From Spirochaetota bacterium (GTDB lineage Bacteria > Spirochaetota > UBA4802 > JAFGDQ01), in assembly GCA_034190085.1 (NCBI GenBank), contig JAXHTS010000049.1:1-64000 (forward strand): a stretch of DNA of 64,000 nt. Direction: 5' to 3'. Below, piece by piece: positions 1 to 64,000 of this stretch. A program made the translations under genes and the position numbers. The first letter of the stretch is position 1, and the number at the start of each line of letters is the position of its first letter. A model generated the notes under the pieces. That model saw only the letters and a program-made list of their open reading frames with translations. It made no database searches and was not told the origin of the DNA.

Positions 1-31
1 TCACCGGAAACTTGCCGCTATGTTTTCTCAT
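1..31 (-). CDS. IS3-family transposase OrfB, N-terminal fragment (continues outside the window)
   Basis: Only the first codons are visible. The minus-strand ATG at 31-29 overlaps the OrfA stop. Reading in the -1 frame from the A7 slippery run (82-76) gives REARYKFMRKHSGKFPV, which matches the conserved start of IS3 OrfB proteins (typically a YxFIREHxxEFPV-like stretch). The DDE integrase core lies beyond base 1, so catalytic residues cannot be checked. The natural product is probably the OrfAB fusion. Confidence 0.65.
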   Translation of the reverse strand, partial: MRKHSGKFPV

Positions 32-330
32 GAATTTGTACCTCGCTTCTCGGTCTTTGAGAAAATGGCCACTGCTTTTTTTAATATATCACGCTCCAGT
101 TTTACATCTGCTAATTCCTTCTTCAGCCTATATAATTCCTCATCCCGAGGAATACCTCTACCAGGAAATGCTTTCCCATTATTATCCCTTAATTCTCTTC
201 TCCATCTTGATAAAAGATCAGGCCTTATCCCTAAATCTTTAGATATCTCACTAATTGTTTTACCGCTTCTCTCCAGTAACTCTACTGAATCGATCTTAAA
301 TTGTTTGTCAAATTTTCTTCTTGATTTCAT
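28..330 (-). CDS. IS3-family transposase OrfA
   Basis: This 100-residue protein has the usual IS3 OrfA layout. An N-terminal helix-turn-helix (about residues 1-50, with KFDKQFKIDSVELL and the ISKDLGI recognition region ending at SRWRREL) is followed by a leucine-zipper coiled coil (about 60-90, with LYRLKKELADVKLERDILKKA). It would bind the element ends and, when fused to OrfB by frameshifting, act as the transposase. A run of seven A residues followed by G lies on the coding strand at 82-76, exactly where IS3 elements carry their -1 slippery site. The stop codon overlaps the OrfB start as ATGA. The gene looks intact, but OrfB activity cannot be judged here. Confidence 0.9.
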   Translation of the reverse strand: MKSRRKFDKQFKIDSVELLERSGKTISEISKDLGIRPDLLSRWRRELRDNNGKAFPGRGIPRDEELYRLKKELADVKLERDILKKAVAIFSKTEKRGTNS

Positions 331-442
331 TGACTCCTCCGTTAAGCTTATTATCGTTTCTTTTGCTTAACTTCATGTCCTCTTTTTCGGGCAAGGCCAG
401 CTCTTGCAAAAGAGTTAAAACATTAGTAAGAGCCTTACTTAT

Positions 443-703
443 ATGAACAAAATAAAAATATGTGTAAATATCAATACATCAATAGGAATTAGTCAACCAA
501 AACTTGACAAAGCAATTAAAGAGATTCGTGAAGCATTGCTCGAAATAGGTCAAAAATTATTCCAGGCGTTAATAGCTGAACTAAATAAAACCGTAGTTGA
601 ATAGATGAGATCGAAAACGATCATGATATACTGCAAGAGACGCAAAACCAAGAACGGATTCACGAAACGCAGATTTCGCAAACGGGTGTTTGTACCCGAT
701 TAG
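443..703 (+). pseudogene. Possible degenerate transposase N-terminus (two short ORFs)
   Basis: Two short consecutive reading frames lie just outside the IS3 edge. The first (443-604, 53 aa) contains LDKAIKEIREALLEIGQKLF, an amphipathic helix like the N-termini of ISLre2/ISKra4-type transposases. The second (605-703, 32 aa) is very basic and contains FTKRRFRKRVFVPD, which recalls the FGxVxFxRRxYR region that follows in ISLre2-type proteins. Neither carries a catalytic domain. I read this as a worn transposase remnant. The assignment is tentative, and the 53-aa frame could instead be an unrelated small protein. Confidence 0.3.
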
Positions 704-1170
704 CAGACTGTTTTCTCATAGTATTGCGTGAGATGACTTGATTGACCTTTTGTAAATGTCAGATATTATTTAAACTATTAAAGCGAAGGCTTCTTCTTGC
801 CCATATTTTACAGCGTCACATGAGACGCTGTAAATGTGGAATGTTAACTGTATAGTCTAAATATATACTTTTACAGGAAGCCTTATTTAATTGTTGATTA
901 TTCTTAAGAATATGATATCGTTACTCTTATAAATGAGTGTTTTTTGCATGGCTATTTTCAAAAAGGTGATCGGACTAATAGATTATATGTTAATGGAAAA
1001 TTATGAGATAGCAGTGCAGCAAACCTTTTATGAGAAGGTAACAAATAAATTCAGGTGAAGTAAATAGACCTAGCACTCGTTTAAACGTTAGACGTAGATT
1101 TATTTATAATATCTGATCTTATGTCTGTTACAAGTATTTAAAAAATAATTTTTGTTGCATATAGGTTGTT
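704..1170. other. Gene-poor stretch with one hairpin
   Basis: No convincing gene is present. A 36-codon frame at 948-1058 (starting MAIFKKVIGL) has no ribosome binding site and no recognisable family. A perfect 11-bp hairpin lies at 807-834 and is listed separately. The flanking elements are transposon remains, so this may be decayed accessory DNA. Confidence 0.5.
807..834. other. Perfect 11-bp hairpin
   Basis: TTTACAGCGTC (807-817) and GACGCTGTAAA (824-834) are exact inverted copies around a 6-nt loop. No T-run follows, so it is not a standard intrinsic terminator. It could be an old element end, a protein-binding palindrome or a Rho-type RNA structure. Confidence 0.5.
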
Positions 1171-2594
1171 ATGAATAAGAACTCTACTCTAAAACTGTGG
1201 ACGCTTCTTTTCACATTTTTTTTGTTAGTTCCGGATGCCAATCCAATAATAATAACGAAATAATCCCACCAGTTGATACAATAAAACCGATACTTAGTTC
1301 TGGAACTATCAAAGTCTCAACAATATCTGAAACCAATGTAAAATTGGAATGGGTCCCTGCTGCAGATGATCAAGCAACAGTTTTGCAATATTTAGCTTAT
1401 TATTCCTATGCGAACAATATCAATTCAGTAACAGAAATTGAGCAGAATGGTATTCCTGTTGGAGAGTTTGAATCAGATATTACCAGCAAATCTATCAATA
1501 TCTCTTTGGAGAGAACCTATTATTACAATGTGATAGTTAAAGATTCAGCAGGAAACAAAGCGTCCTATAATATGTCGGCTGATCAATGGACTACTTTCAA
1601 AGATTCTATAAGACTGGAAGTTGCTAATTTTGAAGAATACCACACACCTCAAAGACAGCAGTTAGCTATAATGGGATGGGAAGATGGGGTGCATATCAGC
1701 CGCGATGGTCTTCATCTTTATTGTACTTATATACCACTCGATTTTTTATCGGTAATATTAGCTGATCCGCCACTTATGCCGGAGGAGTTTGCTCCCTATA
1801 GGAGGGGTCCGTCATTTGGAATGGACTTTCAAACGAATCCACTTAGTGACTATGAATGGATACATTCCGACATTTTATACACAAATCGAGGTTCAACATC
1901 AGAACCATTTGAAAAATGGACATTATCAAATATGGCAAGGGCCTTTTACTCCGAGGAGGCTCCTTTTGCTCTATTCGATGGTAGTGGGATTGAAATAATG
2001 ACCTTCACTTCAAATGACACACCAGATCCTTATAAGCAGGATATCAGAATAATCGAAGACACTGAATATAATCCGACAGGACTTGGCAGCAGCATCTCAG
2101 ATTATGTGAATAGTGTAGCCTCTCATGAAGATAATCCTCACATCGAAAGGCTAAACTCATCGAACCTTGTTCTTTTTTTTGACAGCGAAGATAGACCAGG
2201 TGGTTACGGTTATCATGACATCTGGTATTCAACAAGCAGTGATAACGGTGATACATGGGCAGTGCCCGAAAATCTATCGTCTTTAAATACCGATGTGACA
2301 GATCATCAGCCTCATCTCTATAAGGATAATGCAGGGGATTGGTATCTCTATTTTAGCTTTTACCATACCGATGGAAAACTTGCGATATTCCGCGCAAAAT
2401 TAATGGATAATAATAATTGGGACAGCTTTGGTCCAAGAGATTTAGTTATCAGCTCTGGCAACGCCGCTGGAATCGGTGATCCAACATTGACCAGCAATGG
2501 TGATATTTCCTTTGTAGTGGTATATGACAATCCTGAAGGCTCCTCAACGAATCGTTATGATGCAGATCCCTGGATACTTTTGAAAAAAATGTAA
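1171..2594 (+). CDS. Secreted lipoprotein with fibronectin-III-like and sialidase-type propeller domains; frame broken at a T8 run
   Basis: The open frame from 1197 encodes about 460 residues but begins inside a signal peptide. An ATG at 1171 in another frame encodes MNKNSTLKLWTLLFTFF. Adding one T to the T8 run at 1216-1223 joins this to VSSGCQSNNNN and restores a complete lipoprotein signal with a lipidation cysteine. The mature protein has an acidic/Asn linker, a fibronectin-III-like domain (about residues 40-130, ending VKDSAGNKASY) and a C-terminal domain of propeller character with sialidase/PD40-like phrases (HISRDGLHLY, YSTSSDNGDTWAVPENL, DHQPHLYKDNAGDWYLYFS, GDPTLTSNGDISFVV). The ligand is unknown. 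Explanations for the shift are phase variation by slippage, recent inactivation or a homopolymer sequencing error; the long intact downstream frame argues against old decay. Translation from the GTG at 1197 would lack an export signal. Confidence 0.7.
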
Positions 2595-2645
2595 GCCTAA
2601 TGTTAAATGTTAGAATAGTTTTATAATAGAGTTGTTGCAACACTC

Positions 2646-2864
2646 TCATTTTGTCCTTTGATAATAATTTTATAATTCACAAGCTACAAGAAATGTTTGA
2701 TCTAAAAAATCATCACGTTTTATTCATGAAACATCCTACACTCTCCTCAAGTGTTTCATTCCGGCAAAAGCATTTTCAATTTTGACTCTAGTACGGCATA
2801 TTCTTCGATTCTTCTCCTTCTGTTTCATAGTTAAATCTTTGTCCTTAGGCTTATTATTTGGTAC
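2646..2864 (-). pseudogene. IS5-family transposase C-terminal remnant
   Basis: The minus strand reads KPKDKDLTMKQKEKNRRI then TRVKIENAFAGMKHLRRV, the conserved C-terminal block of IS5/DDE_Tnp_4 transposases (RVxVEHAIGxIKRxR type, including the DDE-motif glutamate). It continues as DVS-stop-IKRDDFLDQTFLVACEL-stop-NYYQRTK. The three in-frame stops (one directly after LRRV), the lack of the rest of the gene and the close fit to the family show a decayed copy. It ends 5 bp from the stop of the neighbouring giant lipoprotein gene, so an insertion once landed at that gene's 3' edge. Confidence 0.75.
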
Positions 2865-2868
2865 ATAA

Positions 2869-5800
2869 TTATAAATTACCATTATTATCAACTTTGAGTA
2901 TTAATATATCTTGGATTGTTGTACTACTGCTTTGGTCTACAGATCCACATACAATATACCCGCCTTCTATAGTCTGCTGAACTGATCGACCAAATGCACT
3001 ACATTCTGGAATGCTATAGGTCGTTTGCCAATTCTGACTGCCATCGTCATTGAGTTTCAGCATCAAATACTCAAATTCTCCACTCAATGTTGAGTTTGTC
3101 TCTCCAACAGTTATATATCCTCCATCTGATGTCTGTTGAATCGAGTATGCTTTATCATAATTACTGTCTCCATAGATTCCTGTCCATTCATCAATCCCAT
3201 CTCCATCAAGTTTTATTATCCAAACATCAAAATTAACGGCAGTAAAAGAATTTGTTCTTCCTGCAACGATGTATCCGTTATCAGGGGAGGTTTGTGCTAT
3301 TGATTCAGCAAAGTCATTTGCATTACCACCATACACCTGACTCCATTGTTGAATGCCGATATCATTAAGTTTTATTATATAGAATTCAGCACCTCCACCT
3401 CCACTAGCCATAAAAGAAAAGGTATATCCAGCAACGATATATCCTTCATCAGAGGTCTGTTGAATTGAATTTGCATAATCACTGGTGTTGCCGCCATAGG
3501 TCTCTTCCCAGTTTTGACTACCATCAGAGTTGAGTTTTATTACCCACATATCATAATAAGTGGCACTAACATCATATTTTGAACCAGATACAACAAAACC
3601 TCCGTCAGAGGTTTGCTGAACTGATTTTGCATAGTCATTGCCAGTATCACCAAATGTTGGTGACCATTCAATAATACCATTTTCATTAAGTTTGATCACC
3701 CAGGAGTCCTGTCCTCCAGCGCCATAGGATTCAGTATATCCAGCAACAATGTAACCTCCATCAGAGGTTTGCTGAATAGATTCTGCAACGTCATCAGACG
3801 CTCCTCCATAGGTATAATCCCATTCAACAATACCATAAGGATCAAGCTTAAGTACCCAAAAGTCTTTTCCTCCAGCTCCATAAGATTCCGAATATCCAGC
3901 AACAATGTATCCACCATCAGAAGTTTGTTGAATTGAGTTTGCTACATCCCCATAGGTGCCACCATATGTAAGTTGCCATTTTATTATATCCGCAAGAAAA
4001 TCCTGGGCGCTTACATCATCATTATCAACAATAACTATAATTTCTACAGGTAAAAAATCATAACCAGTTTTAGATGGAATTACTTGGTATGTTCCATTCA
4101 TAATATCTCTGAAGGAATACTCGCCTGATGAGTTAGTTATTGTTTCCATTGTCACAGGGCCAGTAAGGGTTATTTCAACACCCTCCAATCCCGTTCCTTC
4201 AATTGAAACAGTGCCTGAAATTGATAGGGAATTTACATCATAAATCAAGTTCAGTGTCCCTACTGGATAACCAACTAGATCCTCACAGTCTATTGTTAAT
4301 GTCTTCCCGATTCCCTCTGACCATTCAGTGGTTGGGTTTATGGTTAGCGTATCATTCATATAAATTTCAGTTGACCATACACCGCTATCGCATTCAGATG
4401 TCATCGTACCCCCGATTGTAAGACTATCTGAGTCCATGGATTCACTGAAGGAAATCACAATAGCTTGTGATGTATCAATAATAAGTGAACCACTAACAGG
4501 TGACACTGTAGCAGTCGGATTTCCTCCATCCACATCATAGGTCAAGTTTATTGTGGCGACTCCATTGCCAACTAGATCCTCACAGTCTATTGTTAATGTT
4601 CTTCCTAGCCCTTTTGACCATTCAGTAGTTGGGCTTATGGTTAGCGTTTGATCAATATCTGTCCATATACCAACACCCTCAGGTGCCATCGTGCCCCCAA
4701 TTGAAAGAGAATCTACATCCATCGACTCGCTAAAGGTGATTATAATCGCATCAGATAGATTTATGATAGAACCACTATCTGGAGATGCTATTGCAGTCGG
4801 TGCGCCTGCATCAACATTATAGATTAAGTTTAAGGCTGCAACAGGATATCCTACCAGATCGTCACAGGATACTGTTAATGTCCTGCCTATCCCCTCTGTC
4901 CATACCGTACTTGGGTTAATGGTTAGGATTTTGTCATTATTTGTCCATACACTATTACACTCAGATGCCATCGTACCCCCAATTGAGAGAGAACCAATGT
5001 CCATTGATTCACTAAATGTGACCTCAATAACATCCGATACATCTATAATCGAACCACTCGGTGGCGAGCTCGTCGCAGTCGGTGCGCCTGCATCTACATT
5101 ATATGTCAAATTTAAGGTTGCGACAGGCCTGCCAACAAGATCATCACAGGATATCATTAATGTCCTTCCCAACGCTTCTGCCCATTCAGTATCTGGGCTT
5201 ATGGTTAGCGTATCGTTTATGTGGACCACAGATGACCATACTCCACCATCACTTTCAGATACTATAGTCCCTCCAATTGAGAGGGAATCTGTGTTCATCG
5301 ATTCACTGAAGGTAATCACAACAGGTTGTAATATATCTATAATTGATCCACTTAAAGGCGACTCTGTTGCAGTTGGCGCACCTGCATCTACATCATAGGT
5401 CAAATTTAAATGTGGAAGTGAATACCCAACAAGATCATCACAGTCAATTATTAGCGTCCTGCCTATTCCCTCTGTCCATTTAACATTAGGTGTAATTATA
5501 AGCCGGTCGTTATCAAATATTCCATTTGACCATGTAATTAGATAATCATCCGATGATATATCTCCACTGATCAATAGAGATTTAGTGTCCATAGATTCGC
5601 TAAAGGTAATTATTATAACCTCCGATACATCAACAATAGAGCCCGTTGCAGGAGTTTCTGTCGCGCTTGGTACGCCAGCATCTATATCATATGTCAAATT
5701 AAATTGAGTAAGTGGGAACCCAACTAGATCATCACAGTCTATTATTAGTGTTTTCCCAAGTCCCTGTGTCCATTCAGGATCAGGCGTGATCGTTAACCTA

Positions 5801-6384
5801 TCATTAGTGGATGATCTGTTTGACCATGAGACTAAATAATCATCTGCTGACATATCTCCGCTGATTGAAAGAGAACTATTGCTCATCGATTCGCTAAAGT
5901 TAATCTCAATAGTTTGTGTTGTCCCAATTAGTAGATCTGCCGGCATCACATCAATTACAGTCGGTGAGCCTGCATCAACATTATAGGTAAGATTTAATGT
6001 TTCATTTAATGGATTTGCGGCGAGATCGGAACACCTGATGATTAAAGTCCTTCCTATCCCCTCTGACCATGCGCTATTTGGGCTTATGGTTAAGGTATCG
6101 TTCTCATAAGTCGCAGATGACCATGTTCCACCATCGCTCTCTGATGCCAAATCTCCGTCTAATTCGAGTTTGTTTATATCCGCTGATTCATTGAGTGTAA
6201 TAATAATTTTTTGGTTGCAACCAATAGTTGTTCCACTCTCAGGTGAAATGGAAACAGTTGGTGGAATAGTGTCTAGTGGTGGAATAAATTGAAAGCTGCC
6301 GTTATCATCGCTACATTTTATTACACACCCAATCATAATAAAAATAACAAAATAAAACAATGGTATTTTATGGTATTTAATCAT
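2869..6384 (-). CDS. Giant lipoprotein: seven Ig-like domains, one CarboxypepD-reg-like domain, seven-repeat propeller
   Basis: The 1171-residue product starts with a signal peptide containing a lipobox-like MIGC (Cys20). Residues about 45-705 hold seven tandem Ig-like (Big_5/SbsA-type) domains of about 95 residues. Each has an ITFSESMD-type motif, a TLTISP..W.EG motif and a GRTLTI.CDDLVG motif, and ends NLTYDVDAGAP. Residues about 706-785 (SISGTVSIEGTGLEGVEIT, SGEYSFRDI) look like a carboxypeptidase-regulatory/Cna-B-like fold. Residues about 788-1171 are seven copies of a 52-55-residue unit with SIQQTSDGGYIVAG and DxWVIKLN motifs, which suggests a closed seven-bladed propeller. The protein is probably tethered to the outer membrane with the Ig stalk presenting the propeller for adhesion or glycan binding; that role is inferred. 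The Ig modules closely match those in the 20.3 kb lipoprotein. The gene is monocistronic and ends beside an IS5 remnant. Confidence 0.85.
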   Translation of the reverse strand: MIKYHKIPLFYFVIFIMIGCVIKCSDDNGSFQFIPPLDTIPPTVSISPESGTTIGCNQKIIITLNESADINKLELDGDLASESDGGTWSSATYENDTLTISPNSAWSEGIGRTLIIRCSDLAANPLNETLNLTYNVDAGSPTVIDVMPADLLIGTTQTIEINFSESMSNSSLSISGDMSADDYLVSWSNRSSTNDRLTITPDPEWTQGLGKTLIIDCDDLVGFPLTQFNLTYDIDAGVPSATETPATGSIVDVSEVIIITFSESMDTKSLLISGDISSDDYLITWSNGIFDNDRLIITPNVKWTEGIGRTLIIDCDDLVGYSLPHLNLTYDVDAGAPTATESPLSGSIIDILQPVVITFSESMNTDSLSIGGTIVSESDGGVWSSVVHINDTLTISPDTEWAEALGRTLMISCDDLVGRPVATLNLTYNVDAGAPTATSSPPSGSIIDVSDVIEVTFSESMDIGSLSIGGTMASECNSVWTNNDKILTINPSTVWTEGIGRTLTVSCDDLVGYPVAALNLIYNVDAGAPTAIASPDSGSIINLSDAIIITFSESMDVDSLSIGGTMAPEGVGIWTDIDQTLTISPTTEWSKGLGRTLTIDCEDLVGNGVATINLTYDVDGGNPTATVSPVSGSLIIDTSQAIVISFSESMDSDSLTIGGTMTSECDSGVWSTEIYMNDTLTINPTTEWSEGIGKTLTIDCEDLVGYPVGTLNLIYDVNSLSISGTVSIEGTGLEGVEITLTGPVTMETITNSSGEYSFRDIMNGTYQVIPSKTGYDFLPVEIIVIVDNDDVSAQDFLADIIKWQLTYGGTYGDVANSIQQTSDGGYIVAGYSESYGAGGKDFWVLKLDPYGIVEWDYTYGGASDDVAESIQQTSDGGYIVAGYTESYGAGGQDSWVIKLNENGIIEWSPTFGDTGNDYAKSVQQTSDGGFVVSGSKYDVSATYYDMWVIKLNSDGSQNWEETYGGNTSDYANSIQQTSDEGYIVAGYTFSFMASGGGGAEFYIIKLNDIGIQQWSQVYGGNANDFAESIAQTSPDNGYIVAGRTNSFTAVNFDVWIIKLDGDGIDEWTGIYGDSNYDKAYSIQQTSDGGYITVGETNSTLSGEFEYLMLKLNDDGSQNWQTTYSIPECSAFGRSVQQTIEGGYIVCGSVDQSSSTTIQDILILKVDNNGNL

Positions 6385-7188
6385 TTAAGCACTCCTTGAG
6401 ACAATTTTTATTGTACTTAAACTAAAAATGAAAGCCAGAGTTAATTCCCATTGAATAGCGTGCTTTGCAAAACATTAATTGTATAGATTTTAGAGGATAT
6501 ATTATCCTTGCCTCAAATAAATATATACTACTCGATATTTGTTGCACAGGTTAAGGATTGTATATAGTTGGTAAAACATCAGTTCAGCAAAGATATCGTT
6601 ATATCCTTTCCCGTGATGTATCAAACTAATTAAAAATTTTGTTCTATTAAACTAGGATAATAATTAATAAAATAAAATATTAACCAATTATCTTATAACA
6701 ATGGTATGTCATCCCTTGAATATGTGTTTTCCCCTTTAATAGGATTTGATTTATGTATGTTATTGAATACATAATTATGCTATTAGCAATAGTATTAGTA
6801 ATAGTAATAGTAATAGTAATAGTAATAGTAATAGTAATAGTAATAGTAATAGTATAATATAATATAAGAGGTGCAGCATGTAAAAATCTAAACACTTTAA
6901 AGTGTAAATGGTGTGTTTGTCAATAAAAATTTTTATATTATATAGTAACAAAAAGGATATATTTAGCAAGTAATAATTTTTGAAGTATGTGAATTGTCTA
7001 ATAATCAATAGGTAAAATATATTTGCTTTTTACAGAAAAAAGATGATTATAATATATTGAAATATGTAATAATGATTATTAGATATAGTCTTTACTTTAC
7101 AATTGTTTGATGTAATAATAAGAGCAAAGAGTTTAAATATATCTATGTTTCACGTAAAACACTATATTCAGTTATCAGGTAATTTTTT
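6385..7188. other. 805-bp AT-rich intergenic region between divergent genes
   Basis: No protein-coding gene is supported. The region separates the divergent giant lipoprotein (minus) and PrsW-fusion (plus) genes and must carry both promoters. I could not pick an unambiguous -35/-10 pair. Its main feature is the hexanucleotide repeat at 6797-6854. Simple-repeat translations (poly-Leu or Thr-Ile) across it are artefacts. Confidence 0.6.
6797..6854. repeat. (AGTAAT)n microsatellite, nine full units plus four bases
   Basis: The six-base unit AGTAAT is repeated perfectly from 6797 to 6850, followed by AGTA, with degenerate flanks (AATAGTATT before, ATAATATAAT after). It lies about 335 bp upstream of the PrsW-fusion gene and 410 bp upstream of the giant lipoprotein gene. 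Such tracts change length by slippage and can alter promoter spacing, but here it is rather far from either start. Confidence 0.9.
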
Positions 7189-9207
7189 ATGTTAATGAGC
7201 AAAATCCTTTTAGCGTTAATTCCTATACCATTATTCTATCTGATCTACCTTCGCTATTTTATTTATAAACCGGAATATGTTAAACATCTTGAATCATTCC
7301 TCTATGGTGTAGCGCTTGCTCTTCTATTAAAATTAGGTACACCATTTATATACTCACTGTTCCCCTTTACGGATTTGGCTTTGGATGGATTTCTTAAAGC
7401 AGCCTTAATTGAAAAAATCGGAGCCTTCTGTCTTATATATCTTGTACATCGGTATTATCCAAATTTTAGTATTATGGAATCTGTAGTTTCTGCTATGATG
7501 TTAGGAATCGGATTTTCATTGGTTGAGAATGTATTTTATGCAATTAATTTCGGTTCTTCTATAATAATATTGAGATTGATTGTATCAGTTCCTGTACATC
7601 TTACAACTTGCGGATTTATCGGCTATTATCTTGGTCTTAGACGATTGAGTGAGACGCCTGTATATAGAAAACAGTATATTGCTAAAGCGTTATTGATACC
7701 AATTCTCCTACATGGCATTTTTGATACGAGTCTAATCGTTGGTGGCAAAATGATCTATTTTGTCTGTCCCTTTTTGATCATCTTTGTCCTGATATTGGAG
7801 GTTATGATAGCTCGTATACATACGATTTTTCCAATGGATGTGCTGGATGCTATGAACCTCCGTTTTGAGGATTGGCTAACAATTGATAGACAACCACATT
7901 TTGAAAGATGGATACTGAATTCCATGGGTACTCAGAATACAATAAGTATCCCTTTTTTTAGATGGAAACGAGAAGCATTCACATGGGTAATGATGTTCTT
8001 CTTTATAACTGTTGCAGTAGTTATGCTATTATTTCAGGATAGTATTATGCAATTTTTGAGCTTATCGCTAAAACAAGATGAGCAATTTATTATCATGGGA
8101 TTATTCCCCACTTCCATCGGTTTAATTCTGCTGCTTGTTGGAGCAATTAATCCACAATTTTTTGAGGAGAGTGTTATACGCATACCAGTTATCTCTGATG
8201 TTGTTCTTTATAATGATACAAATCATCATATGGAAGAGACCTTTGTTACCTTTGATATTACAGCCGCGAACTGTTTCCTGAGAACCTCTGAGCCACTTGG
8301 ACTTGGAACTGAGTTTAATCTATTATTTGAATGCGCCTCCTTTGTATCACCAGAGGCAAGAGGCACAGTTGTCTGGGAGAACTTTACAAATGATCAGGCT
8401 CCAAAGGGCTCATTAATAAGGCTTACATGCCTCCCGAAGGGTTTTATTACTTTTTTAGCAAGATACTATATATTCAGGTTTACAAAAGGTATCGCATTCA
8501 ATCTGAAGATGCCAGGATTTGAGGTGATACGCAAATTTTTTATGAGACCCATTACAACAATGCAAAATGAAAAATCATTAAAATCGAATACTATAATATA
8601 TAAAGAAGAAGAAAAGGGGAATAAATTCTATTTGATTAAAAAGGGTAGAGTGCTATTCTATAAAAAAAAGAAATCTGGAGATATAATAGTAATGGATACA
8701 GCAGAGGTAGGTGAGATTTTTGGCGAAATGTCAGTGCTTGGGAATTATCCTAGGTCAGAAACCGCAGTCTGTGGAACAGATTGCCTTTTAGCAGTAGCAG
8801 AAAGGGATAATTTAGATGCCCTTATTAGGAATAATCCGGATTTTGCTCTCTCATTAATAAAAAAATTAGCGGATCGTGTAAACATGTCTGAAAAGGTTTT
8901 ATCTGAAAACATATTTACTCTGGAAAGACAGAGGAGGGAGAGTCAACAGTTGTTTCATGTTGCCATGTTATTTATACTCACTGGGCTTGGTTACAACCCT
9001 GAAGGTGATAATATTAACTTAAAACTAGACCTTGCTAAAATAGCAGGGATTATTAGAAATATTGATGATGAGGTTGCTTCCGAAATTATCAACCTTGTAA
9101 TGAGAAAACAGAGTAGTCTATTTGATGGAATGAATGATATTAGTGATGAAATATTTCAAGAACTTGAGATAATTTCTTCAAGATTTGATGTTGATATAAA
9201 TTTTTAA
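7189..9207 (+). CDS. PrsW-type membrane protease fused to PilZ-like and cyclic-nucleotide-binding domains
   Basis: This is a 672-residue fusion. Residues 1-215 are multi-spanning and carry the PrsW/CPBP-like set of conserved polar residues within membrane segments: Glu75 (ALIEKIGAF), Glu113-Asn114 (LVENVFYAIN), His137 (PVHLTT) and His175/Asp179 (LLHGIFD). Two more hydrophobic segments lie at about 265-310. Residues 325-420 resemble a PilZ domain (VTFDITAANCFLRT in place of DxSxxGxxL), but the RxxxR di-GMP motif is not evident. Residues 440-570 form a cyclic-nucleotide-binding domain with a good phosphate-binding cassette (GEIFGEMSVL, then PRSETA). A helical tail follows. The expected role is intramembrane or juxtamembrane proteolysis gated by a cytoplasmic nucleotide signal. 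ATGs at 7189 and 7195 are both possible starts, the former after AGGT. A strong terminator lies downstream. Confidence 0.85.
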   Translation: MLMSKILLALIPIPLFYLIYLRYFIYKPEYVKHLESFLYGVALALLLKLGTPFIYSLFPFTDLALDGFLKAALIEKIGAFCLIYLVHRYYPNFSIMESVVSAMMLGIGFSLVENVFYAINFGSSIIILRLIVSVPVHLTTCGFIGYYLGLRRLSETPVYRKQYIAKALLIPILLHGIFDTSLIVGGKMIYFVCPFLIIFVLILEVMIARIHTIFPMDVLDAMNLRFEDWLTIDRQPHFERWILNSMGTQNTISIPFFRWKREAFTWVMMFFFITVAVVMLLFQDSIMQFLSLSLKQDEQFIIMGLFPTSIGLILLLVGAINPQFFEESVIRIPVISDVVLYNDTNHHMEETFVTFDITAANCFLRTSEPLGLGTEFNLLFECASFVSPEARGTVVWENFTNDQAPKGSLIRLTCLPKGFITFLARYYIFRFTKGIAFNLKMPGFEVIRKFFMRPITTMQNEKSLKSNTIIYKEEEKGNKFYLIKKGRVLFYKKKKSGDIIVMDTAEVGEIFGEMSVLGNYPRSETAVCGTDCLLAVAERDNLDALIRNNPDFALSLIKKLADRVNMSEKVLSENIFTLERQRRESQQLFHVAMLFILTGLGYNPEGDNINLKLDLAKIAGIIRNIDDEVASEIINLVMRKQSSLFDGMNDISDEIFQELEIISSRFDVDINF

Positions 9208-9310
9208 ATAATATGCATATCGAACCTAATACTAATATGTAGAGCACATCAGTCATGTGTCAAAATATCGACATCAATAACATCCCTTAGATGATAAAAG
9301 GCATTAGTAT

Positions 9311-9354
9311 AGTAAAGCAATAACCCGCTTATCTTAGCGGGTTATTGCTTTACT
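9311..9354. terminator. Bidirectional intrinsic terminator with a 19-bp perfect stem
   Basis: AGTAAAGCAATAACCCGCT (9311-9329) pairs exactly with 9336-9354 around a six-base loop. It sits between convergent genes ending at 9207 and 9401. The outer A/T stem supplies U-rich tails in both directions, so it should end transcription from both sides. Confidence 0.9.
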
Positions 9355-9400
9355 GCCTTTATATAAAGATTGAGATTAGTCTTCAGTAATCGAGAAAATT

Positions 9401-11020
9401 CTACTCCTTCACTCTCTTCTTATTCCACATGAATATACTGCCGAGTGTAATGAGTACTATCAACAATATCCCAGTTATGAGACCTCTGTTCCCCTTAACA
9501 GTTGCAATAAGGTATGCCGCTAGCGCTGATCTCTCTGAATCATCTATACGTTTTAGCTTTATCTTCTTAATCTGAATGTTGGTATCATATTTATTAGGTA
9601 CCCACATATCATTAGTCCATATCAGAGAAACATCAATATCCCCTCCTGTGAGATCAAGAATAGCATTGCCTTTCTTAAATTTCTTCTCATTAGCTGGGAT
9701 TGAGATTGTGGCTCCAACTCCATCCGCCTCCACATCAACCTTAAAATCAGTATAATCAGGAGAAAGTTTGCCATAGTTCTTCGCAGTTAGTATTATTCTA
9801 TATTTCCCTGATTTCATGTCGCTAAAGGAGAATCCGATGAGTTGGTTAGCCCAATAGGTGCGCACTGTATTTTTATCCCAGAACCATCTTCCCTCGATAA
9901 AGCTATACTGATTTGCATTTCTCACTAGACTCTTTCGTGACTTATTGTATGCCTTTGCATATTTTATCCTCACCTTTTTAATCTGAATATTAGCATCATA
10001 TTTCTCCTTAACATAGTAGTCATTCGACCATAGAAGGTTCAGGTCAGTGTCGCCCTCATCCAGATATACAAACATCTTATCTCGATGATAGCGATTATCA
10101 GATGCCATGATATTCATCCCGCCAACCTGCTTGCCATTGGTTTCATTCCATACTGTTATATTAAAGTGGCTATATTTTTCGGAAAGTGGTCCTTTTATAT
10201 TTTTAGCAACCATAACAATTTTATACCATCCTGCCCTTTGGTTGTCCCTGATACGCAGAAAGAGATTCTCATTGGACCAGAAGGTGTGTATACCCTTTTG
10301 ATGTTTTCCATAACCAATAACAAGTCTGGATTTTTTTATTAAGCTTCTATACTTCTTTATCTCATCTTTTATTGCCGCTACATCAACTCCAGACTCCTTT
10401 TTCCGGACTTTTAGATCCTTTATTTGAGATCTATATTTTTTTATTAAAGCTATATGTTTTGTATAGGTCTCATCATCAACCAGTTTCTGTTTTGGGGATT
10501 TATACCATCTGCCTGACGATGAATCAAGTGTTACAGTAGGTTCAGCAATCTCAGGGGTTGGGGTATCTGTAGTATCATCTCCCTTTTCACTCTCATCATC
10601 TGTTTGAGCAACATCCGTGGTATCTCCTGAATCCTCGCCTTCGCCATCGTCAGTCACTTCCGTGCCTTCGCCCGAGTCCTCTTCATCAGTATCATCCTTC
10701 GTCTCATCATCACCTGATGCGCTGTCAGTGGATTCATCAGAGTCCTTAATCTCATCACCTTCGCCATCCTTCTGTTCGTCACTTATTTCAGATTCATCTG
10801 CTTCATCTTCAGTTGTGAAGAGATCTTCCTCATCCTGGTCAACCGATGAAACATCCTGTAGATCATTATTTTCAACAATTGCGTCGTCAATGGTGATGTC
10901 TTCTGAAGTATTTTCCGGTCCCCCTTTGCCAACATTAACATAATCTGAATCTTCAGAACCGCAGTATAATCCGATAAACAACACCATTGTGATAATAGAA
11001 AAAACTTTCGCAAATCTCAT
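9401..11020 (-). CDS. Surface protein with long acidic linker, two CBM60-like domains and a C-terminal membrane anchor
   Basis: The 539-residue product has an N-terminal signal (MRFAKVFSIITMVLFIGLYC, possible lipid attachment at the Cys), a long Asp/Glu/Ser/Thr-rich region (about residues 25-165), and a basic coiled segment (about 170-235, KHIALIKKYRSQIKDLKVRK). Two repeated beta-rich domains follow at about 240-355 and 375-495. Each repeat has an AGWYKIVMVAKN/SGKYRIILTAKN strand pair and ends with WSNDYYVKEKYDANIQIKK or WTNDMWVPNKYDTNIQIKK. That ending resembles calcium-dependent xylan-binding modules (CBM60/CBM36), whose last strands carry W/F-TNDYY..DxN. A hydrophobic helix (about 510-530) and a basic tail close the protein, as in an inner-membrane stop-transfer segment. 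A strong AGGAGGT lies 9 bp before the ATG. Sugar or calcium binding is inferred. The two possible membrane attachments (lipid and C-terminal helix) are odd. Confidence 0.75.
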   Translation of the reverse strand: MRFAKVFSIITMVLFIGLYCGSEDSDYVNVGKGGPENTSEDITIDDAIVENNDLQDVSSVDQDEEDLFTTEDEADESEISDEQKDGEGDEIKDSDESTDSASGDDETKDDTDEEDSGEGTEVTDDGEGEDSGDTTDVAQTDDESEKGDDTTDTPTPEIAEPTVTLDSSSGRWYKSPKQKLVDDETYTKHIALIKKYRSQIKDLKVRKKESGVDVAAIKDEIKKYRSLIKKSRLVIGYGKHQKGIHTFWSNENLFLRIRDNQRAGWYKIVMVAKNIKGPLSEKYSHFNITVWNETNGKQVGGMNIMASDNRYHRDKMFVYLDEGDTDLNLLWSNDYYVKEKYDANIQIKKVRIKYAKAYNKSRKSLVRNANQYSFIEGRWFWDKNTVRTYWANQLIGFSFSDMKSGKYRIILTAKNYGKLSPDYTDFKVDVEADGVGATISIPANEKKFKKGNAILDLTGGDIDVSLIWTNDMWVPNKYDTNIQIKKIKLKRIDDSERSALAAYLIATVKGNRGLITGILLIVLITLGSIFMWNKKRVKE

Positions 11021-11418
11021 CTGTTGCTACCTCCTGTAACAGAAATATTTTAGGAATCATTCCCTATAACCTTAAGATTATATGGTATAATTTTCGGAAA
11101 GGCAAATAAAAATATGTATAAATGAGAATTTTTCATTTATGCTTTAAATTATTTCTTTGGTAAATAATTCATAGTCAAAACAGGTAATCGCGACTAACGA
11201 TATAGTGCCTGGAGTTGTTATTTTATACACTTAGAATCTATTCCTGTTAGGAAGGGAAATGAAGATAGTATGTTGAATTTTTTACTCTACATTGTATTTA
11301 ATGTATGCTGAACTCAATTTATATCTATTGATTTACAATCATTTTTGTCTTGATTTTTTAAGGTGAGTTTGTTGAGGGTATTATTGTAGATGTTACTATT
11401 AATGAATGGGGGTTTAAG
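11021..11418. other. Intergenic region between divergent genes
   Basis: This 398-bp AT-rich stretch separates the acidic surface protein (minus) from the flavoprotein gene (plus). No gene or strong hairpin was seen. Promoters for both genes should lie here. A GGGGG ribosome binding site precedes the ATG at 11419. Confidence 0.5.
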
Positions 11419-13428
11419 ATGAAATTAGACATGCTCTTTTCACCAATAAAAATAAGAAACATGGAAGTAAAGAATAGAATTGTGATGCCAGCAATGGGCA
11501 CTTTTTATACTCTTGATGGAACAATAACCGAGAGATTTCAGCAGTATTACCTACGGCGTGCTAGGGGTGGCGTGGGTTTGATGATTGTCGGACCAATGGC
11601 GATGGATAAGGCAGGTGGAGGTCCCTTTATGATTGGTATTGAAGAAGATAGGTTCGTTCCTTCAATGACAAAATTTATAGAGGAATTACACCAGGTTAGC
11701 GATCTGAAGGTTGCAGCTCAGCTTTACCAAGCCGGTAGGTATGCATACTCCTTTGTTACAGGGATGCCATCATTGTCAGCTTCGGCTATACCATCAAAGC
11801 TTACAAAGGAGACTCCCCGAGAGATGACGCAGGAAGATATTAGTGATACTATCAATAATTACATAGCTTCAGCAAAAAGGGTAAAAGAATCAGGATTTGA
11901 TGCAGTGGAAATATTGGCTTGTACTGGTTACCTCATCTGTCAGTTCCTATCCCCGATAACCAACAATCGTACAGATAAGTATGGCGGTTCCCTTGAAAAT
12001 AGGATGCGCTTTCCACTGGAGATAATATCCGCAGTAAGAGGTGCAATTGGCAATGATTTTCCAGTGATAGCCAGGGTCGCAGGGAATGATTTTATGCCAG
12101 GATCCTTGACAAACAAGGAAGCAAGAGTTGTTTGTAAGGAATTCCAAAATGCCGGGATTGATGCAATTAATGTCACAGGCGGTTGGCATGAAACACGAGT
12201 CCCACAACTTACGAGCAATGTCCCAAGGGGAGCATTTGTCTACCTTGCTCAGGGAATAAAGGAAGCTGTATCTATACCTGTATTCGCATCCAATCGATTA
12301 GGCGATCCATTTCTAGCGGATAAAACAATCCGTCAGGGATCTGCTGATATGATCTGCTGGGGAAGACCTCTTTTGGCTGATCCTGATATCCCCAACAAAT
12401 CCAGAGAAGGTCGATTTAACGAGATAATTCATTGTATAAGCTGCAATCAAGCGTGTTTTGACAATATATTCTCAGGTAAACCTGTATCATGCATGGTAAA
12501 TCCATGTGTTGGTAGGGAAGGGGAGGAAGAATATAATCCCAAACCGGCTGAAAAGATTAAAAGAGTTTTAGTAATTGGTGGAGGCCCCTCTGGTATGAAG
12601 GCTGCTGTAACAGCAGCAAATAGGGGTCATAATGTACATCTTTGGGAGAGATCAACTCAATTGGGAGGACAGATTAACATCGCTTCACTACCCCTTGGGA
12701 AACGTGAGTTTGCCAATGTTGTAAAAGATTTAAGTAGTCAACTTCAGCTTTCCGGTGTTGAGACTATGTTGGAGACAGAAGCAACAGCGGAGCGGATCAA
12801 GAAAGAAAATTTTGATGTAGTAATAGTTGCAACAGGGGCAGTTCAGGTTAAACCCTCTATTCCAGGTATGGATAAGCCGCATGTCATTGGTGCCTGGGAA
12901 GCCCTGGCTGATCCGATTAGGACCAACCACCATGTTGTTGTTATTGGTGGTAATGGAACTGGGCTTGAAACAGCCCTTGAGATTGCCAAGGTAGGGACAA
13001 TTGAGCCTGAAATTGTAGCTTTTCTCCTTGAGAATGAGGGTGAGGACTTGAACGCTCTTTCAGAGGCACTTACACATGGGACACGCGAGGTTACAGTCAT
13101 AGAGATGCTTTCAAAAATGGGTGCAGACATTGGAAGGACATTTCGATGGTCACTTATTCAAGATTTAAGGAGACATGGGATTGCCATGATGTCCGACTCA
13201 AAGGTAATTGCAATAGAGGACGATCATGTAATGGTAGATACTGAGGAAGGACAAAAAAATATTTTAGCCAATACTGTTGTAATAGCTACTGGAGTAAAAC
13301 CTCTAAACCAATTATACGATGATATCAAGGACATAGCAGAAGAAGTATATCTAATAGGAGATGCTAAATCACCGCGTAAAATCCTTGATGCTATTGTTGA
13401 AGGGTACGAGGTGGGACTGAATATTTAG
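11419..13428 (+). CDS. Old Yellow Enzyme-type NADH:flavin oxidoreductase (2,4-dienoyl-CoA/enoate reductase family)
   Basis: The 669-residue length and three-part layout match FadH/enoate reductase-type proteins. An N-terminal FMN TIM barrel (about 1-335; LFSPIKIRNMEVKNRIVMPAM, and FMN/active-site region GFDAVEILACTGYLICQFLSP) is followed by a [4Fe-4S] ligand set C339-x2-C342-x3-C346-x11-C358. An FAD-binding Rossmann region (VLVIGGGPSGMKAA) and an NAD(P)-binding region (VVVIGGNGTGLETA) come next. The enzyme would reduce a C=C bond of an enoyl or dienoyl compound. It lies 395 bp upstream of an acyl-CoA dehydrogenase-EtfBA group in the same direction, so a shared role in acyl-CoA or aromatic side-chain reduction is likely. 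The exact substrate cannot be read from the sequence. Confidence 0.9.
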   Translation: MKLDMLFSPIKIRNMEVKNRIVMPAMGTFYTLDGTITERFQQYYLRRARGGVGLMIVGPMAMDKAGGGPFMIGIEEDRFVPSMTKFIEELHQVSDLKVAAQLYQAGRYAYSFVTGMPSLSASAIPSKLTKETPREMTQEDISDTINNYIASAKRVKESGFDAVEILACTGYLICQFLSPITNNRTDKYGGSLENRMRFPLEIISAVRGAIGNDFPVIARVAGNDFMPGSLTNKEARVVCKEFQNAGIDAINVTGGWHETRVPQLTSNVPRGAFVYLAQGIKEAVSIPVFASNRLGDPFLADKTIRQGSADMICWGRPLLADPDIPNKSREGRFNEIIHCISCNQACFDNIFSGKPVSCMVNPCVGREGEEEYNPKPAEKIKRVLVIGGGPSGMKAAVTAANRGHNVHLWERSTQLGGQINIASLPLGKREFANVVKDLSSQLQLSGVETMLETEATAERIKKENFDVVIVATGAVQVKPSIPGMDKPHVIGAWEALADPIRTNHHVVVIGGNGTGLETALEIAKVGTIEPEIVAFLLENEGEDLNALSEALTHGTREVTVIEMLSKMGADIGRTFRWSLIQDLRRHGIAMMSDSKVIAIEDDHVMVDTEEGQKNILANTVVIATGVKPLNQLYDDIKDIAEEVYLIGDAKSPRKILDAIVEGYEVGLNI

Positions 13429-13823
13429 TCCTTTTATGAGATTGTATATTTATGTAAAAGTGAAACATTGAAAAAAAATTAAAAAATTGCAACCTTTCAA
13501 TGTTTAATTATGTCAATAAATAACGTACTGATTGTTTTTTTTTGATAAAAATATCACAATAAAGTTTTAACCAATCAATCCCCCACAATATAGATTGAGA
13601 ATGCGCTCATTTCTCTTCTAAAATGTTATCTTCAATTGTGAAATTATGCTAACACACTTTTAAAGATGATACAAATGATCATATAAATGATGAATAAATA
13701 CAACGTTAATATAATTATAGCTTCTTCAAGGTAGGTGGATCGTGCCTTTACTATTGATATGGTATAAATTATCGCATATGATGTATCTGCATAGCGCTTG
13801 AATTTCTTTTAGTAACAACCAAT
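13429..13823. other. Intergenic region with two inverted repeats
   Basis: No gene is present. AAACATTGAAA (13463-13473) and TTTCAATGTTT (13495-13505) form an exact 11-bp inverted repeat shortly after the upstream stop codon and may act as a weak terminator or an operator. TGATA-AAAA-TATCA lies at 13543-13556. The acyl-CoA dehydrogenase promoter is probably further downstream, but I could not choose one. Confidence 0.5.
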
Positions 13824-14963
13824 ATGGATTTTGAACTTACAAAAAAGCAAAGATTGGCAAGAAAAATAGCCCGTGAATTTGCAGAAAATGAGCTTGCACC
13901 AACCGCGGAAGTCCGTGACGAAAAGATGGAATTTCCCAGGGATGCTATTAAGGAGATGGCCAAACTCGGTTTTTTAGGAATCAGTATACCTAAGGAATAT
14001 GGTGGGTGTGAACTCGATAGCATAAGCTATGTGTTGATAATTGAAGAGATTGCAAAGGCCTGCGCTTCAACCGCAATTATTGTTTCTGTACATAATTCAG
14101 TGTGTGCATACCCTATATTAGTACTGGGAACGGATGAACAGAAGATGAAGTACCTTCCAGAGCTTACAAGCGGGAGGATGCTTGGAGCCTTTGCCCTTAC
14201 AGAACCCAATGCTGGATCTGATGCAGCCTCAATCGAGACTACAGCGGAGTTCAAGGGTGATCACTATCTGCTTAATGGCACCAAAAACTTTATAACCAAT
14301 GGAGAGTCGTCTGATATAGTTATTGTTATGGCATCAACTGATCGTTCAAAGCGAGGGAAGGGGATTACTTCCTTCATTATTGAGAAGGGCTTTAGCGGAT
14401 TGAAGGTAGGGAAAAAGGAGAACAAGATTGGTCTAAGATCATCAGATACTTGTGGATTAGTCTTTGAAGACTGTATGGTGCCAGTGGAGAATGTTCTTGG
14501 TACTGTTGGAGAAGGGTTACAAACAGCGCTCAGCACATTGACCTTTGGCAGGGTTGGGGTTGCTGCACAGGCGTTAGGTGTTGCTGGATGTTCGATGAAG
14601 GAATGTATTAAGTATGCTAAATCTAGAAAGCAGTTTGGGAGACCGATTGGAGATTTTCAAGCAATCCAGTGGATGATTGCTGATATGGCTACAGAGATTG
14701 AAGCGGCAAGATATCTAATTTTTAAAGCAGCAATGCTGAAAGACCAAGGGGAATCCTTTGCATTAGAGGGACCCATGGCAAAGCTGTATGCCACAGAGGT
14801 CGCAATGCGAATCGCCACAAAAGCTATTCAGGTTCATGGCGGTTATGGATGTATAAAGGGGCATAGGGTTGAGCGTTGTTTTCGAGATGCTAAAATATTG
14901 GAAATATATGAAGGCACCTCAGAGATTCAGCGCCTGATTATAGCCAGAAATGTTATTAGATAA
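13824..14963 (+). CDS. Acyl-CoA dehydrogenase (probable acyl-CoA reductase subunit of an Etf complex)
   Basis: The 379-residue length and motifs are typical of short-chain acyl-CoA dehydrogenases. They include the FAD-binding stretches AFALTEPNAGSDA and NFITNGESSDIVIVMA, the R-KQFGRPIGDFQAIQW helix region, QVHGGYGCIKGHRVERCFRD, and the catalytic glutamate in ILEIYEGTSEIQR (about residue 366, the Bcd/SCAD position). It binds FAD and moves electrons between an acyl-CoA/enoyl-CoA pair and the Etf encoded 15 bp downstream. With a ferredoxin-fused EtfA beside it, the likely direction is NADH-driven enoyl-CoA reduction, as in CarC of caffeyl-CoA reductase or Bcd. Beta-oxidation remains possible. 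No clear ribosome site precedes the ATG. Confidence 0.93.
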   Translation: MDFELTKKQRLARKIAREFAENELAPTAEVRDEKMEFPRDAIKEMAKLGFLGISIPKEYGGCELDSISYVLIIEEIAKACASTAIIVSVHNSVCAYPILVLGTDEQKMKYLPELTSGRMLGAFALTEPNAGSDAASIETTAEFKGDHYLLNGTKNFITNGESSDIVIVMASTDRSKRGKGITSFIIEKGFSGLKVGKKENKIGLRSSDTCGLVFEDCMVPVENVLGTVGEGLQTALSTLTFGRVGVAAQALGVAGCSMKECIKYAKSRKQFGRPIGDFQAIQWMIADMATEIEAARYLIFKAAMLKDQGESFALEGPMAKLYATEVAMRIATKAIQVHGGYGCIKGHRVERCFRDAKILEIYEGTSEIQRLIIARNVIR

Positions 14964-14978
14964 TAGAATAGGCCATCA

Positions 14979-15779
14979 GTGAAGGAATTAAATATAATAG
15001 TTACGATTAAACAGGTTCAGGACGCGAGCAAGATCAAGATCGATCCTAAAACAAATTCCCTGATTAGAGAAGGTGTTCCAAGTTTTATCAATCCGGAGGA
15101 CTTGAATGCTGTTGAGGCAGCGCTATGCCTCAGGGAAAAGCATGGTGCTAGGATTACTGTCTTGACAATGGGGCCTTCTCAGGCGGAGGAAGCCCTGGAA
15201 GAGGTTATAGCAATGGGAGCTGATAGAGGGATTCTCCTTACCGATAGGGCCTTCGCTGGATCAGATACACTAATTACTGCATTTGCCATATCTAGAGCAA
15301 TAATGAAGATGAAGGATTTCGATCTTATCCTATGTGGACGACAGGCAATAGATGGAGATACAGCTCAGGTTGGTCCTCAAATTGCGGGTTTTCTTGATCT
15401 ACCTCAGGCTACCTATGCTTCAGAAATTACACTTGATGATGATCACTTTATTGTCAAAAGAGAACTTGAAGATTGCGCTGAATTAATTAGACTAAGATAT
15501 CCCGCCCTTATTACTGTCACTACAGAGATTAATCGACCAAGATATCCAGCATTAAATAATATAGGAATTGCCTGTGATGGCAGCAGAATCAGTCAATGGT
15601 CAATTGCAGATCTACAAATACCGCAGTCCATGCTAGGTTTGAACGCATCTCCTACCATTGTTAGGGATATATTTGAGCCAGACAGGAATAAAAAATGCGA
15701 ATTTATCTCAGGTAATGAAACAGAGATGGTAAACGATCTTTTAGATAAATTAAGAGAGTTGAATTTTATTCAAAACTGA
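14979..15779 (+). CDS. etfB: Electron transfer flavoprotein beta subunit (bifurcating type)
   Basis: This 266-residue protein matches EtfB from start to end, with KQVQDASKIKIDPKTNSLIR near the N-terminus, the NPEDLNAVEAAL region, and the signature DRAFAGSDTLITA...ILCGRQAIDGDTAQVGPQIA. The DRAFAGSDT and QAIDGDTAQVGP forms are those of the Etf group that contains known bifurcating complexes such as Acidaminococcus EtfAB and CarDE, where the beta subunit binds FAD instead of AMP. The start is a GTG at 14979, 15 bp after the dehydrogenase stop, so the two are co-transcribed. Assignment as bifurcating follows family knowledge and context and was not tested. Confidence 0.93.
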   Translation: MKELNIIVTIKQVQDASKIKIDPKTNSLIREGVPSFINPEDLNAVEAALCLREKHGARITVLTMGPSQAEEALEEVIAMGADRGILLTDRAFAGSDTLITAFAISRAIMKMKDFDLILCGRQAIDGDTAQVGPQIAGFLDLPQATYASEITLDDDHFIVKRELEDCAELIRLRYPALITVTTEINRPRYPALNNIGIACDGSRISQWSIADLQIPQSMLGLNASPTIVRDIFEPDRNKKCEFISGNETEMVNDLLDKLRELNFIQN

Positions 15780-15788
15780 GGGAATGGT

Positions 15789-16961
15789 ATGATTGTTTTT
15801 AAAACTGAAAAATGCAAGGGGTGTATGCAATGTGTTAATGCATGTCTTTTTGAAGGCATAAAAGTTGATAATAGGTTTCCTGTTTTAACAGATCGCTGTA
15901 CAGGATGTGAGGCCTGTATAAATTTTTGTGATGAGGATGCTATTGTAATAACAGGGGAGAAGACTAAGAGAAAACATGATATTGATTCATATAGTGGTAT
16001 TTGGGTGATTGCCGAACAGAGGGATGGAAATATTCACAATGTGACTCTCGAATTATTAGGTAAGGCTCAAGAACTTGCAAAAACCCGTAAATCAGAGGTA
16101 TCGGCTGTCATAATTGGCAATGAGTTAAATGGTGCTGTGGATAAATTAATAGAGCATGGGGCTGATAGGGTCTATATTTCCAATGCGCCCTTTCTCGCTC
16201 ACTACAGGACAACCCCATATGTGCGAGTAATTTCTGATCTTATAAAAAAACATAAGCCTGAGGTTGTGCTATTAGGAGCCACCTCAATTGGTCGTGATCT
16301 GGCTCCAAGACTTGCGAGCAATGTTAGAACGGGTCTTACTGCAGACTGTACCGGATTGAAAATATCTTCAGATGGTAGGCTTTTTCAGACCAAACCAGCT
16401 TTTGGCGGAAACATAATGGCTACAATTGTCACACCCGAGCATCGTCCACAGATGTCAACTGTCCGACCTGGTGTGATGCGTTCAGCCATCTTAGCGGGAA
16501 GAAGGGGAGAGGTAGTAAATGTAGAAGCTAAAAGGCATACAACAGATGATTTCGTAAGAATTATTCATACTATACGGAAAAAAAAGGGCAAGGTTGATCT
16601 CGAAAAGGCTAAGATAATTGTATCAGGGGGTCGCGGACTGGAAGCACCCTCTAATTTTTCAATGCTGAATGAATTAGCGAATATCCTTTCAGGTGAGGTC
16701 GGGGCATCAAGGGGAGCCATAGAAGAGGGTTGGGTGCCAGAATCTTATCAGATTGGTCAGACTGGGAAGACCGTTCGCCCAAAATTGTATATTGCATGTG
16801 GAATCTCAGGTGCTATCCAGCATCTTGCTGGTATGGAAAACTCTGATTTTATAATTGCAATCAACAAAGACCCCAATGCTCCAATTTTCAAGACTGCAGA
16901 TCTCGCCCTTGTGGGGGACATCAAACGCATAATTCCAGAGCTTATTTCACGGCTTAGTTGA
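15789..16961 (+). CDS. etfA: Electron transfer flavoprotein alpha subunit with N-terminal 2[4Fe-4S] ferredoxin domain
   Basis: At 390 residues this is longer than a standard EtfA (about 320). The extra N-terminal 55 residues are a ferredoxin with two CxxCxxCxxxC clusters (CKGCMQCVNAC and CTGCEACINFC). The rest is EtfA, ending with the FAD-binding block (SGGRGLEAPSNF, GASRGAIEEGWVPESYQIGQTG, KLYIACGISGAIQHLAGM, INKDPNAPIFKTADLALVGD). The same fusion occurs in CarE of Acetobacterium caffeyl-CoA reductase. It should carry electrons between the bifurcating FAD and ferredoxin. GAGGG 6 bp before the ATG is the ribosome site, and the gene is 9 bp from etfB. No beta-oxidation genes (thiolase, hydratase) are adjacent. 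Confidence 0.93.
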   Translation: MIVFKTEKCKGCMQCVNACLFEGIKVDNRFPVLTDRCTGCEACINFCDEDAIVITGEKTKRKHDIDSYSGIWVIAEQRDGNIHNVTLELLGKAQELAKTRKSEVSAVIIGNELNGAVDKLIEHGADRVYISNAPFLAHYRTTPYVRVISDLIKKHKPEVVLLGATSIGRDLAPRLASNVRTGLTADCTGLKISSDGRLFQTKPAFGGNIMATIVTPEHRPQMSTVRPGVMRSAILAGRRGEVVNVEAKRHTTDDFVRIIHTIRKKKGKVDLEKAKIIVSGGRGLEAPSNFSMLNELANILSGEVGASRGAIEEGWVPESYQIGQTGKTVRPKLYIACGISGAIQHLAGMENSDFIIAINKDPNAPIFKTADLALVGDIKRIIPELISRLS

Positions 16962-17156
16962 GATCTGTTACCATTAAATGGATTAACTTATTATATCCAA
17001 TGAGAATGATAGTATTATTTCTAAATGATTTAATTTTGCTTTCTACATAAATATCAAATTAAAATGAAAATTACGAATAGTGATGTGTTCAATTGTCTTC
17101 AATTCATCATATTATACAAAGCCTTGGTAATAAAATCATGATTCAATTAATAATTT

Positions 17157-17798
17157 TCAAAAATCATCATGCAACAGATCAACCCCTTCCTTTCTTAGAT
17201 GGGAGGTATTGTTGATAGCCCTTATGGTAAAGCCATTTGAGGTATATTCGATTTCATTAATACAGCAATTCCCTTGAATTATAAAAGGGAATCTTTCAAG
17301 ACTAAGACCCAAAGCCCCAATAATTAGTAATTTGGTAATTACACGATGAGAGAATAGAGCCACTCTCATCCCATTATGTTGATTGCATATCTCTTCCATT
17401 GCGTCAAAGGCCCTATGGAATACTTCTTGTATAGTGGTTCCACCCGGAGGTCGAGCAATATGCGACTGGAGGTTCCATGTGGCATATTCTTCAGACCACT
17501 CTTGTGCCACCTCATCAGCTTCTTTACCCGTCCATTTCCCATAATCCATATCAAGTAAACCATTATGAGATAATGCATCAATCTCATGTGGCCTAAGTAC
17601 AATTTCTGCGGTTTCAACAGCTCGGGTAAGTGGGCTAGTGTAAGCGGCATCAATTGCATATGACCTCATCGCTTCGGCTGTTAGTCTCGCTTGATGACGA
17701 CCATTATCATTCAAAGGTATATCGTACAAACCCCTAAAGATCTTGTCGCGGTTCCATTTAGTCTCGCCATGTCGAATAAGAATTATTGAAGTCGACAA
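17157..17798 (-). CDS. Histidine phosphatase family protein (phosphoglycerate mutase-like)
   Basis: This 213-residue protein has the RHG motif at residues 9-11 (LIRHGETKWN, catalytic His10), the SPLTRAVETAEI segment with the second phosphate-binding arginine, the acid pair region LLDMDYGKWTG and a late VALFSHRVI motif carrying the second histidine. The family includes cofactor-dependent mutases, alpha-ribazole phosphatase (CobC) and broad phosphatases. Nothing nearby fixes the substrate. The start is TTG at 17798, supported by GAGGAG about 8 bp upstream. It is transcribed alone, convergent to etfA. Confidence 0.88.
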   Translation of the reverse strand: MSTSIILIRHGETKWNRDKIFRGLYDIPLNDNGRHQARLTAEAMRSYAIDAAYTSPLTRAVETAEIVLRPHEIDALSHNGLLDMDYGKWTGKEADEVAQEWSEEYATWNLQSHIARPPGGTTIQEVFHRAFDAMEEICNQHNGMRVALFSHRVITKLLIIGALGLSLERFPFIIQGNCCINEIEYTSNGFTIRAINNTSHLRKEGVDLLHDDF

Positions 17799-18006
17799 AT
17801 AGATATCTCCTCAGTATATTATACTATATATTTTACATGAATGGTGTCATAGCGCTATAAAATATTGATCTGAAAAATATTACCCTGATGACTGGTTTCT
17901 AATCGATAAGCCTGCATCTATGTTATAACGTAACTTATAAAACAACAAATCAGTACAATAGTAAAAGACTTTTTTTGGTGAGATTGTAGGTTTTCTTGAT
18001 TTATAG

Positions 18007-18025
18007 AAAAATGCTTCGCATTTTT
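18007..18025. terminator. Short hairpin AAAAATGC-TTC-GCATTTTT
   Basis: An exact 8-bp stem with a three-base loop ends in a run of five T. It sits between the histidine phosphatase start and the next plus-strand gene, so no transcript obviously needs to end here. It could be a relic or a leader structure for the gene at 18085. Confidence 0.4.
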
Positions 18026-18084
18026 ATTGACTTTATCTAAAACTTCGTGTTGTTTGATTTAACATTAATTTGGGAAAAAATAGA

Positions 18085-18312
18085 ATGCCTTTTCTACAAA
18101 AAGCATCAATAGTCATACTATTATATATAATAACTTTTTTTTCAATATTTCAATACCAGATTATTTTAGCCGAGTATAAACCTGCTGAAAAGGATCTAAA
18201 CAACGAAATTCGTCAACTTAATGAAAAATTAAAAGCCAATAATGAGGAGATTAACAAGCTCAATGATATACTTGAGGATTACAAAAAAATAATTGATATA
18301 AAAATAATATAG
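18085..18312 (+). CDS. Membrane-anchored coiled-coil protein, N-terminal part of a frameshifted gene
   Basis: The start MPFLQKASIVILLYIITFF gives one membrane segment or signal peptide, followed by a Lys/Glu/Asn coiled coil (NEIRQLNEKLKANNEEINKL) to a stop at 18312. The ATG at 18085 is preceded by GGGAAAAAATAG; a TTG at 18070 is less likely. Inserting one A in the A5 run at 18303-18307 joins this frame to the reading frame that continues to 18728, giving one protein of about 214 residues. The family is unknown. The anchor-plus-coil layout is common in cell-envelope and divisome-like proteins, but no specific function is supported. Confidence 0.5.
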   Translation: MPFLQKASIVILLYIITFFSIFQYQIILAEYKPAEKDLNNEIRQLNEKLKANNEEINKLNDILEDYKKIIDIKII

Positions 18313-18386
18313 TCGTAGATTCTGAAGAACTTTCGAATAACCAGCTTGATGATCATTTAGTATCTGATATAAATTCGATCCAGCAA

Positions 18387-18728
18387 ATGGAAATCAAACT
18401 TTTTTATATTATGGGAAAAATTCATGGATATGTTGTTTTTGTTAATAAAAAAAATGATCATGCTGTTATAAATAACGCAAAACTTAAGTTAACCTTTTAC
18501 AGTAAAATATTCATATCCGGGAGGAAGACTTTATTCATTAGTATTACAAAGGAATATTTTAAAAAGTTATTTATAGAAAGAGGTGATAATATTATAGCAT
18601 TTCCTATTAATAGCATCAATTATCGAAAAGTCCTAGCATACCGAAAATCATTTACGAAAGGTACTTCGATCCAAGTTAAGGCTGAGTGTTCCCAACTCAG
18701 GGCAAGTACACTTCTTTACATATATTAG
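18387..18728 (+). CDS. C-terminal part of the frameshifted coiled-coil protein
   Basis: This frame is open from about 18300 to 18728. Before the ATG at 18387 it encodes VVDSEELSNNQLDDHLVSD, a natural continuation of the upstream coiled coil. The ATG-to-stop part (113 aa) contains a compact beta-like region (GKIHGYVVFVNKKNDHAVIN, KIFISGRKTLFISITKEYF, IIAFPINSINYRKVLAY). I do not recognise the family. It probably represents the second half of one gene split by a single-base loss, either a real mutation or a sequence error. A separate start at 18387 has no ribosome site. Confidence 0.45.
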   Translation: MEIKLFYIMGKIHGYVVFVNKKNDHAVINNAKLKLTFYSKIFISGRKTLFISITKEYFKKLFIERGDNIIAFPINSINYRKVLAYRKSFTKGTSIQVKAECSQLRASTLLYIY

Positions 18729-18789
18729 CACATATCAAGATTTGCAACTATGACACAAAAGGGATTCAAGACAGGTTCATGAATTATAT

Positions 18790-19824
18790 TTATAAGGTTG
18801 TTTCTTTATCATTATTCGTGGTAGTATTGAAGCCGTCCTTTTTATGGTAGAGGTTTTTGATTGATGATATCTTTTTGAAGATGAGTGAAATAGGTATTAT
18901 TTTTCCAAAAACTGTATAGAAGAGTATTCCAAAAATAAATATTAATACTGTAAATAATAACAGCTCTTTTTGAGGTTTAATAATAATTAAGGCGAAAATA
19001 AATTGGACTAACAGAATTATATATAAGAATCGTGCAATAAACAAACGTTTTAATATGTTGATAACATAAGCTCCAATTGGCGCACCAATAACAACCACAG
19101 GAATGCATACTAACCAATAATTAAACTCCTCTATCCCAAAATCTCTGATTATAAGTAAATGAATTAGGAATCCCATAATGGAATTGGTCGCCATTATAAT
19201 AACACTTGTAGGCGTGGCTATCTTTTCCGAGAGTCTGAAGCGCAGGGTGACATATGAGAAGGTAACAATATCAATACCACTACCGAGTATTGATGTTAAT
19301 ATACCTCCAAAGGTGCTGGTTAAGATTAAGTAATATTTTTCTTTGCGATCCAATTTCGGTAGGCTATTCACTACTTTGCTCTTTTTTATATGGTTTAGAT
19401 AAAAAAGAACAAATGCGAAACTCAACCAAAAAGAGAAAAAAAGCATTTTCATATAAGAAGGGAAGACGTAGGGAGCAATTAGCAATGTCCCGATTATAAT
19501 ACCGCCAAATCCACCAGCGCTTCCAAGAATTAGATAATTTTTCTCAATTGGAATATTTCTCTTTAAGATAATATAGGAGGCGGTTGTCATGCCAATACTC
19601 TGAATTGCTAAACTGAAATTTCTGGCCACCTCAGGTGATATGTTATATATGAGTGTCATTACAGGAAAAGCGACTGCCCCGCCACCCTCTGAGCTTGCTC
19701 CAGCGATAAAAGAACCCAATATCATTGTTACTGACATAAACCAACCAGAATCGAATAAATGCCACTGGTCAGCGTAAAACATATATGATAACCATATAAT
19801 TATAATAGTAATAATTAAACGCAT
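18790..19824 (-). CDS. TauE/SafE (TSUP) family permease
   Basis: The 344 residues include about eight to nine hydrophobic segments. The first conserved loop reads FIAGASSEGGGAVAFPVMTLIY and a second GG-rich loop reads STFGGILTSILGSGIDIVTF, the two signature repeats of the TauE/SafE family. Members move sulfite, sulfoacetate or related organic anions across the inner membrane, often for export. The C-terminal tail (KDGFNTTTNNDKE) is polar. No sulfur-metabolism gene is adjacent, so the substrate is unknown. A 12-bp inverted repeat at 19880-19921 lies upstream and might be an operator. Confidence 0.88.
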   Translation of the reverse strand: MRLIITIIIIWLSYMFYADQWHLFDSGWFMSVTMILGSFIAGASSEGGGAVAFPVMTLIYNISPEVARNFSLAIQSIGMTTASYIILKRNIPIEKNYLILGSAGGFGGIIIGTLLIAPYVFPSYMKMLFFSFWLSFAFVLFYLNHIKKSKVVNSLPKLDRKEKYYLILTSTFGGILTSILGSGIDIVTFSYVTLRFRLSEKIATPTSVIIMATNSIMGFLIHLLIIRDFGIEEFNYWLVCIPVVVIGAPIGAYVINILKRLFIARFLYIILLVQFIFALIIIKPQKELLLFTVLIFIFGILFYTVFGKIIPISLIFKKISSIKNLYHKKDGFNTTTNNDKETTL

Positions 19825-20277
19825 GATAATTTATATTATATTACATTCTTTATGTAGTTGCAAGGTTTCTTTATTATTGCACTGTGCCAATTATTTTGAT
19901 TCCAGTTGTATTGGCACAATGAGGAAATCTGGGAATTTATTAAAAATTTACTATATACCTTTACACAAACCAATTATACAAAAAAGTGCAGATAATATTG
20001 CTTTATCTATAAGAAATGTGTATCTTATAAGAAAGATATCGGTTACTCATATAGTAAGGTAAACTAATATTCTTTCTTCAAAAAATAATAGTTATTGTAT
20101 TTTTTATTTGCAAAAAAATGATAAATATACAATCTCAGCTAAGTTGTATCATTTTACATACATATTTTTGATATTTCACTGATACATTCTATAAGACTAA
20201 AATGACCAATTTTATAATGTTTGATCATTTTGTAACAATCTTGTTAAGTGTATGGTAATAGATAAGGAGGCGCCATT
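19825..20277. other. Intergenic region between divergent genes, with a 12-bp inverted repeat
   Basis: CACTGTGCCAAT (19880-19891) and ATTGGCACAATG (19910-19921) pair with one G-T, about 55-100 bp before the TSUP start codon. No gene is supported; a 79-codon plus-strand frame over the repeat has no ribosome site and no coding character. The ribosome site AAGGAGG at about 20264-20270 serves the giant lipoprotein gene. Confidence 0.5.
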
Positions 20278-23200
20278 ATGAAAAGATATAGTAGAATAAT
20301 TATAACCATTTCCATTGCTTGTTCATTCGCTTTGGTTCTCAGTTGCAGTGATGACAGCGGGAGCAGTCATCCTTACTTCCCTGGGGATGTCACAGCTCCA
20401 ACATCAACAGTAAATCCACCTAGTGGAGCGACAATAAACAATATACAAAAAATTGTCCTAACCTTTAGTGAGTCTATGGATACAGGCACACTCGTGCTTG
20501 GCGGATCGATGCAATCTGAGAGTGATGGTGGATCATGGCTGAATGTGACTAACGAAAACGATACACTAACAATTAGCCCGGATACAAGCTGGTCAGAGGT
20601 TGTCGGGGCAACCCTGACCATAGACTGTGACGATTTGGGCGGTAACAGCATAGACACAATTAGCTTATCCTATGACGTGGATGCGACTGCGTCTACAATT
20701 ACAATTGTATCGCCGGATAATGATTCAATTATTAGGACTAGCCAAAAGATAGTGATAACCTTTAGTGAAATTATGGATACAGGCACACTCGTGCTTGGCG
20801 GATCAATGGAATCTGAGGGTGATGGCGGTGTGTGGACTGACGCTGATTCCATCTTAACAATAAGTCCAAATCCCACATGGACGGATGGGAGCGGAAGAAC
20901 GTTGACAATAGATTGTGATGATCTTGTAGGGAACAGCGTTGCTACAATTAGCTTAACCTATAACGTTGATGCGGCTGTGCCAACAGTTATAAGTGTATCC
21001 CCAACTAGCGACTTAATTATTCTCACCAGTCAGACGATAGTGATTACCTTCAGTGAGTCTATGGACACAGGCACGCTCGTGCTTGGTGGATCAATGGAAT
21101 CTGAGGGTGATGGCGGATCATGGTCAAACGATACCTTCGATAATGATACGCTTACTATAAGCCCAGGAAGTGAATGGACTGTAGGAGAAGGTAGAACTCT
21201 AACAATAGTTTGTCGAGACCTTGTCGGCAACCAGCTTTCTACCCTTAGCTTAAGCTATCAAGTGCTGGATGTGGAGGGTATAATCTATGTTAGTGATGCT
21301 AATGGAGACGACGGTTATCCCGGCAGCATTGCTCAACCCAAGAAGACCATACAGGCTGGCATTGATGAGGCAGACGCTCTGTACAGCATTGCCGCGGTTA
21401 TGGTTGCGAAAGGCACCTATAGCAAAGATTACTATAACGATGGAGCGCCCGTTGTTACTTTGATAGAGGGAGTGTCAATATATGGAGGTTATTCCAATGA
21501 CTTTACTGAAAGGGATACTGATCTTCATAAGACAATTCTGGAGGATACAAGCGCTGCCGGCGGTATATCTAATATCCCCAATAGAGCTGTATATGGAGAT
21601 GGGAGCATATCTAATGCCACGGTAGTTGACGGATTTACCATAAATGGCGGGGGGGGAAATCACTCATCTGCTGTATTCAATAATAATGGCGCTTCGCCTA
21701 CAATTACAAACAATAGAATAAATGGTGGAGTGATTAATAACACATCTGCCATAATAAATAATAATGGCGCTTCTCCAATTATTACAAACAATATAATAGA
21801 TGGCGGAAGCGGTAATTATAGTTTTGGTATTAGAAATTTTAACTCTTCCTCGCCAGTTATATATTACAATGCTTTGATCACTGGTGGAATTGGAAATACA
21901 TCTCACGGTATAAACAATACTTCCTCGTCACCAGAGATCTTGAACAACACAATCGAAGGTGGTGACGGCGTTGGTGGATATTCCTACGGTATATATAATC
22001 AATCATCCTCTTCGCCTACTATTCGGAACAATATGATTGACGGAGGGAACGGAAGTGTCCTTGCTTTCGGCATACGAAATCTATCATCATCACCAACGAT
22101 ACAGAATAATACAATATATGGCGGAAACTCAACCAATTCATTCGGCATTGAAAATTCCTCCCTATCTTCCCCTGATATACAAAATAATACCATAGATGGA
22201 GGAGATGGAGGTACTTCTATTGGCATCAATATTGAATCTTTAGCATCAGATCATCCTTCACCAAGGATTGAGAATAACATCATCTTTACATCAGGGGGGT
22301 CAAATAGACGTGGTATTAATGAGCAGGATGCAGATGCAGATCCCGCAACCCTTCGTAACAATGACATCTTCGATTGCCCAACTGCGCTCTATTATGATGA
22401 ACATACAACTGCTGTGAATGATCTTGATAGTACTATAGTCTCTACTGATGAGGGAAGTGGGACATTGGGCTCCTGGAGTAATGTCAGTGTTGATCCAGAA
22501 TTTGCAGACAGGGCAGGGGGTGACCTGCATTTAACCGCATCATCACCTGTTTCTGTGACAGCGGGAGGTTTAGATCTGTCTGGAGAGTTCGTCACTGACA
22601 AGGATGGAAATAATAGGACTGCCCCCTGGTCAATCGGCGCATACGAGTATGGGGCAACCATATATGTAAGTCAAAGCCTTGGCAATGATGCTTATCCAGG
22701 AACCATGGCTCAACCGAAAAAGACGATACAGGCGGGAATTGATGAAGCGTACACTCTATACAGCATTGCCGCGGTTGTGGTTGCGGAAGGTACCTATAGC
22801 AAAGATTACAACGATGAAGGAACGCCCGTTGTAACTCTGCAGGAGGGGGTGTCAATATATGGAGGTTATTCCAATGACTTTACTGAAAGGGATATTGCTC
22901 TTTATGAGACTATCATTGAGGATACTAGCATAAGCGGCGGTCCAGAATATAACAATCCTAACAGAGCAGTATTTGGAGATGCAGGCATATCGAATGGTAC
23001 TGTTGTTGATGGTTTTACCATAATCGGTGGTAGCGGAGATTACACATCAGCCATATTCAATGATGCTGGTTCTTCACCAACTATTCGAAATAATAATATA
23101 ACAGGAGGCACTGGCAGCATCCGTTCTTATGGTATTTGCAATGATTATGGCAATTCCTCAACAGTGATTCAAAATAATATAATACATGGCGGTGAAGGTG

Positions 23201-24006
23201 GAGACATTTCTGAGGGTATTGCTAATTTCGGATCCACGTCGACAATCAATGACAATACAATTGATGGCGGAAACGGGAACGAATCCAGGGGAATATCCAT
23301 GAATTTCTCTTCATTAATGTCAATTGAGCGCAACATAATAAAGGGAGGGGATGGATCCAACTACTCTAAAGGTGTTTCAATTAGTGACTCATCCTCTATT
23401 ATCTTACGGAATAATGTCATTGAAGGCGGCAGTATTGGGAATAATTCATATGGTGTTGATATCGGTTACAATAGCACAGCGACTATGCAGAACAATACAA
23501 TAAATGCAGGCAGCGGAAGCGCAATGGCATATGGCATCCGTATTGGTTCCAATACTACACCGACGATAGAGAATAACATAATCCTATCATCCGTAAGTTC
23601 AAACGGATATGGAATATTTGAAATTACCCCCGGCTCTGATCCAGCCTCCCTACGCAACAACAATATTTTCGATTGTCCAACAGCGCTGTATCATGATCAT
23701 GATACAGCATTGAATATGAAAGGTGTAGATGGCGGGAACTTTACAGAGAACGAGAATGGCACTGGCACGGCACTTGCAACACCTACAGGAAGCGGAAATA
23801 TTTCAGAGGATATTTCGGATTACTTAGATGCTGAATACAGGTTTGATGATATTATTGGCCCACTTCATCTATCAGACTTTGATTTTGATACTAACGGTCT
23901 TGATGGAGACGCCCTTGGATGGGGTTTTGGTGCAGACAGAGACGGAGCAAGCAGGACAGGCAATGGTGCTATTGGATGGTCAATCGGCGCATACGAATAT
24001 GACTGA
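20278..24006 (+). CDS. Giant lipoprotein: three Ig-like domains and two right-handed beta-helices
   Basis: The 1242-residue protein starts with a lipoprotein signal (ALVLSC, Cys at about 23). Residues about 38-330 are three Ig-like domains of the same SbsA/Big_5 type as in the gene at 2869-6384 (ITFSESMDTGTLVLGGSM, GRTLTIDCDDLVGNS). Residues about 335-795 and 796-1242 are two similar halves. Each starts with a DUF1565-like entry (IYVSDANGDDGYPG, AQPKKTIQAGIDEA, VSIYGGYSNDFTERD) and continues as a beta-helix of short turns (SPTIxNNxIxGG). Each ends in SIGAYEY. A DxDGxxR-type tail (DKDGNNRTAPWSIG) recurs. The protein is probably displayed on the cell surface and bound to a polysaccharide or adhesion target; that is inferred. 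AAGGAGG 8 bp before the ATG is an ideal ribosome site. Confidence 0.88.
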   Translation: MKRYSRIIITISIACSFALVLSCSDDSGSSHPYFPGDVTAPTSTVNPPSGATINNIQKIVLTFSESMDTGTLVLGGSMQSESDGGSWLNVTNENDTLTISPDTSWSEVVGATLTIDCDDLGGNSIDTISLSYDVDATASTITIVSPDNDSIIRTSQKIVITFSEIMDTGTLVLGGSMESEGDGGVWTDADSILTISPNPTWTDGSGRTLTIDCDDLVGNSVATISLTYNVDAAVPTVISVSPTSDLIILTSQTIVITFSESMDTGTLVLGGSMESEGDGGSWSNDTFDNDTLTISPGSEWTVGEGRTLTIVCRDLVGNQLSTLSLSYQVLDVEGIIYVSDANGDDGYPGSIAQPKKTIQAGIDEADALYSIAAVMVAKGTYSKDYYNDGAPVVTLIEGVSIYGGYSNDFTERDTDLHKTILEDTSAAGGISNIPNRAVYGDGSISNATVVDGFTINGGGGNHSSAVFNNNGASPTITNNRINGGVINNTSAIINNNGASPIITNNIIDGGSGNYSFGIRNFNSSSPVIYYNALITGGIGNTSHGINNTSSSPEILNNTIEGGDGVGGYSYGIYNQSSSSPTIRNNMIDGGNGSVLAFGIRNLSSSPTIQNNTIYGGNSTNSFGIENSSLSSPDIQNNTIDGGDGGTSIGINIESLASDHPSPRIENNIIFTSGGSNRRGINEQDADADPATLRNNDIFDCPTALYYDEHTTAVNDLDSTIVSTDEGSGTLGSWSNVSVDPEFADRAGGDLHLTASSPVSVTAGGLDLSGEFVTDKDGNNRTAPWSIGAYEYGATIYVSQSLGNDAYPGTMAQPKKTIQAGIDEAYTLYSIAAVVVAEGTYSKDYNDEGTPVVTLQEGVSIYGGYSNDFTERDIALYETIIEDTSISGGPEYNNPNRAVFGDAGISNGTVVDGFTIIGGSGDYTSAIFNDAGSSPTIRNNNITGGTGSIRSYGICNDYGNSSTVIQNNIIHGGEGGDISEGIANFGSTSTINDNTIDGGNGNESRGISMNFSSLMSIERNIIKGGDGSNYSKGVSISDSSSIILRNNVIEGGSIGNNSYGVDIGYNSTATMQNNTINAGSGSAMAYGIRIGSNTTPTIENNIILSSVSSNGYGIFEITPGSDPASLRNNNIFDCPTALYHDHDTALNMKGVDGGNFTENENGTGTALATPTGSGNISEDISDYLDAEYRFDDIIGPLHLSDFDFDTNGLDGDALGWGFGADRDGASRTGNGAIGWSIGAYEYD
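21280..24003 (+). repeat. Internal tandem duplication of the beta-helix half (offset 1377 bp)
   Basis: Bases 21472-21517 and 22849-22894 are identical over 46 bp, and nearby stretches (for example TACAGCATTGCCGCGGTT) also match. The two halves of the gene are therefore copies offset by 1377 bp (459 codons). The turns in between have diverged, so identity is concentrated at the entry and exit caps. Similarly, 20475-20507 and 20772-20804 in the Ig region are identical over 33 bp. Confidence 0.85.
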
Positions 24007-24214
24007 TGCAGAATAAGGGTCTATAAAGCAGAAGCAACTAATTTCGCCATAGACTTGTTTTTTTAATCGATATTTAGTCAGCTATTCCACGTTTAAATCA
24101 TTGTCATCCGGGTTTTTCCTGGTTATCTGAATATTTCTTATCGGTATCCCAGATGCCTGCTGAATACTCGTCAGCGATGGTTGTAAGTTTATTTCTTTAC
24201 TGCAAATGCAGACT

Positions 24215-25066
24215 TCATTGAGAAAAAAATAAATCTATGTATTCTTTCAATGATGTCGCATATTCAAGTTTGATTTTCGTCTCCAAAGCCCAAGTTGAGG
24301 TGGGATATATTTTTAGTGTGTTTATAAAATAATATTCAGCTTCTGAAATCAACAGGGTTGCATAATCCCTTTTGAAGTAACCGCGATTATGTCTATCATA
24401 AAAAATTTCTTTGTGGGAGTAATGGAGAGCATCATCTCCATTTTTATACATCCTGTATGCTTCTACATCAATGATGTTATCATAGGAGTCCAGAATATTC
24501 AGACATTCTGAGGATTTATAGAAATTGAATATCATTCTGCCAAATATATCAAAGTGTTCAATAAATTCCTCATCATTAGTTTGCTTTGCGAGATTCATTA
24601 AAGTATGATAACATTTCCTTAGAGAGAAAGCGACATTATTAAACTGCGCCCTGTTAGATATCTGTTCCCGCTGAACCAGATTGTCAAGACCATATTGAAA
24701 ATATCGATATAGAGCTTCTTTGGCCGATTCTCTTATTTTTACAAACTGCTCTGTCAATATCTCAAACTTGACATCATCTTCAATTTCAGGTTCTTCCTTT
24801 TGGGTCTCCTTGAAACCCTTCTCAGTCTCTTTGTCATCATAGTATTTATTCCCATTTACATTTGCGTCCCCAAATCGTTGGCTTAGAATTGTTGTATAGG
24901 CGATATTTAGGTCACACATGACTCTTGTCGCCCATTGAACCCTGTCTGGATTTTTATCAGGATGATACTTATGCGCAAGCCGTTTAAAGGCGCTAGTGAT
25001 CTCTTCATTTGGTGCGCATTCAGGAAGCTCAAGGAGTTTATAACAATCGCATATTTCCATTGACAT
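24215..25066 (-). CDS. J-domain (DnaJ-like) protein with a unique C-terminal region
   Basis: Residues 6-65 form a J-domain with the essential HPD at 35-37 (LAHKYHPDKNPDRV), so it should stimulate an Hsp70. An acidic linker (about 80-105) leads to a 180-residue helical region unlike DnaJ: there is no Gly/Phe region, no zinc fingers and no C-terminal substrate domain. The C-terminal part (AEYYFINTLKIYPTSTWALE) looks TPR-like. It is a specialised J-protein of unknown client. The TPR protein upstream, in the same direction, is a likely partner. The start is at 25066; the ATG two codons in (MEICDCYK) is equally possible. Confidence 0.82.
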   Translation of the reverse strand: MSMEICDCYKLLELPECAPNEEITSAFKRLAHKYHPDKNPDRVQWATRVMCDLNIAYTTILSQRFGDANVNGNKYYDDKETEKGFKETQKEEPEIEDDVKFEILTEQFVKIRESAKEALYRYFQYGLDNLVQREQISNRAQFNNVAFSLRKCYHTLMNLAKQTNDEEFIEHFDIFGRMIFNFYKSSECLNILDSYDNIIDVEAYRMYKNGDDALHYSHKEIFYDRHNRGYFKRDYATLLISEAEYYFINTLKIYPTSTWALETKIKLEYATSLKEYIDLFFSQ

Positions 25067-25154
25067 ATATCAAATCTTTAGATGAGTAAATCCAAATGTG
25101 AAATAACTCTTATTAGCTTGTTGATAAGCTTATTCAATTGATGCATATAAAAGC

Positions 25155-25832
25155 CTATTTAATAATATCTTTTTCCAGTTTCTCAATGTTTTTTCTGGTA
25201 AGCTGGCTCTTCCTATCTTCATTCATCTCCTCATAAAGGATCAATGATCTCTTATACCATTCCAATGCTTTCGGGAAATCGCCTTTCATCCCATAAATAT
25301 ATGCAATGTTGCCATATTGATCTGCGATTCCCACTTTGTGCCCTATCTCTTCAATAATTGCCAGCGCTTCCTCATATATCTCTAAGGCTTCGTCATAGTC
25401 TCCCTTATCTCTAAGGGCAGATCCAATGTTGCCTAACTGATCCACTACATCCTTTGTATCTCCTTTTGATTTAAAGAAGTCCAGTGTAATTTGAAAACAA
25501 TCAATAGCTTCATCAAGCCTTTTCTGTCGAGCATATATCAATCCCATGTTATTCATAACCATAGCATAGGCTTGTTTATTATCTAAATCCTTCAGTATCA
25601 AAAGTAGGGATTTATAATATTCGATTGCCTTATTGGAATTGTTTGTGATTAAATGTACGCTTGCAAGTCGTTCCAACATCACAGCCTGGTTTTGCTTGTC
25701 ATTCAACGATGAATATATCTTGAGAGCCTCAGCAAAGGATTGAATAGCAAGATCGTGCTTGCCGTCATTCAGGTATGATTCACCTTTTTCGCTTAATAGC
25801 CTTGCCTTCCCTTCATCATTTTCATGAGTCAA
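25155..25832 (-). CDS. Tetratricopeptide-repeat protein
   Basis: About five consecutive 40-residue TPR units of the Rapsyn/LGN-like long type fill the protein (for example LAIQSFAEALKIYSSLND, AMVMNNMGLIYARQKRLDE, LGNIGSALRDKGDYDEAL, YGNIAYIYGMKGDFPKAL). There is no signal peptide, so it is probably a cytoplasmic scaffold. Consensus GGAGGTG lies just upstream of the TTG at 25832, so I prefer that start (MTHENDEG) to the ATG at 25850, whose first codons contain the ribosome site itself. It is followed 88 bp downstream by the J-domain gene and is probably co-transcribed with it. Confidence 0.82.
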   Translation of the reverse strand: MTHENDEGKARLLSEKGESYLNDGKHDLAIQSFAEALKIYSSLNDKQNQAVMLERLASVHLITNNSNKAIEYYKSLLLILKDLDNKQAYAMVMNNMGLIYARQKRLDEAIDCFQITLDFFKSKGDTKDVVDQLGNIGSALRDKGDYDEALEIYEEALAIIEEIGHKVGIADQYGNIAYIYGMKGDFPKALEWYKRSLILYEEMNEDRKSQLTRKNIEKLEKDIIK

Positions 25833-25850
25833 TTTAACACACCTCCACAT

Positions 25851-26415
25851 TTTAATCTTGATAGAAAAATATTTTATTATTGATACTAAATATTATTTGT
25901 ATTGAAATATATTATTATCATAATGATGTATAAATGACCAATTTAATCTCAGGAATTACTATGTTGGCATTTCGAGAGACATAAAGAATAATGTTTCAAC
26001 TCCTCTTTATATTTTGAAGCAATGAGTAAGTGAGTCATGATTTTTTATTATGATACAATCTATCAATAGGTTTCATGAGAAAGAACTATCGAATTTAGAT
26101 TATCAATAAATAAGACTCTTCATTTTTTGAAAATACATTAATTCAAGCTGTAAGATAACCATGGAAGGATTAGCTTATTAAAATGATTTGCATTTGTGCA
26201 TAAATACTCAACTCTGTTGAGTTTTTAATATAATTACAGATGATTAAAAAATTGTCAATTAAAAGATTACTTTCAATATTCACTATCTGTGGGACTATTA
26301 GCCCTATCATGTTAGTTAAAAGTAAGAAAGTGTAGCAATATTGTTAGGAACATTGTTGTCATAATCTCACTTTCTGAAATTATAGCATAGATTTATGCTT
26401 AGGAGTGTGTATTAC
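25851..26415. other. 565-bp AT-rich intergenic region between divergent genes
   Basis: No gene is supported. AGAAAGTG and CACTTTCT (around 26325-26375) form an 8-bp inverted repeat with a 35-bp spacer, just before the Mut7-C gene. No clear promoter could be chosen. Confidence 0.4.
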
Positions 26416-27174
26416 ATGTATAGGGTTGTTATTAGATTTTACGAAGAGTTAAACGATCTCATCTCGAAGGAGAAGAGAAAATCTGATATTGAGTTTTCTT
26501 TTTCTGGAAGACGGTCGATCAAGGACTTAATAGAATCATTTGGGGTTCCTCATGTTGAGGTTGATCTTATACTCGTGAATCAGGCATCAGTCGATTTCTC
26601 ATACATCGTGAGGGATGGGGATAGAATAAGCGTGTATCCTGTATTCGAGACATTCCCAATTGATGGTGTTACTCGCCTTCGTGCATCGCCCTTGAGGAAT
26701 TTGAGATTTGTTTTTGACGTACACTTGAGAAAGCTGGCAAGAAGGATGAGGCTTTTAGGGTTTGATGTCTACTATGAGGATGGCATAGAAGACTCTGAGC
26801 TTGTGCGAATATCATACCAGGAAAAAAGAATTCTGCTTACAAGGGACAGACAGCTATTGATGCGAAGGAGTGTTTCAAGGGGGCTTTATATCCGAAATAC
26901 AGATCCTAATAGACAGATGCTTGAGATCGTAAATCGTCTTCATCTTAGGAGTCTGTGCAAACCTTTTACGAGGTGTATTGAGTGTAATGGAGAGATAAGG
27001 GATTTATTGCTTGATGGAGATGATTTCAAGGAGAGGATGCATAGGATTCCTGAGGGTGTCCTTCTCTGGTGTATAGAATTTAGTCAATGCGCATCCTGTG
27101 ATAGGATATATTGGAAGGGCAGTCATTATGAGAAACTAAGAGCAATCGTAGATAGTATAATAAACGCTGAGTAG
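26416..27174 (+). CDS. Ub-Mut7-C protein: ubiquitin-like domain fused to a Mut7-C (PIN-like) RNase domain
   Basis: The N-terminal 75 residues are a ubiquitin/MoaD-like fold (VVIRFYEELNDLI, FGVPHVEVDLILVN, DRISVYPVF). Residues about 95-245 are a Mut7-C domain: FVFDVHLRKLARRMRLLGFDVYYE with the conserved Asp and DxxLxxLAxxLRxxGxD-like pattern, ILLTRDRQLL, and a zinc-ribbon-like CIECNG...CASCDRIYWKGSHYEK. It is probably a single-strand ribonuclease. The ubiquitin-like domain has no terminal GG and is joined directly. I start at 26416 because AGGAG lies 11 bp upstream; an ATG at 26395 lies before that site. Monocistronic by appearance. Confidence 0.85.
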   Translation: MYRVVIRFYEELNDLISKEKRKSDIEFSFSGRRSIKDLIESFGVPHVEVDLILVNQASVDFSYIVRDGDRISVYPVFETFPIDGVTRLRASPLRNLRFVFDVHLRKLARRMRLLGFDVYYEDGIEDSELVRISYQEKRILLTRDRQLLMRRSVSRGLYIRNTDPNRQMLEIVNRLHLRSLCKPFTRCIECNGEIRDLLLDGDDFKERMHRIPEGVLLWCIEFSQCASCDRIYWKGSHYEKLRAIVDSIINAE

Positions 27175-27524
27175 GTCTATTTGAAGATGGATAAAAAATG
27201 TTTGTAAGTCTCGGATAAATATTGCGCCGCTCACTTATCGGGAGAAGACTATGGCATTTGTTTGGAAGTTAAGGAAATTGATCCCGCAATTTTTTTTTAG
27301 CTTGACCTTGTCCCTGATTTCCTTCGTTTATCATGATAAGTATATTAATTTTCAAATTATTTATCTCAAGAGCAAGGCAATATTCACACCAATGCTGATG
27401 AGAAGATCGCTCAATTCAGGTTGAAGGTTATAGATGATGGCTTATCCACAGAATTGATGTGACAGAAATATTGTGATAATATTATTATATATTTATTAGA
27501 TATGATTCTACCTTAGGTTATTAT
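27175..27524. other. Intergenic region with a doubtful 57-aa frame
   Basis: A frame at 27251-27424 (MAFVWKLRKLIPQFFFSLTL...) follows GGGAGAAG at short spacing. Another frame across 27340-27462 reads QEQGNIHTNADEKIAQFRLK. Neither is recognisable, and they compete over the same bases, so I do not call a gene. This may be decayed coding sequence. Confidence 0.35.
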
Positions 27525-29336
27525 ATGGATGTTAGAAATAATTACTTTTTCTGGCTAGAAACAGACAAGATTGATGATGAAAACTACCGTTCCTTCTATT
27601 TTAATAATCCGGTAAAAATTATTAAACTCGTTAATGCTGAAAGGCTGGAAGAATTTTTTTCTGAACTTGAGACTTTGACCAAGAAATACTATGTGGTGGG
27701 GTTTTTTAGTTATGAACTGGGATATCTATTAGAAGAAGCGTTTAGCGATAGGGTTCAGTCCTCCTTCCCTTATGCGCTCTTTTGCGCATATGAAGAGCCT
27801 GCAATCTATGATCATAAAGAAGAAAGATTTATCTCTGGCAATTTTGAAGAACCACATATCAATCCTGAATACGAGATCGCAAATCTTCAATTAAGCATCT
27901 CTGAAAAAGAGTATATTGAGAATATTAGAACAATTAAAAATTATATTCGTAATGGAGACATATACCAAGCGAATTATACAATCAGGTATAATTTTGATTT
28001 TACTGGTTCCCCATACAGCTTGTACCTAGACCTTAAAAAGAAGCAGAGGGCTGCGTACAATGTGTTTAGCAGATTTGATGATTATTATCTTCTCTCAATC
28101 ACTCCCGAATTATTTTTTCACAAGCTAGGGAACAAGATCATAGTCAAACCAATGAAGGGAACCTATACTAGGGGGCGTAATCTTTATGAGGATAGGGTAA
28201 ACAGTCAATTTTTGCGCAATGATAAAAAAAATATGAGCGAAAATATTATGATTGTTGATTTGCTTAGAAATGATATTGGGAAGATATCCGAACATGGCTC
28301 TGTCAAGGTTAATAGATTATATGAGATTGAAAAATATAACACACTATTTCAGATGACCTCAACTATAGAAAGCATCCTTGAAAAGAATATTTCAATATAT
28401 GAATTAATAAAGAGTATTTTCCCTTCCGGCTCAGTTACAGGAGCCCCGAAGATCAGGAGCATGGAAATAATTGATGAGTTAGAGGAGCGAGATAGGAAAA
28501 TCTATACTGGTTCTATTGGTTTTTTTGAACCATCGGGTAATGCAATGTTTAATGTGGCAATAAGAACAATTCTGATTCATGAAGACAGGGGAGAGATGGG
28601 AATTGGCGGTGGGATTGTCTACGATTCAACGCCTGAAGATGAATTTATGGAGTGTAAATTAAAGTCTCAATTTTTGTTAAAAGATCCTGAAAAGGATTTT
28701 TCCATAATTGAGTCAATCCTATTCGACAAGAGATTCAGGCATCTTGATCTGCACCTGAATAGGATGAAGGATTCTGCAGAATATTTTGATTACAAGTTTA
28801 ATGAAAAAGAATTTCTACTAGGTTTGAATGATATATCTGAAACTCTAACAGATGGCAGATATAAAGTGAGGATTCTTCTCGAAAAATCCGGAGGGATGCA
28901 GATCAATACATCAAGGGTAGATAATATTGAAAGGAATTATAAAATTTCTATCTCAGAATATCACACTGAGAGTAATAATATATTTTTCTTTCATAAAACC
29001 ACTAACAGACACATCTATGAAAGGGAGCTAATAAAAGCAAGAGAAAGGGGTTGCTTTGATGTGATTTTTCTAAATGAAAAAGATGAAATAACCGAAGGAT
29101 CTATTACAAACATATATATTAAAAGAGATGGAATTGTGTTCACTCCACCAATAGATTGTGGATTATTAAATGGAACAATACGTCAGCATATTCTTAAAAA
29201 GGATCGTATAAAAGAAAAGATAATCACTCTTAAGGAATTAATAAGCGCGGATGCTGTCTATATCTCCAACTCAATTATTGGATTTAAGAGAGCGATGCTA
29301 TGCCATGATCATAATAGCAGGGCTATTAGGTCTTAA
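27525..29336 (+). CDS. pabBC: Bifunctional aminodeoxychorismate synthase component I / 4-amino-4-deoxychorismate lyase
   Basis: Residues 1-390 are the chorismate-binding PabB domain. They include [16 protein letters not shown], the [11 protein letters not shown] segment with the catalytic-site lysine of the PabB type, [34 protein letters not shown] and [20 protein letters not shown]. Residues about 400-603 are a class-IV PLP lyase (PabC) with [26 protein letters not shown] (Schiff-base lysine), [18 protein letters not shown] and [14 protein letters not shown]. Together with a PabA amidotransferase (not in view) it makes 4-aminobenzoate for folate. The 3' end overlaps the convergent chemoreceptor gene by 11 bp. 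No clear ribosome site precedes the start. Confidence 0.93.
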
Positions 29337-31425
29337 AAAAATTAACCTTAATCTTTAGGGTTTCGGCCATTTTGGACATCTCTTCAGAACTGCTAGCCAT
29401 CTCTTCACTTCCTGAAGCGTTGGACTGAGTGAGTTCACTCATGTTTAAAATAGATTTAACTATCTCATTGACTGCGACCTTCTGCTCACTGGTCGAATTT
29501 TTTATCTCATCTGATCTGATTTTTACATCATCCATTTCCTTGTTTACTATCTCATTGGTCTTAAGCTGTTTCTGCATTGAATCAAATATCTTAATCATCA
29601 TCTCGCCTATAAAATTAACCCCCTCAATTATCGACCTTATCCCCTTGACCGTATCGTTCACATTTGACATTCCCATACTTATTTCTCTCTCATTTACCTT
29701 AATCAAGGACTCGATATCCTTAATACTCCCATCAGTCTGATCAGCCAATTTAGATATCTCATCAGCTACCACAGCAAAACCTCGTCCAGCCTCGCCTGCC
29801 CTAGCAGCTTCAATAGCTGCATTGAGCGATAATAGATTTATCTGCTCTGAAATGTTGCTTATTATATTTACAATGTTGGTGATCTCTACCGAACTATCAT
29901 TAATTTTTATCATGCTATTATTCATTTGATTTAGAGATTCCGACCCTGAGTTTACCTGTTTTAATATATCCTCTGACATCCCTGATGCCTCTTTTACTGT
30001 ATCTCCCATTTCTTTTATCACCCTAGAAAACTCATTCATCCTTGAAATCAAAGAGGTTAGGCTAGTATACTGCTCTTCAGCAGCATCAGCCACATTGCTG
30101 ACTACTGCTGAAACCTCTTCCACTGTGGCTGTTATATCCTCTGCAAAGGCGGCATGGTATTGAGCATTATCGGAAAACACCGAGGTTGTTTGAGATATCT
30201 GCTCTGTTGAGACAGCTAATTGGTCCGATACATCCTTCACATTCGTTATCACCTCTTTTATCTTTGAAATGAATTTGTTAAAGTTAAAGGCTACATTGCC
30301 CAATTCATCCCTTGACATGACCTCAACCTGTTGTGTTAGATCGCCCTCACCATCAGAAATATCTTTTATTCGGTTATTCAACAACTTTACCGGCTTTACA
30401 ATTATAGTGGACAAATACAATGACAATAAAATTGCAACAATAGAAAACACAATCGAAATAAGAAGCAATAATCCCAACATCCTGTGAACTTGTGCAAATG
30501 CGGCATTCTTATCCGCTTCAATCAGAAATATCCACTCGAAATAGCTGTACCACTTCCATAAACCAATCACTTCAACACCGTGTTGATTGAAATACATCCC
30601 ATATCCCGAGTGACTTGTGTCCAAGCATTTCTCAACACTATATACTAATTTGCCTGTTGCCGGATCAACAAGTCGATAATTTATAGTTCCATTATCCTCA
30701 ATCATTTTGTGTTCATAATCCCTTGATGAGCATATAACATTCCCTCTCTTATTAACAAGATAAGCAGAACCCTTCTCGCCTAAATCAATCATGCTGATGG
30801 AATCATCTAATATGTCTAGATTTGTATAAGTGATCACATACCCCGTAATACTTCCCCTTTCATAAGGGAGCTCATATACAGGAAAACTTATCGGTTGACT
30901 TATCTTTTTTCTACCATCAGAATATTCAATATATGCATTCCCAATATGCACATCATCGGTATCTATTACTTCCTTAAATATCTTTTCCTTAGATATGCTA
31001 CCTCTTTGACCATCTGTATAATAACAGATGTTTCCATTCTTATCTATGATTCCGATTTTAATATATACTTCCTGTTCATACTGTACTCTATCAATATATT
31101 TTTTAAGATCTCTTAACTCATCAAGGCTTAATTCTTCATCCCTATGCATTTGCTTAACTGAATCGATTACAATGAATGATTGAGCAATCTTTTCAATGTT
31201 TTCTACTCTCCTCTCCATCCAATGTTCAATGAATTCAAACTGCTTTATTGCAAGTTCCTCATAATTATGTATTATAGAATTAAGAATGGTTTTCCTTGTT
31301 GAAAAATAGGTTGTTGATAAAAATACAATTACAAGAGTTAGACATCCTCCAATTAAAGTAATTCTTATTTTACTAGACATCTTTAAATTTTTTAGAATAA
31401 ATATTTTTTTTATCATTTCTTTCAT
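29326..31425 (-). CDS. Methyl-accepting chemotaxis protein with a dCache-type sensor
   Basis: The 699-residue product has an N-terminal membrane helix (about 20-42), a periplasmic sensor of about 270 residues with Cache-like phrases ([36 protein letters not shown]-like region), a second membrane helix (about 315-340), HAMP, and a long helical signalling domain. The hairpin tip [27 protein letters not shown]-type sequence is intact and should contact CheA/CheW. No C-terminal CheR-binding pentapeptide is seen; it ends KVNFFKT. GGAG 8 bp upstream favours the ATG at 31425 over a TTG at 31449. It senses an unknown small molecule and ties to the flagellar genes at 38-42 kb. Confidence 0.92.
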
Positions 31426-31630
31426 AACAATCTCCAACCAGTAGACCAATCTTATATTATATATCTGTTAATACCTTTTTGGAGAAAACCTATAATCTTA
31501 ATATTCTATTGATATTACCCTGTATATTCTAAATATAGTATTAATAACTCCTTTAGTGCTGCGATTCTTTGTTCGTTGTATAGAATTCCAATTTTCTGTG
31601 TTGTGATGAAAACAATAATTCATATTATAT

Positions 31631-31993
31631 CTAATTATTTATATTATTAAATTTGACTCCCATCTTGTGGCACCTGCCACAGGCCTTTGGCCCAGATGTC
31701 CTTCTGTGGCAATCATGACACTGCTGATGAAAAGCTCCTTTAATATTTATAATATTACCCTTGTCTCTATGCAAATGACATTTGGAGCATTTTTGATTCT
31801 TCGCCTTATGATGACAATCAATACATTTCGCTTCATAATCCTCTGAATGGGCCTTATGATTAAATAATATTTGAGGTTTTCTATGCCCTGTTTTTGGTAG
31901 GATAATGTTATCATCCACTGAAAACAAGGGGGAGTGTGAAAACAAAGCAATAAAAAAGTATATTAAAATAATAATAAAAGTCCTGTTATTCAT
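31631..31993 (-). CDS. Periplasmic tetrahaem cytochrome c (class III / c7-like)
   Basis: A signal peptide (about residues 1-25) precedes four CxxCH haem sites at residues 57-61, 69-73, 92-96 and 105-109, with extra histidines (H37, H46, H49, H62, H75, H89) as axial ligands. At 120 residues it fits the small cytochrome c3/c7 group of low-potential electron carriers in the periplasm. AGGGT 8 bp before the ATG is the ribosome site. No partner oxidoreductase or cytochrome maturation gene is near, so its electron donor and acceptor are unknown. It indicates anaerobic or metal/sulfur respiration capacity. Confidence 0.9.
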   Translation of the reverse strand: MNNRTFIIILIYFFIALFSHSPLFSVDDNIILPKTGHRKPQILFNHKAHSEDYEAKCIDCHHKAKNQKCSKCHLHRDKGNIINIKGAFHQQCHDCHRRTSGPKACGRCHKMGVKFNNINN

Positions 31994-32298
31994 AAATCAT
32001 ACCCTGTTAGTTTTAATATCTCTGTCCTGAGGTCTATTTGGTTTAGGCTCACAAATATTATTATTTATTAAAAAATTATCTATTGTATTAAGTATTATAA
32101 GACTAAATATGTAATAGGTCAATGAAAATTGCATATTCACTATAGTAGTATAGGTAAGTGAGAGTAAAGGGATGACACAATTTTCTAATGTAGCGAGGAT
32201 ATGTATTATTATAATTGTATTAGGAAAATATAATTATGAGTTTTAATAAATAATTTCCTTGTTATTAGAGTTATGGAGGCAACTTGAAATTGTGAAGC
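31994..32298. other. Short intergenic region, nothing recognised
   Basis: About 305 bp of AT-rich sequence between two minus-strand genes. I see no gene, no strong hairpin and no repeat. Confidence 0.5.
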
Positions 32299-32661
32299 CT
32301 AATCAGGATCATTATATCCGCATTTCTCATAGGGACTTAATGGTTCGTCTCTAACAAGATATTCTTCATCATCATAATAAGGAAAATCACGACACATTTT
32401 TGGCCTTATCTCATATATTGAACAGGCAGGAATTCCATTTTCAGTATGGGTAAAATGCTTGCAATAATAGTGATAGGGCAAATCCTCTGAAGGATTTTCA
32501 TGCTTGAATGTCAGCATGGGATATATTAGGTATATTTCTGAGAACTTAGGATCAATTGAGGACATGTTTCTCCAGTTTTTATAGGCCCTCTGTAACAATT
32601 CAGGAGGCTCTGCTAATCTGACATCCTGGCAACAGTATCCTCTTCTCTTACATTCACCCAT
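32299..32661 (-). CDS. YkgJ-family cysteine-cluster protein
   Basis: This 120-residue protein carries the YkgJ/CxxCxxxxxCC cluster pattern. Cysteines occur early (GECKRRGYCCQ), in the middle (YYCKHF, GIPACSIYEIRP) and at KMCRDFPYY, with a last CGYN. The family probably chelates zinc or an iron-sulfur centre; its function is not established. GAGG, six bases before the ATG at 32661, supports that start (MGECKRR); an ATG four codons earlier is possible. It is a single gene. Confidence 0.8.
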   Translation of the reverse strand: MGECKRRGYCCQDVRLAEPPELLQRAYKNWRNMSSIDPKFSEIYLIYPMLTFKHENPSEDLPYHYYCKHFTHTENGIPACSIYEIRPKMCRDFPYYDDEEYLVRDEPLSPYEKCGYNDPD

Positions 32662-33072
32662 CGAATACCTCATCTAATACAATATAGTTGCTTTACATGT
32701 TGTCTTCCAACATCTGCTTGCATATCTTTAACACAATATGATATACTTAAAGCAAGTGAAAAGATGGATTTGGCTTTTACTATTCTCACTAAATAAAGGC
32801 TAAAAAAAGATTCAACCTTTGCAATCATTTTTTATATGATTGAATATTGATTTTCTCTGGATTAGTTTCGATATTAGATATCACAGTTCTATTCTCTAAT
32901 ATATTGATCAGAAGGAGTAAGTCATAGCTATACTACAGTATGATTTTAAAGAAATTTTACTTATATGTAACATAATAATGATATTTAGAATTGAACTAAA
33001 ATATAATTTAAGAGATTTTGGACTTCTATCTTTAAAAAGCATCGCTAAGTGTGCAAGTTCAAGGAGTTTAAT
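32662..33072. other. Intergenic region between divergent genes, nothing recognised
   Basis: Some 410 bp of AT-rich sequence upstream of the glutamate synthase operon. I see no gene and no strong structure. AAGGAG at about 33061 is the ribosome site for the gene at 33073. Confidence 0.5.
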
Positions 33073-34137
33073 ATGTGTGGAATCGTGGGCATAGTAAATA
33101 CTGACAGGAAATTGATTGATGGATCTTATATTAGGGAGGCTATCAGAATCCAAAGGGATAGGGGTAATGGTCTTGGAGGTGGGTTTGCTGCCTATGGAAT
33201 ATATCCAAGAAACAGCGATGACTATGCATTTCATATAATGTACGAGGGTGGAAGGAATAGCCCGATTATTTCAGAGGTTGAAGATTATTTGCAGATGAGA
33301 ACAGTATATCAATCTGAAGAGATTCCAGTATATCCTAATGAAAGAATCTCGAAGGGGCCATATTTTAAAAGATATTTTTTAAGCTCACTTGAAGGACAGA
33401 TTGTTCCTGATCAGTCTGACGAGGATTTTATCATAGAAACAGTTATGAGCATAAACAAGAAGGAAGGAGCCTTTGTCGTTTCTTCAGGTAAAAACATGGG
33501 CGTTTTTAAGGGTGTGGGATTCCCTGAGGATATTGCAGATTATTTCAGAATTGAAGACTATACTGGATATATGTGGGTTGCTCATAACAGGTTCCCTACC
33601 AATACACCAGGATGGTGGGGAGGTTCTCATCCCTTTACCATATTGGATAAGGCTGTGGTTCATAATGGAGAGATTACAAGCTATGGTACTAATGTTCGCT
33701 ACCTTGAGATGTATGGGTACTATTGTTTACTACAGACTGACACAGAAGTAATAAGCTATATCTATGATAAGCTTACAAGGCGGGATGGCCTTTCAAAAGA
33801 GGATGCATGTTTTGCAATGGCGCCGTCGCTTTGGGAAGAGATTGACAGGAATAATGATGAGAAGAAGAGGACACTGAGGCAGGCATACGGCCCTGCCATT
33901 GTTAACGGCCCCTTTGGAATTGTTTTAACGCATGAAGGAGGAGCAATTGTGCTTAATGATAGGAATAAGCTCAGACCTGTTGTTTGCGCCAGGACTGAAG
34001 ATACATGGTATGCCTCATCAGAGGAATGCAGTATAAGATTATTATCATCTGAAGTTGATGAGATTTGGTCGCCAAAGGGAGGGGAACCAGTGATTATAGA
34101 TATTTCCACTGATGATCAAGAGATGGGGGCGGCATAA
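33073..34137 (+). CDS. Class-II glutamine amidotransferase subunit of a glutamate synthase-like complex
   Basis: The start MCGIVGIVNT places Cys2 as the N-terminal nucleophile after methionine removal, which is why I choose 33073 (AAGGAG 7 bp upstream) over the in-frame GTG at 33049. Other class-II motifs are WVAHNRFPTNTPGWWGGSHPF and HNGEI, and a long insertion matches the N-terminal domain of large-subunit glutamate synthase. It releases ammonia from glutamine and passes it to the FMN domain encoded next. Its stop overlaps the next ATG by one base (TAATG), so translation is coupled. The separate domain is the archaeal/thermophile arrangement rather than the fused E. coli GltB. Confidence 0.9.
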   Translation: MCGIVGIVNTDRKLIDGSYIREAIRIQRDRGNGLGGGFAAYGIYPRNSDDYAFHIMYEGGRNSPIISEVEDYLQMRTVYQSEEIPVYPNERISKGPYFKRYFLSSLEGQIVPDQSDEDFIIETVMSINKKEGAFVVSSGKNMGVFKGVGFPEDIADYFRIEDYTGYMWVAHNRFPTNTPGWWGGSHPFTILDKAVVHNGEITSYGTNVRYLEMYGYYCLLQTDTEVISYIYDKLTRRDGLSKEDACFAMAPSLWEEIDRNNDEKKRTLRQAYGPAIVNGPFGIVLTHEGGAIVLNDRNKLRPVVCARTEDTWYASSEECSIRLLSSEVDEIWSPKGGEPVIIDISTDDQEMGAA

Positions 34138-35660
34138 TGGGGAATATGAATAATAATTGGAAGATAATTCCTCCTTTCCATCCGGAGTTTGATCTTGAGA
34201 GATGTGACTATGAAAATGGATGTAGAATATGCGCTCATGAGTGTTCCTTTGGTGAGATATCACTAAAACCTGTTAAAGGGGATGATGGAGTGGTTAGATT
34301 GAGGCCTTGGGCGAATTTAAGCTCCTGTGGAGCATGTCAGAGATGTGTTAAGATGTGCCCTCATAATGCAATTTTTATTAGGAATCACCCTATGCACACA
34401 AGTCACGGCTATTGGACAATCGAGTATGTGAATAATCTCTGGAAGCAGTCCGGTTCAAAGGGTGGGGTTCTACTCGTGGGGAACGGCGCTACAGGACCTC
34501 AACGCAGATATTTCGATCACCTAATGTTTGATGCCTGTCAGGTTACAAATCCATCAATAGATCCCTTAAGAGAACCGATGGAGATTAGGACTTACCTTGG
34601 AAAAAAGCCGGAGTTTTATGGCGATGAGGTGGGGCCCTTGCTAAAGCTTGAGGTGCCAATAATGTTTGGTGCTATGAGCTTTGGAGCGCTTAATTTAAGG
34701 GTTCATGAAGCAGAGGCAAGGGCGTCTAAATCAGTCGGCACATATTGGAATACTGGTGAGGGTGGTTTTCACAAGGAATTGAGGATATATGGTAGAAACA
34801 CAATCGTTCAGGTGGCATCCGGCAGATTTGGAGTAAGTGAGGATTATCTGAAATCCGCTGCGGCTGTGGAGATTAAGATTGGGCAGGGTGCAAAGCCTGG
34901 TATTGGGGGACATCTTCCGGGTGAGAAGGTGTCAGAACCAATATCCGAAACCAGAATGATCCCAGTAGGTAGCGACGCCCTCTCTCCTGCCCCGCATCAC
35001 GATATATATTCAATTGAGGATTTAAGACAGCTAATCTATGCAATTAAAGAGGCGACAGAATATAGGGTTCCGGTTTCTGTTAAAATATCAGCAGTGCATA
35101 ATGTTGCGCCTATTGCCAGCGGCATTGCAAGGGCTGGGGCTGACATTATTACAATTGATGGATTCAGGGGTGGAACTGGCGCCACCCCTTTGCAGATCAG
35201 GCAGAGCACAGGCATTCCCATTGAGCTTGCTGTGTCAGCCGCAGACGAGAGACTTAGAAAGGAGGGGATACGGCAGGGTGTAAGTATTGTTGCGGCCGGT
35301 GGAATCCAATGCTCATCGGATGTTTTAAAGTTAATCTGCTTGGGTGCTGATGCGGTTTACATCGGAACTGCTATGCTCTTAGCTTTGGGATGCGGTGTCT
35401 GTCAGAGATGCTTTAGCGGTAAATGCGCTTATGGGATTACAACGAACAAGCCAGGCCTTGCGGAGAGGATAAATGTATGTGAAGCCACTGAAGCTCTTGA
35501 AAATTTGCTGCATGCCTGGGAGGAGGAGATTAAGGAACTGATGGGATCTATGGGAATAAGCGCAATTGAGGCGTTGCGTGGGAACAGGGATCGGCTGAGG
35601 GGAGTAGCTTTGAATGATGAAGAGTTGAGAATCCTTGGTGTAAAACATGCAGGAGCTTAA
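34137..35660 (+). CDS. Glutamate synthase FMN/iron-sulfur domain protein (archaeal-type GltB core)
   Basis: The N-terminal 95 residues hold two cysteine clusters (CRICAHECSFGE and CGACQRCVKMCPHNA), a ferredoxin-like module. Residues about 150-480 are the glutamate synthase TIM barrel with FMN contacts: PIMFGAMSFGALN, GEGGFHKEL, QGAKPGIGGHLPG, PVSVKISAVHNV, ITIDGFRGGTGATP, and the cluster CGVCQRCFSGKCAYGI that supplies the 3Fe-4S ligands. It would condense ammonia with 2-oxoglutarate and reduce the product to glutamate. Its stop overlaps the next frame, and the ribosome site AGGAG for the next gene lies across the stop. It forms one unit with its neighbours. Confidence 0.92.
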   Translation: MGNMNNNWKIIPPFHPEFDLERCDYENGCRICAHECSFGEISLKPVKGDDGVVRLRPWANLSSCGACQRCVKMCPHNAIFIRNHPMHTSHGYWTIEYVNNLWKQSGSKGGVLLVGNGATGPQRRYFDHLMFDACQVTNPSIDPLREPMEIRTYLGKKPEFYGDEVGPLLKLEVPIMFGAMSFGALNLRVHEAEARASKSVGTYWNTGEGGFHKELRIYGRNTIVQVASGRFGVSEDYLKSAAAVEIKIGQGAKPGIGGHLPGEKVSEPISETRMIPVGSDALSPAPHHDIYSIEDLRQLIYAIKEATEYRVPVSVKISAVHNVAPIASGIARAGADIITIDGFRGGTGATPLQIRQSTGIPIELAVSAADERLRKEGIRQGVSIVAAGGIQCSSDVLKLICLGADAVYIGTAMLLALGCGVCQRCFSGKCAYGITTNKPGLAERINVCEATEALENLLHAWEEEIKELMGSMGISAIEALRGNRDRLRGVALNDEELRILGVKHAGA

Positions 35661-35673
35661 GGAGTTATACCTG

Positions 35674-37842
35674 ATGAAGGAAATAGATGCAAAGGGAATA
35701 TATTATAGGATGCTGAACAGACAGATTAGGGAATCACTGTCACGAGGAGAGACAGAGATAATCCTAAAGAATGTGCTTGGCCAGAGATACATTGGCGGTG
35801 GCCTAAATGCAGATGCAAGGCTTTTTGTATATGGCACTCCTGGACAGGATATGGCGGCTTTTATGAATGGCCCTAAAATAGTAGTAGATGGAAATGCCCA
35901 AGACGGTATTGCAAACACCATGAATTCCGGCAAGATCATAGTGCATGGGAAGGCTGGGGAGATACCCGGACATTCCATGAGGGGGGGGAAGGTTTTCATT
36001 AAGGGAGACGTAGAGTATAGGGCTGGAATTCATATGAAGGAATATATGAATCAGATACCATGGCTTGTAGTCGGAGGAACGGCAAAGGATTATTGCGGCG
36101 AGTATATGGCTGGAGGCAGGATAGTCGTCTTAAATCTGAATAATAATCCAGGATCGCCTGTTGGTTATAGCGTTGGAACAGGTATGCATGGTGGAGCAAT
36201 CTATGTTCGGGGAAATGTTGAAAAATATCAACTCGGTGTTGGAGCGATCTTTGCTGATGTAGAAAAATCTGATATTGAATTTTTAAAAGCAGTAACCGAG
36301 GAATTTTCAATGGATATTGAGATGGAAGTTAATAGTATCTCCTTTAATGATTTTATCAAGATTACGAGGAAGGGACATCGTCCATTCGGAAGTCTGTATA
36401 CACCAGCAATGAATATCAAATCTCAGAATCCAAAACATTTAAATCTTACACCACCCTGCACCTATAACTGTCCCTCGAACATTCCTACACCAGTGTTTTT
36501 TAATTTGATAAAAGATGGCAATATCAAGGAAGCGCAGCTCTTGATGGATGAATTCACTCCCTTTAGAATGTCTGTATGCGGAGCGGTTTGCCCAGCCCTA
36601 TGCATGGATTTCTGCAGCAGGGGAGATATCGATAATTCTGTGGAGATACAGACATTAGCACAGGAGTACTATCCTAACTTTAATCCTGAACTTCCTAAGG
36701 AAAAGCGGAAGGAGATTATCTCAATAATTGGCGCAGGCCCGGCGGGCTTATCAGCGGCGTGGCAACTCTCACGACGCGGTTATAATGTTAAGGTATATGA
36801 TGCTGCGGATGATCTTGGCGGGAAGGTGAGAAAGGCTATTCCAAGGGAAAGACTATCAGATGACACTCTAGATAAGGATATAAACAGGATAAGAACACTG
36901 CCGATACAGTTTTATCTGAATAGTCGCATTGATAGAGATGAGTTTGAGGTGATTTACAGTAAGAGCGCTATGATGATTGTTGCGACAGGAGCCCATATCC
37001 CGAAAAGGATCAAATATCCAGGAAGTGAGAGGATAATCTCAGGTTTAACCTTTCTTGAGGATATCAACAACGGAAGGCCCATGGACCTAGATGGGAAAGA
37101 TGTCGTGATTGTTGGGGCTGGCAATGTAGGGATGGATATTGCCTGTGAATCATGGAGGTTAGGCGCTAGAAGGGTAATAGCAATCGATATTCAAGAGCCA
37201 CTTGCCTTTGGTAAAGAACTGGAGATGGCTGAGTCTCTGGGAACTGAAATTCTCTGGCCAAAAATGATTGAAAAGCTCGATGAGGGTAGGGTATATTTTA
37301 CCGATAAAACTGAATTGAAGGCTGATGTTCTTTTTTTCAGCATAGGCGAGGTGCCTGACACATTTTTTCTGCCGGATTCTGTTATGTTGGATGAAAGAGG
37401 ATATGTTGTAACATCAAAGAAATCATTCAAAAGCAGCGATGCAAAGATATATGTATGCGGTGATATCCGCAAACCTGGCTTAATAACAGATGCAGTTGGT
37501 TCAGGAAGGCTTGCAGCGATGGAAGCTCATGCCGCTATACATGGAGAGAGCTTTATATATCCGGAGATGAGTCTCGTTCCAAAGAGAAGGATTAATAAAG
37601 GCTATTTCGGACAGGAGATAGAGAATATTGATAAATGCCTAAGCTGCGGTACATGTATATTCTGTGATAAATGCATTGAGGTTTGTCCTCAGGATGCCCT
37701 CTCACGCAATGGTGAGATATTCACTGTAGATTCAGTCATCTGCACTGGATGTTACACCTGTGTGCATGTATGTCCCCGTGGAGCAATACAGTATGAGGAT
37801 GTGGAAGAGTTTGCAGTGGATGATGTTGATATTGGATATTAA
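35674..37842 (+). CDS. Fusion of GltB GXGXG domain, GltD-like FAD/NAD(P) reductase and C-terminal 2[4Fe-4S] ferredoxin
   Basis: Three modules follow in order. Residues 1-235 are the right-handed GXGXG helix of glutamate synthase (GGGLNADARLFVYGTPGQD, GDVEYRAGIHMKEY, GGTAKDYCGEYMAGGR, VGTGMHGGAIYVRG). Residues about 255-620 are the GltD-type reductase: N-terminal cysteine set CTYNCPSNIPTP / CGAVCPALCMDFCSRG, FAD motif IIGAGPAGLSAAWQLSRRGY, NAD(P) motif VVIVGAGNVGMDIACES, and VYVCGDIRKPG-like FAD closure. Residues about 650-705 are a ferredoxin (CLSCGTCIFCDKCIEVCP, CTGCYTCVHVCP). AAGGAG 9 bp before the ATG at 35674 supports this start over 35647. NAD(P)H or ferredoxin could supply electrons. 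I know of no common annotation with this exact fusion. Confidence 0.9.
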   Translation: MKEIDAKGIYYRMLNRQIRESLSRGETEIILKNVLGQRYIGGGLNADARLFVYGTPGQDMAAFMNGPKIVVDGNAQDGIANTMNSGKIIVHGKAGEIPGHSMRGGKVFIKGDVEYRAGIHMKEYMNQIPWLVVGGTAKDYCGEYMAGGRIVVLNLNNNPGSPVGYSVGTGMHGGAIYVRGNVEKYQLGVGAIFADVEKSDIEFLKAVTEEFSMDIEMEVNSISFNDFIKITRKGHRPFGSLYTPAMNIKSQNPKHLNLTPPCTYNCPSNIPTPVFFNLIKDGNIKEAQLLMDEFTPFRMSVCGAVCPALCMDFCSRGDIDNSVEIQTLAQEYYPNFNPELPKEKRKEIISIIGAGPAGLSAAWQLSRRGYNVKVYDAADDLGGKVRKAIPRERLSDDTLDKDINRIRTLPIQFYLNSRIDRDEFEVIYSKSAMMIVATGAHIPKRIKYPGSERIISGLTFLEDINNGRPMDLDGKDVVIVGAGNVGMDIACESWRLGARRVIAIDIQEPLAFGKELEMAESLGTEILWPKMIEKLDEGRVYFTDKTELKADVLFFSIGEVPDTFFLPDSVMLDERGYVVTSKKSFKSSDAKIYVCGDIRKPGLITDAVGSGRLAAMEAHAAIHGESFIYPEMSLVPKRRINKGYFGQEIENIDKCLSCGTCIFCDKCIEVCPQDALSRNGEIFTVDSVICTGCYTCVHVCPRGAIQYEDVEEFAVDDVDIGY

Positions 37843-38197
37843 GAACCTGTCTCACAGGGATTGCTTCACGTCATACAACAATTCTGCAACTACTATAAAG
37901 TTGAATAGTAATTCATGATATTATCTTATCTTATAGAGAAATTTTGAGAAAGGCATATATTAAAAGGAAAGGCGAGGAGACACTCCTTCCCTAAACAGAC
38001 ATTATCCTGTTTATTGTCAGCTTTCATCAAGTATGCTGTTATCATAAATCGATCATCCGTTTATATCAACGCAACCATAATGCACCCTATGCAAATATTT
38101 AATCAAAGTAAATAAATTTTTTAATATTTTAATAAGCAAGTTCAGAAAATTATTGCAAAAATAATCAATAATATACAACATATAATACAAAATATAT
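37843..38197. other. Intergenic region before tRNA-Thr
   Basis: About 355 bp without a gene. A 5-bp stem CCTGT-CTC-ACAGG follows the glutamate synthase stop, too weak to call a terminator. Confidence 0.5.
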
Positions 38198-38270
38198 GCC
38201 TGCTTAGCTCAATCGGAAGAGCACTTCACTCGTAATGAAGAGGTTATCGGTTCGATTCCGATAGCAGGCT
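38198..38270 (+). tRNA. tRNA-Thr (anticodon CGT)
   Basis: The acceptor stem GCCTGCT (38198-38204) pairs fully with AGCAGGC (38263-38269), and the discriminator base is T. The D arm (GCTC...GAGC), the anticodon stem CTTCA/TGAAG with loop CTCGTAA, and the T arm ATCGG-TTCGATT-CCGAT are all complete. Anticodon CGT reads ACG threonine codons. No CCA is encoded. Confidence 0.95.
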
Positions 38271-38342
38271 TATCAATAGGTTACAAATAAAGATATTTTT
38301 TGCTTTTATAATATGGTTATTGAGTGGGAAGAAGGCGGTCTG

Positions 38343-38744
38343 TTATTTCTTGCTCAATTCTTCATAGAGCATCTTTGCCAGGCCAAGATTGGTGTTTTTT
38401 GAAAGTACTAATGCATACTCATCATATAGCATATCCTCAAATATCTCTTCAGCGAATCCGCCGTTTATCAGTTCGCTCTTATGGATTGTGTTTCTCATCT
38501 CTTTCAGCATTCTAGCGACGAATATTGATTCCATCTGAACACAGACGTCCATGAGCCTCTTGTCTTCAGTTTTCTTTTTATTATTGTCAATATTGCCCGA
38601 TTCCGGCTTATTGCTAATATGATTTTGTAGGATATTCTGGAAGCTGGTGTCCTCTTGGGAATACCCTTTTAGTTTAGTCGCGTCTGCTCTACTCTGCTTC
38701 AAGCGTTGGATATCATAAATTGATTTTATCTGCATCATATTCAT
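38343..38744 (-). CDS. flgJ: Flagellar rod-binding protein FlgJ (rod domain only)
   Basis: The 133-residue protein has the FlgJ rod-cap domain in its C-terminal 80 residues: DVCVQMESIFVARMLKEMRNT, FAEEIFEDMLYDEYALVLSK and GLAKMLYEEL. There is no muramidase domain, as in spirochaetes and other phyla where FlgJ is short. It helps assemble the flagellar rod in the periplasm. It lies 97 bp downstream of flgI as the last gene of the flgG-A-H-I-J group. Confidence 0.9.
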   Translation of the reverse strand: MNMMQIKSIYDIQRLKQSRADATKLKGYSQEDTSFQNILQNHISNKPESGNIDNNKKKTEDKRLMDVCVQMESIFVARMLKEMRNTIHKSELINGGFAEEIFEDMLYDEYALVLSKNTNLGLAKMLYEELSKK

Positions 38745-38841
38745 ACCATCCTGTAATCTAATTTCAGATCAAGTTCTACTAAATGATTCTCTTAATGAAT
38801 CAGGAACATAGAAGACTCATCAAGGGTGAGCAAAAGGCCGG

Positions 38842-39849
38842 CTATCGAATTATCAGATCTGCATGAAGTGCTCCGGCATCCTTAAGGGCCTTTAGAATAG
38901 AAATGATCTCACTGGTGTTGACACCAATATAATTCAATGAATCCATTAGATCCTTCACTGTTGAGGATTCCTTTAATAGAGCTGAATTTCCCTTGGAATT
39001 CTCTCCCTCTACATTTACTGTAAGACCATCCTTGCTGACCACAACCTCTGAGATCTTCACATCTTCCCCCATTACGATTGTTCCATCCTTTTCATTCACC
39101 ACCACCCTCGCTCGTGCAATTGGTGTTATCTCAATATTCTCAACAGTAGAAACCAACTCAACAATATTAACATCCCTTGGCAGATTGATCCTTATCCTGC
39201 CTCCTTTGGTTGTTGCTGGTTTAGATTCTGGGTATTTTTTACTCACCGATTTTATAATTCTATCAGCTACGGTAAAGTCCCACTCCTTTAAGACTAAAGA
39301 GATGCTGTTATCAGTTATTATCTCAGGCTCGATCTCTCTCTCAACAACACCCCCATTTATGATTTGCGCTACTGTACGTATGCCCTTCCCCCTCTTTTTC
39401 GCGTCAATAATAGACAATGCACCTTGCGCAACAACATAGATAATATCATCAGCGCCCTTTAATGGAGATTGAATAAGTATGCCACCTTCGAGAGATTTGG
39501 CGTCACCTATTGATGATACAGTAATATCTATTCTATCACCGACCCTTATAAAAGGGGGGAGTTTGGCAGTGATCAATACTGCCGCAACATTCTTGGATGT
39601 AAAATTTTCTCCTTCCTCAAGCCCTAAGTTGTTAAGTATATTTTTCAATGACGATCTGATTAAAGTTGATTTTGAGTCGCCCGTTCCCTGAAGGCCAACT
39701 ACTAATCCAAATCCGAAAACCTGATTAGCTCTCAATCCATCTATAAATGCTATATCCCTAATCTTCACACTTATTTCTGAATACGCTAGGGTGGATAAGA
39801 AGACGGTTGTGATTAAACATAGAGATATAGCATTGATTTTTACCTTCAT
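38842..39849 (-). CDS. flgI: Flagellar P-ring protein FlgI
   Basis: The full-length 335-residue protein begins with a cleavable signal peptide and has family motifs VKIRDIAFIDGLRANQVFG, GLVVGLQGTGDS, FTSKNVAAVLITAKLPPF, GDRIDITVSSIGDAKSLEGG and a C-terminal VKDLMDSLNYIGVNTSEIISILKAL. It forms the ring around the rod in the peptidoglycan layer. It starts 5 bp after flgH, so the two are co-translated. A P-ring gene argues against a Treponema- or Borrelia-type spirochaete, which lack it, and fits Leptospira-like groups or other diderms. Confidence 0.95.
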   Translation of the reverse strand: MKVKINAISLCLITTVFLSTLAYSEISVKIRDIAFIDGLRANQVFGFGLVVGLQGTGDSKSTLIRSSLKNILNNLGLEEGENFTSKNVAAVLITAKLPPFIRVGDRIDITVSSIGDAKSLEGGILIQSPLKGADDIIYVVAQGALSIIDAKKRGKGIRTVAQIINGGVVEREIEPEIITDNSISLVLKEWDFTVADRIIKSVSKKYPESKPATTKGGRIRINLPRDVNIVELVSTVENIEITPIARARVVVNEKDGTIVMGEDVKISEVVVSKDGLTVNVEGENSKGNSALLKESSTVKDLMDSLNYIGVNTSEIISILKALKDAGALHADLIIR

Positions 39850-39854
39850 GATTT

Positions 39855-40496
39855 TTACCTACTTAACTCGTTTAACATCCTTTCAAGGTAATCCACAATA
39901 ATCTTCTGCTTCTCTCCCTCAGTTAGGCCTATATCTGCGCTCTCTCCCTCCTCAGGCCCCGGTCTTTCTACTTTTATGCCCGCTCCTGTAGTATAGCTAC
40001 TAATATTAAGTTGAAAATTTGCAATACTCCTTGATTTTACGCTTCTGCCAATCACAAAGGCCGGATCAATTACGCCCGATATTCCGAATCTATTGGTTAT
40101 TCCTCTAAAAGAATATTCCCTAATGCCTGCTATCTGATATTTCCCATCCTCAAGTCTTCCTGTAATTCTTGAGGCTATGGGTATTCTCATGTTGCTCATG
40201 CCTGAAAATTTTGTATTATCATTTCTCTCAATTTTTTTATCAGAGGATACCTTTGGAAGAAATCCAGTAATATTTTCATCTGGAAGAGAGGTGATGCTAA
40301 AGGAATTTTGATTGTTTAAAGCAACAGTGAATGTCAATTTTGATATATCATCTATTTCAACTACTATAATATCGCCTATCCTCAGATCATCAGCTGAGGA
40401 GTATATATTTTTATCTCTCCAAAGGCTCTTCGAGATTAGCGATGTGGATAAGAATAGGGATGCTCCAATAATAGCTATCAACTTATATAATTTCAT
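39855..40496 (-). CDS. flgH: Flagellar L-ring protein FlgH without a lipidation cysteine
   Basis: The protein has 213 residues with an N-terminal signal (MKLYKLIAIIGASLFLSTSLI), the core motif GDIIVVEI, and the C-terminal ISGVIDPAFVIGRSVKSRSIANFQLN...IDYLERMLNE region typical of FlgH. The lipobox cysteine found in enterobacterial FlgH is absent; SLISKSLW follows the hydrophobic stretch, so it is presumably a signal-peptidase-I protein. It forms the outer-membrane ring. The start overlaps flgA by 4 bp (ATGA). Late residues (ERPGPEEGESADIGL) are acidic. Confidence 0.92.
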   Translation of the reverse strand: MKLYKLIAIIGASLFLSTSLISKSLWRDKNIYSSADDLRIGDIIVVEIDDISKLTFTVALNNQNSFSITSLPDENITGFLPKVSSDKKIERNDNTKFSGMSNMRIPIASRITGRLEDGKYQIAGIREYSFRGITNRFGISGVIDPAFVIGRSVKSRSIANFQLNISSYTTGAGIKVERPGPEEGESADIGLTEGEKQKIIVDYLERMLNELSR

Positions 40497-41026
40497 TGAG
40501 TAACCTCAACCAGCCTTCCCTTTGTTAACCTTCCTCTAACAACCTTTGAGCCCTTGAGTTTAACTTTTATCTCATCACCTATCTTGCCATCATTTACTGC
40601 CATTCCTGACGATCCAATAGTGATCCCATTCCCTTTTACAATAAGATTTACTCTATCGCCCTTCGTTACAATATAATCTCTCCATTCCCTTTCATATTTT
40701 TTTTGCTTATCACTATCGTCATCTTTGGTTAATATTCTTACAGCATTTCCAAAGATAATAATATCTTCCTTTATATTTCTATTCAGCAAATTTCTCAACT
40801 CCATCCTGTCGAGATAGCCATCCATATATAGTTCTCTAAATATCTCTATATCTTCTATTTTCTTATGGATCGTTGAATTATAATCGATCATTCCCACATC
40901 TTTGAGGGTAATATCTATTCCATCGATCTCAACTATTGGAAATAGAAATATTTTAATCTCAGCAAATACTATTCCCTGAATTAACAAAAGGAAAAGCAAT
41001 ACTCTATAAAATGTCTTTATAAGCAT
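40493..41026 (-). CDS. flgA: Flagellar P-ring assembly chaperone FlgA
   Basis: The 177-residue secreted protein has an N-terminal signal and a C-terminal SAF-like domain (RVNLIVKGNGITIGSSGMAVNDG, IGDEIKVKLKGSKVVRGRLTKGRLVEV) that is characteristic of FlgA. The N-terminal region is short and divergent. It escorts FlgI during P-ring assembly. GGAAGG 4 bp before the ATG is the ribosome site. It lies 36 bp after flgG and overlaps flgH. Confidence 0.9.
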   Translation of the reverse strand: MLIKTFYRVLLFLLLIQGIVFAEIKIFLFPIVEIDGIDITLKDVGMIDYNSTIHKKIEDIEIFRELYMDGYLDRMELRNLLNRNIKEDIIIFGNAVRILTKDDDSDKQKKYEREWRDYIVTKGDRVNLIVKGNGITIGSSGMAVNDGKIGDEIKVKLKGSKVVRGRLTKGRLVEVTQ

Positions 41027-41062
41027 TGACCTTCCATATTCTTCATTGTTGCTACAATAAAA

Positions 41063-41857
41063 TTATCTCTTCAGTCCTATTGCTGTTGCAAGCATGGAAT
41101 CGGATGTCTGAATAGCCTTAGAATTTACTTCATAAGCCCTTTGAGCAACAATCATATTCACCATCTCCTCAACAACCTTAACATTTGACATCTCGAGAAA
41201 TCCCTGATGAGTCTTTGCCATCCCATTCATCCCTGGTTGTCCTGGTATTTCCTCTCCTGAGGCAGGAGTGGTTTTATATAGATTATCACCAATGCTCCTC
41301 AAACCCGCTGGATTCACAAACCTGCATAGGTCCAAAAGCCCAACCTCAATGGGGTCCTCTTCACCAACCACCTTGACCGTTACTCTGCCATCCTGACTGA
41401 TGGAGAGGCTATTCATAATAAAGCTATCAGGCAATACAATGGGCGGCTCTAATAGATAACCATTGGATGTGACAATCTGACGATTTGAATCAATCTTGAA
41501 AGAACCATCCCTTGTATATGCAAAGCTGCCATCATATAGCTGTATCTTAAAAAAACCCTCACCCTCAAGCGCTATATCCAATTTGTTCTCCGTTGATTGA
41601 AGGCTGCCCTGAGAGAACATCTTTTGGGTTGCCGCTGTCTTTACACCATGTCCAACCTGTATGCCTGTGGGAACCTCTGTGACCTCTGTCGCTGGAGTGC
41701 CTGCCATTAGAAGCGTCTGATAAATTAGATCCTCAAATTCTGCCCTCATTTTTTTAAATCCGGTGGTGTTCACATTGGAAAGATTGTTTGATATTGTATC
41801 TATGTTGAATTGTTGGCCCACCATTCCAGAAGCTGCAGTCCACAATGATCTCATCAT
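41063..41857 (-). CDS. flgG: Flagellar distal rod protein FlgG
   Basis: The 264-residue protein has the N-terminal rod motif MRSLWTAASGMVGQQFNIDTISNNLSNVNTTGFKK-type region and the C-terminal FLEMSNVKVVEEMVNMIVAQRAYEVNSKAIQTSD region shared by axial proteins. The usual FlgG middle (GNGFFKIQL-like EGEGFFKIQLYDGS, YTRDGSFKID) is present. It is exported by the flagellar type III system and so has no signal peptide. GAGGGG 8 bp before the ATG is the ribosome site. It is the first gene of the minus-strand flagellar operon; no flgF is seen upstream. Confidence 0.95.
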   Translation of the reverse strand: MMRSLWTAASGMVGQQFNIDTISNNLSNVNTTGFKKMRAEFEDLIYQTLLMAGTPATEVTEVPTGIQVGHGVKTAATQKMFSQGSLQSTENKLDIALEGEGFFKIQLYDGSFAYTRDGSFKIDSNRQIVTSNGYLLEPPIVLPDSFIMNSLSISQDGRVTVKVVGEEDPIEVGLLDLCRFVNPAGLRSIGDNLYKTTPASGEEIPGQPGMNGMAKTHQGFLEMSNVKVVEEMVNMIVAQRAYEVNSKAIQTSDSMLATAIGLKR

Positions 41858-42517
41858 ATCTCATACCCCTCTAATATAAAAATGATAGCCCTAATATATT
41901 ACTGAATGGATGTTCAGGGCTTTGTATTATCGATAATTAAATGACTAAAGTATAAGTCCACGCATTCATTTATAGTAAATTTATGTTAATTCAGTTTAAG
42001 TACTTTCATGATTAGGATAATTTTGAGAGAAATTCGTTTTCATTTAATTAAAAATAATGGCTTCTTTATTATCCACTTTCAAGTTAATAATCGGGAATTA
42101 TCAACTGAGGCTTGAATAAAAACCTTTTGGCGCCTATTGAAATGTATGGGCGCACTTTAATTTTTAGGGCAAATAAATCAGACAGGGTGATAGGATTTAA
42201 AGGGATATAAATCCAGTTAATCTAATTTTTAAAGATTAATGCTAATATAGTTATAAAAGTTAATAAATACAGGATAAAATTTCGATTTACAGGACATCAA
42301 AGAAAAATCCCTGTAATATTGTTATCCTATTCAAAATTTTTCTTTTCTTTCCTGCTTGAGTAAAGTGTCCTAAAAATAAATTTGCGCCCTGAAATGTATA
42401 TCTCTATAAATATCTTTTTTTGTTTGACAAGACCATTTCATTTTATATAGTTTTACGATCAGAAATTCATGAAAATATTCTTTAAAAAAACATATAATCA
42501 TTTAAGAAAGTTTACTC
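41858..42517. other. 660-bp intergenic region between divergent genes
   Basis: No firm gene. A 33-codon frame ending at 42210 (NLLAPIEMYGRTLIFRANKS) looks protein-like but lacks a ribosome site and may be a relic. Two inverted repeats (GGATTTA/TAAATCC at 42193-42214 and AGCCCT/AGGGCT near 41886-41920) are present. A good promoter lies at 42424-42451. Confidence 0.5.
42424..42451 (+). promoter_or_regulatory. Sigma-70-type promoter for the gene at 42518
   Basis: TTGACA (42424-42429), 16-bp spacer, then TATAGT (42446-42451). Transcription would begin near 42458, giving a leader of about 60 bases. Confidence 0.55.
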
Positions 42518-42877
42518 ATGAAGGGGATGAAAATAAAAAACAGACGACGCGGTCCTGATATTCTTATTAAATGGATCAATTATATAGCTGTATCCTGTTG
42601 GATATTTATATTTACTATATTTATAATAGTATCTATTGCTAAACCTCCGGTAGAAGGCTTCTTCGATCGGCAATATGGTATTCAGGTAAACAACACATGG
42701 GATAGGACACTGCTTGAATATGCCTTCTATCTTATGTTTCCCCTGTTGATAATCTGCGGTATTGGTTTGTTAATCAATTCTACTCGACATAAGCGAAAAA
42801 CTGATACATACAATAAAACCCTAATCGTATGTTTTGTCCTATCCATATTAGGTATTACCTACTTTTTATTTACATAA
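42518..42877 (+). CDS. Small three-span inner-membrane protein of unknown function
   Basis: The 119-residue protein has a basic N-terminus (MKGMKIKNRRR), membrane segments at about 18-41, 68-87 and 99-118, and a polar loop (PPVEGFFDRQYGIQVNNTWD) that should face the periplasm. I do not recognise a characterised family. It follows a good promoter and stands alone between the flagellar operon and a MORN-repeat lipoprotein. Confidence 0.65.
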   Translation: MKGMKIKNRRRGPDILIKWINYIAVSCWIFIFTIFIIVSIAKPPVEGFFDRQYGIQVNNTWDRTLLEYAFYLMFPLLIICGIGLLINSTRHKRKTDTYNKTLIVCFVLSILGITYFLFT

Positions 42878-43363
42878 CCTATTAAACATTAATTCTTCAA
42901 TCTTAATCTATTGGTTTAGAATGTCTGTTTTCTCTCCTTTTATTTTATTAAACTAGCTCAATATCATATCCTTAATGAAAATATATTTTATGCATGGAAT
43001 TGTTAGAATACTCTTTGAATACTGGGCAATGACACTGTTAGGATCATCCTTAGGGGATATCAATTTTGTTTCTATTTACTTTTTTTTACATTGACAAAAT
43101 ACTCTTGATTTATACTTTACATTCTATAAATTTGGTTATCAATATTCAAATAGTGTGATATTTGAATAGGGTTCTATTCTACATATCCTAAATAATTAAT
43201 AATTTGATAACATTGCTCCTTTCAAGCGAAGATTAGGATGAATAATAACTATCTTTCATTCTGTTCCTTAAGTCCTACCTCCCTTATGGAAGAAAATGTA
43301 TTTTTCTTTCGAGTTTTCACTCTAATTAGGTTACAAGAAATTACAGCGTTGGAGAATATATAA
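42878..43363. other. 486-bp AT-rich intergenic region
   Basis: No gene is supported. TTGACA at 43091-43096 with TACTTT at 43113-43118 (16-bp spacer) is a possible promoter about 250 bp upstream of the MORN lipoprotein gene, a weak match. Confidence 0.4.
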
Positions 43364-44530
43364 ATGAATACAAAAAGGGCTATAACATCAATAATCATTT
43401 TTATGTGTATCTTTTCATGTAAAACAACAGAAAAAGAAGAAAAGCCAAAAGCGCCAGAGAAGGTTAAAGATGGACTTGGTAAAATATTCTGGGAAGACGG
43501 ATCAATTAGGGGTGAAGGTAATTTTATCAATTATCAAAAGAACGGCAAATGGATATTATACTATAAAGGCATAGGGAAGAAACAGGCTGAGGGTAAACAT
43601 ATAAATGATCAACAAGAGGGGAAGTGGATTTTCTTCCATAAAAACGGCACTAAGAGCATTGAGGGTGAATTTAAAAATGGACAGAAGATTGGTGAATGGC
43701 AAGCTTATTATAATACTGGACAACTGTTATGGAAAGCAAATTATATATTAAGGACTATTGAAGGTATGAAAGTCGGTGCTATTGAAGGTATGAAAATATC
43801 ATACTATAAATCTGGTAAGGTATGGAAAGAGGAGGAATTTCGTAGAGCCGTTAAGAGGGGAAGGTCACAGGAGTACTATGAAAATGGGAAGCCAAAGGAG
43901 ATAGCATGGTTCAAAAATGATAAATATAATGGCAAAGTGAATAAGTGGTGGGGGAATGGCAATCCAAGCGAAAATGGTTTTTATGTTAATGATAAAAGAA
44001 CTGGAGAATGGAAATTCTTTTTTGAGAATGGCAGAAAAAAAATGACTGGCAGATATGCTAAAGGGAAAATGGAAGGCATATGGAAAATCTACTCACCAGA
44101 AGGAGGATTGGAATCAACCGGAAACTTTGAAGGGGGCAAACAGGTTGGAGTTTGGACCTATTATAATAAAAAGCGTCAAATAACCAAAAAATTGACTATA
44201 AACGGCGGGATGATTACAGGCAAGTGCTGGATCTATGAAAATAATAAGCTTACTGGGGAGGGTGAGATGACGGGGCTTGCAAAAAAGCCCAAGAAGAATG
44301 GACAATGGAAGGAATTCTATCCAAATGGTAAGGTTAAATATGTGGGTAATTTCCAGCTTGGGAAAAAGAATGGTACTTTTAAGGAATATTATTCTAATGG
44401 CAAACTGATGTCAGAGGGTAGTTATATGCTAAATAAGAAGAATGGGAAATGGACATTCTATAATAAGAATGGATCTATTGATACTGAAAAATCTGGTAAC
44501 TATATGATGGATAAGAAAACTAAGTTTTAG
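43364..44530 (+). CDS. MORN-repeat lipoprotein (YwqK-like)
   Basis: This 388-residue product starts with a lipoprotein signal (FMCIFSC, Cys at about 19) and a short Glu/Lys linker. The rest is about a dozen MORN/YwqK-type repeats of 20-24 residues with G.W.YYKNG.K motifs (GKWILYYKGIGKKQAEG, GKWIFFHKNGTKSIEG, GEWKFFFENGRKKMTG, GKWTFYNKNGSID). Such repeats form elongated beta sheets that bind lipids or partner proteins. YwqK-like proteins are sometimes annotated as antitoxins, but no toxin gene is adjacent, so I give no such role. It is probably attached to the outer membrane. The following gene is convergent. Confidence 0.85.
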   Translation: MNTKRAITSIIIFMCIFSCKTTEKEEKPKAPEKVKDGLGKIFWEDGSIRGEGNFINYQKNGKWILYYKGIGKKQAEGKHINDQQEGKWIFFHKNGTKSIEGEFKNGQKIGEWQAYYNTGQLLWKANYILRTIEGMKVGAIEGMKISYYKSGKVWKEEEFRRAVKRGRSQEYYENGKPKEIAWFKNDKYNGKVNKWWGNGNPSENGFYVNDKRTGEWKFFFENGRKKMTGRYAKGKMEGIWKIYSPEGGLESTGNFEGGKQVGVWTYYNKKRQITKKLTINGGMITGKCWIYENNKLTGEGEMTGLAKKPKKNGQWKEFYPNGKVKYVGNFQLGKKNGTFKEYYSNGKLMSEGSYMLNKKNGKWTFYNKNGSIDTEKSGNYMMDKKTKF

Positions 44531-44645
44531 CCAAATAATGCACAGTGTTTTATCCTGTAATTGTTCAGTGAGTAAGCCTTAGGGAGTATTGAATTTTACA
44601 ACAGGAGCGGATTAAGTTATACCCAGCTAAGGACCTTAATAAGGG

Positions 44646-45584
44646 TTACTGATAAACACTTTTTGATAGGGTGTTGAGTATATCCATATCCTTTTCTGAT
44701 AGGGTGAACTCAGTCCCCTTCATATTTTCCAGAACCTGTTTTCTGTTTCTGGCGCCAACGATTGTGGATGCTACACCTTCTTGAGATAGAAGCCATGATA
44801 TTGCAAGATTGGATGGTTTAATACCCTTTTCTTCAGCCATCTCATCCATTTTATCCACTAGAGCCTTGACCCCATCCCAGTATTTTTTTTGGAAATATTT
44901 ATAAAAGAATGAGCGCGCATCTGTTATGCCGAATTTCGGCAATTCTTTGTATTTCCCTGTGAGCATGCCGCCGCCAATGGATCCGTAGGTTATAATGCCA
45001 ATATTATTATCTATACAGATTCCTTTAATATTCTCCTCAATGCTGCGCTCCAATAAGGAATATTGAGATTGTAGTGTCGTAATGGTGGCGTACTTCAAGG
45101 ATTCCTCTATCTCCTTATCACTGAAATTAGATATTCCTATATACCGAATTTTTCCCTCATCTTGATGCTTCAATAGAGCCTTCATGGTATCCTCAATTGG
45201 GATATTTGGATCGGGCCAATGGCATTGATAAAGATCGATATAATCAGTCTGTAATCTTTTTAGTGATTGCGCAAGCTCATATTCTATAAAATCAGGGGAT
45301 AGGTTTTTTTTATATTTATCGTCTATATTTAGGCCACATTTTGTGGCAATTATTACTTCCTCTCTCTTATTCTTTATAATTTTTCCTATCAACGATTCAG
45401 CATGGCCGTCGCCATAAGCTGGGGCAGTGTCTATGGTATTTATCCCATTATCGAGAGCTGACTCAATTGCATTAATAGCATCATTTTCATCATACTTGCC
45501 CCAATTGCTGCCGCCTATTGCCCAGGTGCCTAGGATAATCCTTGATATATTTAAGTCGCTGTTCCCAAGTTTCATATATTTCAT
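44646..45584 (-). CDS. Aldo/keto reductase
   Basis: This 312-residue protein has the AKR catalytic tetrad Asp52, Tyr57, Lys82 and His122 (GINTIDTAPAYGDG, IIATKCGL, YQCHWPDP), the barrel end GVASTIVGARNRKQVLEN and the YIGISNFSD motif. It would reduce a carbonyl compound with NADPH in the cytoplasm; the substrate is unknown. It resembles the YdhF/IolS-type (AKR11-13) subgroup by the GTWAIGGSNWG opening. It has no clear co-operon partner. Confidence 0.9.
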   Translation of the reverse strand: MKYMKLGNSDLNISRIILGTWAIGGSNWGKYDENDAINAIESALDNGINTIDTAPAYGDGHAESLIGKIIKNKREEVIIATKCGLNIDDKYKKNLSPDFIEYELAQSLKRLQTDYIDLYQCHWPDPNIPIEDTMKALLKHQDEGKIRYIGISNFSDKEIEESLKYATITTLQSQYSLLERSIEENIKGICIDNNIGIITYGSIGGGMLTGKYKELPKFGITDARSFFYKYFQKKYWDGVKALVDKMDEMAEEKGIKPSNLAISWLLSQEGVASTIVGARNRKQVLENMKGTEFTLSEKDMDILNTLSKSVYQ

Positions 45585-45954
45585 AATTTAAACGTCCCGT
45601 ATACAAAGTTGAATATCTTCCCTGTGTCTTTGAGAGGGATAGATTCATCATTATTTTATCCTTAATCCTCACAATGCTTCTCTACATTTTATCCAATGCT
45701 GAAAATATACCTAAGAATCAATATAGTCAAGATAAATCTTATGACATATATTTATTCTGATAGAAATTTCGAGTTGTAACTATATTCAATAACCTTGATT
45801 GTTTAAGTAGGTTTTAATATTTTCAAAGGGGCGCTAAACATTAGTTGACATAAGAGATTCGAGGGATACAATAATGTGTAATAGGCCTTGTCAGCGTATT
45901 GGCAGGGGGGAGGGCTGATCGCACTCCCATGCACTCCATATGATGAGGGAATTT
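45585..45954. other. Divergent promoter region of umuDC
   Basis: No gene is supported. A promoter-like TTGACA...TACAAT is at 45845-45872, and a GGCAGGGGGGAGGGC tract (45901-45915) follows. A 14-codon frame starting at 45874 is not considered real. No LexA-type palindrome was found with certainty. Confidence 0.5.
45845..45872 (+). promoter_or_regulatory. Sigma-70-type promoter for umuDC
   Basis: TTGACA (45845-45850), 16-bp spacer, TACAAT (45867-45872). The first gene starts about 83 bases further on, leaving a leader of roughly 75 bases. Confidence 0.6.
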
Positions 45955-46407
45955 ATGAACATGCCAAAGCTGAAAGATGTTTACATTGAAGGAATATACC
46001 GTGCGGAAGCGAGGAACTCTCTCACTCTTCCGCTCTTTGTGACCAGCATATCCGCAGGGTTCCCCTCGCCTGCGGATGATTATATTGACAAGAGGCTCGA
46101 TCTTAATGAGTTTCTCATTCGACATCCTGCTGCCACCTTCTTTGTGCGAGTCTCTGGGGATTCCATGATAGATGCAGGCATTCATCCCGATGATATTCTT
46201 ATTGTGGATAGGGCGGTAGAGGCGGTCAATAACAAGATTGTGATTGCCGTGCTCAATGGGGAACTTACAGTGAAACGTTTGCGAATAGAGGGGGAGGCCG
46301 TCTACCTGTACCCCGAAAATGATGAATACAGTCCCATCGAGATAACCCCACAGATGCAGTTCGAGGTATGGGGCGTGGTTATTCATGTAATTCATTCTAT
46401 AAAGTAG
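45955..46407 (+). CDS. umuD: SOS mutagenesis protein UmuD (LexA-like self-cleaving protease)
   Basis: About 150 residues match UmuD. The cleavage site Ala-Gly lies in SISAGFPSPADDY, the active-site serine in RVSGDSMIDAGI, and the lysine in LNGELTVKRLRI. After RecA-stimulated self-cleavage it joins UmuC to form DNA polymerase V. GAGGGA at 45945-45950 precedes ATGs at 45955 and 45961, so either is a likely start; the ATG at 45940 lies before the ribosome site. The gene is 7 bp upstream of umuC. Confidence 0.92.
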   Translation: MNMPKLKDVYIEGIYRAEARNSLTLPLFVTSISAGFPSPADDYIDKRLDLNEFLIRHPAATFFVRVSGDSMIDAGIHPDDILIVDRAVEAVNNKIVIAVLNGELTVKRLRIEGEAVYLYPENDEYSPIEITPQMQFEVWGVVIHVIHSIK

Positions 46408-46414
46408 GATAGGC

Positions 46415-47698
46415 ATGAGAGAAATTTTTGCGCTGGTGGATTGCAACAATTTTTATGTTTCTTGCGAAGGGGTATTCAATCCACAGCTATGGGGTAGGCC
46501 GGTAATTGTGCTCTCCAACAATGATGGCAATGTTATTTCCAGATCCAATGAGGCAAAGGAATTGGGCATAGCCATGGGGGCTCCCCTCTTCGAGTGCGCC
46601 AAATTGGTAAGAAAACATGATGTGAAGCTTTTCTCTTCTAATTATGCTCTATATGGGAACATGTCGTATCGGGTAATGCAAACCCTGGCGCAGTGCGTCC
46701 CAGATATGGAGATATATTCGATTGATGAAGCCTTTCTCTCCTTTACAGGGATGAGCCATCTTGATACTGTTGCCTATGGGCATCATATTAAGGATATAAC
46801 AAAACAGTGGACCGGCATTCCTGTTTCCATAGGGATAGGCCCATCAAAGACACTTGCCAAACTCGCAAGCCTCCTCGCTAAAAGGCATCCTCAACACAGA
46901 GGCGTGTTTGATATTACCGAGCATCCCGATTATGAGAGGTTGTTGGATTCAGTGGATGTGAAGGACGTGTGGGGAATTGGAAGCCAGTACGAGAAGATGC
47001 TTAAAAGGAATGGCGTCAATACAGCCTTTCAGCTTGCTCAGTCCCCTGATGCGTGGGTGAGAAAACGAATGACAATCATGGGACTACGTACGGTTTGCGA
47101 GCTACGTGGCGTCTCTTGCATCCCTTTGGAGCAAATGCCGGACCCGAAGAAGGGGATCTTTAGTTCCAGGTCTTTTGGGCGTCCAGTGGAAAAACTGGGG
47201 GAATTAAAGGAGGCGCTTGCGGCCTATACTGCACGGGCTGCTGAGAAGTTGCGGCTGCAAGATTCGGTAGCTTCTTATATCAATGTGTTTATCGCCACAA
47301 ATCGTTTTAAGCAAGAGCCACAATATTCCAATTCAATCACCTATCGCCTTCCTGTCCCAACATCATATACGCCTGAGTTGATTCGCTATGCGCATAACAG
47401 CCTTGACAGAATTTTCCGTAGTGGATATCGCTACAAAAAAACAGGCATAATGCTCATGGAGATCATCCCCAAGGAAGATGCCCAACTCAATCTATTTATG
47501 CCTTCCGGAGACACAGAGCGGGAAAGGGCTATCATGAAGACAATCGATTATATAAATGCACGCTGGGGACGCAACACTGTGCGTTATGCAGCGGAGGGTA
47601 GCGGAAAGCCTTGGCAGATGAGAAGGTCCTATCTATCGAAGGGCTATACAACCAGGTGGCAGGACATCCCCCTTGTTAAGGCATCATACCCATTTTGA
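46415..47698 (+). CDS. umuC: DNA polymerase V catalytic subunit UmuC
   Basis: This 427-residue Y-family polymerase has ALVDCNNFYVSCEGVFNP with the first metal-binding Asp, the YSIDEAFLSF active-site pair, PVSIGIGPSKTLAKLAS, VWGIGSQYEKMLKRNGV (HhH), and a little-finger region with the beta-clamp-type tail QLNLFMPS. It performs translesion synthesis with UmuD'. AGGATAGG precedes the ATG, and the gene follows umuD by 7 bp. A full-length and apparently intact copy. Confidence 0.95.
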   Translation: MREIFALVDCNNFYVSCEGVFNPQLWGRPVIVLSNNDGNVISRSNEAKELGIAMGAPLFECAKLVRKHDVKLFSSNYALYGNMSYRVMQTLAQCVPDMEIYSIDEAFLSFTGMSHLDTVAYGHHIKDITKQWTGIPVSIGIGPSKTLAKLASLLAKRHPQHRGVFDITEHPDYERLLDSVDVKDVWGIGSQYEKMLKRNGVNTAFQLAQSPDAWVRKRMTIMGLRTVCELRGVSCIPLEQMPDPKKGIFSSRSFGRPVEKLGELKEALAAYTARAAEKLRLQDSVASYINVFIATNRFKQEPQYSNSITYRLPVPTSYTPELIRYAHNSLDRIFRSGYRYKKTGIMLMEIIPKEDAQLNLFMPSGDTERERAIMKTIDYINARWGRNTVRYAAEGSGKPWQMRRSYLSKGYTTRWQDIPLVKASYPF

Positions 47699-47748
47699 CA
47701 ATAGTTACATACATGTAATTTATTGAGATTTTGATGTGCTAAAATATA

Positions 47749-47777
47749 TTGACACCTTAAAGCAAATTATATATATT
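47749..47777 (+). promoter_or_regulatory. Near-consensus sigma-70 promoter for the lipoprotein-ctpA-tsaD operon
   Basis: TTGACA (47749-47754), 17-bp spacer, TATATT (47772-47777). Transcription should start near 47784. This favours translation of the lipoprotein from the ATG at 47804 rather than from 47792. Confidence 0.75.
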
Positions 47778-47803
47778 ACTTCTATAATCAAATGGGATTT
47801 GAT

Positions 47804-48067
47804 ATGAAAAACATTACGCTAATTGTCCTTTTTTTTCTGATTCTGGGGTGCACAAGTAAGAAAATTACTGAAAGAGAGTTTGGCACTATTTTTGGTGAAT
47901 ATATCCAGAGGGAATTTGTAGAGAGCTTTGATGAAAAGCAATCAGTCTCTCAGAGAGAAAAGATTCTTATGGATGTATTGTCCAAGCATAAGATTGACTT
48001 TGAAATGTTTAAAGAATATATGCGTAAAAAGCATGAGGATAAATATAAGAAGATTTTTTTGGAGTAA
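47804..48067 (+). CDS. Small lipoprotein of unknown function
   Basis: About 87 residues with a lipoprotein signal (MKNITLIVLFFLILGC, Cys16) and a charged helical body (FGTIFGEYIQREFVESFDEKQS, FEMFKEYMRKKHEDKYKK). I do not recognise a characterised family. It is the first gene of an operon with ctpA (8 bp apart) and tsaD. The ATG at 47804 has GGGA 8 bp upstream and follows the promoter. It may be a partner or substrate of the CtpA protease; that is inferred from position only. Confidence 0.75.
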   Translation: MKNITLIVLFFLILGCTSKKITEREFGTIFGEYIQREFVESFDEKQSVSQREKILMDVLSKHKIDFEMFKEYMRKKHEDKYKKIFLE

Positions 48068-48075
48068 CAGATTAG

Positions 48076-49443
48076 ATGAAAAAAAAGATAAAAGAGAGAA
48101 GGCTGCATCTTCTATTTCTGTTTTTTTTATTAGGTTTTTTCCTTGGAATAAACCGCTCCTTTCTATCATCGAGTGGAGAGCCTGCCCATAAATACCTGGA
48201 TTATTTCCATCAGGTCTACCAGATAATAAAGACTGACTTTGTTGAGACTCCGAAGACCGAAGAGCTGTTTTATGGGGCTATTGAGGGAATTGTAAGATCC
48301 TTGAATGATCCCTATTCTAGGTTTCTTGGTGAAGAGGATTATTACGAATTGAGGGAGGAGACTACTGGTAAATTTGTAGGTGTTGGGATAGAGATTACGG
48401 TTAAAGAGGGTGAGATTGTTGTAATCTCGCCCATTGAGGACACTCCAGCTATGAGAGCCGGTATACAAACCGGTGACATAATCGTTAAAGTAGATGATAT
48501 TCAAATCAAAAACAAAAAACTCTCGGAAATCGTAAAGATGATAAAGGGATTACCTCATACAAAGGTTAAACTATTTGTGAGGCGGGAGGGATTTGCTGAA
48601 CTTCTCGAATTTAATATTGAGAGGGTCCCCATAAAGATTGAAACCGTAAACTATGACATTCTTAAGGATTTGAATATTGGGTATCTTAAGATAAAGGTCT
48701 TTAGCTCGAATACACCCAGAGATGTAGAGAAGGCTTTAGATTATTTTAATAAAAAGGGTATAGAAAGGGTTATTATCGATCTTCGGTGGAATCCTGGCGG
48801 TCTCTTAGATAAGGCTATCAGCATATCTGATATGTTTCTCGATAAGGGAAGAATTATTGTCTCAACCAAAGGGAGAGAAGGGGTAGGGAACATAAATGAA
48901 TTCAAATCCCTAAATAAACCCTTATATAATGGCAAACTTGTTGTGCTGGTGAATGAGGGAAGCGCCTCTGCTTCTGAGATATTTTCCGGAGCCATAAGGG
49001 ATAACAATCGCGGAAAACTAGTTGGCGAAAAAACGTTTGGAAAAGGTTCAGTTCAGAAGGTCTTTGGTCTTGATGAAGATATCGGAATTACACTTACAAT
49101 TGCTAAGTACTATACTCCCTCAGGAGTTTCAATACATGGGAAGGGATTGAAGCCTGATTATCGAATTTCGAGGAAGAATATATATGAAGCAGACAAAGAG
49201 AATATTAGCGTTATTATTAAAGAGGGATTGACTGAAAAATTTGTAGCATCAAATGGGATTTACTCTGATGAGAATGTGAAGAGGTTTAAGGATTTTTTAG
49301 ATAGCAAAGGCCTTTCAATCTCATTGCATAGCGCGGGTTTTATTTTAAAGAGAGAGATCAGTAAGTATTCAAAGCGTCCCATCTATGATATGGAATACGA
49401 TAATCAATTAAAACAGGCAATTGCGATAATTAATGAGCGATAA
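48076..49443 (+). CDS. ctpA: Carboxy-terminal processing protease (S41 family, CtpA-type)
   Basis: The 455-residue protein has a signal anchor (about 10-27), a PDZ domain (about 95-180, GVGIEITVKEGEIVVISPI, AGIQTGDIIVKVD), and an S41 catalytic domain with Ser298 (NEGSASASEI), Lys323 and Gln327 (KTFGKGSVQKV), the serine-lysine dyad of the family. It cleaves C-terminal ends of exported proteins in the periplasm. GGAG precedes the ATG. The 3' end overlaps tsaD by 11 bp, so the two are co-translated. The C-terminal extension after the catalytic core is about 90 residues. Confidence 0.95.
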   Translation: MKKKIKERRLHLLFLFFLLGFFLGINRSFLSSSGEPAHKYLDYFHQVYQIIKTDFVETPKTEELFYGAIEGIVRSLNDPYSRFLGEEDYYELREETTGKFVGVGIEITVKEGEIVVISPIEDTPAMRAGIQTGDIIVKVDDIQIKNKKLSEIVKMIKGLPHTKVKLFVRREGFAELLEFNIERVPIKIETVNYDILKDLNIGYLKIKVFSSNTPRDVEKALDYFNKKGIERVIIDLRWNPGGLLDKAISISDMFLDKGRIIVSTKGREGVGNINEFKSLNKPLYNGKLVVLVNEGSASASEIFSGAIRDNNRGKLVGEKTFGKGSVQKVFGLDEDIGITLTIAKYYTPSGVSIHGKGLKPDYRISRKNIYEADKENISVIIKEGLTEKFVASNGIYSDENVKRFKDFLDSKGLSISLHSAGFILKREISKYSKRPIYDMEYDNQLKQAIAIINER

Positions 49444-50434
49444 ATCCGATATTATCGGACTTGGGCTGGAAAGCTCCTGCGATGAGACTTCTGCCTCGGT
49501 TGTCAAAAACGGGGAAGAAATACTCTCAAACATAACATTCAGCCAGATTGACATTCACCAGGAATATTCCGGTGTAGTCCCGGAGATTGCTTCCAGGGCT
49601 CATATAGAGGTGATCAATGGGCTCATTAGCAAGGCCCTTGATCGGGCAGGTGTAGGGTTTAGGTCGCTTGACTATGTGGCAGCTACAAACAGGCCTGGTT
49701 TAGTAGGATCTCTCTTAATAGCCCTGCAGTCTGCAAAGGCCATCTCATATTCACTAAATATTCCACTAATTTGTATAAACCATCTTGAGGCTCATCTCTA
49801 TGCCCCCTTTTTGGAAGCACAAATGCTATTTTTTCCATATATTGGGTTGGTCGTTTCTGGTGGCAATACTGTTCTTTACCATGTTCAGGGGATAGGAAGA
49901 TTAGAAATAATAGGCAAAACCGTTGACGATGCTGTTGGAGAGGCCTTTGACAAGGTTGCAAAATTTTTAGAATTAGGCTATCCCGGTGGACCAATAATTG
50001 AGAAGATGGCAAAACTCGCAACAGAGAGGAGGATGATATTCCCTAAAATACTTGCAGATAATAATGACGATTTCAGATTCTCTTATAGCGGGATAAAGAC
50101 AGCGGTGATAAACTATGTTAAAAAAAATCCGGATATGGATACTAGAGAGATAGCATATAGCTTCCAGGAGAGAAGCCTTGAGATTCTTATAAGAAGAGTC
50201 CTTGCGGCGGCAAGGCTCTATAAAATCAAAGATATCGTTGTCACTGGAGGGGTTGCTTCAAACGGTAGACTCAGGGAGATGCTCATGGAAGGCATGAGGG
50301 ATGATGAAAGGTTATTGATTCCATCCCCAATATTATGCACGGATAATGCTGCAATGGTAGGCGGACTCGGTTTTCAGTATTATAGAAAAAATATCTTCAG
50401 TGATCTTTCCATTGATGTTGCCCCAAGAGCGTAA
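49433..50434 (+). CDS. tsaD: tRNA N6-adenosine threonylcarbamoyltransferase TsaD
   Basis: The 333-residue protein carries the ASKHA fold motifs of the TsaD/Kae1 family: GLGLESSCDETSASVV, the metal-binding HLEAH (His117, His121), SGGNTVLYHV, DDAVGEAFDKVAKFLELGYPGGP, and late VVTGGVASNGRLR with CTDNAAMVGGLG. It transfers the threonylcarbamoyl group to A37 of ANN-decoding tRNAs, an essential modification. It starts inside the ctpA 3' end. Confidence 0.97.
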   Translation: MSDKSDIIGLGLESSCDETSASVVKNGEEILSNITFSQIDIHQEYSGVVPEIASRAHIEVINGLISKALDRAGVGFRSLDYVAATNRPGLVGSLLIALQSAKAISYSLNIPLICINHLEAHLYAPFLEAQMLFFPYIGLVVSGGNTVLYHVQGIGRLEIIGKTVDDAVGEAFDKVAKFLELGYPGGPIIEKMAKLATERRMIFPKILADNNDDFRFSYSGIKTAVINYVKKNPDMDTREIAYSFQERSLEILIRRVLAAARLYKIKDIVVTGGVASNGRLREMLMEGMRDDERLLIPSPILCTDNAAMVGGLGFQYYRKNIFSDLSIDVAPRA

Positions 50435-50558
50435 TCATTTTAATTACCTCCATCTTTGAAAACATCTTAAATTCCCTCTCAGCCCTTGCAAGAATGATAA
50501 TCAAACACTATGAAGGAATTATGAGAGTATTATATTTAATTTGGTTTGTGATTTCAGA

Positions 50559-52598
50559 CTAGAATGAATAAGCAAGAAAGAAATAGTAATTTCTTCCGAT
50601 TTCCGGCACCCTTATGCCGGTTCTAAAAGGATCCCTCTGATAAGAGAGATGTTCATAGTACTGTCTGTCAAAGATATTCTGAATTCCGGCAAATAGATTA
50701 AACATTCTATACTTCATCCCAATCTTTATGTTGAATATACTCCAACCAGGGGTCTTCTCTTCATTGAGATCAGAATCTATACGATCCTGGTCATCGGATA
50801 TTAGGCTCTCAATCTCTGTAAAATAATCATCCATTTCCCAGCGCAGGGCTATTCTGCTCGTTATTGGTGGAGTTTCGAATAAGGGTTTTTCATAAGTGTC
50901 ATCACGACCAAGGGAATAGGATAAACCCCATTGAAGGTCGAGATGAAAGGGAAGATATATTGTTGAACTCAATTCGCCCCCATATAGTGTTGCATCGATA
51001 TTTCTATAGCTTTTAGCATTCTTATTCACTCCAGTAATATTGAAAATGGTAATATAATCCTTCACATCACTATAGAAGACTACTGCCTTACAAAAAAATA
51101 AATCTTCAATAAATTTAATTCCAAAATCGACCTCCCTATTCTTTACATTATCAAGCTTCGGATTTCCAACCCAATTAGGATTGGTCATTGGTTTTTCTAA
51201 GGCAAAATATCTTTCAACCGGATCAGGAACCCTGGTCGCATGTCCCAATCCAGAGAAAAGCTCGATCCTTTTGGTCATTTTGTAGGTTACCTGTATATTG
51301 CCATCCCCATAGGAATCAGTCTCTTCTCGGCTGGCGTTTTCATGATATTGAGTGTAAAGGGGGGTTCGATCATTGTGAGCCTCGGATTTAGTTTGGTTAA
51401 ATCTTGCGCCGATGATTAATGCTATTTTTCTTATAGGCTGAGTATATTCAATAAAGGTTCCAACGTTGCTTATATCAACATTAGGAATTGAATTCTGAGT
51501 TCCGGTGGGCAATGTTGTTTCCGTATTCCAATTCCGCATATAGTAGTCAATTCCGATAGTCATAGTTCCTGTGTACAGTTGTAGTTCAAAGCCAATCTTC
51601 CCTCCATAGGTCTCTGTCTCAGCCTTAGTCTTCATCATATAACCTGATGGCCAGCTTACAGAGGAGACCCTTCTGCTATCAGTCATATCATGTTCCACTT
51701 CATTAAAGTAAAATTGGGCCTCAACCTTCCTTATCCATTCACATAATTCTGATATTTGATAGGTAAGATTCAATCTATCCGTATCATCAAAAACGGCATC
51801 CATAAGAAGATAGGGATAGATAATGTCATTGGCCTCCTGGCGAGAATAGCTAATCGCTATCCTCTGATTATATGGTAAATTAAATCCAAATTTGATCCAA
51901 TAGGTCATAATTGAATAGGCCTTATCGTCCTCCTCTTCATCCCTATATCTATTTGTTGAAGATAACGGATATTGCTGCGTAATTCGTTTGCCATCCCCGT
52001 CCCTATAGGGGAGTGAATATTTGTAGGAATATCCAAGAAGGGCATCCATTTCTTCATTACCATAGGAGGCCTTTGCTGAAGTGGATATGTTTTTATAGGA
52101 TCCTATAAATGTATTAATGCCGCCATTCAATCCCTTTTCTGGCTTTATTGTTCTAATATCAATGATACCACCGAGGCCACCAGGATTTTTTACGTCAAAG
52201 GGTCCCTTTTGAACAGATATCTCTTCAACCTCTGCAAAATCGACATGAAATGAGGATGGATCCATGCGATTTGGGCAGGCTCCATGAATCATCATCCCAT
52301 CGATGAGTACTGTGAGGTTGTCCTTCTGGAATCCCCTAATGGTAATGTCATTGGCTATAGTACCTTTTCTAATAGCACTAACCCCTTCTACAGATTTTAG
52401 GGCCTCCCCCACATCCCTGGCCGACGTTTCTCTGACTTCCTTGATATCGATACGATCCTCTGGGTTGATCTCCCTCTCTCCACTCACAATTATCTCTTCA
52501 AGGGTTATGGGATCTGCAAATGATTGTATCTGCAATATTAGAAGTATTGTATATAAGTAGACAATGACAGTTCGCAAAGGCATTTTACTCTTTTTCAT
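50559..52598 (-). CDS. TonB-dependent outer-membrane receptor, copper receptor (OprC/NosA)-like
   Basis: The 679-residue protein has a signal peptide, a plug domain (about 35-150; TLEEIIVSGE TonB-box-like start, VGEALKSVEGVSAIRKG, ITIRGF) and a barrel ending in FFLAYSF with a terminal aromatic. The plug contains LIDGMMIHGACPNRMDPSSF: HGACPNRMDP is a hallmark of OprC/NosA copper receptors, in which the CxxxM pair (here Cys108 and Met112) binds copper. Whether the barrel methionines are present was not mapped. It would import copper with TonB energy. The start overlaps the preceding Yip1 gene by 14 bp, so they form an operon. Confidence 0.85.
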   Translation of the reverse strand: MKKSKMPLRTVIVYLYTILLILQIQSFADPITLEEIIVSGEREINPEDRIDIKEVRETSARDVGEALKSVEGVSAIRKGTIANDITIRGFQKDNLTVLIDGMMIHGACPNRMDPSSFHVDFAEVEEISVQKGPFDVKNPGGLGGIIDIRTIKPEKGLNGGINTFIGSYKNISTSAKASYGNEEMDALLGYSYKYSLPYRDGDGKRITQQYPLSSTNRYRDEEEDDKAYSIMTYWIKFGFNLPYNQRIAISYSRQEANDIIYPYLLMDAVFDDTDRLNLTYQISELCEWIRKVEAQFYFNEVEHDMTDSRRVSSVSWPSGYMMKTKAETETYGGKIGFELQLYTGTMTIGIDYYMRNWNTETTLPTGTQNSIPNVDISNVGTFIEYTQPIRKIALIIGARFNQTKSEAHNDRTPLYTQYHENASREETDSYGDGNIQVTYKMTKRIELFSGLGHATRVPDPVERYFALEKPMTNPNWVGNPKLDNVKNREVDFGIKFIEDLFFCKAVVFYSDVKDYITIFNITGVNKNAKSYRNIDATLYGGELSSTIYLPFHLDLQWGLSYSLGRDDTYEKPLFETPPITSRIALRWEMDDYFTEIESLISDDQDRIDSDLNEEKTPGWSIFNIKIGMKYRMFNLFAGIQNIFDRQYYEHLSYQRDPFRTGIRVPEIGRNYYFFLAYSF

Positions 52599-53289
52599 TT
52601 GATTCCTCTAAAAGCTTTTCAGACATTTTTCTATATTCTTCAATCGCCTTCCTCTGCTCATTTGGCAATTCCCTCATGATTTTTTCAGATTCTTCAATTA
52701 CATCATCAGTAACATTCGTAACCGCTCTATAACAGACCAAAGAACCCAGAATAGATATTGTTGGAATAATTGCAAGTATTATTGATACAATCTTTGCTAT
52801 ATCTTCCTTACAACTGAGGGCATGCACGAGTGAATTAAATAGTAACCAAATCCCATAGAGCACTATTACGATGGAAATAATAGAGCCAAAGGTAATATTG
52901 ATCCCATATGTAAACCATAGTATTGCATTTATTGGGAAGAGAAGAGAAAGGGAAGCAGCAACCCTCAGGTTAGCCTCATAACTTGTGTCTCCACTACATA
53001 TTGCAGAGATCAGAAGAAGTATAAGAGCCCCTATGAATAGTCCGATTAGTGCATATAGGGGAGCAATAATGATATTGCTAATACTGCTAGTCGCACCGAC
53101 TACCTTTAAACCTAATACGCTCCAGAACAGGCTTATCAATCCAGCAATTATACCATATGCTGCAGCCTTTATGATAGGATCAATATAACCGCCTTCCTTT
53201 GCCATGGATGAGAAGTACGCTTTTGGAGATAGTAAAGTACTCTTAGAATCATCAATTAATTTTTGAAAATTGAATCCACCCTCTTTCAT
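52585..53289 (-). CDS. Yip1-family membrane protein
   Basis: This 234-residue protein has five hydrophobic segments between residues about 38 and 195 (for example AAAYGIIAGLISLFWSVLG, IIAPLYALIGLFIGALILLL) and a charged C-terminal tail (EESEKIMRELPNEQRKAIEEYRKM). Its N-terminal LIDDSKSTLLSPKAYFSSM matches the opening of Yip1-domain proteins. The function of bacterial members is poorly known. It is co-translated with the copper-type TonB receptor, so it may help its assembly or act in membrane homeostasis. No copper chaperone or efflux gene is adjacent. Confidence 0.75.
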   Translation of the reverse strand: MKEGGFNFQKLIDDSKSTLLSPKAYFSSMAKEGGYIDPIIKAAAYGIIAGLISLFWSVLGLKVVGATSSISNIIIAPLYALIGLFIGALILLLISAICSGDTSYEANLRVAASLSLLFPINAILWFTYGINITFGSIISIVIVLYGIWLLFNSLVHALSCKEDIAKIVSIILAIIPTISILGSLVCYRAVTNVTDDVIEESEKIMRELPNEQRKAIEEYRKMSEKLLEESNEKE

Positions 53290-54019
53290 ACCTAACCTCC
53301 ATCAATTAAAGTTTAATTCAATTATTGGCAAAACATGCTTAAACGTATCCATCCTTTTGTCAAGAATTATTGCCTTGATCTCCAATCAAAGCTCCTAATT
53401 GATATGGATTGTAAATAGATACTCTTCACATCAGTAGGTGAGGTAAGTCCATTCCCTTGTATGAAACGTTTTATAATTTCTCCCGTTCAGATATCATACC
53501 TAATATCAAGCAGGTTTAATATACTAATAATAATGGAATAAGTTATGTAAACAAAATATTTACAAATGTTCAATGAATTTTCCTAAACAAAAAAAAGAAT
53601 ATTGACTTACAAAGTTCAATGGGTTATCATTGATGAATTTTCAATCTAAGCCATTCACATTTTTTTATTAAAATAATTGAAACAATACCCTTTCATATGC
53701 CGAAATATTATATTGAGAAGGGATGGCATATTATTAATTGAGTAAGGATTGATTTATTGACCTTTGATAATGCAACATTTTTATTTTTCATTGACAACAG
53801 AAACAATATGTCGCATTATCCTACAATTGCTATTCTATATTTAGAAGACTTTTATAGGCCTAATGCTATTATCTATCGTAAATAGATACCAGTGAGTTAT
53901 AGACCTCAAGAAGAAAGAGTATATTATTGCTGAACTGAAGTTGTATAAGCTATTGTGAACCGACGAATGCTTGTGTTGCAATGAATGCTGTATGACAAAA
54001 AAGAATCTAATGAATAATA
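53290..54019. other. 730-bp intergenic region between divergent operons
   Basis: No gene is supported. An imperfect 12-bp inverted repeat at 53766-53820 brackets a possible promoter (see separate entry). TTGACT...TATCAT at about 53603-53631 is another weak promoter candidate. No riboswitch signature was recognised upstream of the copper-receptor operon. Confidence 0.5.
53766..53820 (+). promoter_or_regulatory. Possible operator/promoter: inverted repeat around TTGACA
   Basis: GATAATGCAACA (53766-53777) and TGTCGCATTATC (53809-53820) match over 11 of 12 positions. Between them lies TTGACA (53791-53796), and CATTAT (53814-53819) follows at 17 bp, inside the right arm. A repressor bound to the arms would cover the promoter. 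The yggS gene begins about 200 bp downstream. Confidence 0.4.
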
Positions 54020-54718
54020 ATGGGTATCCTTGATAACTATAACAATTTAAAGGAAGAGATTAAGAAAGTAGCTATTGATGTTGGAAGGGATCCTGAAGAG
54101 ATTGAGGTAGTAGCGATAAGTAAGACATTCCCAACTAAGATTGTACAGGAAGCTATTGATGCTGGTATAGGGCTCTTTGGCGAAAACAAGGTTCAGGAGG
54201 CAAAGGGTAAAATTCAAGAACTTAAGGGAGATTTTCAATTCCATATGGTAGGTCATCTCCAATCGAATAAGGCGAAGGATGCTGTCAGTCTCTTTGATCT
54301 CATTCATTCAATAGATAAATTAAATACAGCCCTTAGAATTGATAAGGAAGCGGAAAAGATAGGTAAAAAACAAAAGATTCTCTTACAGGTAAACACCTCC
54401 GGAGAAGATACTAAAAGCGGAGTCCAACCAGGCATGGTGCTGGATATTTGTAATGATATTACAGAATTATTCAATATTCAACTCTGTGGATTGATGACAA
54501 TTGGTCCCATGACAAGGAATAATGATATGATTCGTGATTCCTTCAGAATGTTAAAACAATTATTGAATGATGTTAATGAGAGCATTGGGTTGAATATCGA
54601 TGTCCTATCCATGGGGATGTCATCAGACTATAAAATTGCGATTGAGGAAGGCTCTACAATGCTAAGGGTTGGAACCGCAATCTTTGGAGAGAGGAATAGG
54701 GCAGGTCATCATGCTTAG
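54020..54718 (+). CDS. YggS/PROSC-family PLP-binding protein
   Basis: The 232-residue protein has the alanine-racemase-like barrel of the YggS family: AISKTFPTKIVQEAIDAG with the PLP lysine, FGENKVQEAKGKI, FHMVGHLQSNKAKD, LQVNTSGEDTKSG, CGLMTIGPM and DVLSMGMSSDYKIAIEEGSTMLRVGTAIFG. It has a role in pyridoxal phosphate and amino-acid homeostasis and is often found beside proC, as here (8-bp overlap). No clear ribosome site was seen. Confidence 0.95.
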   Translation: MGILDNYNNLKEEIKKVAIDVGRDPEEIEVVAISKTFPTKIVQEAIDAGIGLFGENKVQEAKGKIQELKGDFQFHMVGHLQSNKAKDAVSLFDLIHSIDKLNTALRIDKEAEKIGKKQKILLQVNTSGEDTKSGVQPGMVLDICNDITELFNIQLCGLMTIGPMTRNNDMIRDSFRMLKQLLNDVNESIGLNIDVLSMGMSSDYKIAIEEGSTMLRVGTAIFGERNRAGHHA

Positions 54719-55517
54719 GGATAAGTCAATCGGTTGCATTGGTGCTGGGAATATGGGTAGTGCTATAATAGCACATCTTTCCAAGAATATTGACAGGAAT
54801 AATATTTCTATTTTTGATATCGATGAAGAAAAAATAGAATATGTGAAAAAGAATTATAATATTGTTACTCACTATACCCTTCAAGGATTAACGGACAGAA
54901 GTGACATCATTATTATTGCGGTTAAGCCTGATATTTTGCCTTCAGTAGTAAAAGAGATAAAGGGTCAACTTGCAAAGAAGATAATTGTTTCCATCGCAGC
55001 TGGAATAGCCATAAGCACAATAGAGGATATCCTCAAAACTCCGCATAAAATTGTTCGTGTGATGCCAAACATGCCTGCCATGATTGGCAGTGGGATGTCT
55101 GTAATCTCTCCGAATATAAATGTGGAAGAAGAATCATTGAATATGGTACTTGAGATATTCTCATATCTTGGGAAGGTGATGATCTTATCTGAAGAATATA
55201 TGGATGCGGTTACAGCGCTTTCTGGATGTGGTCCAGCTTATGGATTTATGTTAATTCAGGCTATGACTGACAGCGGGGTAAGGATGGGTATCCCTCGGGA
55301 CAAGGCGCTTATCCTTTCAGCGCAGACGATCCTCGGTGCGGCAGAAATGCTGATCAGAACTGGAGAAGACCCTGTAGTATTAAGGGGAAGGGTAACATCT
55401 CCCGGCGGAGCTACCATTGAAGCGGTTCATATGCTTGAAAGGCTTGCATTTTCCGGAATTGTCATGGATGCAATTGAGGCAGCAAAAACAAGATCAAAGG
55501 AGCTTGGATTAAAGTGA
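54711..55517 (+). CDS. proC: Pyrroline-5-carboxylate reductase
   Basis: About 268 residues with the NAD(P) motif IGCIGAGNMGSAII, the KPDILPSVVKEI and VRVMPNMPAMIGSGMSV segments, and the C-terminal ALSGCGPAYGFMLIQAMTDSGVRMGI...LRGRVTSPGGATIEAVHMLE catalytic-site region. It makes proline from pyrroline-5-carboxylate with NADPH. The ATG at 54711 gives the canonical start MLRDKSIGCIGAG; an in-frame ATG at 54669 lies in yggS and is not preferred. The start overlaps yggS by 8 bp and the end overlaps the M23 gene. Confidence 0.95.
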   Translation: MLRDKSIGCIGAGNMGSAIIAHLSKNIDRNNISIFDIDEEKIEYVKKNYNIVTHYTLQGLTDRSDIIIIAVKPDILPSVVKEIKGQLAKKIIVSIAAGIAISTIEDILKTPHKIVRVMPNMPAMIGSGMSVISPNINVEEESLNMVLEIFSYLGKVMILSEEYMDAVTALSGCGPAYGFMLIQAMTDSGVRMGIPRDKALILSAQTILGAAEMLIRTGEDPVVLRGRVTSPGGATIEAVHMLERLAFSGIVMDAIEAAKTRSKELGLK

Positions 55518-56494
55518 TAATACGCGGTTTTCCAATAACAAATTATCAAGCAAGAGAAATGAAGAAATACCTTTTAGGCCTCCTTCTTATGATTGTTGCA
55601 GTTTTTCTTATTGGAAATATCATTGCAGCGATCTTCATAGAGAGAATCAAGGTTAATGCTGAAAGCTACATAATTAAGGATGGATTCCCATTTTTTAAGT
55701 CTGAAGGTGAATATTTGCACCTTATAAGATCTTATCCTTATGATTTGGGGTTGGGGACAAATTTAAATATACACAGGATGAGGAGGGGAGAATCCTACTG
55801 GAATGTTGCAATGAGGAATAATATTTCAATAGATACATTAATTGCGGCAAATCCTTTTTTAACATCATTGCTTGCTAAGGAGGGTATTGAAATTGTTGTT
55901 CCACAAGAAGAGGGCGTGCTCATGGCATTAGATAACTTTTATGATGTATGGCGAATGTCGAAGAAGTTAGGCTATAAAGATAAAATCAGAGGGGAATATT
56001 TTCCTTCTATATTCAGGCTTTTTTCTCTTGATGATATTAGGTTAGTTTTCTTTAAGGCTGTAAAGCCTGAAGTAGTAAATAATCACCTTGAAGGATTATA
56101 TAAAATAAGAAAGATATTTCAGTCTCCAATTAAAGGGTATTATACATCATTATATGGAACCAGGATTGATCCTTTTCTGCATGGAAAGCATTTTCATAAT
56201 GGAATAGACATAAGGGCAAGGACAAGAACTCCTATACATCCTGCGAGGAAGGGGATCGTCACCCTGTCAAAGTGGTTAGATGGATATGGAAAAACTGTAA
56301 TCATTCAACATCGAGATGGTTATGCAACAGTCTATGGTCACTGTCATACTCTGAAAGTAAAAAAGGGTGATTGGGTAGAGCAAAGCAATATTATAGGTTT
56401 GGTGGGATCTACTGGAAGATCAACGGGCCCCCATCTTCACTTTACAATAATGAGGCATGGGAGGATAATAGATCCACTTAGATTTATCTGGTAG
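55514..56494 (+). CDS. M23-family metallopeptidase with LysM-like domain
   Basis: The 326-residue protein has an N-terminal membrane anchor (LLGLLLMIVAVFLIGNIIAAIF), a LysM-like region (about 95-140, MRRGESYWNVAMRNNISIDTLIAANP) and a C-terminal LytM/M23 domain. Zinc-ligand motifs are HNGIDIRA and HLHF, with GHCHTL between. It probably hydrolyses peptidoglycan cross-links in the periplasm, or acts as an adaptor if inactive, but all motifs look intact. The GTG at 55514 overlaps the proC stop; an ATG at 55559 (MKKYLLG) is an equally good start. Its 3' end overlaps the convergent nucleotidyltransferase gene by 11 bp. Confidence 0.9.
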   Translation: MIIRGFPITNYQAREMKKYLLGLLLMIVAVFLIGNIIAAIFIERIKVNAESYIIKDGFPFFKSEGEYLHLIRSYPYDLGLGTNLNIHRMRRGESYWNVAMRNNISIDTLIAANPFLTSLLAKEGIEIVVPQEEGVLMALDNFYDVWRMSKKLGYKDKIRGEYFPSIFRLFSLDDIRLVFFKAVKPEVVNNHLEGLYKIRKIFQSPIKGYYTSLYGTRIDPFLHGKHFHNGIDIRARTRTPIHPARKGIVTLSKWLDGYGKTVIIQHRDGYATVYGHCHTLKVKKGDWVEQSNIIGLVGSTGRSTGPHLHFTIMRHGRIIDPLRFIW

Positions 56495-57233
56495 ATTTTA
56501 TGAGTTGTTTATTTGTTAATATATCCTTCTCTGTTCTTATGAGATCATCTTCTGTGTCAACTTCATGCCATTGGAAACCAGAAAGGTCACATATTTGAGG
56601 AGCTGTCTTCTCATCTTCTGCTAAAGTTTGTAAAATATCTTCAACAACAGCCCCATCGCCGCGTCTCTTGAGTGTTTCTTGTATAGCATTTCGATAAGCT
56701 TCTTCCATTGAGATATCAACATAGGTCATCCCGATATATCCACAATTATAATCATTAAGCCCTTTCCTTATTTGATCAATTGAAATAGAGCCATTGCATT
56801 TTTTTAGTTTCACTTTCATATCGTCATCAGTTAATTCCCTATCAAAATCACACATCGCTGTGATATGCTTGAAGGATTCCTTCATTTTTTTGAACATCGC
56901 CCGTGGGTATATATGATCAACGTTAGTTATTAGAAAGGAATCCCCTGAGAATTCCTTTAATCCTCTAATTAAAGAAAATATATTTCCTTTATGAAAGTTT
57001 TTGTTTTCTATAGCTTTTACATTTTTTAAATTCCTATTATCAACATGCTCTTTCAACTCCTTGAAATAATAGCCGCCAACAACAATCGCCTCATCAATTA
57101 TGTTTAATTCTAGAAAATCCAAGATATGATCGATCAATTTTTTGCCATTAACAGAAACCATCCCCTTAGTTCTTCTATGAGTGATCTTGCCCATTCTCTT
57201 GCCGACACCGGCTGCTAATATAATTGCTCTCAT
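56484..57233 (-). CDS. Sugar/choline-phosphate nucleotidyltransferase-like protein
   Basis: The 249-residue protein begins AIILAAGVGKRMGKITHRRTKGMV, the nucleotide-binding loop of the NTP_transferase family, and has LITNVDHIYPRAMF with the metal-binding Asp. The length and the C-terminal phrase WHEVDTEDDLIRTEKDI fit the phosphocholine/inositol-1-phosphate cytidylyltransferase-like group (LicC, IPCT), although a sugar substrate is equally possible. It overlaps the HAD gene by 4 bp, suggesting one pathway that activates a phosphorylated headgroup. Cytoplasmic. Confidence 0.82.
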   Translation of the reverse strand: MRAIILAAGVGKRMGKITHRRTKGMVSVNGKKLIDHILDFLELNIIDEAIVVGGYYFKELKEHVDNRNLKNVKAIENKNFHKGNIFSLIRGLKEFSGDSFLITNVDHIYPRAMFKKMKESFKHITAMCDFDRELTDDDMKVKLKKCNGSISIDQIRKGLNDYNCGYIGMTYVDISMEEAYRNAIQETLKRRGDGAVVEDILQTLAEDEKTAPQICDLSGFQWHEVDTEDDLIRTEKDILTNKQLIKSTR

Positions 57234-57862
57234 AGGTTTAAAAGCTCCGTAATTTTTTTTATTGTAATAATAGTTCGATCTAACTTTAGAAAATCTTTAG
57301 GATTAAAGATATTGCATAAGCCAATAAAGCTTATTCCATTATATATTGCTTTTTCAGCATCCTTTAAAGAATCCCCAATAAATATAAGTTCCTCTTTATT
57401 AATATTATACTTATTGATTACATAATCAAAGTGATCTCTGCCCTTCTCAAAACCTTCCATAAAACCCAAGACTATATCAAACTTAAGACCTTCTCTCTCA
57501 ATTAATTGATTTATTAGATGTTGGTAGTTGTTTGAAGAAATACCGGCTATATATCCTCTTTCTCTTAATGTTGTAATAGTTTTTCTAACATCATCTGAAA
57601 AACTAATATTAAAAAAAACACCCTTTTTAGTCTCTTCAAAGATTGCAGCCTTTTCAGAATTTGTCGGGCAACCAGGTATTATAATTTCGAGCTGTCTAAA
57701 GAATGGAACACCGGATGTTTCTAAATATTTTCTTCTGGCCTCTATAAATGATATCTCTGGATGATAATCAGTGATTACTCTTCCCGCAATATCGGCGAAT
57801 CCATCCATTGTATCAATGAGTGTCCCATCCAAATCAAAAAGGTATACTTTTTTCTCTATCAT
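57230..57862 (-). CDS. HAD-superfamily hydrolase (phosphoglycolate phosphatase-like)
   Basis: The 210-residue protein has HAD motif I DLDGTLIDT (nucleophile Asp), motif II-like ISSNN, the Lys of motif III in GFEKGRDH, and motif IV IGDSLKDAEKA. The cap is helical (subfamily IA type). It would remove phosphate from a small molecule. It is co-translated with the nucleotidyltransferase downstream (ATGA-type overlap), so both may serve one headgroup or sugar pathway. Confidence 0.88.
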   Translation of the reverse strand: MIEKKVYLFDLDGTLIDTMDGFADIAGRVITDYHPEISFIEARRKYLETSGVPFFRQLEIIIPGCPTNSEKAAIFEETKKGVFFNISFSDDVRKTITTLRERGYIAGISSNNYQHLINQLIEREGLKFDIVLGFMEGFEKGRDHFDYVINKYNINKEELIFIGDSLKDAEKAIYNGISFIGLCNIFNPKDFLKLDRTIITIKKITELLNL

Positions 57863-58169
57863 GTAAATAGAGCCAATAGTTATTTCAATGAGAAGATTGA
57901 AAATAATTTTTCATTTTTAAGGATTTAACCTCTTAACGAAAATAACGATCTTTGACTCATACGCATCCCGTGAATGTTAACAAACCTAAGTAATTTCAAA
58001 CTAATATATTAGTGATTAATTCATTTATGTCAATTATAATTTCGTTAAATAATCAGTAGGGGATAGTAAATTGATTTTACATATTCAAAAAAATGACTAT
58101 TAATTTTCAGGAGTATGTTTTATTATGTCCCCCAATAAGGATAGGAAGCTCTAATGAAAATATCAAAAT
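57863..58169. other. Intergenic region before the transposase relic
   Basis: About 305 bp, AT-rich, with nothing recognised. It may include the missing upstream part of the decayed element. Confidence 0.4.
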
Positions 58170-58576
58170 AAATCGTATTGTGAGGGGTGGGTGAATTCCT
58201 ACAAGGAGAAATTATGGGATGGCAAAGTCGATGATGTTATAAAGATATTGGGAAAAGAGGCGTAGAATAGAAAAATAAATCAAACCCCGATAATGGAGCT
58301 TAGAGCTTATTTTTATGGGAATAAAAATTCAATGTGTTATGATATATACCGCGAGAAAGGTTATCATATAGGTAGCTGCGCTATAGAGAGTGCTAATAAA
58401 TATATCGTTGCAAGCCGGTTAAAATTGACGGGTATGCGCTGGACTCTCCAGCATGCGAATCCAATGGCATGGCTGCGATGTAAAGACTTCGAAGACCGTT
58501 GGATAATTTTTGGAATTTTATGAATTTAAATGATTATCTCAGAAAGCATGGCAAGACTCATGCTTTAGCGGCTTGA
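58170..58576 (+). pseudogene. ISKra4-family transposase C-terminal remnant
   Basis: The frame reads WVNSYKEKLWDGKVDDVIKIL, an in-frame stop (58263-58265), then YREKGYHIGSCAIESANKYI, SRLKLTGMRWTLQHANPM and FEDRW. These are the conserved C-terminal blocks of ISKra4-like transposases (GYPIGSGAIESANKxIVxxRLK-GMRW, then DRW). After DRW the frame shifts by -1 to DNFWNFMNLNDYLRKHGK, ending at 58576. The stop, the shift and the missing N-terminal half show a dead copy. The catalytic glutamate lies in AIESANK. Confidence 0.8.
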
Positions 58577-58702
58577 CCCTAAAATTTAATTTGCTATCTA
58601 GTAGTGTTCGGTTCATAGGGCATTTTATTTTCAAAGAGTTTTAGTTGATAATTCGGCAGGAGTACCTCTCTACTTGACAGGAAAAGATGGTGCCTATTAT
58701 TC

Positions 58703-59686
58703 TCATCCTCGCCTGTATTTAGGGTCTATTGCTTCCTGAAGCCCCTCTCCTATCAGATTATAGGCAGTAATGGTAATGAATATTGCAAGACCAGGAATAA
58801 GGGTTAACCACCAAGCGAAATCCATAAAATCCCTCGATTGAGAGAGGATATCCCCCCAACTAGGAGTAGGGGGCTGAACACCGAATCCCAAGAAGCTAAG
58901 TGAAGACTCTATTAAAATTGTTGAAGCTATTCCAAATGTTGCTGACACAAGCACAGGGGCTAGAGAATTGGGTAGAATATGTCGTAAAATTATCAATCTA
59001 TTGGGAATGCCAAGCGCCTTTGAGGCCTGCACATAATCCATCTCCCTTAGCTTTAAAAATTCTCCACGTACAATCCTTGCAATCCCTGTCCATCCGGTTA
59101 AACCAATCACTATCATTATATTAAAAAGACTGGGGCCTACAAGCGCCAGCATTGTTAAAATGAGAAAAAAAGTAGGAAAACATAGGACAATCTCAATAAA
59201 CCTGGAGATGACTATATCCACCTTGCCGCCATAATAGCCGGCAATGGTGCCTATTATTATCCCAATAAGAACATAAAGGGATACTGCTACAAATCCAACC
59301 AATATAGATACCCTTGTTCCATAGACCATCCTTGAAGCCAGATCTCGACCCTGCTCGTCTGTGCCAAGGGGATGATTCTTCCCAGGCGAAATCACAATAG
59401 AATCGAGATCATATTCAGAATAGGAATATGGAATTGGAGGGAATATCTTAAATCCCTTAAATTCATCCTTCCTTAAATCCTTGCCCTTAAACTCGGGATA
59501 ATTGAAGAATAATGGGAAGTAGACCTCATCATTTGTAATATAGATATAGGGCTTATTATTTGAAATGAATGGAGCGCCAATAGCAATGAGAAATAAAAAC
59601 AGCACAACAACAAGCCCTGTCAATGAAAGCCTGTTCTTTTTAAACTCAAGCCATACTGTGCCCCAATATCCCCTTCTCTCACTCAT
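58703..59686 (-). CDS. Peptide ABC transporter permease (OppC/DppC-type)
   Basis: This 327-residue inner-membrane protein has a cytoplasmic basic N-terminus (RRGYWGTVWLEFKKNRLS), six hydrophobic segments and the EAA-loop signature EMDYVQASKALGIPNRLIILRHILPNSLAPVLV. It carries the usual OppC insertion (a periplasmic loop of about 80 residues, including GTDEQGRDLASRM). It moves peptides or nickel-like substrates with the OppB-type partner encoded 4 bp upstream by overlap. No ATPase gene follows; a transposase relic occupies the space downstream. Confidence 0.92.
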   Translation of the reverse strand: MSERRGYWGTVWLEFKKNRLSLTGLVVVLFLFLIAIGAPFISNNKPYIYITNDEVYFPLFFNYPEFKGKDLRKDEFKGFKIFPPIPYSYSEYDLDSIVISPGKNHPLGTDEQGRDLASRMVYGTRVSILVGFVAVSLYVLIGIIIGTIAGYYGGKVDIVISRFIEIVLCFPTFFLILTMLALVGPSLFNIMIVIGLTGWTGIARIVRGEFLKLREMDYVQASKALGIPNRLIILRHILPNSLAPVLVSATFGIASTILIESSLSFLGFGVQPPTPSWGDILSQSRDFMDFAWWLTLIPGLAIFITITAYNLIGEGLQEAIDPKYRRG

Positions 59687-60684
59687 ATCTTCCCCTCCAG
59701 GCGAATCCTCGGGTCCACAAGGGCATATACCAGATCAGCCAAAAGGATCCCTATAAGGGTGAGCAAAGCGGAAATCGCAGCGATGGCCATTATTACTGGG
59801 ATATCCCTTGAAAGGATAGACTGAAAAGCAAGCATACCCATGCCAGGTATTGAGAATATTGACTCAACAATAACGCTTCCCCCAAGTAAACTCGGCAAGA
59901 GCGTGGCCATCAAGGTCACAAGGGGCACTAAGGAATTCCTGAATGCATGAACAAAGATTACCTTCTTTTCGGAAAGGCCCTTTGATCTGGCTGTGATAAT
60001 GAATTGCTGATTTATTACCTCAAGCATGGTTGCTCTTGTATATCTTGCTAAAAAGGCGAAACTTCCATATGTTAGAGTCGCAACAGGCAGAACAAGATGC
60101 CATATAACGTCCATAAATCTTGTCCAGAAACCAGCTTCCTCCACCCAATCGGACATTATTCCACCCAGGGGGAATAGATTTAAATACTCACCACCGCTTA
60201 AATACATAAGCAGAAGCAGCCCCACCCAGAAGGTTGGGACTGAATACAATATGAATAATATAAGACCAGATCCTCGATCAAAGGCAGTATCCTTCTTTAC
60301 AGCGGAGTAAATACCCATTGGTATGGATATGATATACACCAGGATCAAAGTTATCACATTTAGAGTAAGTGTGATTGGCAAGGCCTCAGCAATCCGTTCT
60401 GATACTCGCCTGCCATCCTTTCTGGAAATCCCAAAATCTATGGTTACAAATCTTGCCAACCATTCCCCATAACCTATTATAATAGGTTTATCCAACCCAT
60501 AGAGTTTCCTTTCCTGTTCCAGTATCTCCCTGCCCACTGATCCTGCCTTCAGTCCTCCATCAAGCCCAGCCTGAAGGCTTGTATAATCCCCTGGAGCCAG
60601 CCTGACCATAAAATACGTGATCAGGGTTATTCCAATAAAGGTAGGGATTAGAAGCAAGAGCCTCTTTATGATATACCTCTTCAT
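59683..60684 (-). CDS. Peptide ABC transporter permease (OppB/DppB-type)
   Basis: The 333-residue protein has the OppB opening (MKRYIIKRLLLLIPTFIGITLITYFMVRLAPGD), six membrane segments, and the EAA-like loop NQQFIITARSKGLSEKKVIFVHAFRNSLVPLVT. It pairs with the OppC-type permease (ATGA overlap) and follows the binding-protein gene by 2 bp. The GD..G..RS..GRP-like core (LYGLDKPIIIGYGEWL) is of the usual family form. Confidence 0.93.
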   Translation of the reverse strand: MKRYIIKRLLLLIPTFIGITLITYFMVRLAPGDYTSLQAGLDGGLKAGSVGREILEQERKLYGLDKPIIIGYGEWLARFVTIDFGISRKDGRRVSERIAEALPITLTLNVITLILVYIISIPMGIYSAVKKDTAFDRGSGLILFILYSVPTFWVGLLLLMYLSGGEYLNLFPLGGIMSDWVEEAGFWTRFMDVIWHLVLPVATLTYGSFAFLARYTRATMLEVINQQFIITARSKGLSEKKVIFVHAFRNSLVPLVTLMATLLPSLLGGSVIVESIFSIPGMGMLAFQSILSRDIPVIMAIAAISALLTLIGILLADLVYALVDPRIRLEGKI

Positions 60685-60686
60685 GT

Positions 60687-62258
60687 CTAATTCCTAATCC
60701 TCCATTCCATATATTTAAGCCCCCTTGCATAGGCCTTCACATTTTCAAACCTCTTGCTCACAACAACCAAGGCAGGTGAACAATACAAAAAAGTATATGG
60801 CTGCTCATAGTGAATTATCTCATGAAATCGATGATACATCTCTATACGTTTTGTCTCATTAAACTCCTTTCGAGCCTTTTCAATAATATAATCAGCCTCT
60901 GCGTTTTTAAAATAACAGAAGTTTGATCCCTTCTCAAGCTGTGAGGAATGCCAGAGTTGATATGGATCACCGCTATAACCCAGACTCCAGCTAAGTGTAA
61001 CGGCGTCAAAATCCCTCTTATGAAGCTTCTCTACAAAAACCGCCCATTCATACTTGTTAATATCCATCTCAATCCCGACCTTAGACAAATCCTCCTTCAG
61101 AATGCTTGTCAATCTTTCGGAAAACTTGCTCCCAGAGGGAATTGTAAAGGTAAAAGAAAACTCCTTTCCCTTCTTATCGATAATACCATTCTCATCTGTA
61201 TCAACCCATCCAGCCTCCTTTAATAGCTTCTTACCCATCTCAGGATCGAAGGGCCATTTTTTTATCTTCTGATTATAGCTTTTGCTATTTATGTAGAAAT
61301 TTCCGGTCACTATTTTCCCCAATCCAAACATCAATTTCTTCAATATCTCTTCTCTGTCAATCAAATGGGTTAATGCTAGCCTAACCCTCCTGTCCTTGAA
61401 GAACTCTCTTCGCGCATTCCAGCCGATATAATTGTATGATGGCAGGTAGTATTTTAATTTGTAGAATCTATTCAAGAACCTTTCAGAGTTTGTCTGCCTT
61501 ACCCACTGAATTGAGCGCAGCGACATCACATCAAGCTCTCCCTTCTTCAGCATCTGCAGGGCAATATTCACCTCAAGCACAAGCTTATATACTACCTTTT
61601 TAATCTCCGGTTTCTCACCCCTATACCTATCATTCAGTGTGAGAATAATCTTCTTGCCAGTATCCCATCGCTCAAATTTGTATGGTCCAGTGCCAATGGG
61701 AAATCTGTTATTCCTATGAGTATTAAAATCAGTGCCATCATCAAAGATATGCTTAGGTACAATGGGTATTCCACCGCAAAATTCAAGGGCTAAAAAATAT
61801 GGGCGGGAATACTGAAATTCAACCGTATATTTATCAATCCTCTTAACTCTTTTAACATCAACATAATACACCTTCAACTGTGCGCATGCAACCTTCGGAT
61901 CTTTTATTAAATTAAATGAATAGATTATATCATCGGATGTAAACTCAACCCCATCACTCCATAATACACCCCTCTTCAGATGAAACCTGAATCTCAATTT
62001 ATCCGTTGATATCTCCCATCTCTCAGCAAGTTGAGGGATCAACTCCAGAGTCTCGTAATCTCGATCGAGAAGAGTCTCATATATATTTCTATTTATCATA
62101 TTTTCATAAGCATCAGTGGCGGTGATTGGATTCAAAGTGCCAGGCTCTGCTGAAAGATGGATATACAGTGAATGCGGCTCCCTAACAGAAGAAAAATCTT
62201 TGCACGATAATAGTATTGTGAGTATTGTAAATAAAAGAAGAGATTTATTCAGCTTCAT
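60687..62258 (-). CDS. Oligopeptide-type ABC substrate-binding lipoprotein (SBP family 5)
   Basis: The 523-residue protein begins with a lipoprotein signal (TILTILLSC, Cys at about 19) and has family-5 motifs (AEPGTLNPITATDAYENM, LAERWEISTDKLRFRFHLKRGVLWSDG, FTSDDIIYSFNLIKDP, NRFPIGTGPYKF, and LALTHLIDREEILK). It captures peptides, or other solutes bound by this family (nickel, haem, sugars), and delivers them to the two permeases encoded downstream. Its start overlaps the symporter stop. The operon order is symporter, binding protein, OppB, OppC. Confidence 0.93.
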   Translation of the reverse strand: MKLNKSLLLFTILTILLSCKDFSSVREPHSLYIHLSAEPGTLNPITATDAYENMINRNIYETLLDRDYETLELIPQLAERWEISTDKLRFRFHLKRGVLWSDGVEFTSDDIIYSFNLIKDPKVACAQLKVYYVDVKRVKRIDKYTVEFQYSRPYFLALEFCGGIPIVPKHIFDDGTDFNTHRNNRFPIGTGPYKFERWDTGKKIILTLNDRYRGEKPEIKKVVYKLVLEVNIALQMLKKGELDVMSLRSIQWVRQTNSERFLNRFYKLKYYLPSYNYIGWNARREFFKDRRVRLALTHLIDREEILKKLMFGLGKIVTGNFYINSKSYNQKIKKWPFDPEMGKKLLKEAGWVDTDENGIIDKKGKEFSFTFTIPSGSKFSERLTSILKEDLSKVGIEMDINKYEWAVFVEKLHKRDFDAVTLSWSLGYSGDPYQLWHSSQLEKGSNFCYFKNAEADYIIEKARKEFNETKRIEMYHRFHEIIHYEQPYTFLYCSPALVVVSKRFENVKAYARGLKYMEWRIRN

Positions 62259-63598
62259 TAATCCTTCCCCAGAGATGAAAAATACCTCACGGTCTCCATC
62301 TTCACTATTCCAGATAGGGCTATCAATGCGATGAGATTGGGCAGGGCCATAAGCCCATTCATAATATCAGAGAATGTCCATATCAGATCAATCTTCAAGA
62401 CTGCCCCAATGAATACGGATATTACCCAAAGCATTCGATAGGGCTTAATGGAACGCTCTCCCAGGAGATACTCAATGGATTTTTCGCCATAATACGACCA
62501 CCCCAATATAGTGGAATAGGCAAAAAAGAGAATACCAATAGAAACAACCGCCCCACCCCAATCGCCTGGGAGTCCGGTCTCAAAGGCAAATTCGGTTAAT
62601 GCGGCAGCATTCTTGCCACAATCCCACACTCCAGTAACGATCAGGACCAACCCAGTGAGTGTGCATACAACAATTGTGTCTATAAAGGTCTGAGTCATAG
62701 ACACCAGTGCCTGACGAACGGGCTCATCAGTTTTGGCGGCTGCAGCGGCTATTGGGGAACTTCCAAGCCCGGATTCGTTTGAGAAGATACCCCTTGCCAC
62801 CCCCATCCTTATCGTGTGCCTAACCGCTGCCCCTATAAATCCTCCGCTGGCGGCAATGGGAGAGAAGGCATGATAAAATACTAAAGAAAAGGCATTAGGA
62901 ATCTCTTTATAGTATAATATAAGTATAGAAAAACAACCAACCATATAGAATACTATCATAATTGGAACAATTATTGATGTTGCCCTTGCAATACTCTTAA
63001 TTCCACCCATTATTACAATGGATGTAAAAATAAATAATACAATCCCGATCTGCCATTGTGCAATACCAAAGGTCGAGTTAAGGGCATCTGCAACAGAATT
63101 TGCCTGAACCATATTCCCTATTCCAAAGGCAGCGATGCATGCAAAAATAGAGAATAATCTTGCTAAAGATTTACTCCCTAAACCCCTTGATATATAGTAC
63201 ATGGGACCGCCACACATTGTGCCAAATTTATCAACCTCCCTATACCTGACGGCAAGCACACCCTCGCTATACTTTGTGGCCATCCCAAAAAAGCCGGTTA
63301 TCCACATCCAAAACAGGGCGCCTGGCCCGCCAGTAGCGATTGCAGTGGCAACACCAGCGATATTCCCAGTTCCAACTGTCGCAGCAAGAGCGGTCATCAA
63401 TGCCTGAAAGTGAGAGATGTCTCCCTTCTTACCCCCTTCCTCCTTTCTCCGTATAAGTGCTAAATAAAGAGACGAGAGGAGGGTTTTAAATTGTAGACCC
63501 CTCAGCAAAAATGTGAGATAAATCCCTGTACCGAGTAGCAGCACAATCAAGGGAATTCCCCATACAATATCGCTTAATTGTTTTAGAAAAACCACCAT
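62258..63598 (-). CDS. Sodium:alanine symporter family (AGCS) protein
   Basis: The 446-residue protein has the AGCS hallmarks: [18 protein letters not shown] at the N-terminus, [58 protein letters not shown] and [13 protein letters not shown], with about ten membrane spans. It couples sodium influx to alanine or glycine uptake. It is unusual to find it co-translated with an oligopeptide-binding protein; the shared logic may be peptide and amino-acid uptake. No ribosome site is clear at the ATG. Confidence 0.93.
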
Positions 63599-63946
63599 GA
63601 TGTACGATAATTATATTATCTATCTGATAAATTACCTGAGGAAGATTTTATTTCTCATTTATTGATAAGCATCTGACCTTGTGATAGGCTGGATAGCAAT
63701 CATAATAATTGGGTCTCCGTACCTCCAATGAGAGGTAGATTTCCATAACTCTCGGAAAAAATATATTCAAGGATTAATATACGAAGTCAAGCAATATTTA
63801 TAATCCATGTTAAGGGGTAAGTCAGAGTGACACCAGTGATTGAGCCTTCATTTGTCCGAATTGGTTAGATATTAGTATAAGGCTTCAATAGAATAATTCA
63901 CTACCTGATATGGTGACTCAAAATTATTGGGAGAAAGGATTTAAGC
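63599..63946. other. Divergent intergenic region at the window edge
   Basis: Some 348 bp with no gene. A weak 6-bp stem TACCTC-CAATGA-GAGGTA lies near 63718-63735. I looked for a glycine riboswitch because AGCS genes often carry one, and did not recognise its conserved core. Confidence 0.45.
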
Positions 63947-64000
63947 ATGATTAGATCAAAAAGGATTAAAATAGATCTTAGCTATTTAAGGCCTAATAGC
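63947..64000 (+). CDS. Start of a gene that leaves the window
   Basis: An ATG at 63947 preceded by GAGAAAGGA at 8 bp opens a frame (MIRSKRIKIDLSYLRPNS) that runs to the last base without a stop. The 18 residues do not identify a family. The ribosome site and open frame support a real gene. Confidence 0.45.
   Translation, partial: MIRSKRIKIDLSYLRPNS

Follow-up and report, generated by a model that had tools for sequence, protein, structure and literature searches.

What does an intramembrane protease of the PrsW type act on when it is built into one chain with a PilZ-like and a cyclic-nucleotide-binding (cNMP) domain, and what might those domains do for it? The question is raised by a gene in a window of 64,000 nucleotides (the whole stretch of spirochaete DNA analysed here), which a search of its own genome identified as the sole PrsW gene present. 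An earlier note, made from the letters of the DNA, had placed the protein at the start of sigma-factor release and seen in it a new signalling layout. The evidence set out below points elsewhere: the fusion is likely to be a dedicated C-terminal sorting protease, which would free tagged lipoproteins from the inner membrane while its PilZ and cNMP domains set its activity. Features of the locus are collected in Table 1.

Table 1. Features of the fusion gene and of the convergent candidate substrate gene, in window coordinates
Feature	Position	Strand	Basis or remarks
PrsW-PilZ-cNMP fusion gene, 672 aa	7189..9207	+	ATG start; ORF
PrsW intramembrane protease domain, residues 1-210	7189..7818	+	PF13367; E75, E113, H137, H175, D179
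Two additional transmembrane helices, residues 263-316	7975..8136	+	AF2 helices 263-281/283-290, 296-316
Non-canonical PilZ-fold domain, residues 330-438, RxxxR-less	8176..8502	+	Sub-threshold TIGR02266; Foldseek
Cyclic-nucleotide-binding domain, residues 455-550	8551..8838	+	PF00027; Foldseek; Glu513, Arg522 invariant
C-terminal helical region, residues 551-672	8839..9204	+	Poorly conserved; low confidence at end
Terminator between convergent genes, perfect 18-bp stem	9312..9353	.	Fold -34.1 kcal/mol, z -8.1
Candidate substrate gene, 539 aa	9401..11020	-	Signal peptide, acidic low-complexity region, two CBM60-like domains, C-terminal tag
C-terminal tripartite tag DDSERSALAAYLIATVKGNRGLITGILLIVLITLGSIFMWNKKRVKE	9404..9544	-	Alignments A2, A3; HMM E 4e-18
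Signal peptide, lipobox-like LFIGLYC (Cys20)	10961..11020	-	By eye; Tyr at -1 atypical

The three domains that the earlier note had read from the letters were borne out by profile searches of the separate segments and by structure prediction. The Pfam PrsW-protease profile (PF13367) matches residues 59-200 with E 4.6e-18 and 65.9 bits against a cutoff of 23.5, in agreement with the five polar residues by which the domain had been flagged. The cNMP_binding profile (PF00027) matches residues 462-549 with E 1.1e-17 and 64.2 bits against a cutoff of 27.5. The segment between them is matched at residues 354-424 by the PilZ-like model TIGR02266 with E 1.1e-5, which is under that model's cutoff. CPBP and Mrt models in Pfam and NCBIfam gave no match to the fusion protein at E 1.

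AlphaFold2 modelled the whole chain with a pTM of 0.72, and Foldseek returned cNMP domains only, among the matches listed for this model; residues 1-440, comprising the transmembrane bundle, the two further transmembrane helices and a six-strand barrel, were therefore modelled on their own and reached a pTM of 0.89. The barrel, which with a helix makes up the middle segment, is matched among solved structures by the PilZ domains of Alg44, PA0012 and MotI with probability 1.00 and TM-scores up to 0.68, and the C-terminal cNMP domain resembles cAMP-bound GlxR, CRP and Bd1971. Because the search with residues 1-440 returned PilZ matches but no solved relative of PrsW, the PrsW fold rests on the sequence and on the confidence of the model. 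On that footing, both the fold and an intact-looking nucleotide pocket, on which the earlier idea of a gated protease depended, are supported. The barrel has no RxxxR motif, as the note had also suspected; the position of DxSxxG reads DITxxN in the window protein. Control by c-di-GMP through this domain was considered and rejected, since the motifs are missing; a PilZ fold lacking the c-di-GMP residues may be a structural coupler.

Residue conservation bears on both the protease and its possible control. E75, E113, H137 and H175 are identical throughout the 57 fusion proteins that were checked; position 179 is Asp in 55 of these and Asn in 2. Among the motifs of PF13367, FxxxE, H and HxxxD are kept, and motif 1 (residues 75-79) keeps its first Glu and reads E-K-x-x-A or similar in 47 of 47 cNMP-bearing members, where its fifth place is small or hydrophobic, mostly Ala and never Lys or Arg. 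The 10 PrsW-PilZ and 3 PrsW-only proteins compared have E-E-x-x-K/R instead, so that the EK swap tracks the cNMP domain (47/47 with it versus 0/13 without it). The predicted catalytic residue of motif 1, its first Glu, is retained in the cNMP-bearing clade; as the motif there is EK..A and not EE..K, protease activity in that clade is not certain. The phosphate-cassette residues Glu513 and Arg522 of the nucleotide pocket are conserved in 47/47 proteins and the source genome encodes six class III cyclase domains, which together make control by a cyclic nucleotide reasonable. A second messenger would perhaps control the protease through the cNMP domain.

A survey across genomes, one of the checks that the earlier note had proposed, found the fusion architecture in 28 of the 46 genomes surveyed from its own order, and also in families f11 and f34 of the phylum; given this recurrence it is not an assembly artefact. 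A scan of genome contigs gave matches in Spirochaetota only. The PrsW-PilZ core without a cNMP domain occurs in some f34 and f11 genomes and also in Leptospira. The surroundings of the gene vary. Some f34 loci have a gene for an Hpt protein immediately upstream of the fusion, while other loci carry, on the downstream side, an EAL-like gene together with one for a 7TMR-DISM hybrid histidine kinase; these neighbours were recorded at L118 7620-7937 and L126 9826-13564. In the window, a hexanucleotide tandem repeat, (TAGTAA)x11.8, occupies 6784-6854 and precedes the start codon of PrsW by about 335 bp; its copy number could be variable. Further upstream, 2869-6384 on the minus strand encodes a probable lipoprotein of 1171 aa with six Big_5 domains, a beta-propeller-like C terminus and no C-terminal tag.

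The gene convergent with the fusion, across the terminator, encodes the candidate substrate. Its product is a probable lipoprotein, judged by its N terminus, contains a Pfam match to CBM60 (E 4e-11) and is the sole tag-bearing protein found in the source genome. The tag consists of an S-x-L-x-[AG]-[YF]-[LI] motif, then a transmembrane helix, then basic residues. The cytoplasmic part of the tagged partner is a short basic tail only, from which no cytoplasmic factor would be released. When neighbours were compared, the product of the convergent gene next to the fusion proved to be an exported protein in several genomes. The first two families of partner ectodomain are unrelated, one being CBM60-like and the other combining a repeated domain with a LamG-like one (by eye; TafC matches), and they have the tail in common. 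Homologs of the partner ectodomain are confined to genomes with the fusion. Among the flanks of 60 PrsW loci, tag genes occur on either side and in both orientations, also at PrsW-PilZ loci. At one locus (G012:C2:45718-47700) a PrsW paralog with one in-frame TAG adjoins an intact tag gene.

Tag and fusion also occur together across genomes. With a profile built from 34 tails (alignment A3), 46 genomes of the order were searched for full-length tail matches up to E 1e-5, and 393 genomes of the phylum at 1e-4, the number of candidates scored in each genome being limited in the phylum search. In the order the tail was present in 28/28 genomes with the fusion versus 0/18 without it; in the phylum the figures were 45/52 and 1/341. 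Most of the tails used for the profile came from loci adjacent to PrsW, so that the fair test lies in genomes that contributed no training tail. Among these the tail was found in 9/9 fusion genomes of the order versus 0/18 others, and in 16/23 versus 1/341 in the phylum; because the genomes are related, Fisher p-values overstate their independence and are indicative only. In five of the nine non-training genomes of the order (G021, G029, G031, G033 and G034) the tail gene and PrsW lie on different contigs, and these tails were hence found by the profile and not by neighbourhood. Seven fusion genomes gave no tag match at 1e-4, and the one tag-bearing genome without a fusion match is 78% complete.

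The tag itself is constant in place and varied in what it is attached to. In every one of the 62 unique proteins the match is followed by only 0-11 further residues before the C terminus, and at least 48 of these proteins have a lipobox-like Cys; several of the others are truncated at the end of a contig or have an uncertain start. A PrsW gene lies within 6 kb of 42 of the 62 tails (cutoff about 1e-5). The 20 unlinked tails are all at protein C termini, most of them on exported proteins with a lipobox-like N terminus. In the 63 tails obtained when LruC of Leptospira is included, the motif positions are occupied by L in 58, A/G in 62, Y/F in 57 and L/I in 60, and the ectodomains fall into 11 unrelated clusters, with domains that include CBM60, DUF4842/LruC, FG-GAP, Big/CarboxypepD_reg and TafC/LamG-like. 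On a tree of PrsW, adjacency to a tail requires about ten changes and is seen among PrsW-PilZ and PrsW-PilZ-cNMP branches alike. The CTERM models of NCBIfam had no match at E 10 to six tag proteins. As a putative sorting signal the tag qualifies as CTERM-like, being a tripartite tail on unrelated exported proteins with a linked and co-occurring membrane protease.

Roughly half of the fusion genes lack a tag gene in their vicinity. Some of these loci adjoin genes for sigma-70 region 2, STAS or SpoIIE proteins, and paralogs placed in this way may have other targets. PrsW-PilZ-cNMP paralogs without a tag neighbour were seen in loci L092, L098, L099 and L102; a STAS gene lies beside those in L092 and L099 and a SpoIIE phosphatase gene near those in L092 and L102, hinting at partner-switching control.

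The PrsW-PilZ protein of Leptospira interrogans offers a case in which the destination of a tagged protein has been described. On chromosome II (PLSDB) the gene annotated as LruC domain protein is followed after 44 bp, on the same strand, by a PrsW-PilZ gene. The LruC precursor ends in DSELMGFLLRSMKKNAILIAILLIGAGAAVAYILKRRTLSQA, and the tail profile has a single match in the 350-kb record, on LruC, with E 8.3e-5. We equated this pair with LIC_20172 (LruC) and LIC_20173 (PrsW-PilZ) by numbering and descriptions. LruC is reported, in a study of vaccine candidates (PMC5406399), as an experimentally shown outer-membrane lipoprotein of the inner leaflet. Residence in the outer membrane is incompatible with a C-terminal helix in the inner membrane, so that loss of the tail is the straightforward interpretation. 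LIC_20173 was described in 2025-2026 as a PrsW with a non-canonical PilZ domain (PMC11800159, PMC12943098); two extra transmembrane helices were noted and an RsiW-like role was proposed, gene context being judged an insufficient clue for the PilZ proteins (PMC12943098). It shares with the fusion the PrsW-2TM-PilZ core (E 1e-47 to the fusion family) and a tag-bearing lipoprotein next door, and differs in that it has no cNMP domain and reads EE in motif 1 and HGTFN in motif 4.

We infer cleavage, its site, the direction of traffic, the ligand and the gating of the fusion protease as follows. The tagged partner would be a substrate of Sec export, mostly lipidated at its N-terminal Cys, with the C-terminal tag holding the lipoprotein in the inner membrane as a second anchor. 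The PrsW domain would recognize the tag and cut it at the edge of the membrane, at the S-x-L-x-A-Y-L motif or close to it; once free of its second anchor, the lipoprotein could travel to the outer membrane or the cell surface. The cytoplasmic PilZ-fold barrel and cNMP domain would set the activity of the protease, most likely through cAMP or cGMP. In its full form, in which a cyclic nucleotide switches a PrsW enzyme that releases doubly anchored lipoproteins to the outer membrane and so remodels the surface without new transcription, the proposal is tentative, with chances that we place a little short of even.

An alternative reading has the tagged lipoprotein as an envelope sensor or inhibitor whose transmembrane tail docks on PrsW, signals passing between the ectodomain and the cytoplasmic PilZ/cNMP domains and cleavage being absent or incidental. 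Strict pairing, with dedicated 1:1 partners in some genomes, would suit such an arrangement, as would the presence of signalling domains in the enzyme and the fact that the cNMP clade has lost the second Glu of motif 1. The remaining catalytic residues are, however, invariant; the ectodomains are too varied for a single sensor function; a single genome can hold several tag proteins per enzyme, some of them unlinked; and LruC is described as reaching the outer membrane, which a fixed anchor in the inner membrane would prevent. We regard this docking arrangement as unlikely.

Site-1 cleavage of an anti-sigma factor, with the cytoplasmic domains gating sigma release, is less probable still, although it is the established role of Bacillus subtilis PrsW, was what the earlier note had expected and has been proposed in PMC12943098 as well. 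The source genome does encode three zf-HC2 proteins, and a sigma-70 region 2 gene adjoins a PrsW paralog in L144 (Pfam), with a similar case in L106 (by eye). Near the window gene, by contrast, no sigma or anti-sigma gene was found, the linked partner has no cytoplasmic domain, and co-occurrence points to tagged lipoproteins. The fusion also scores 58.9 bits against the 225-bit cutoff of NF033739, the NCBIfam PrsW equivalog for the RsiW site-1 protease; by its sequence it is a member of the PrsW domain family that falls outside the RsiW-cleaving equivalog. (ECF-like sigma-70 region 2 genes were recorded near PrsW paralogs at L144 10079-10960 and L143 11418-11912, both by Pfam, and in L106.) Self-processing, in which PrsW would release its own C-terminal PilZ-cNMP part in the manner of toxin export, appears very improbable. 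It was proposed by Zhang et al. 2012 for PrsW fused to toxin domains, in a passage that keeps the PilZ and cNMP fusions apart from the toxin ones (PMC3482391), and the PilZ and cNMP domains are cytoplasmic sensors that have been conserved together, the residues of the pocket being invariant.

If the fusion is indeed a sorting protease for tagged lipoproteins, a branch of the PrsW family gains a testable function other than anti-sigma cleavage, and spirochaetes gain a previously undescribed C-terminal tag with its likely enzyme, the tag being carried also by the Leptospira outer-membrane antigen LruC. The proposal touches the open question of how spirochaetes select lipoproteins for the outer membrane. 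Should the cNMP domain truly gate cleavage, a second messenger would be linked directly to protein sorting.

The fusion by itself is not new, contrary to what the earlier note had supposed. In one sentence, Zhang et al. 2012 mention fusions of PrsW to PilZ, cyclic-nucleotide-binding, FHA and Zn-ribbon domains in several bacteria (PMC3482391); these are the same classes of fusion, and that sentence proposes no substrate, tag or sorting role. The descriptions of LIC_20173 followed. A literature search for CTERM together with PrsW found nothing, and in one on PrsW with sortase the most relevant paper drew no link between the two. The new element would be a sorting protease of the PrsW type together with a new tag, perhaps controlled by a second messenger.

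Comparison with known systems places this candidate pair among several others. B. subtilis PrsW (YpdC) has the same domain and its four motifs, and differs in standing alone, in cutting the anti-sigma factor RsiW and in reading EExxK in motif 1, against EKxxA in the cNMP clade. Rhombosortase, which has a serine rhomboid fold, acts on the tripartite GlyGly-CTERM tag of surface proteins that are substrates of type II secretion. It is like the proposed system in pairing an intramembrane protease with a tripartite tag on surface proteins, and unlike it in fold, in motif and in the type II route of its substrates. Precedent for the proposal comes from MrtX, a glutamic intramembrane protease that cuts MYXO-CTERM tags, and from MrtJ, which pairs with a single JDVT-CTERM protein (PMC11980579). 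Both of these CPBP systems share with the fusion a Glu/His/His intramembrane protease and a tripartite C-terminal tag, and MrtJ shares the two-gene pair with a single target. In contrast to them, the fusion is an enzyme of the PrsW family that carries PilZ-like and cNMP domains, and the spirochaete tag has no invariant Cys, most of the putative substrates already having an N-terminal lipobox.
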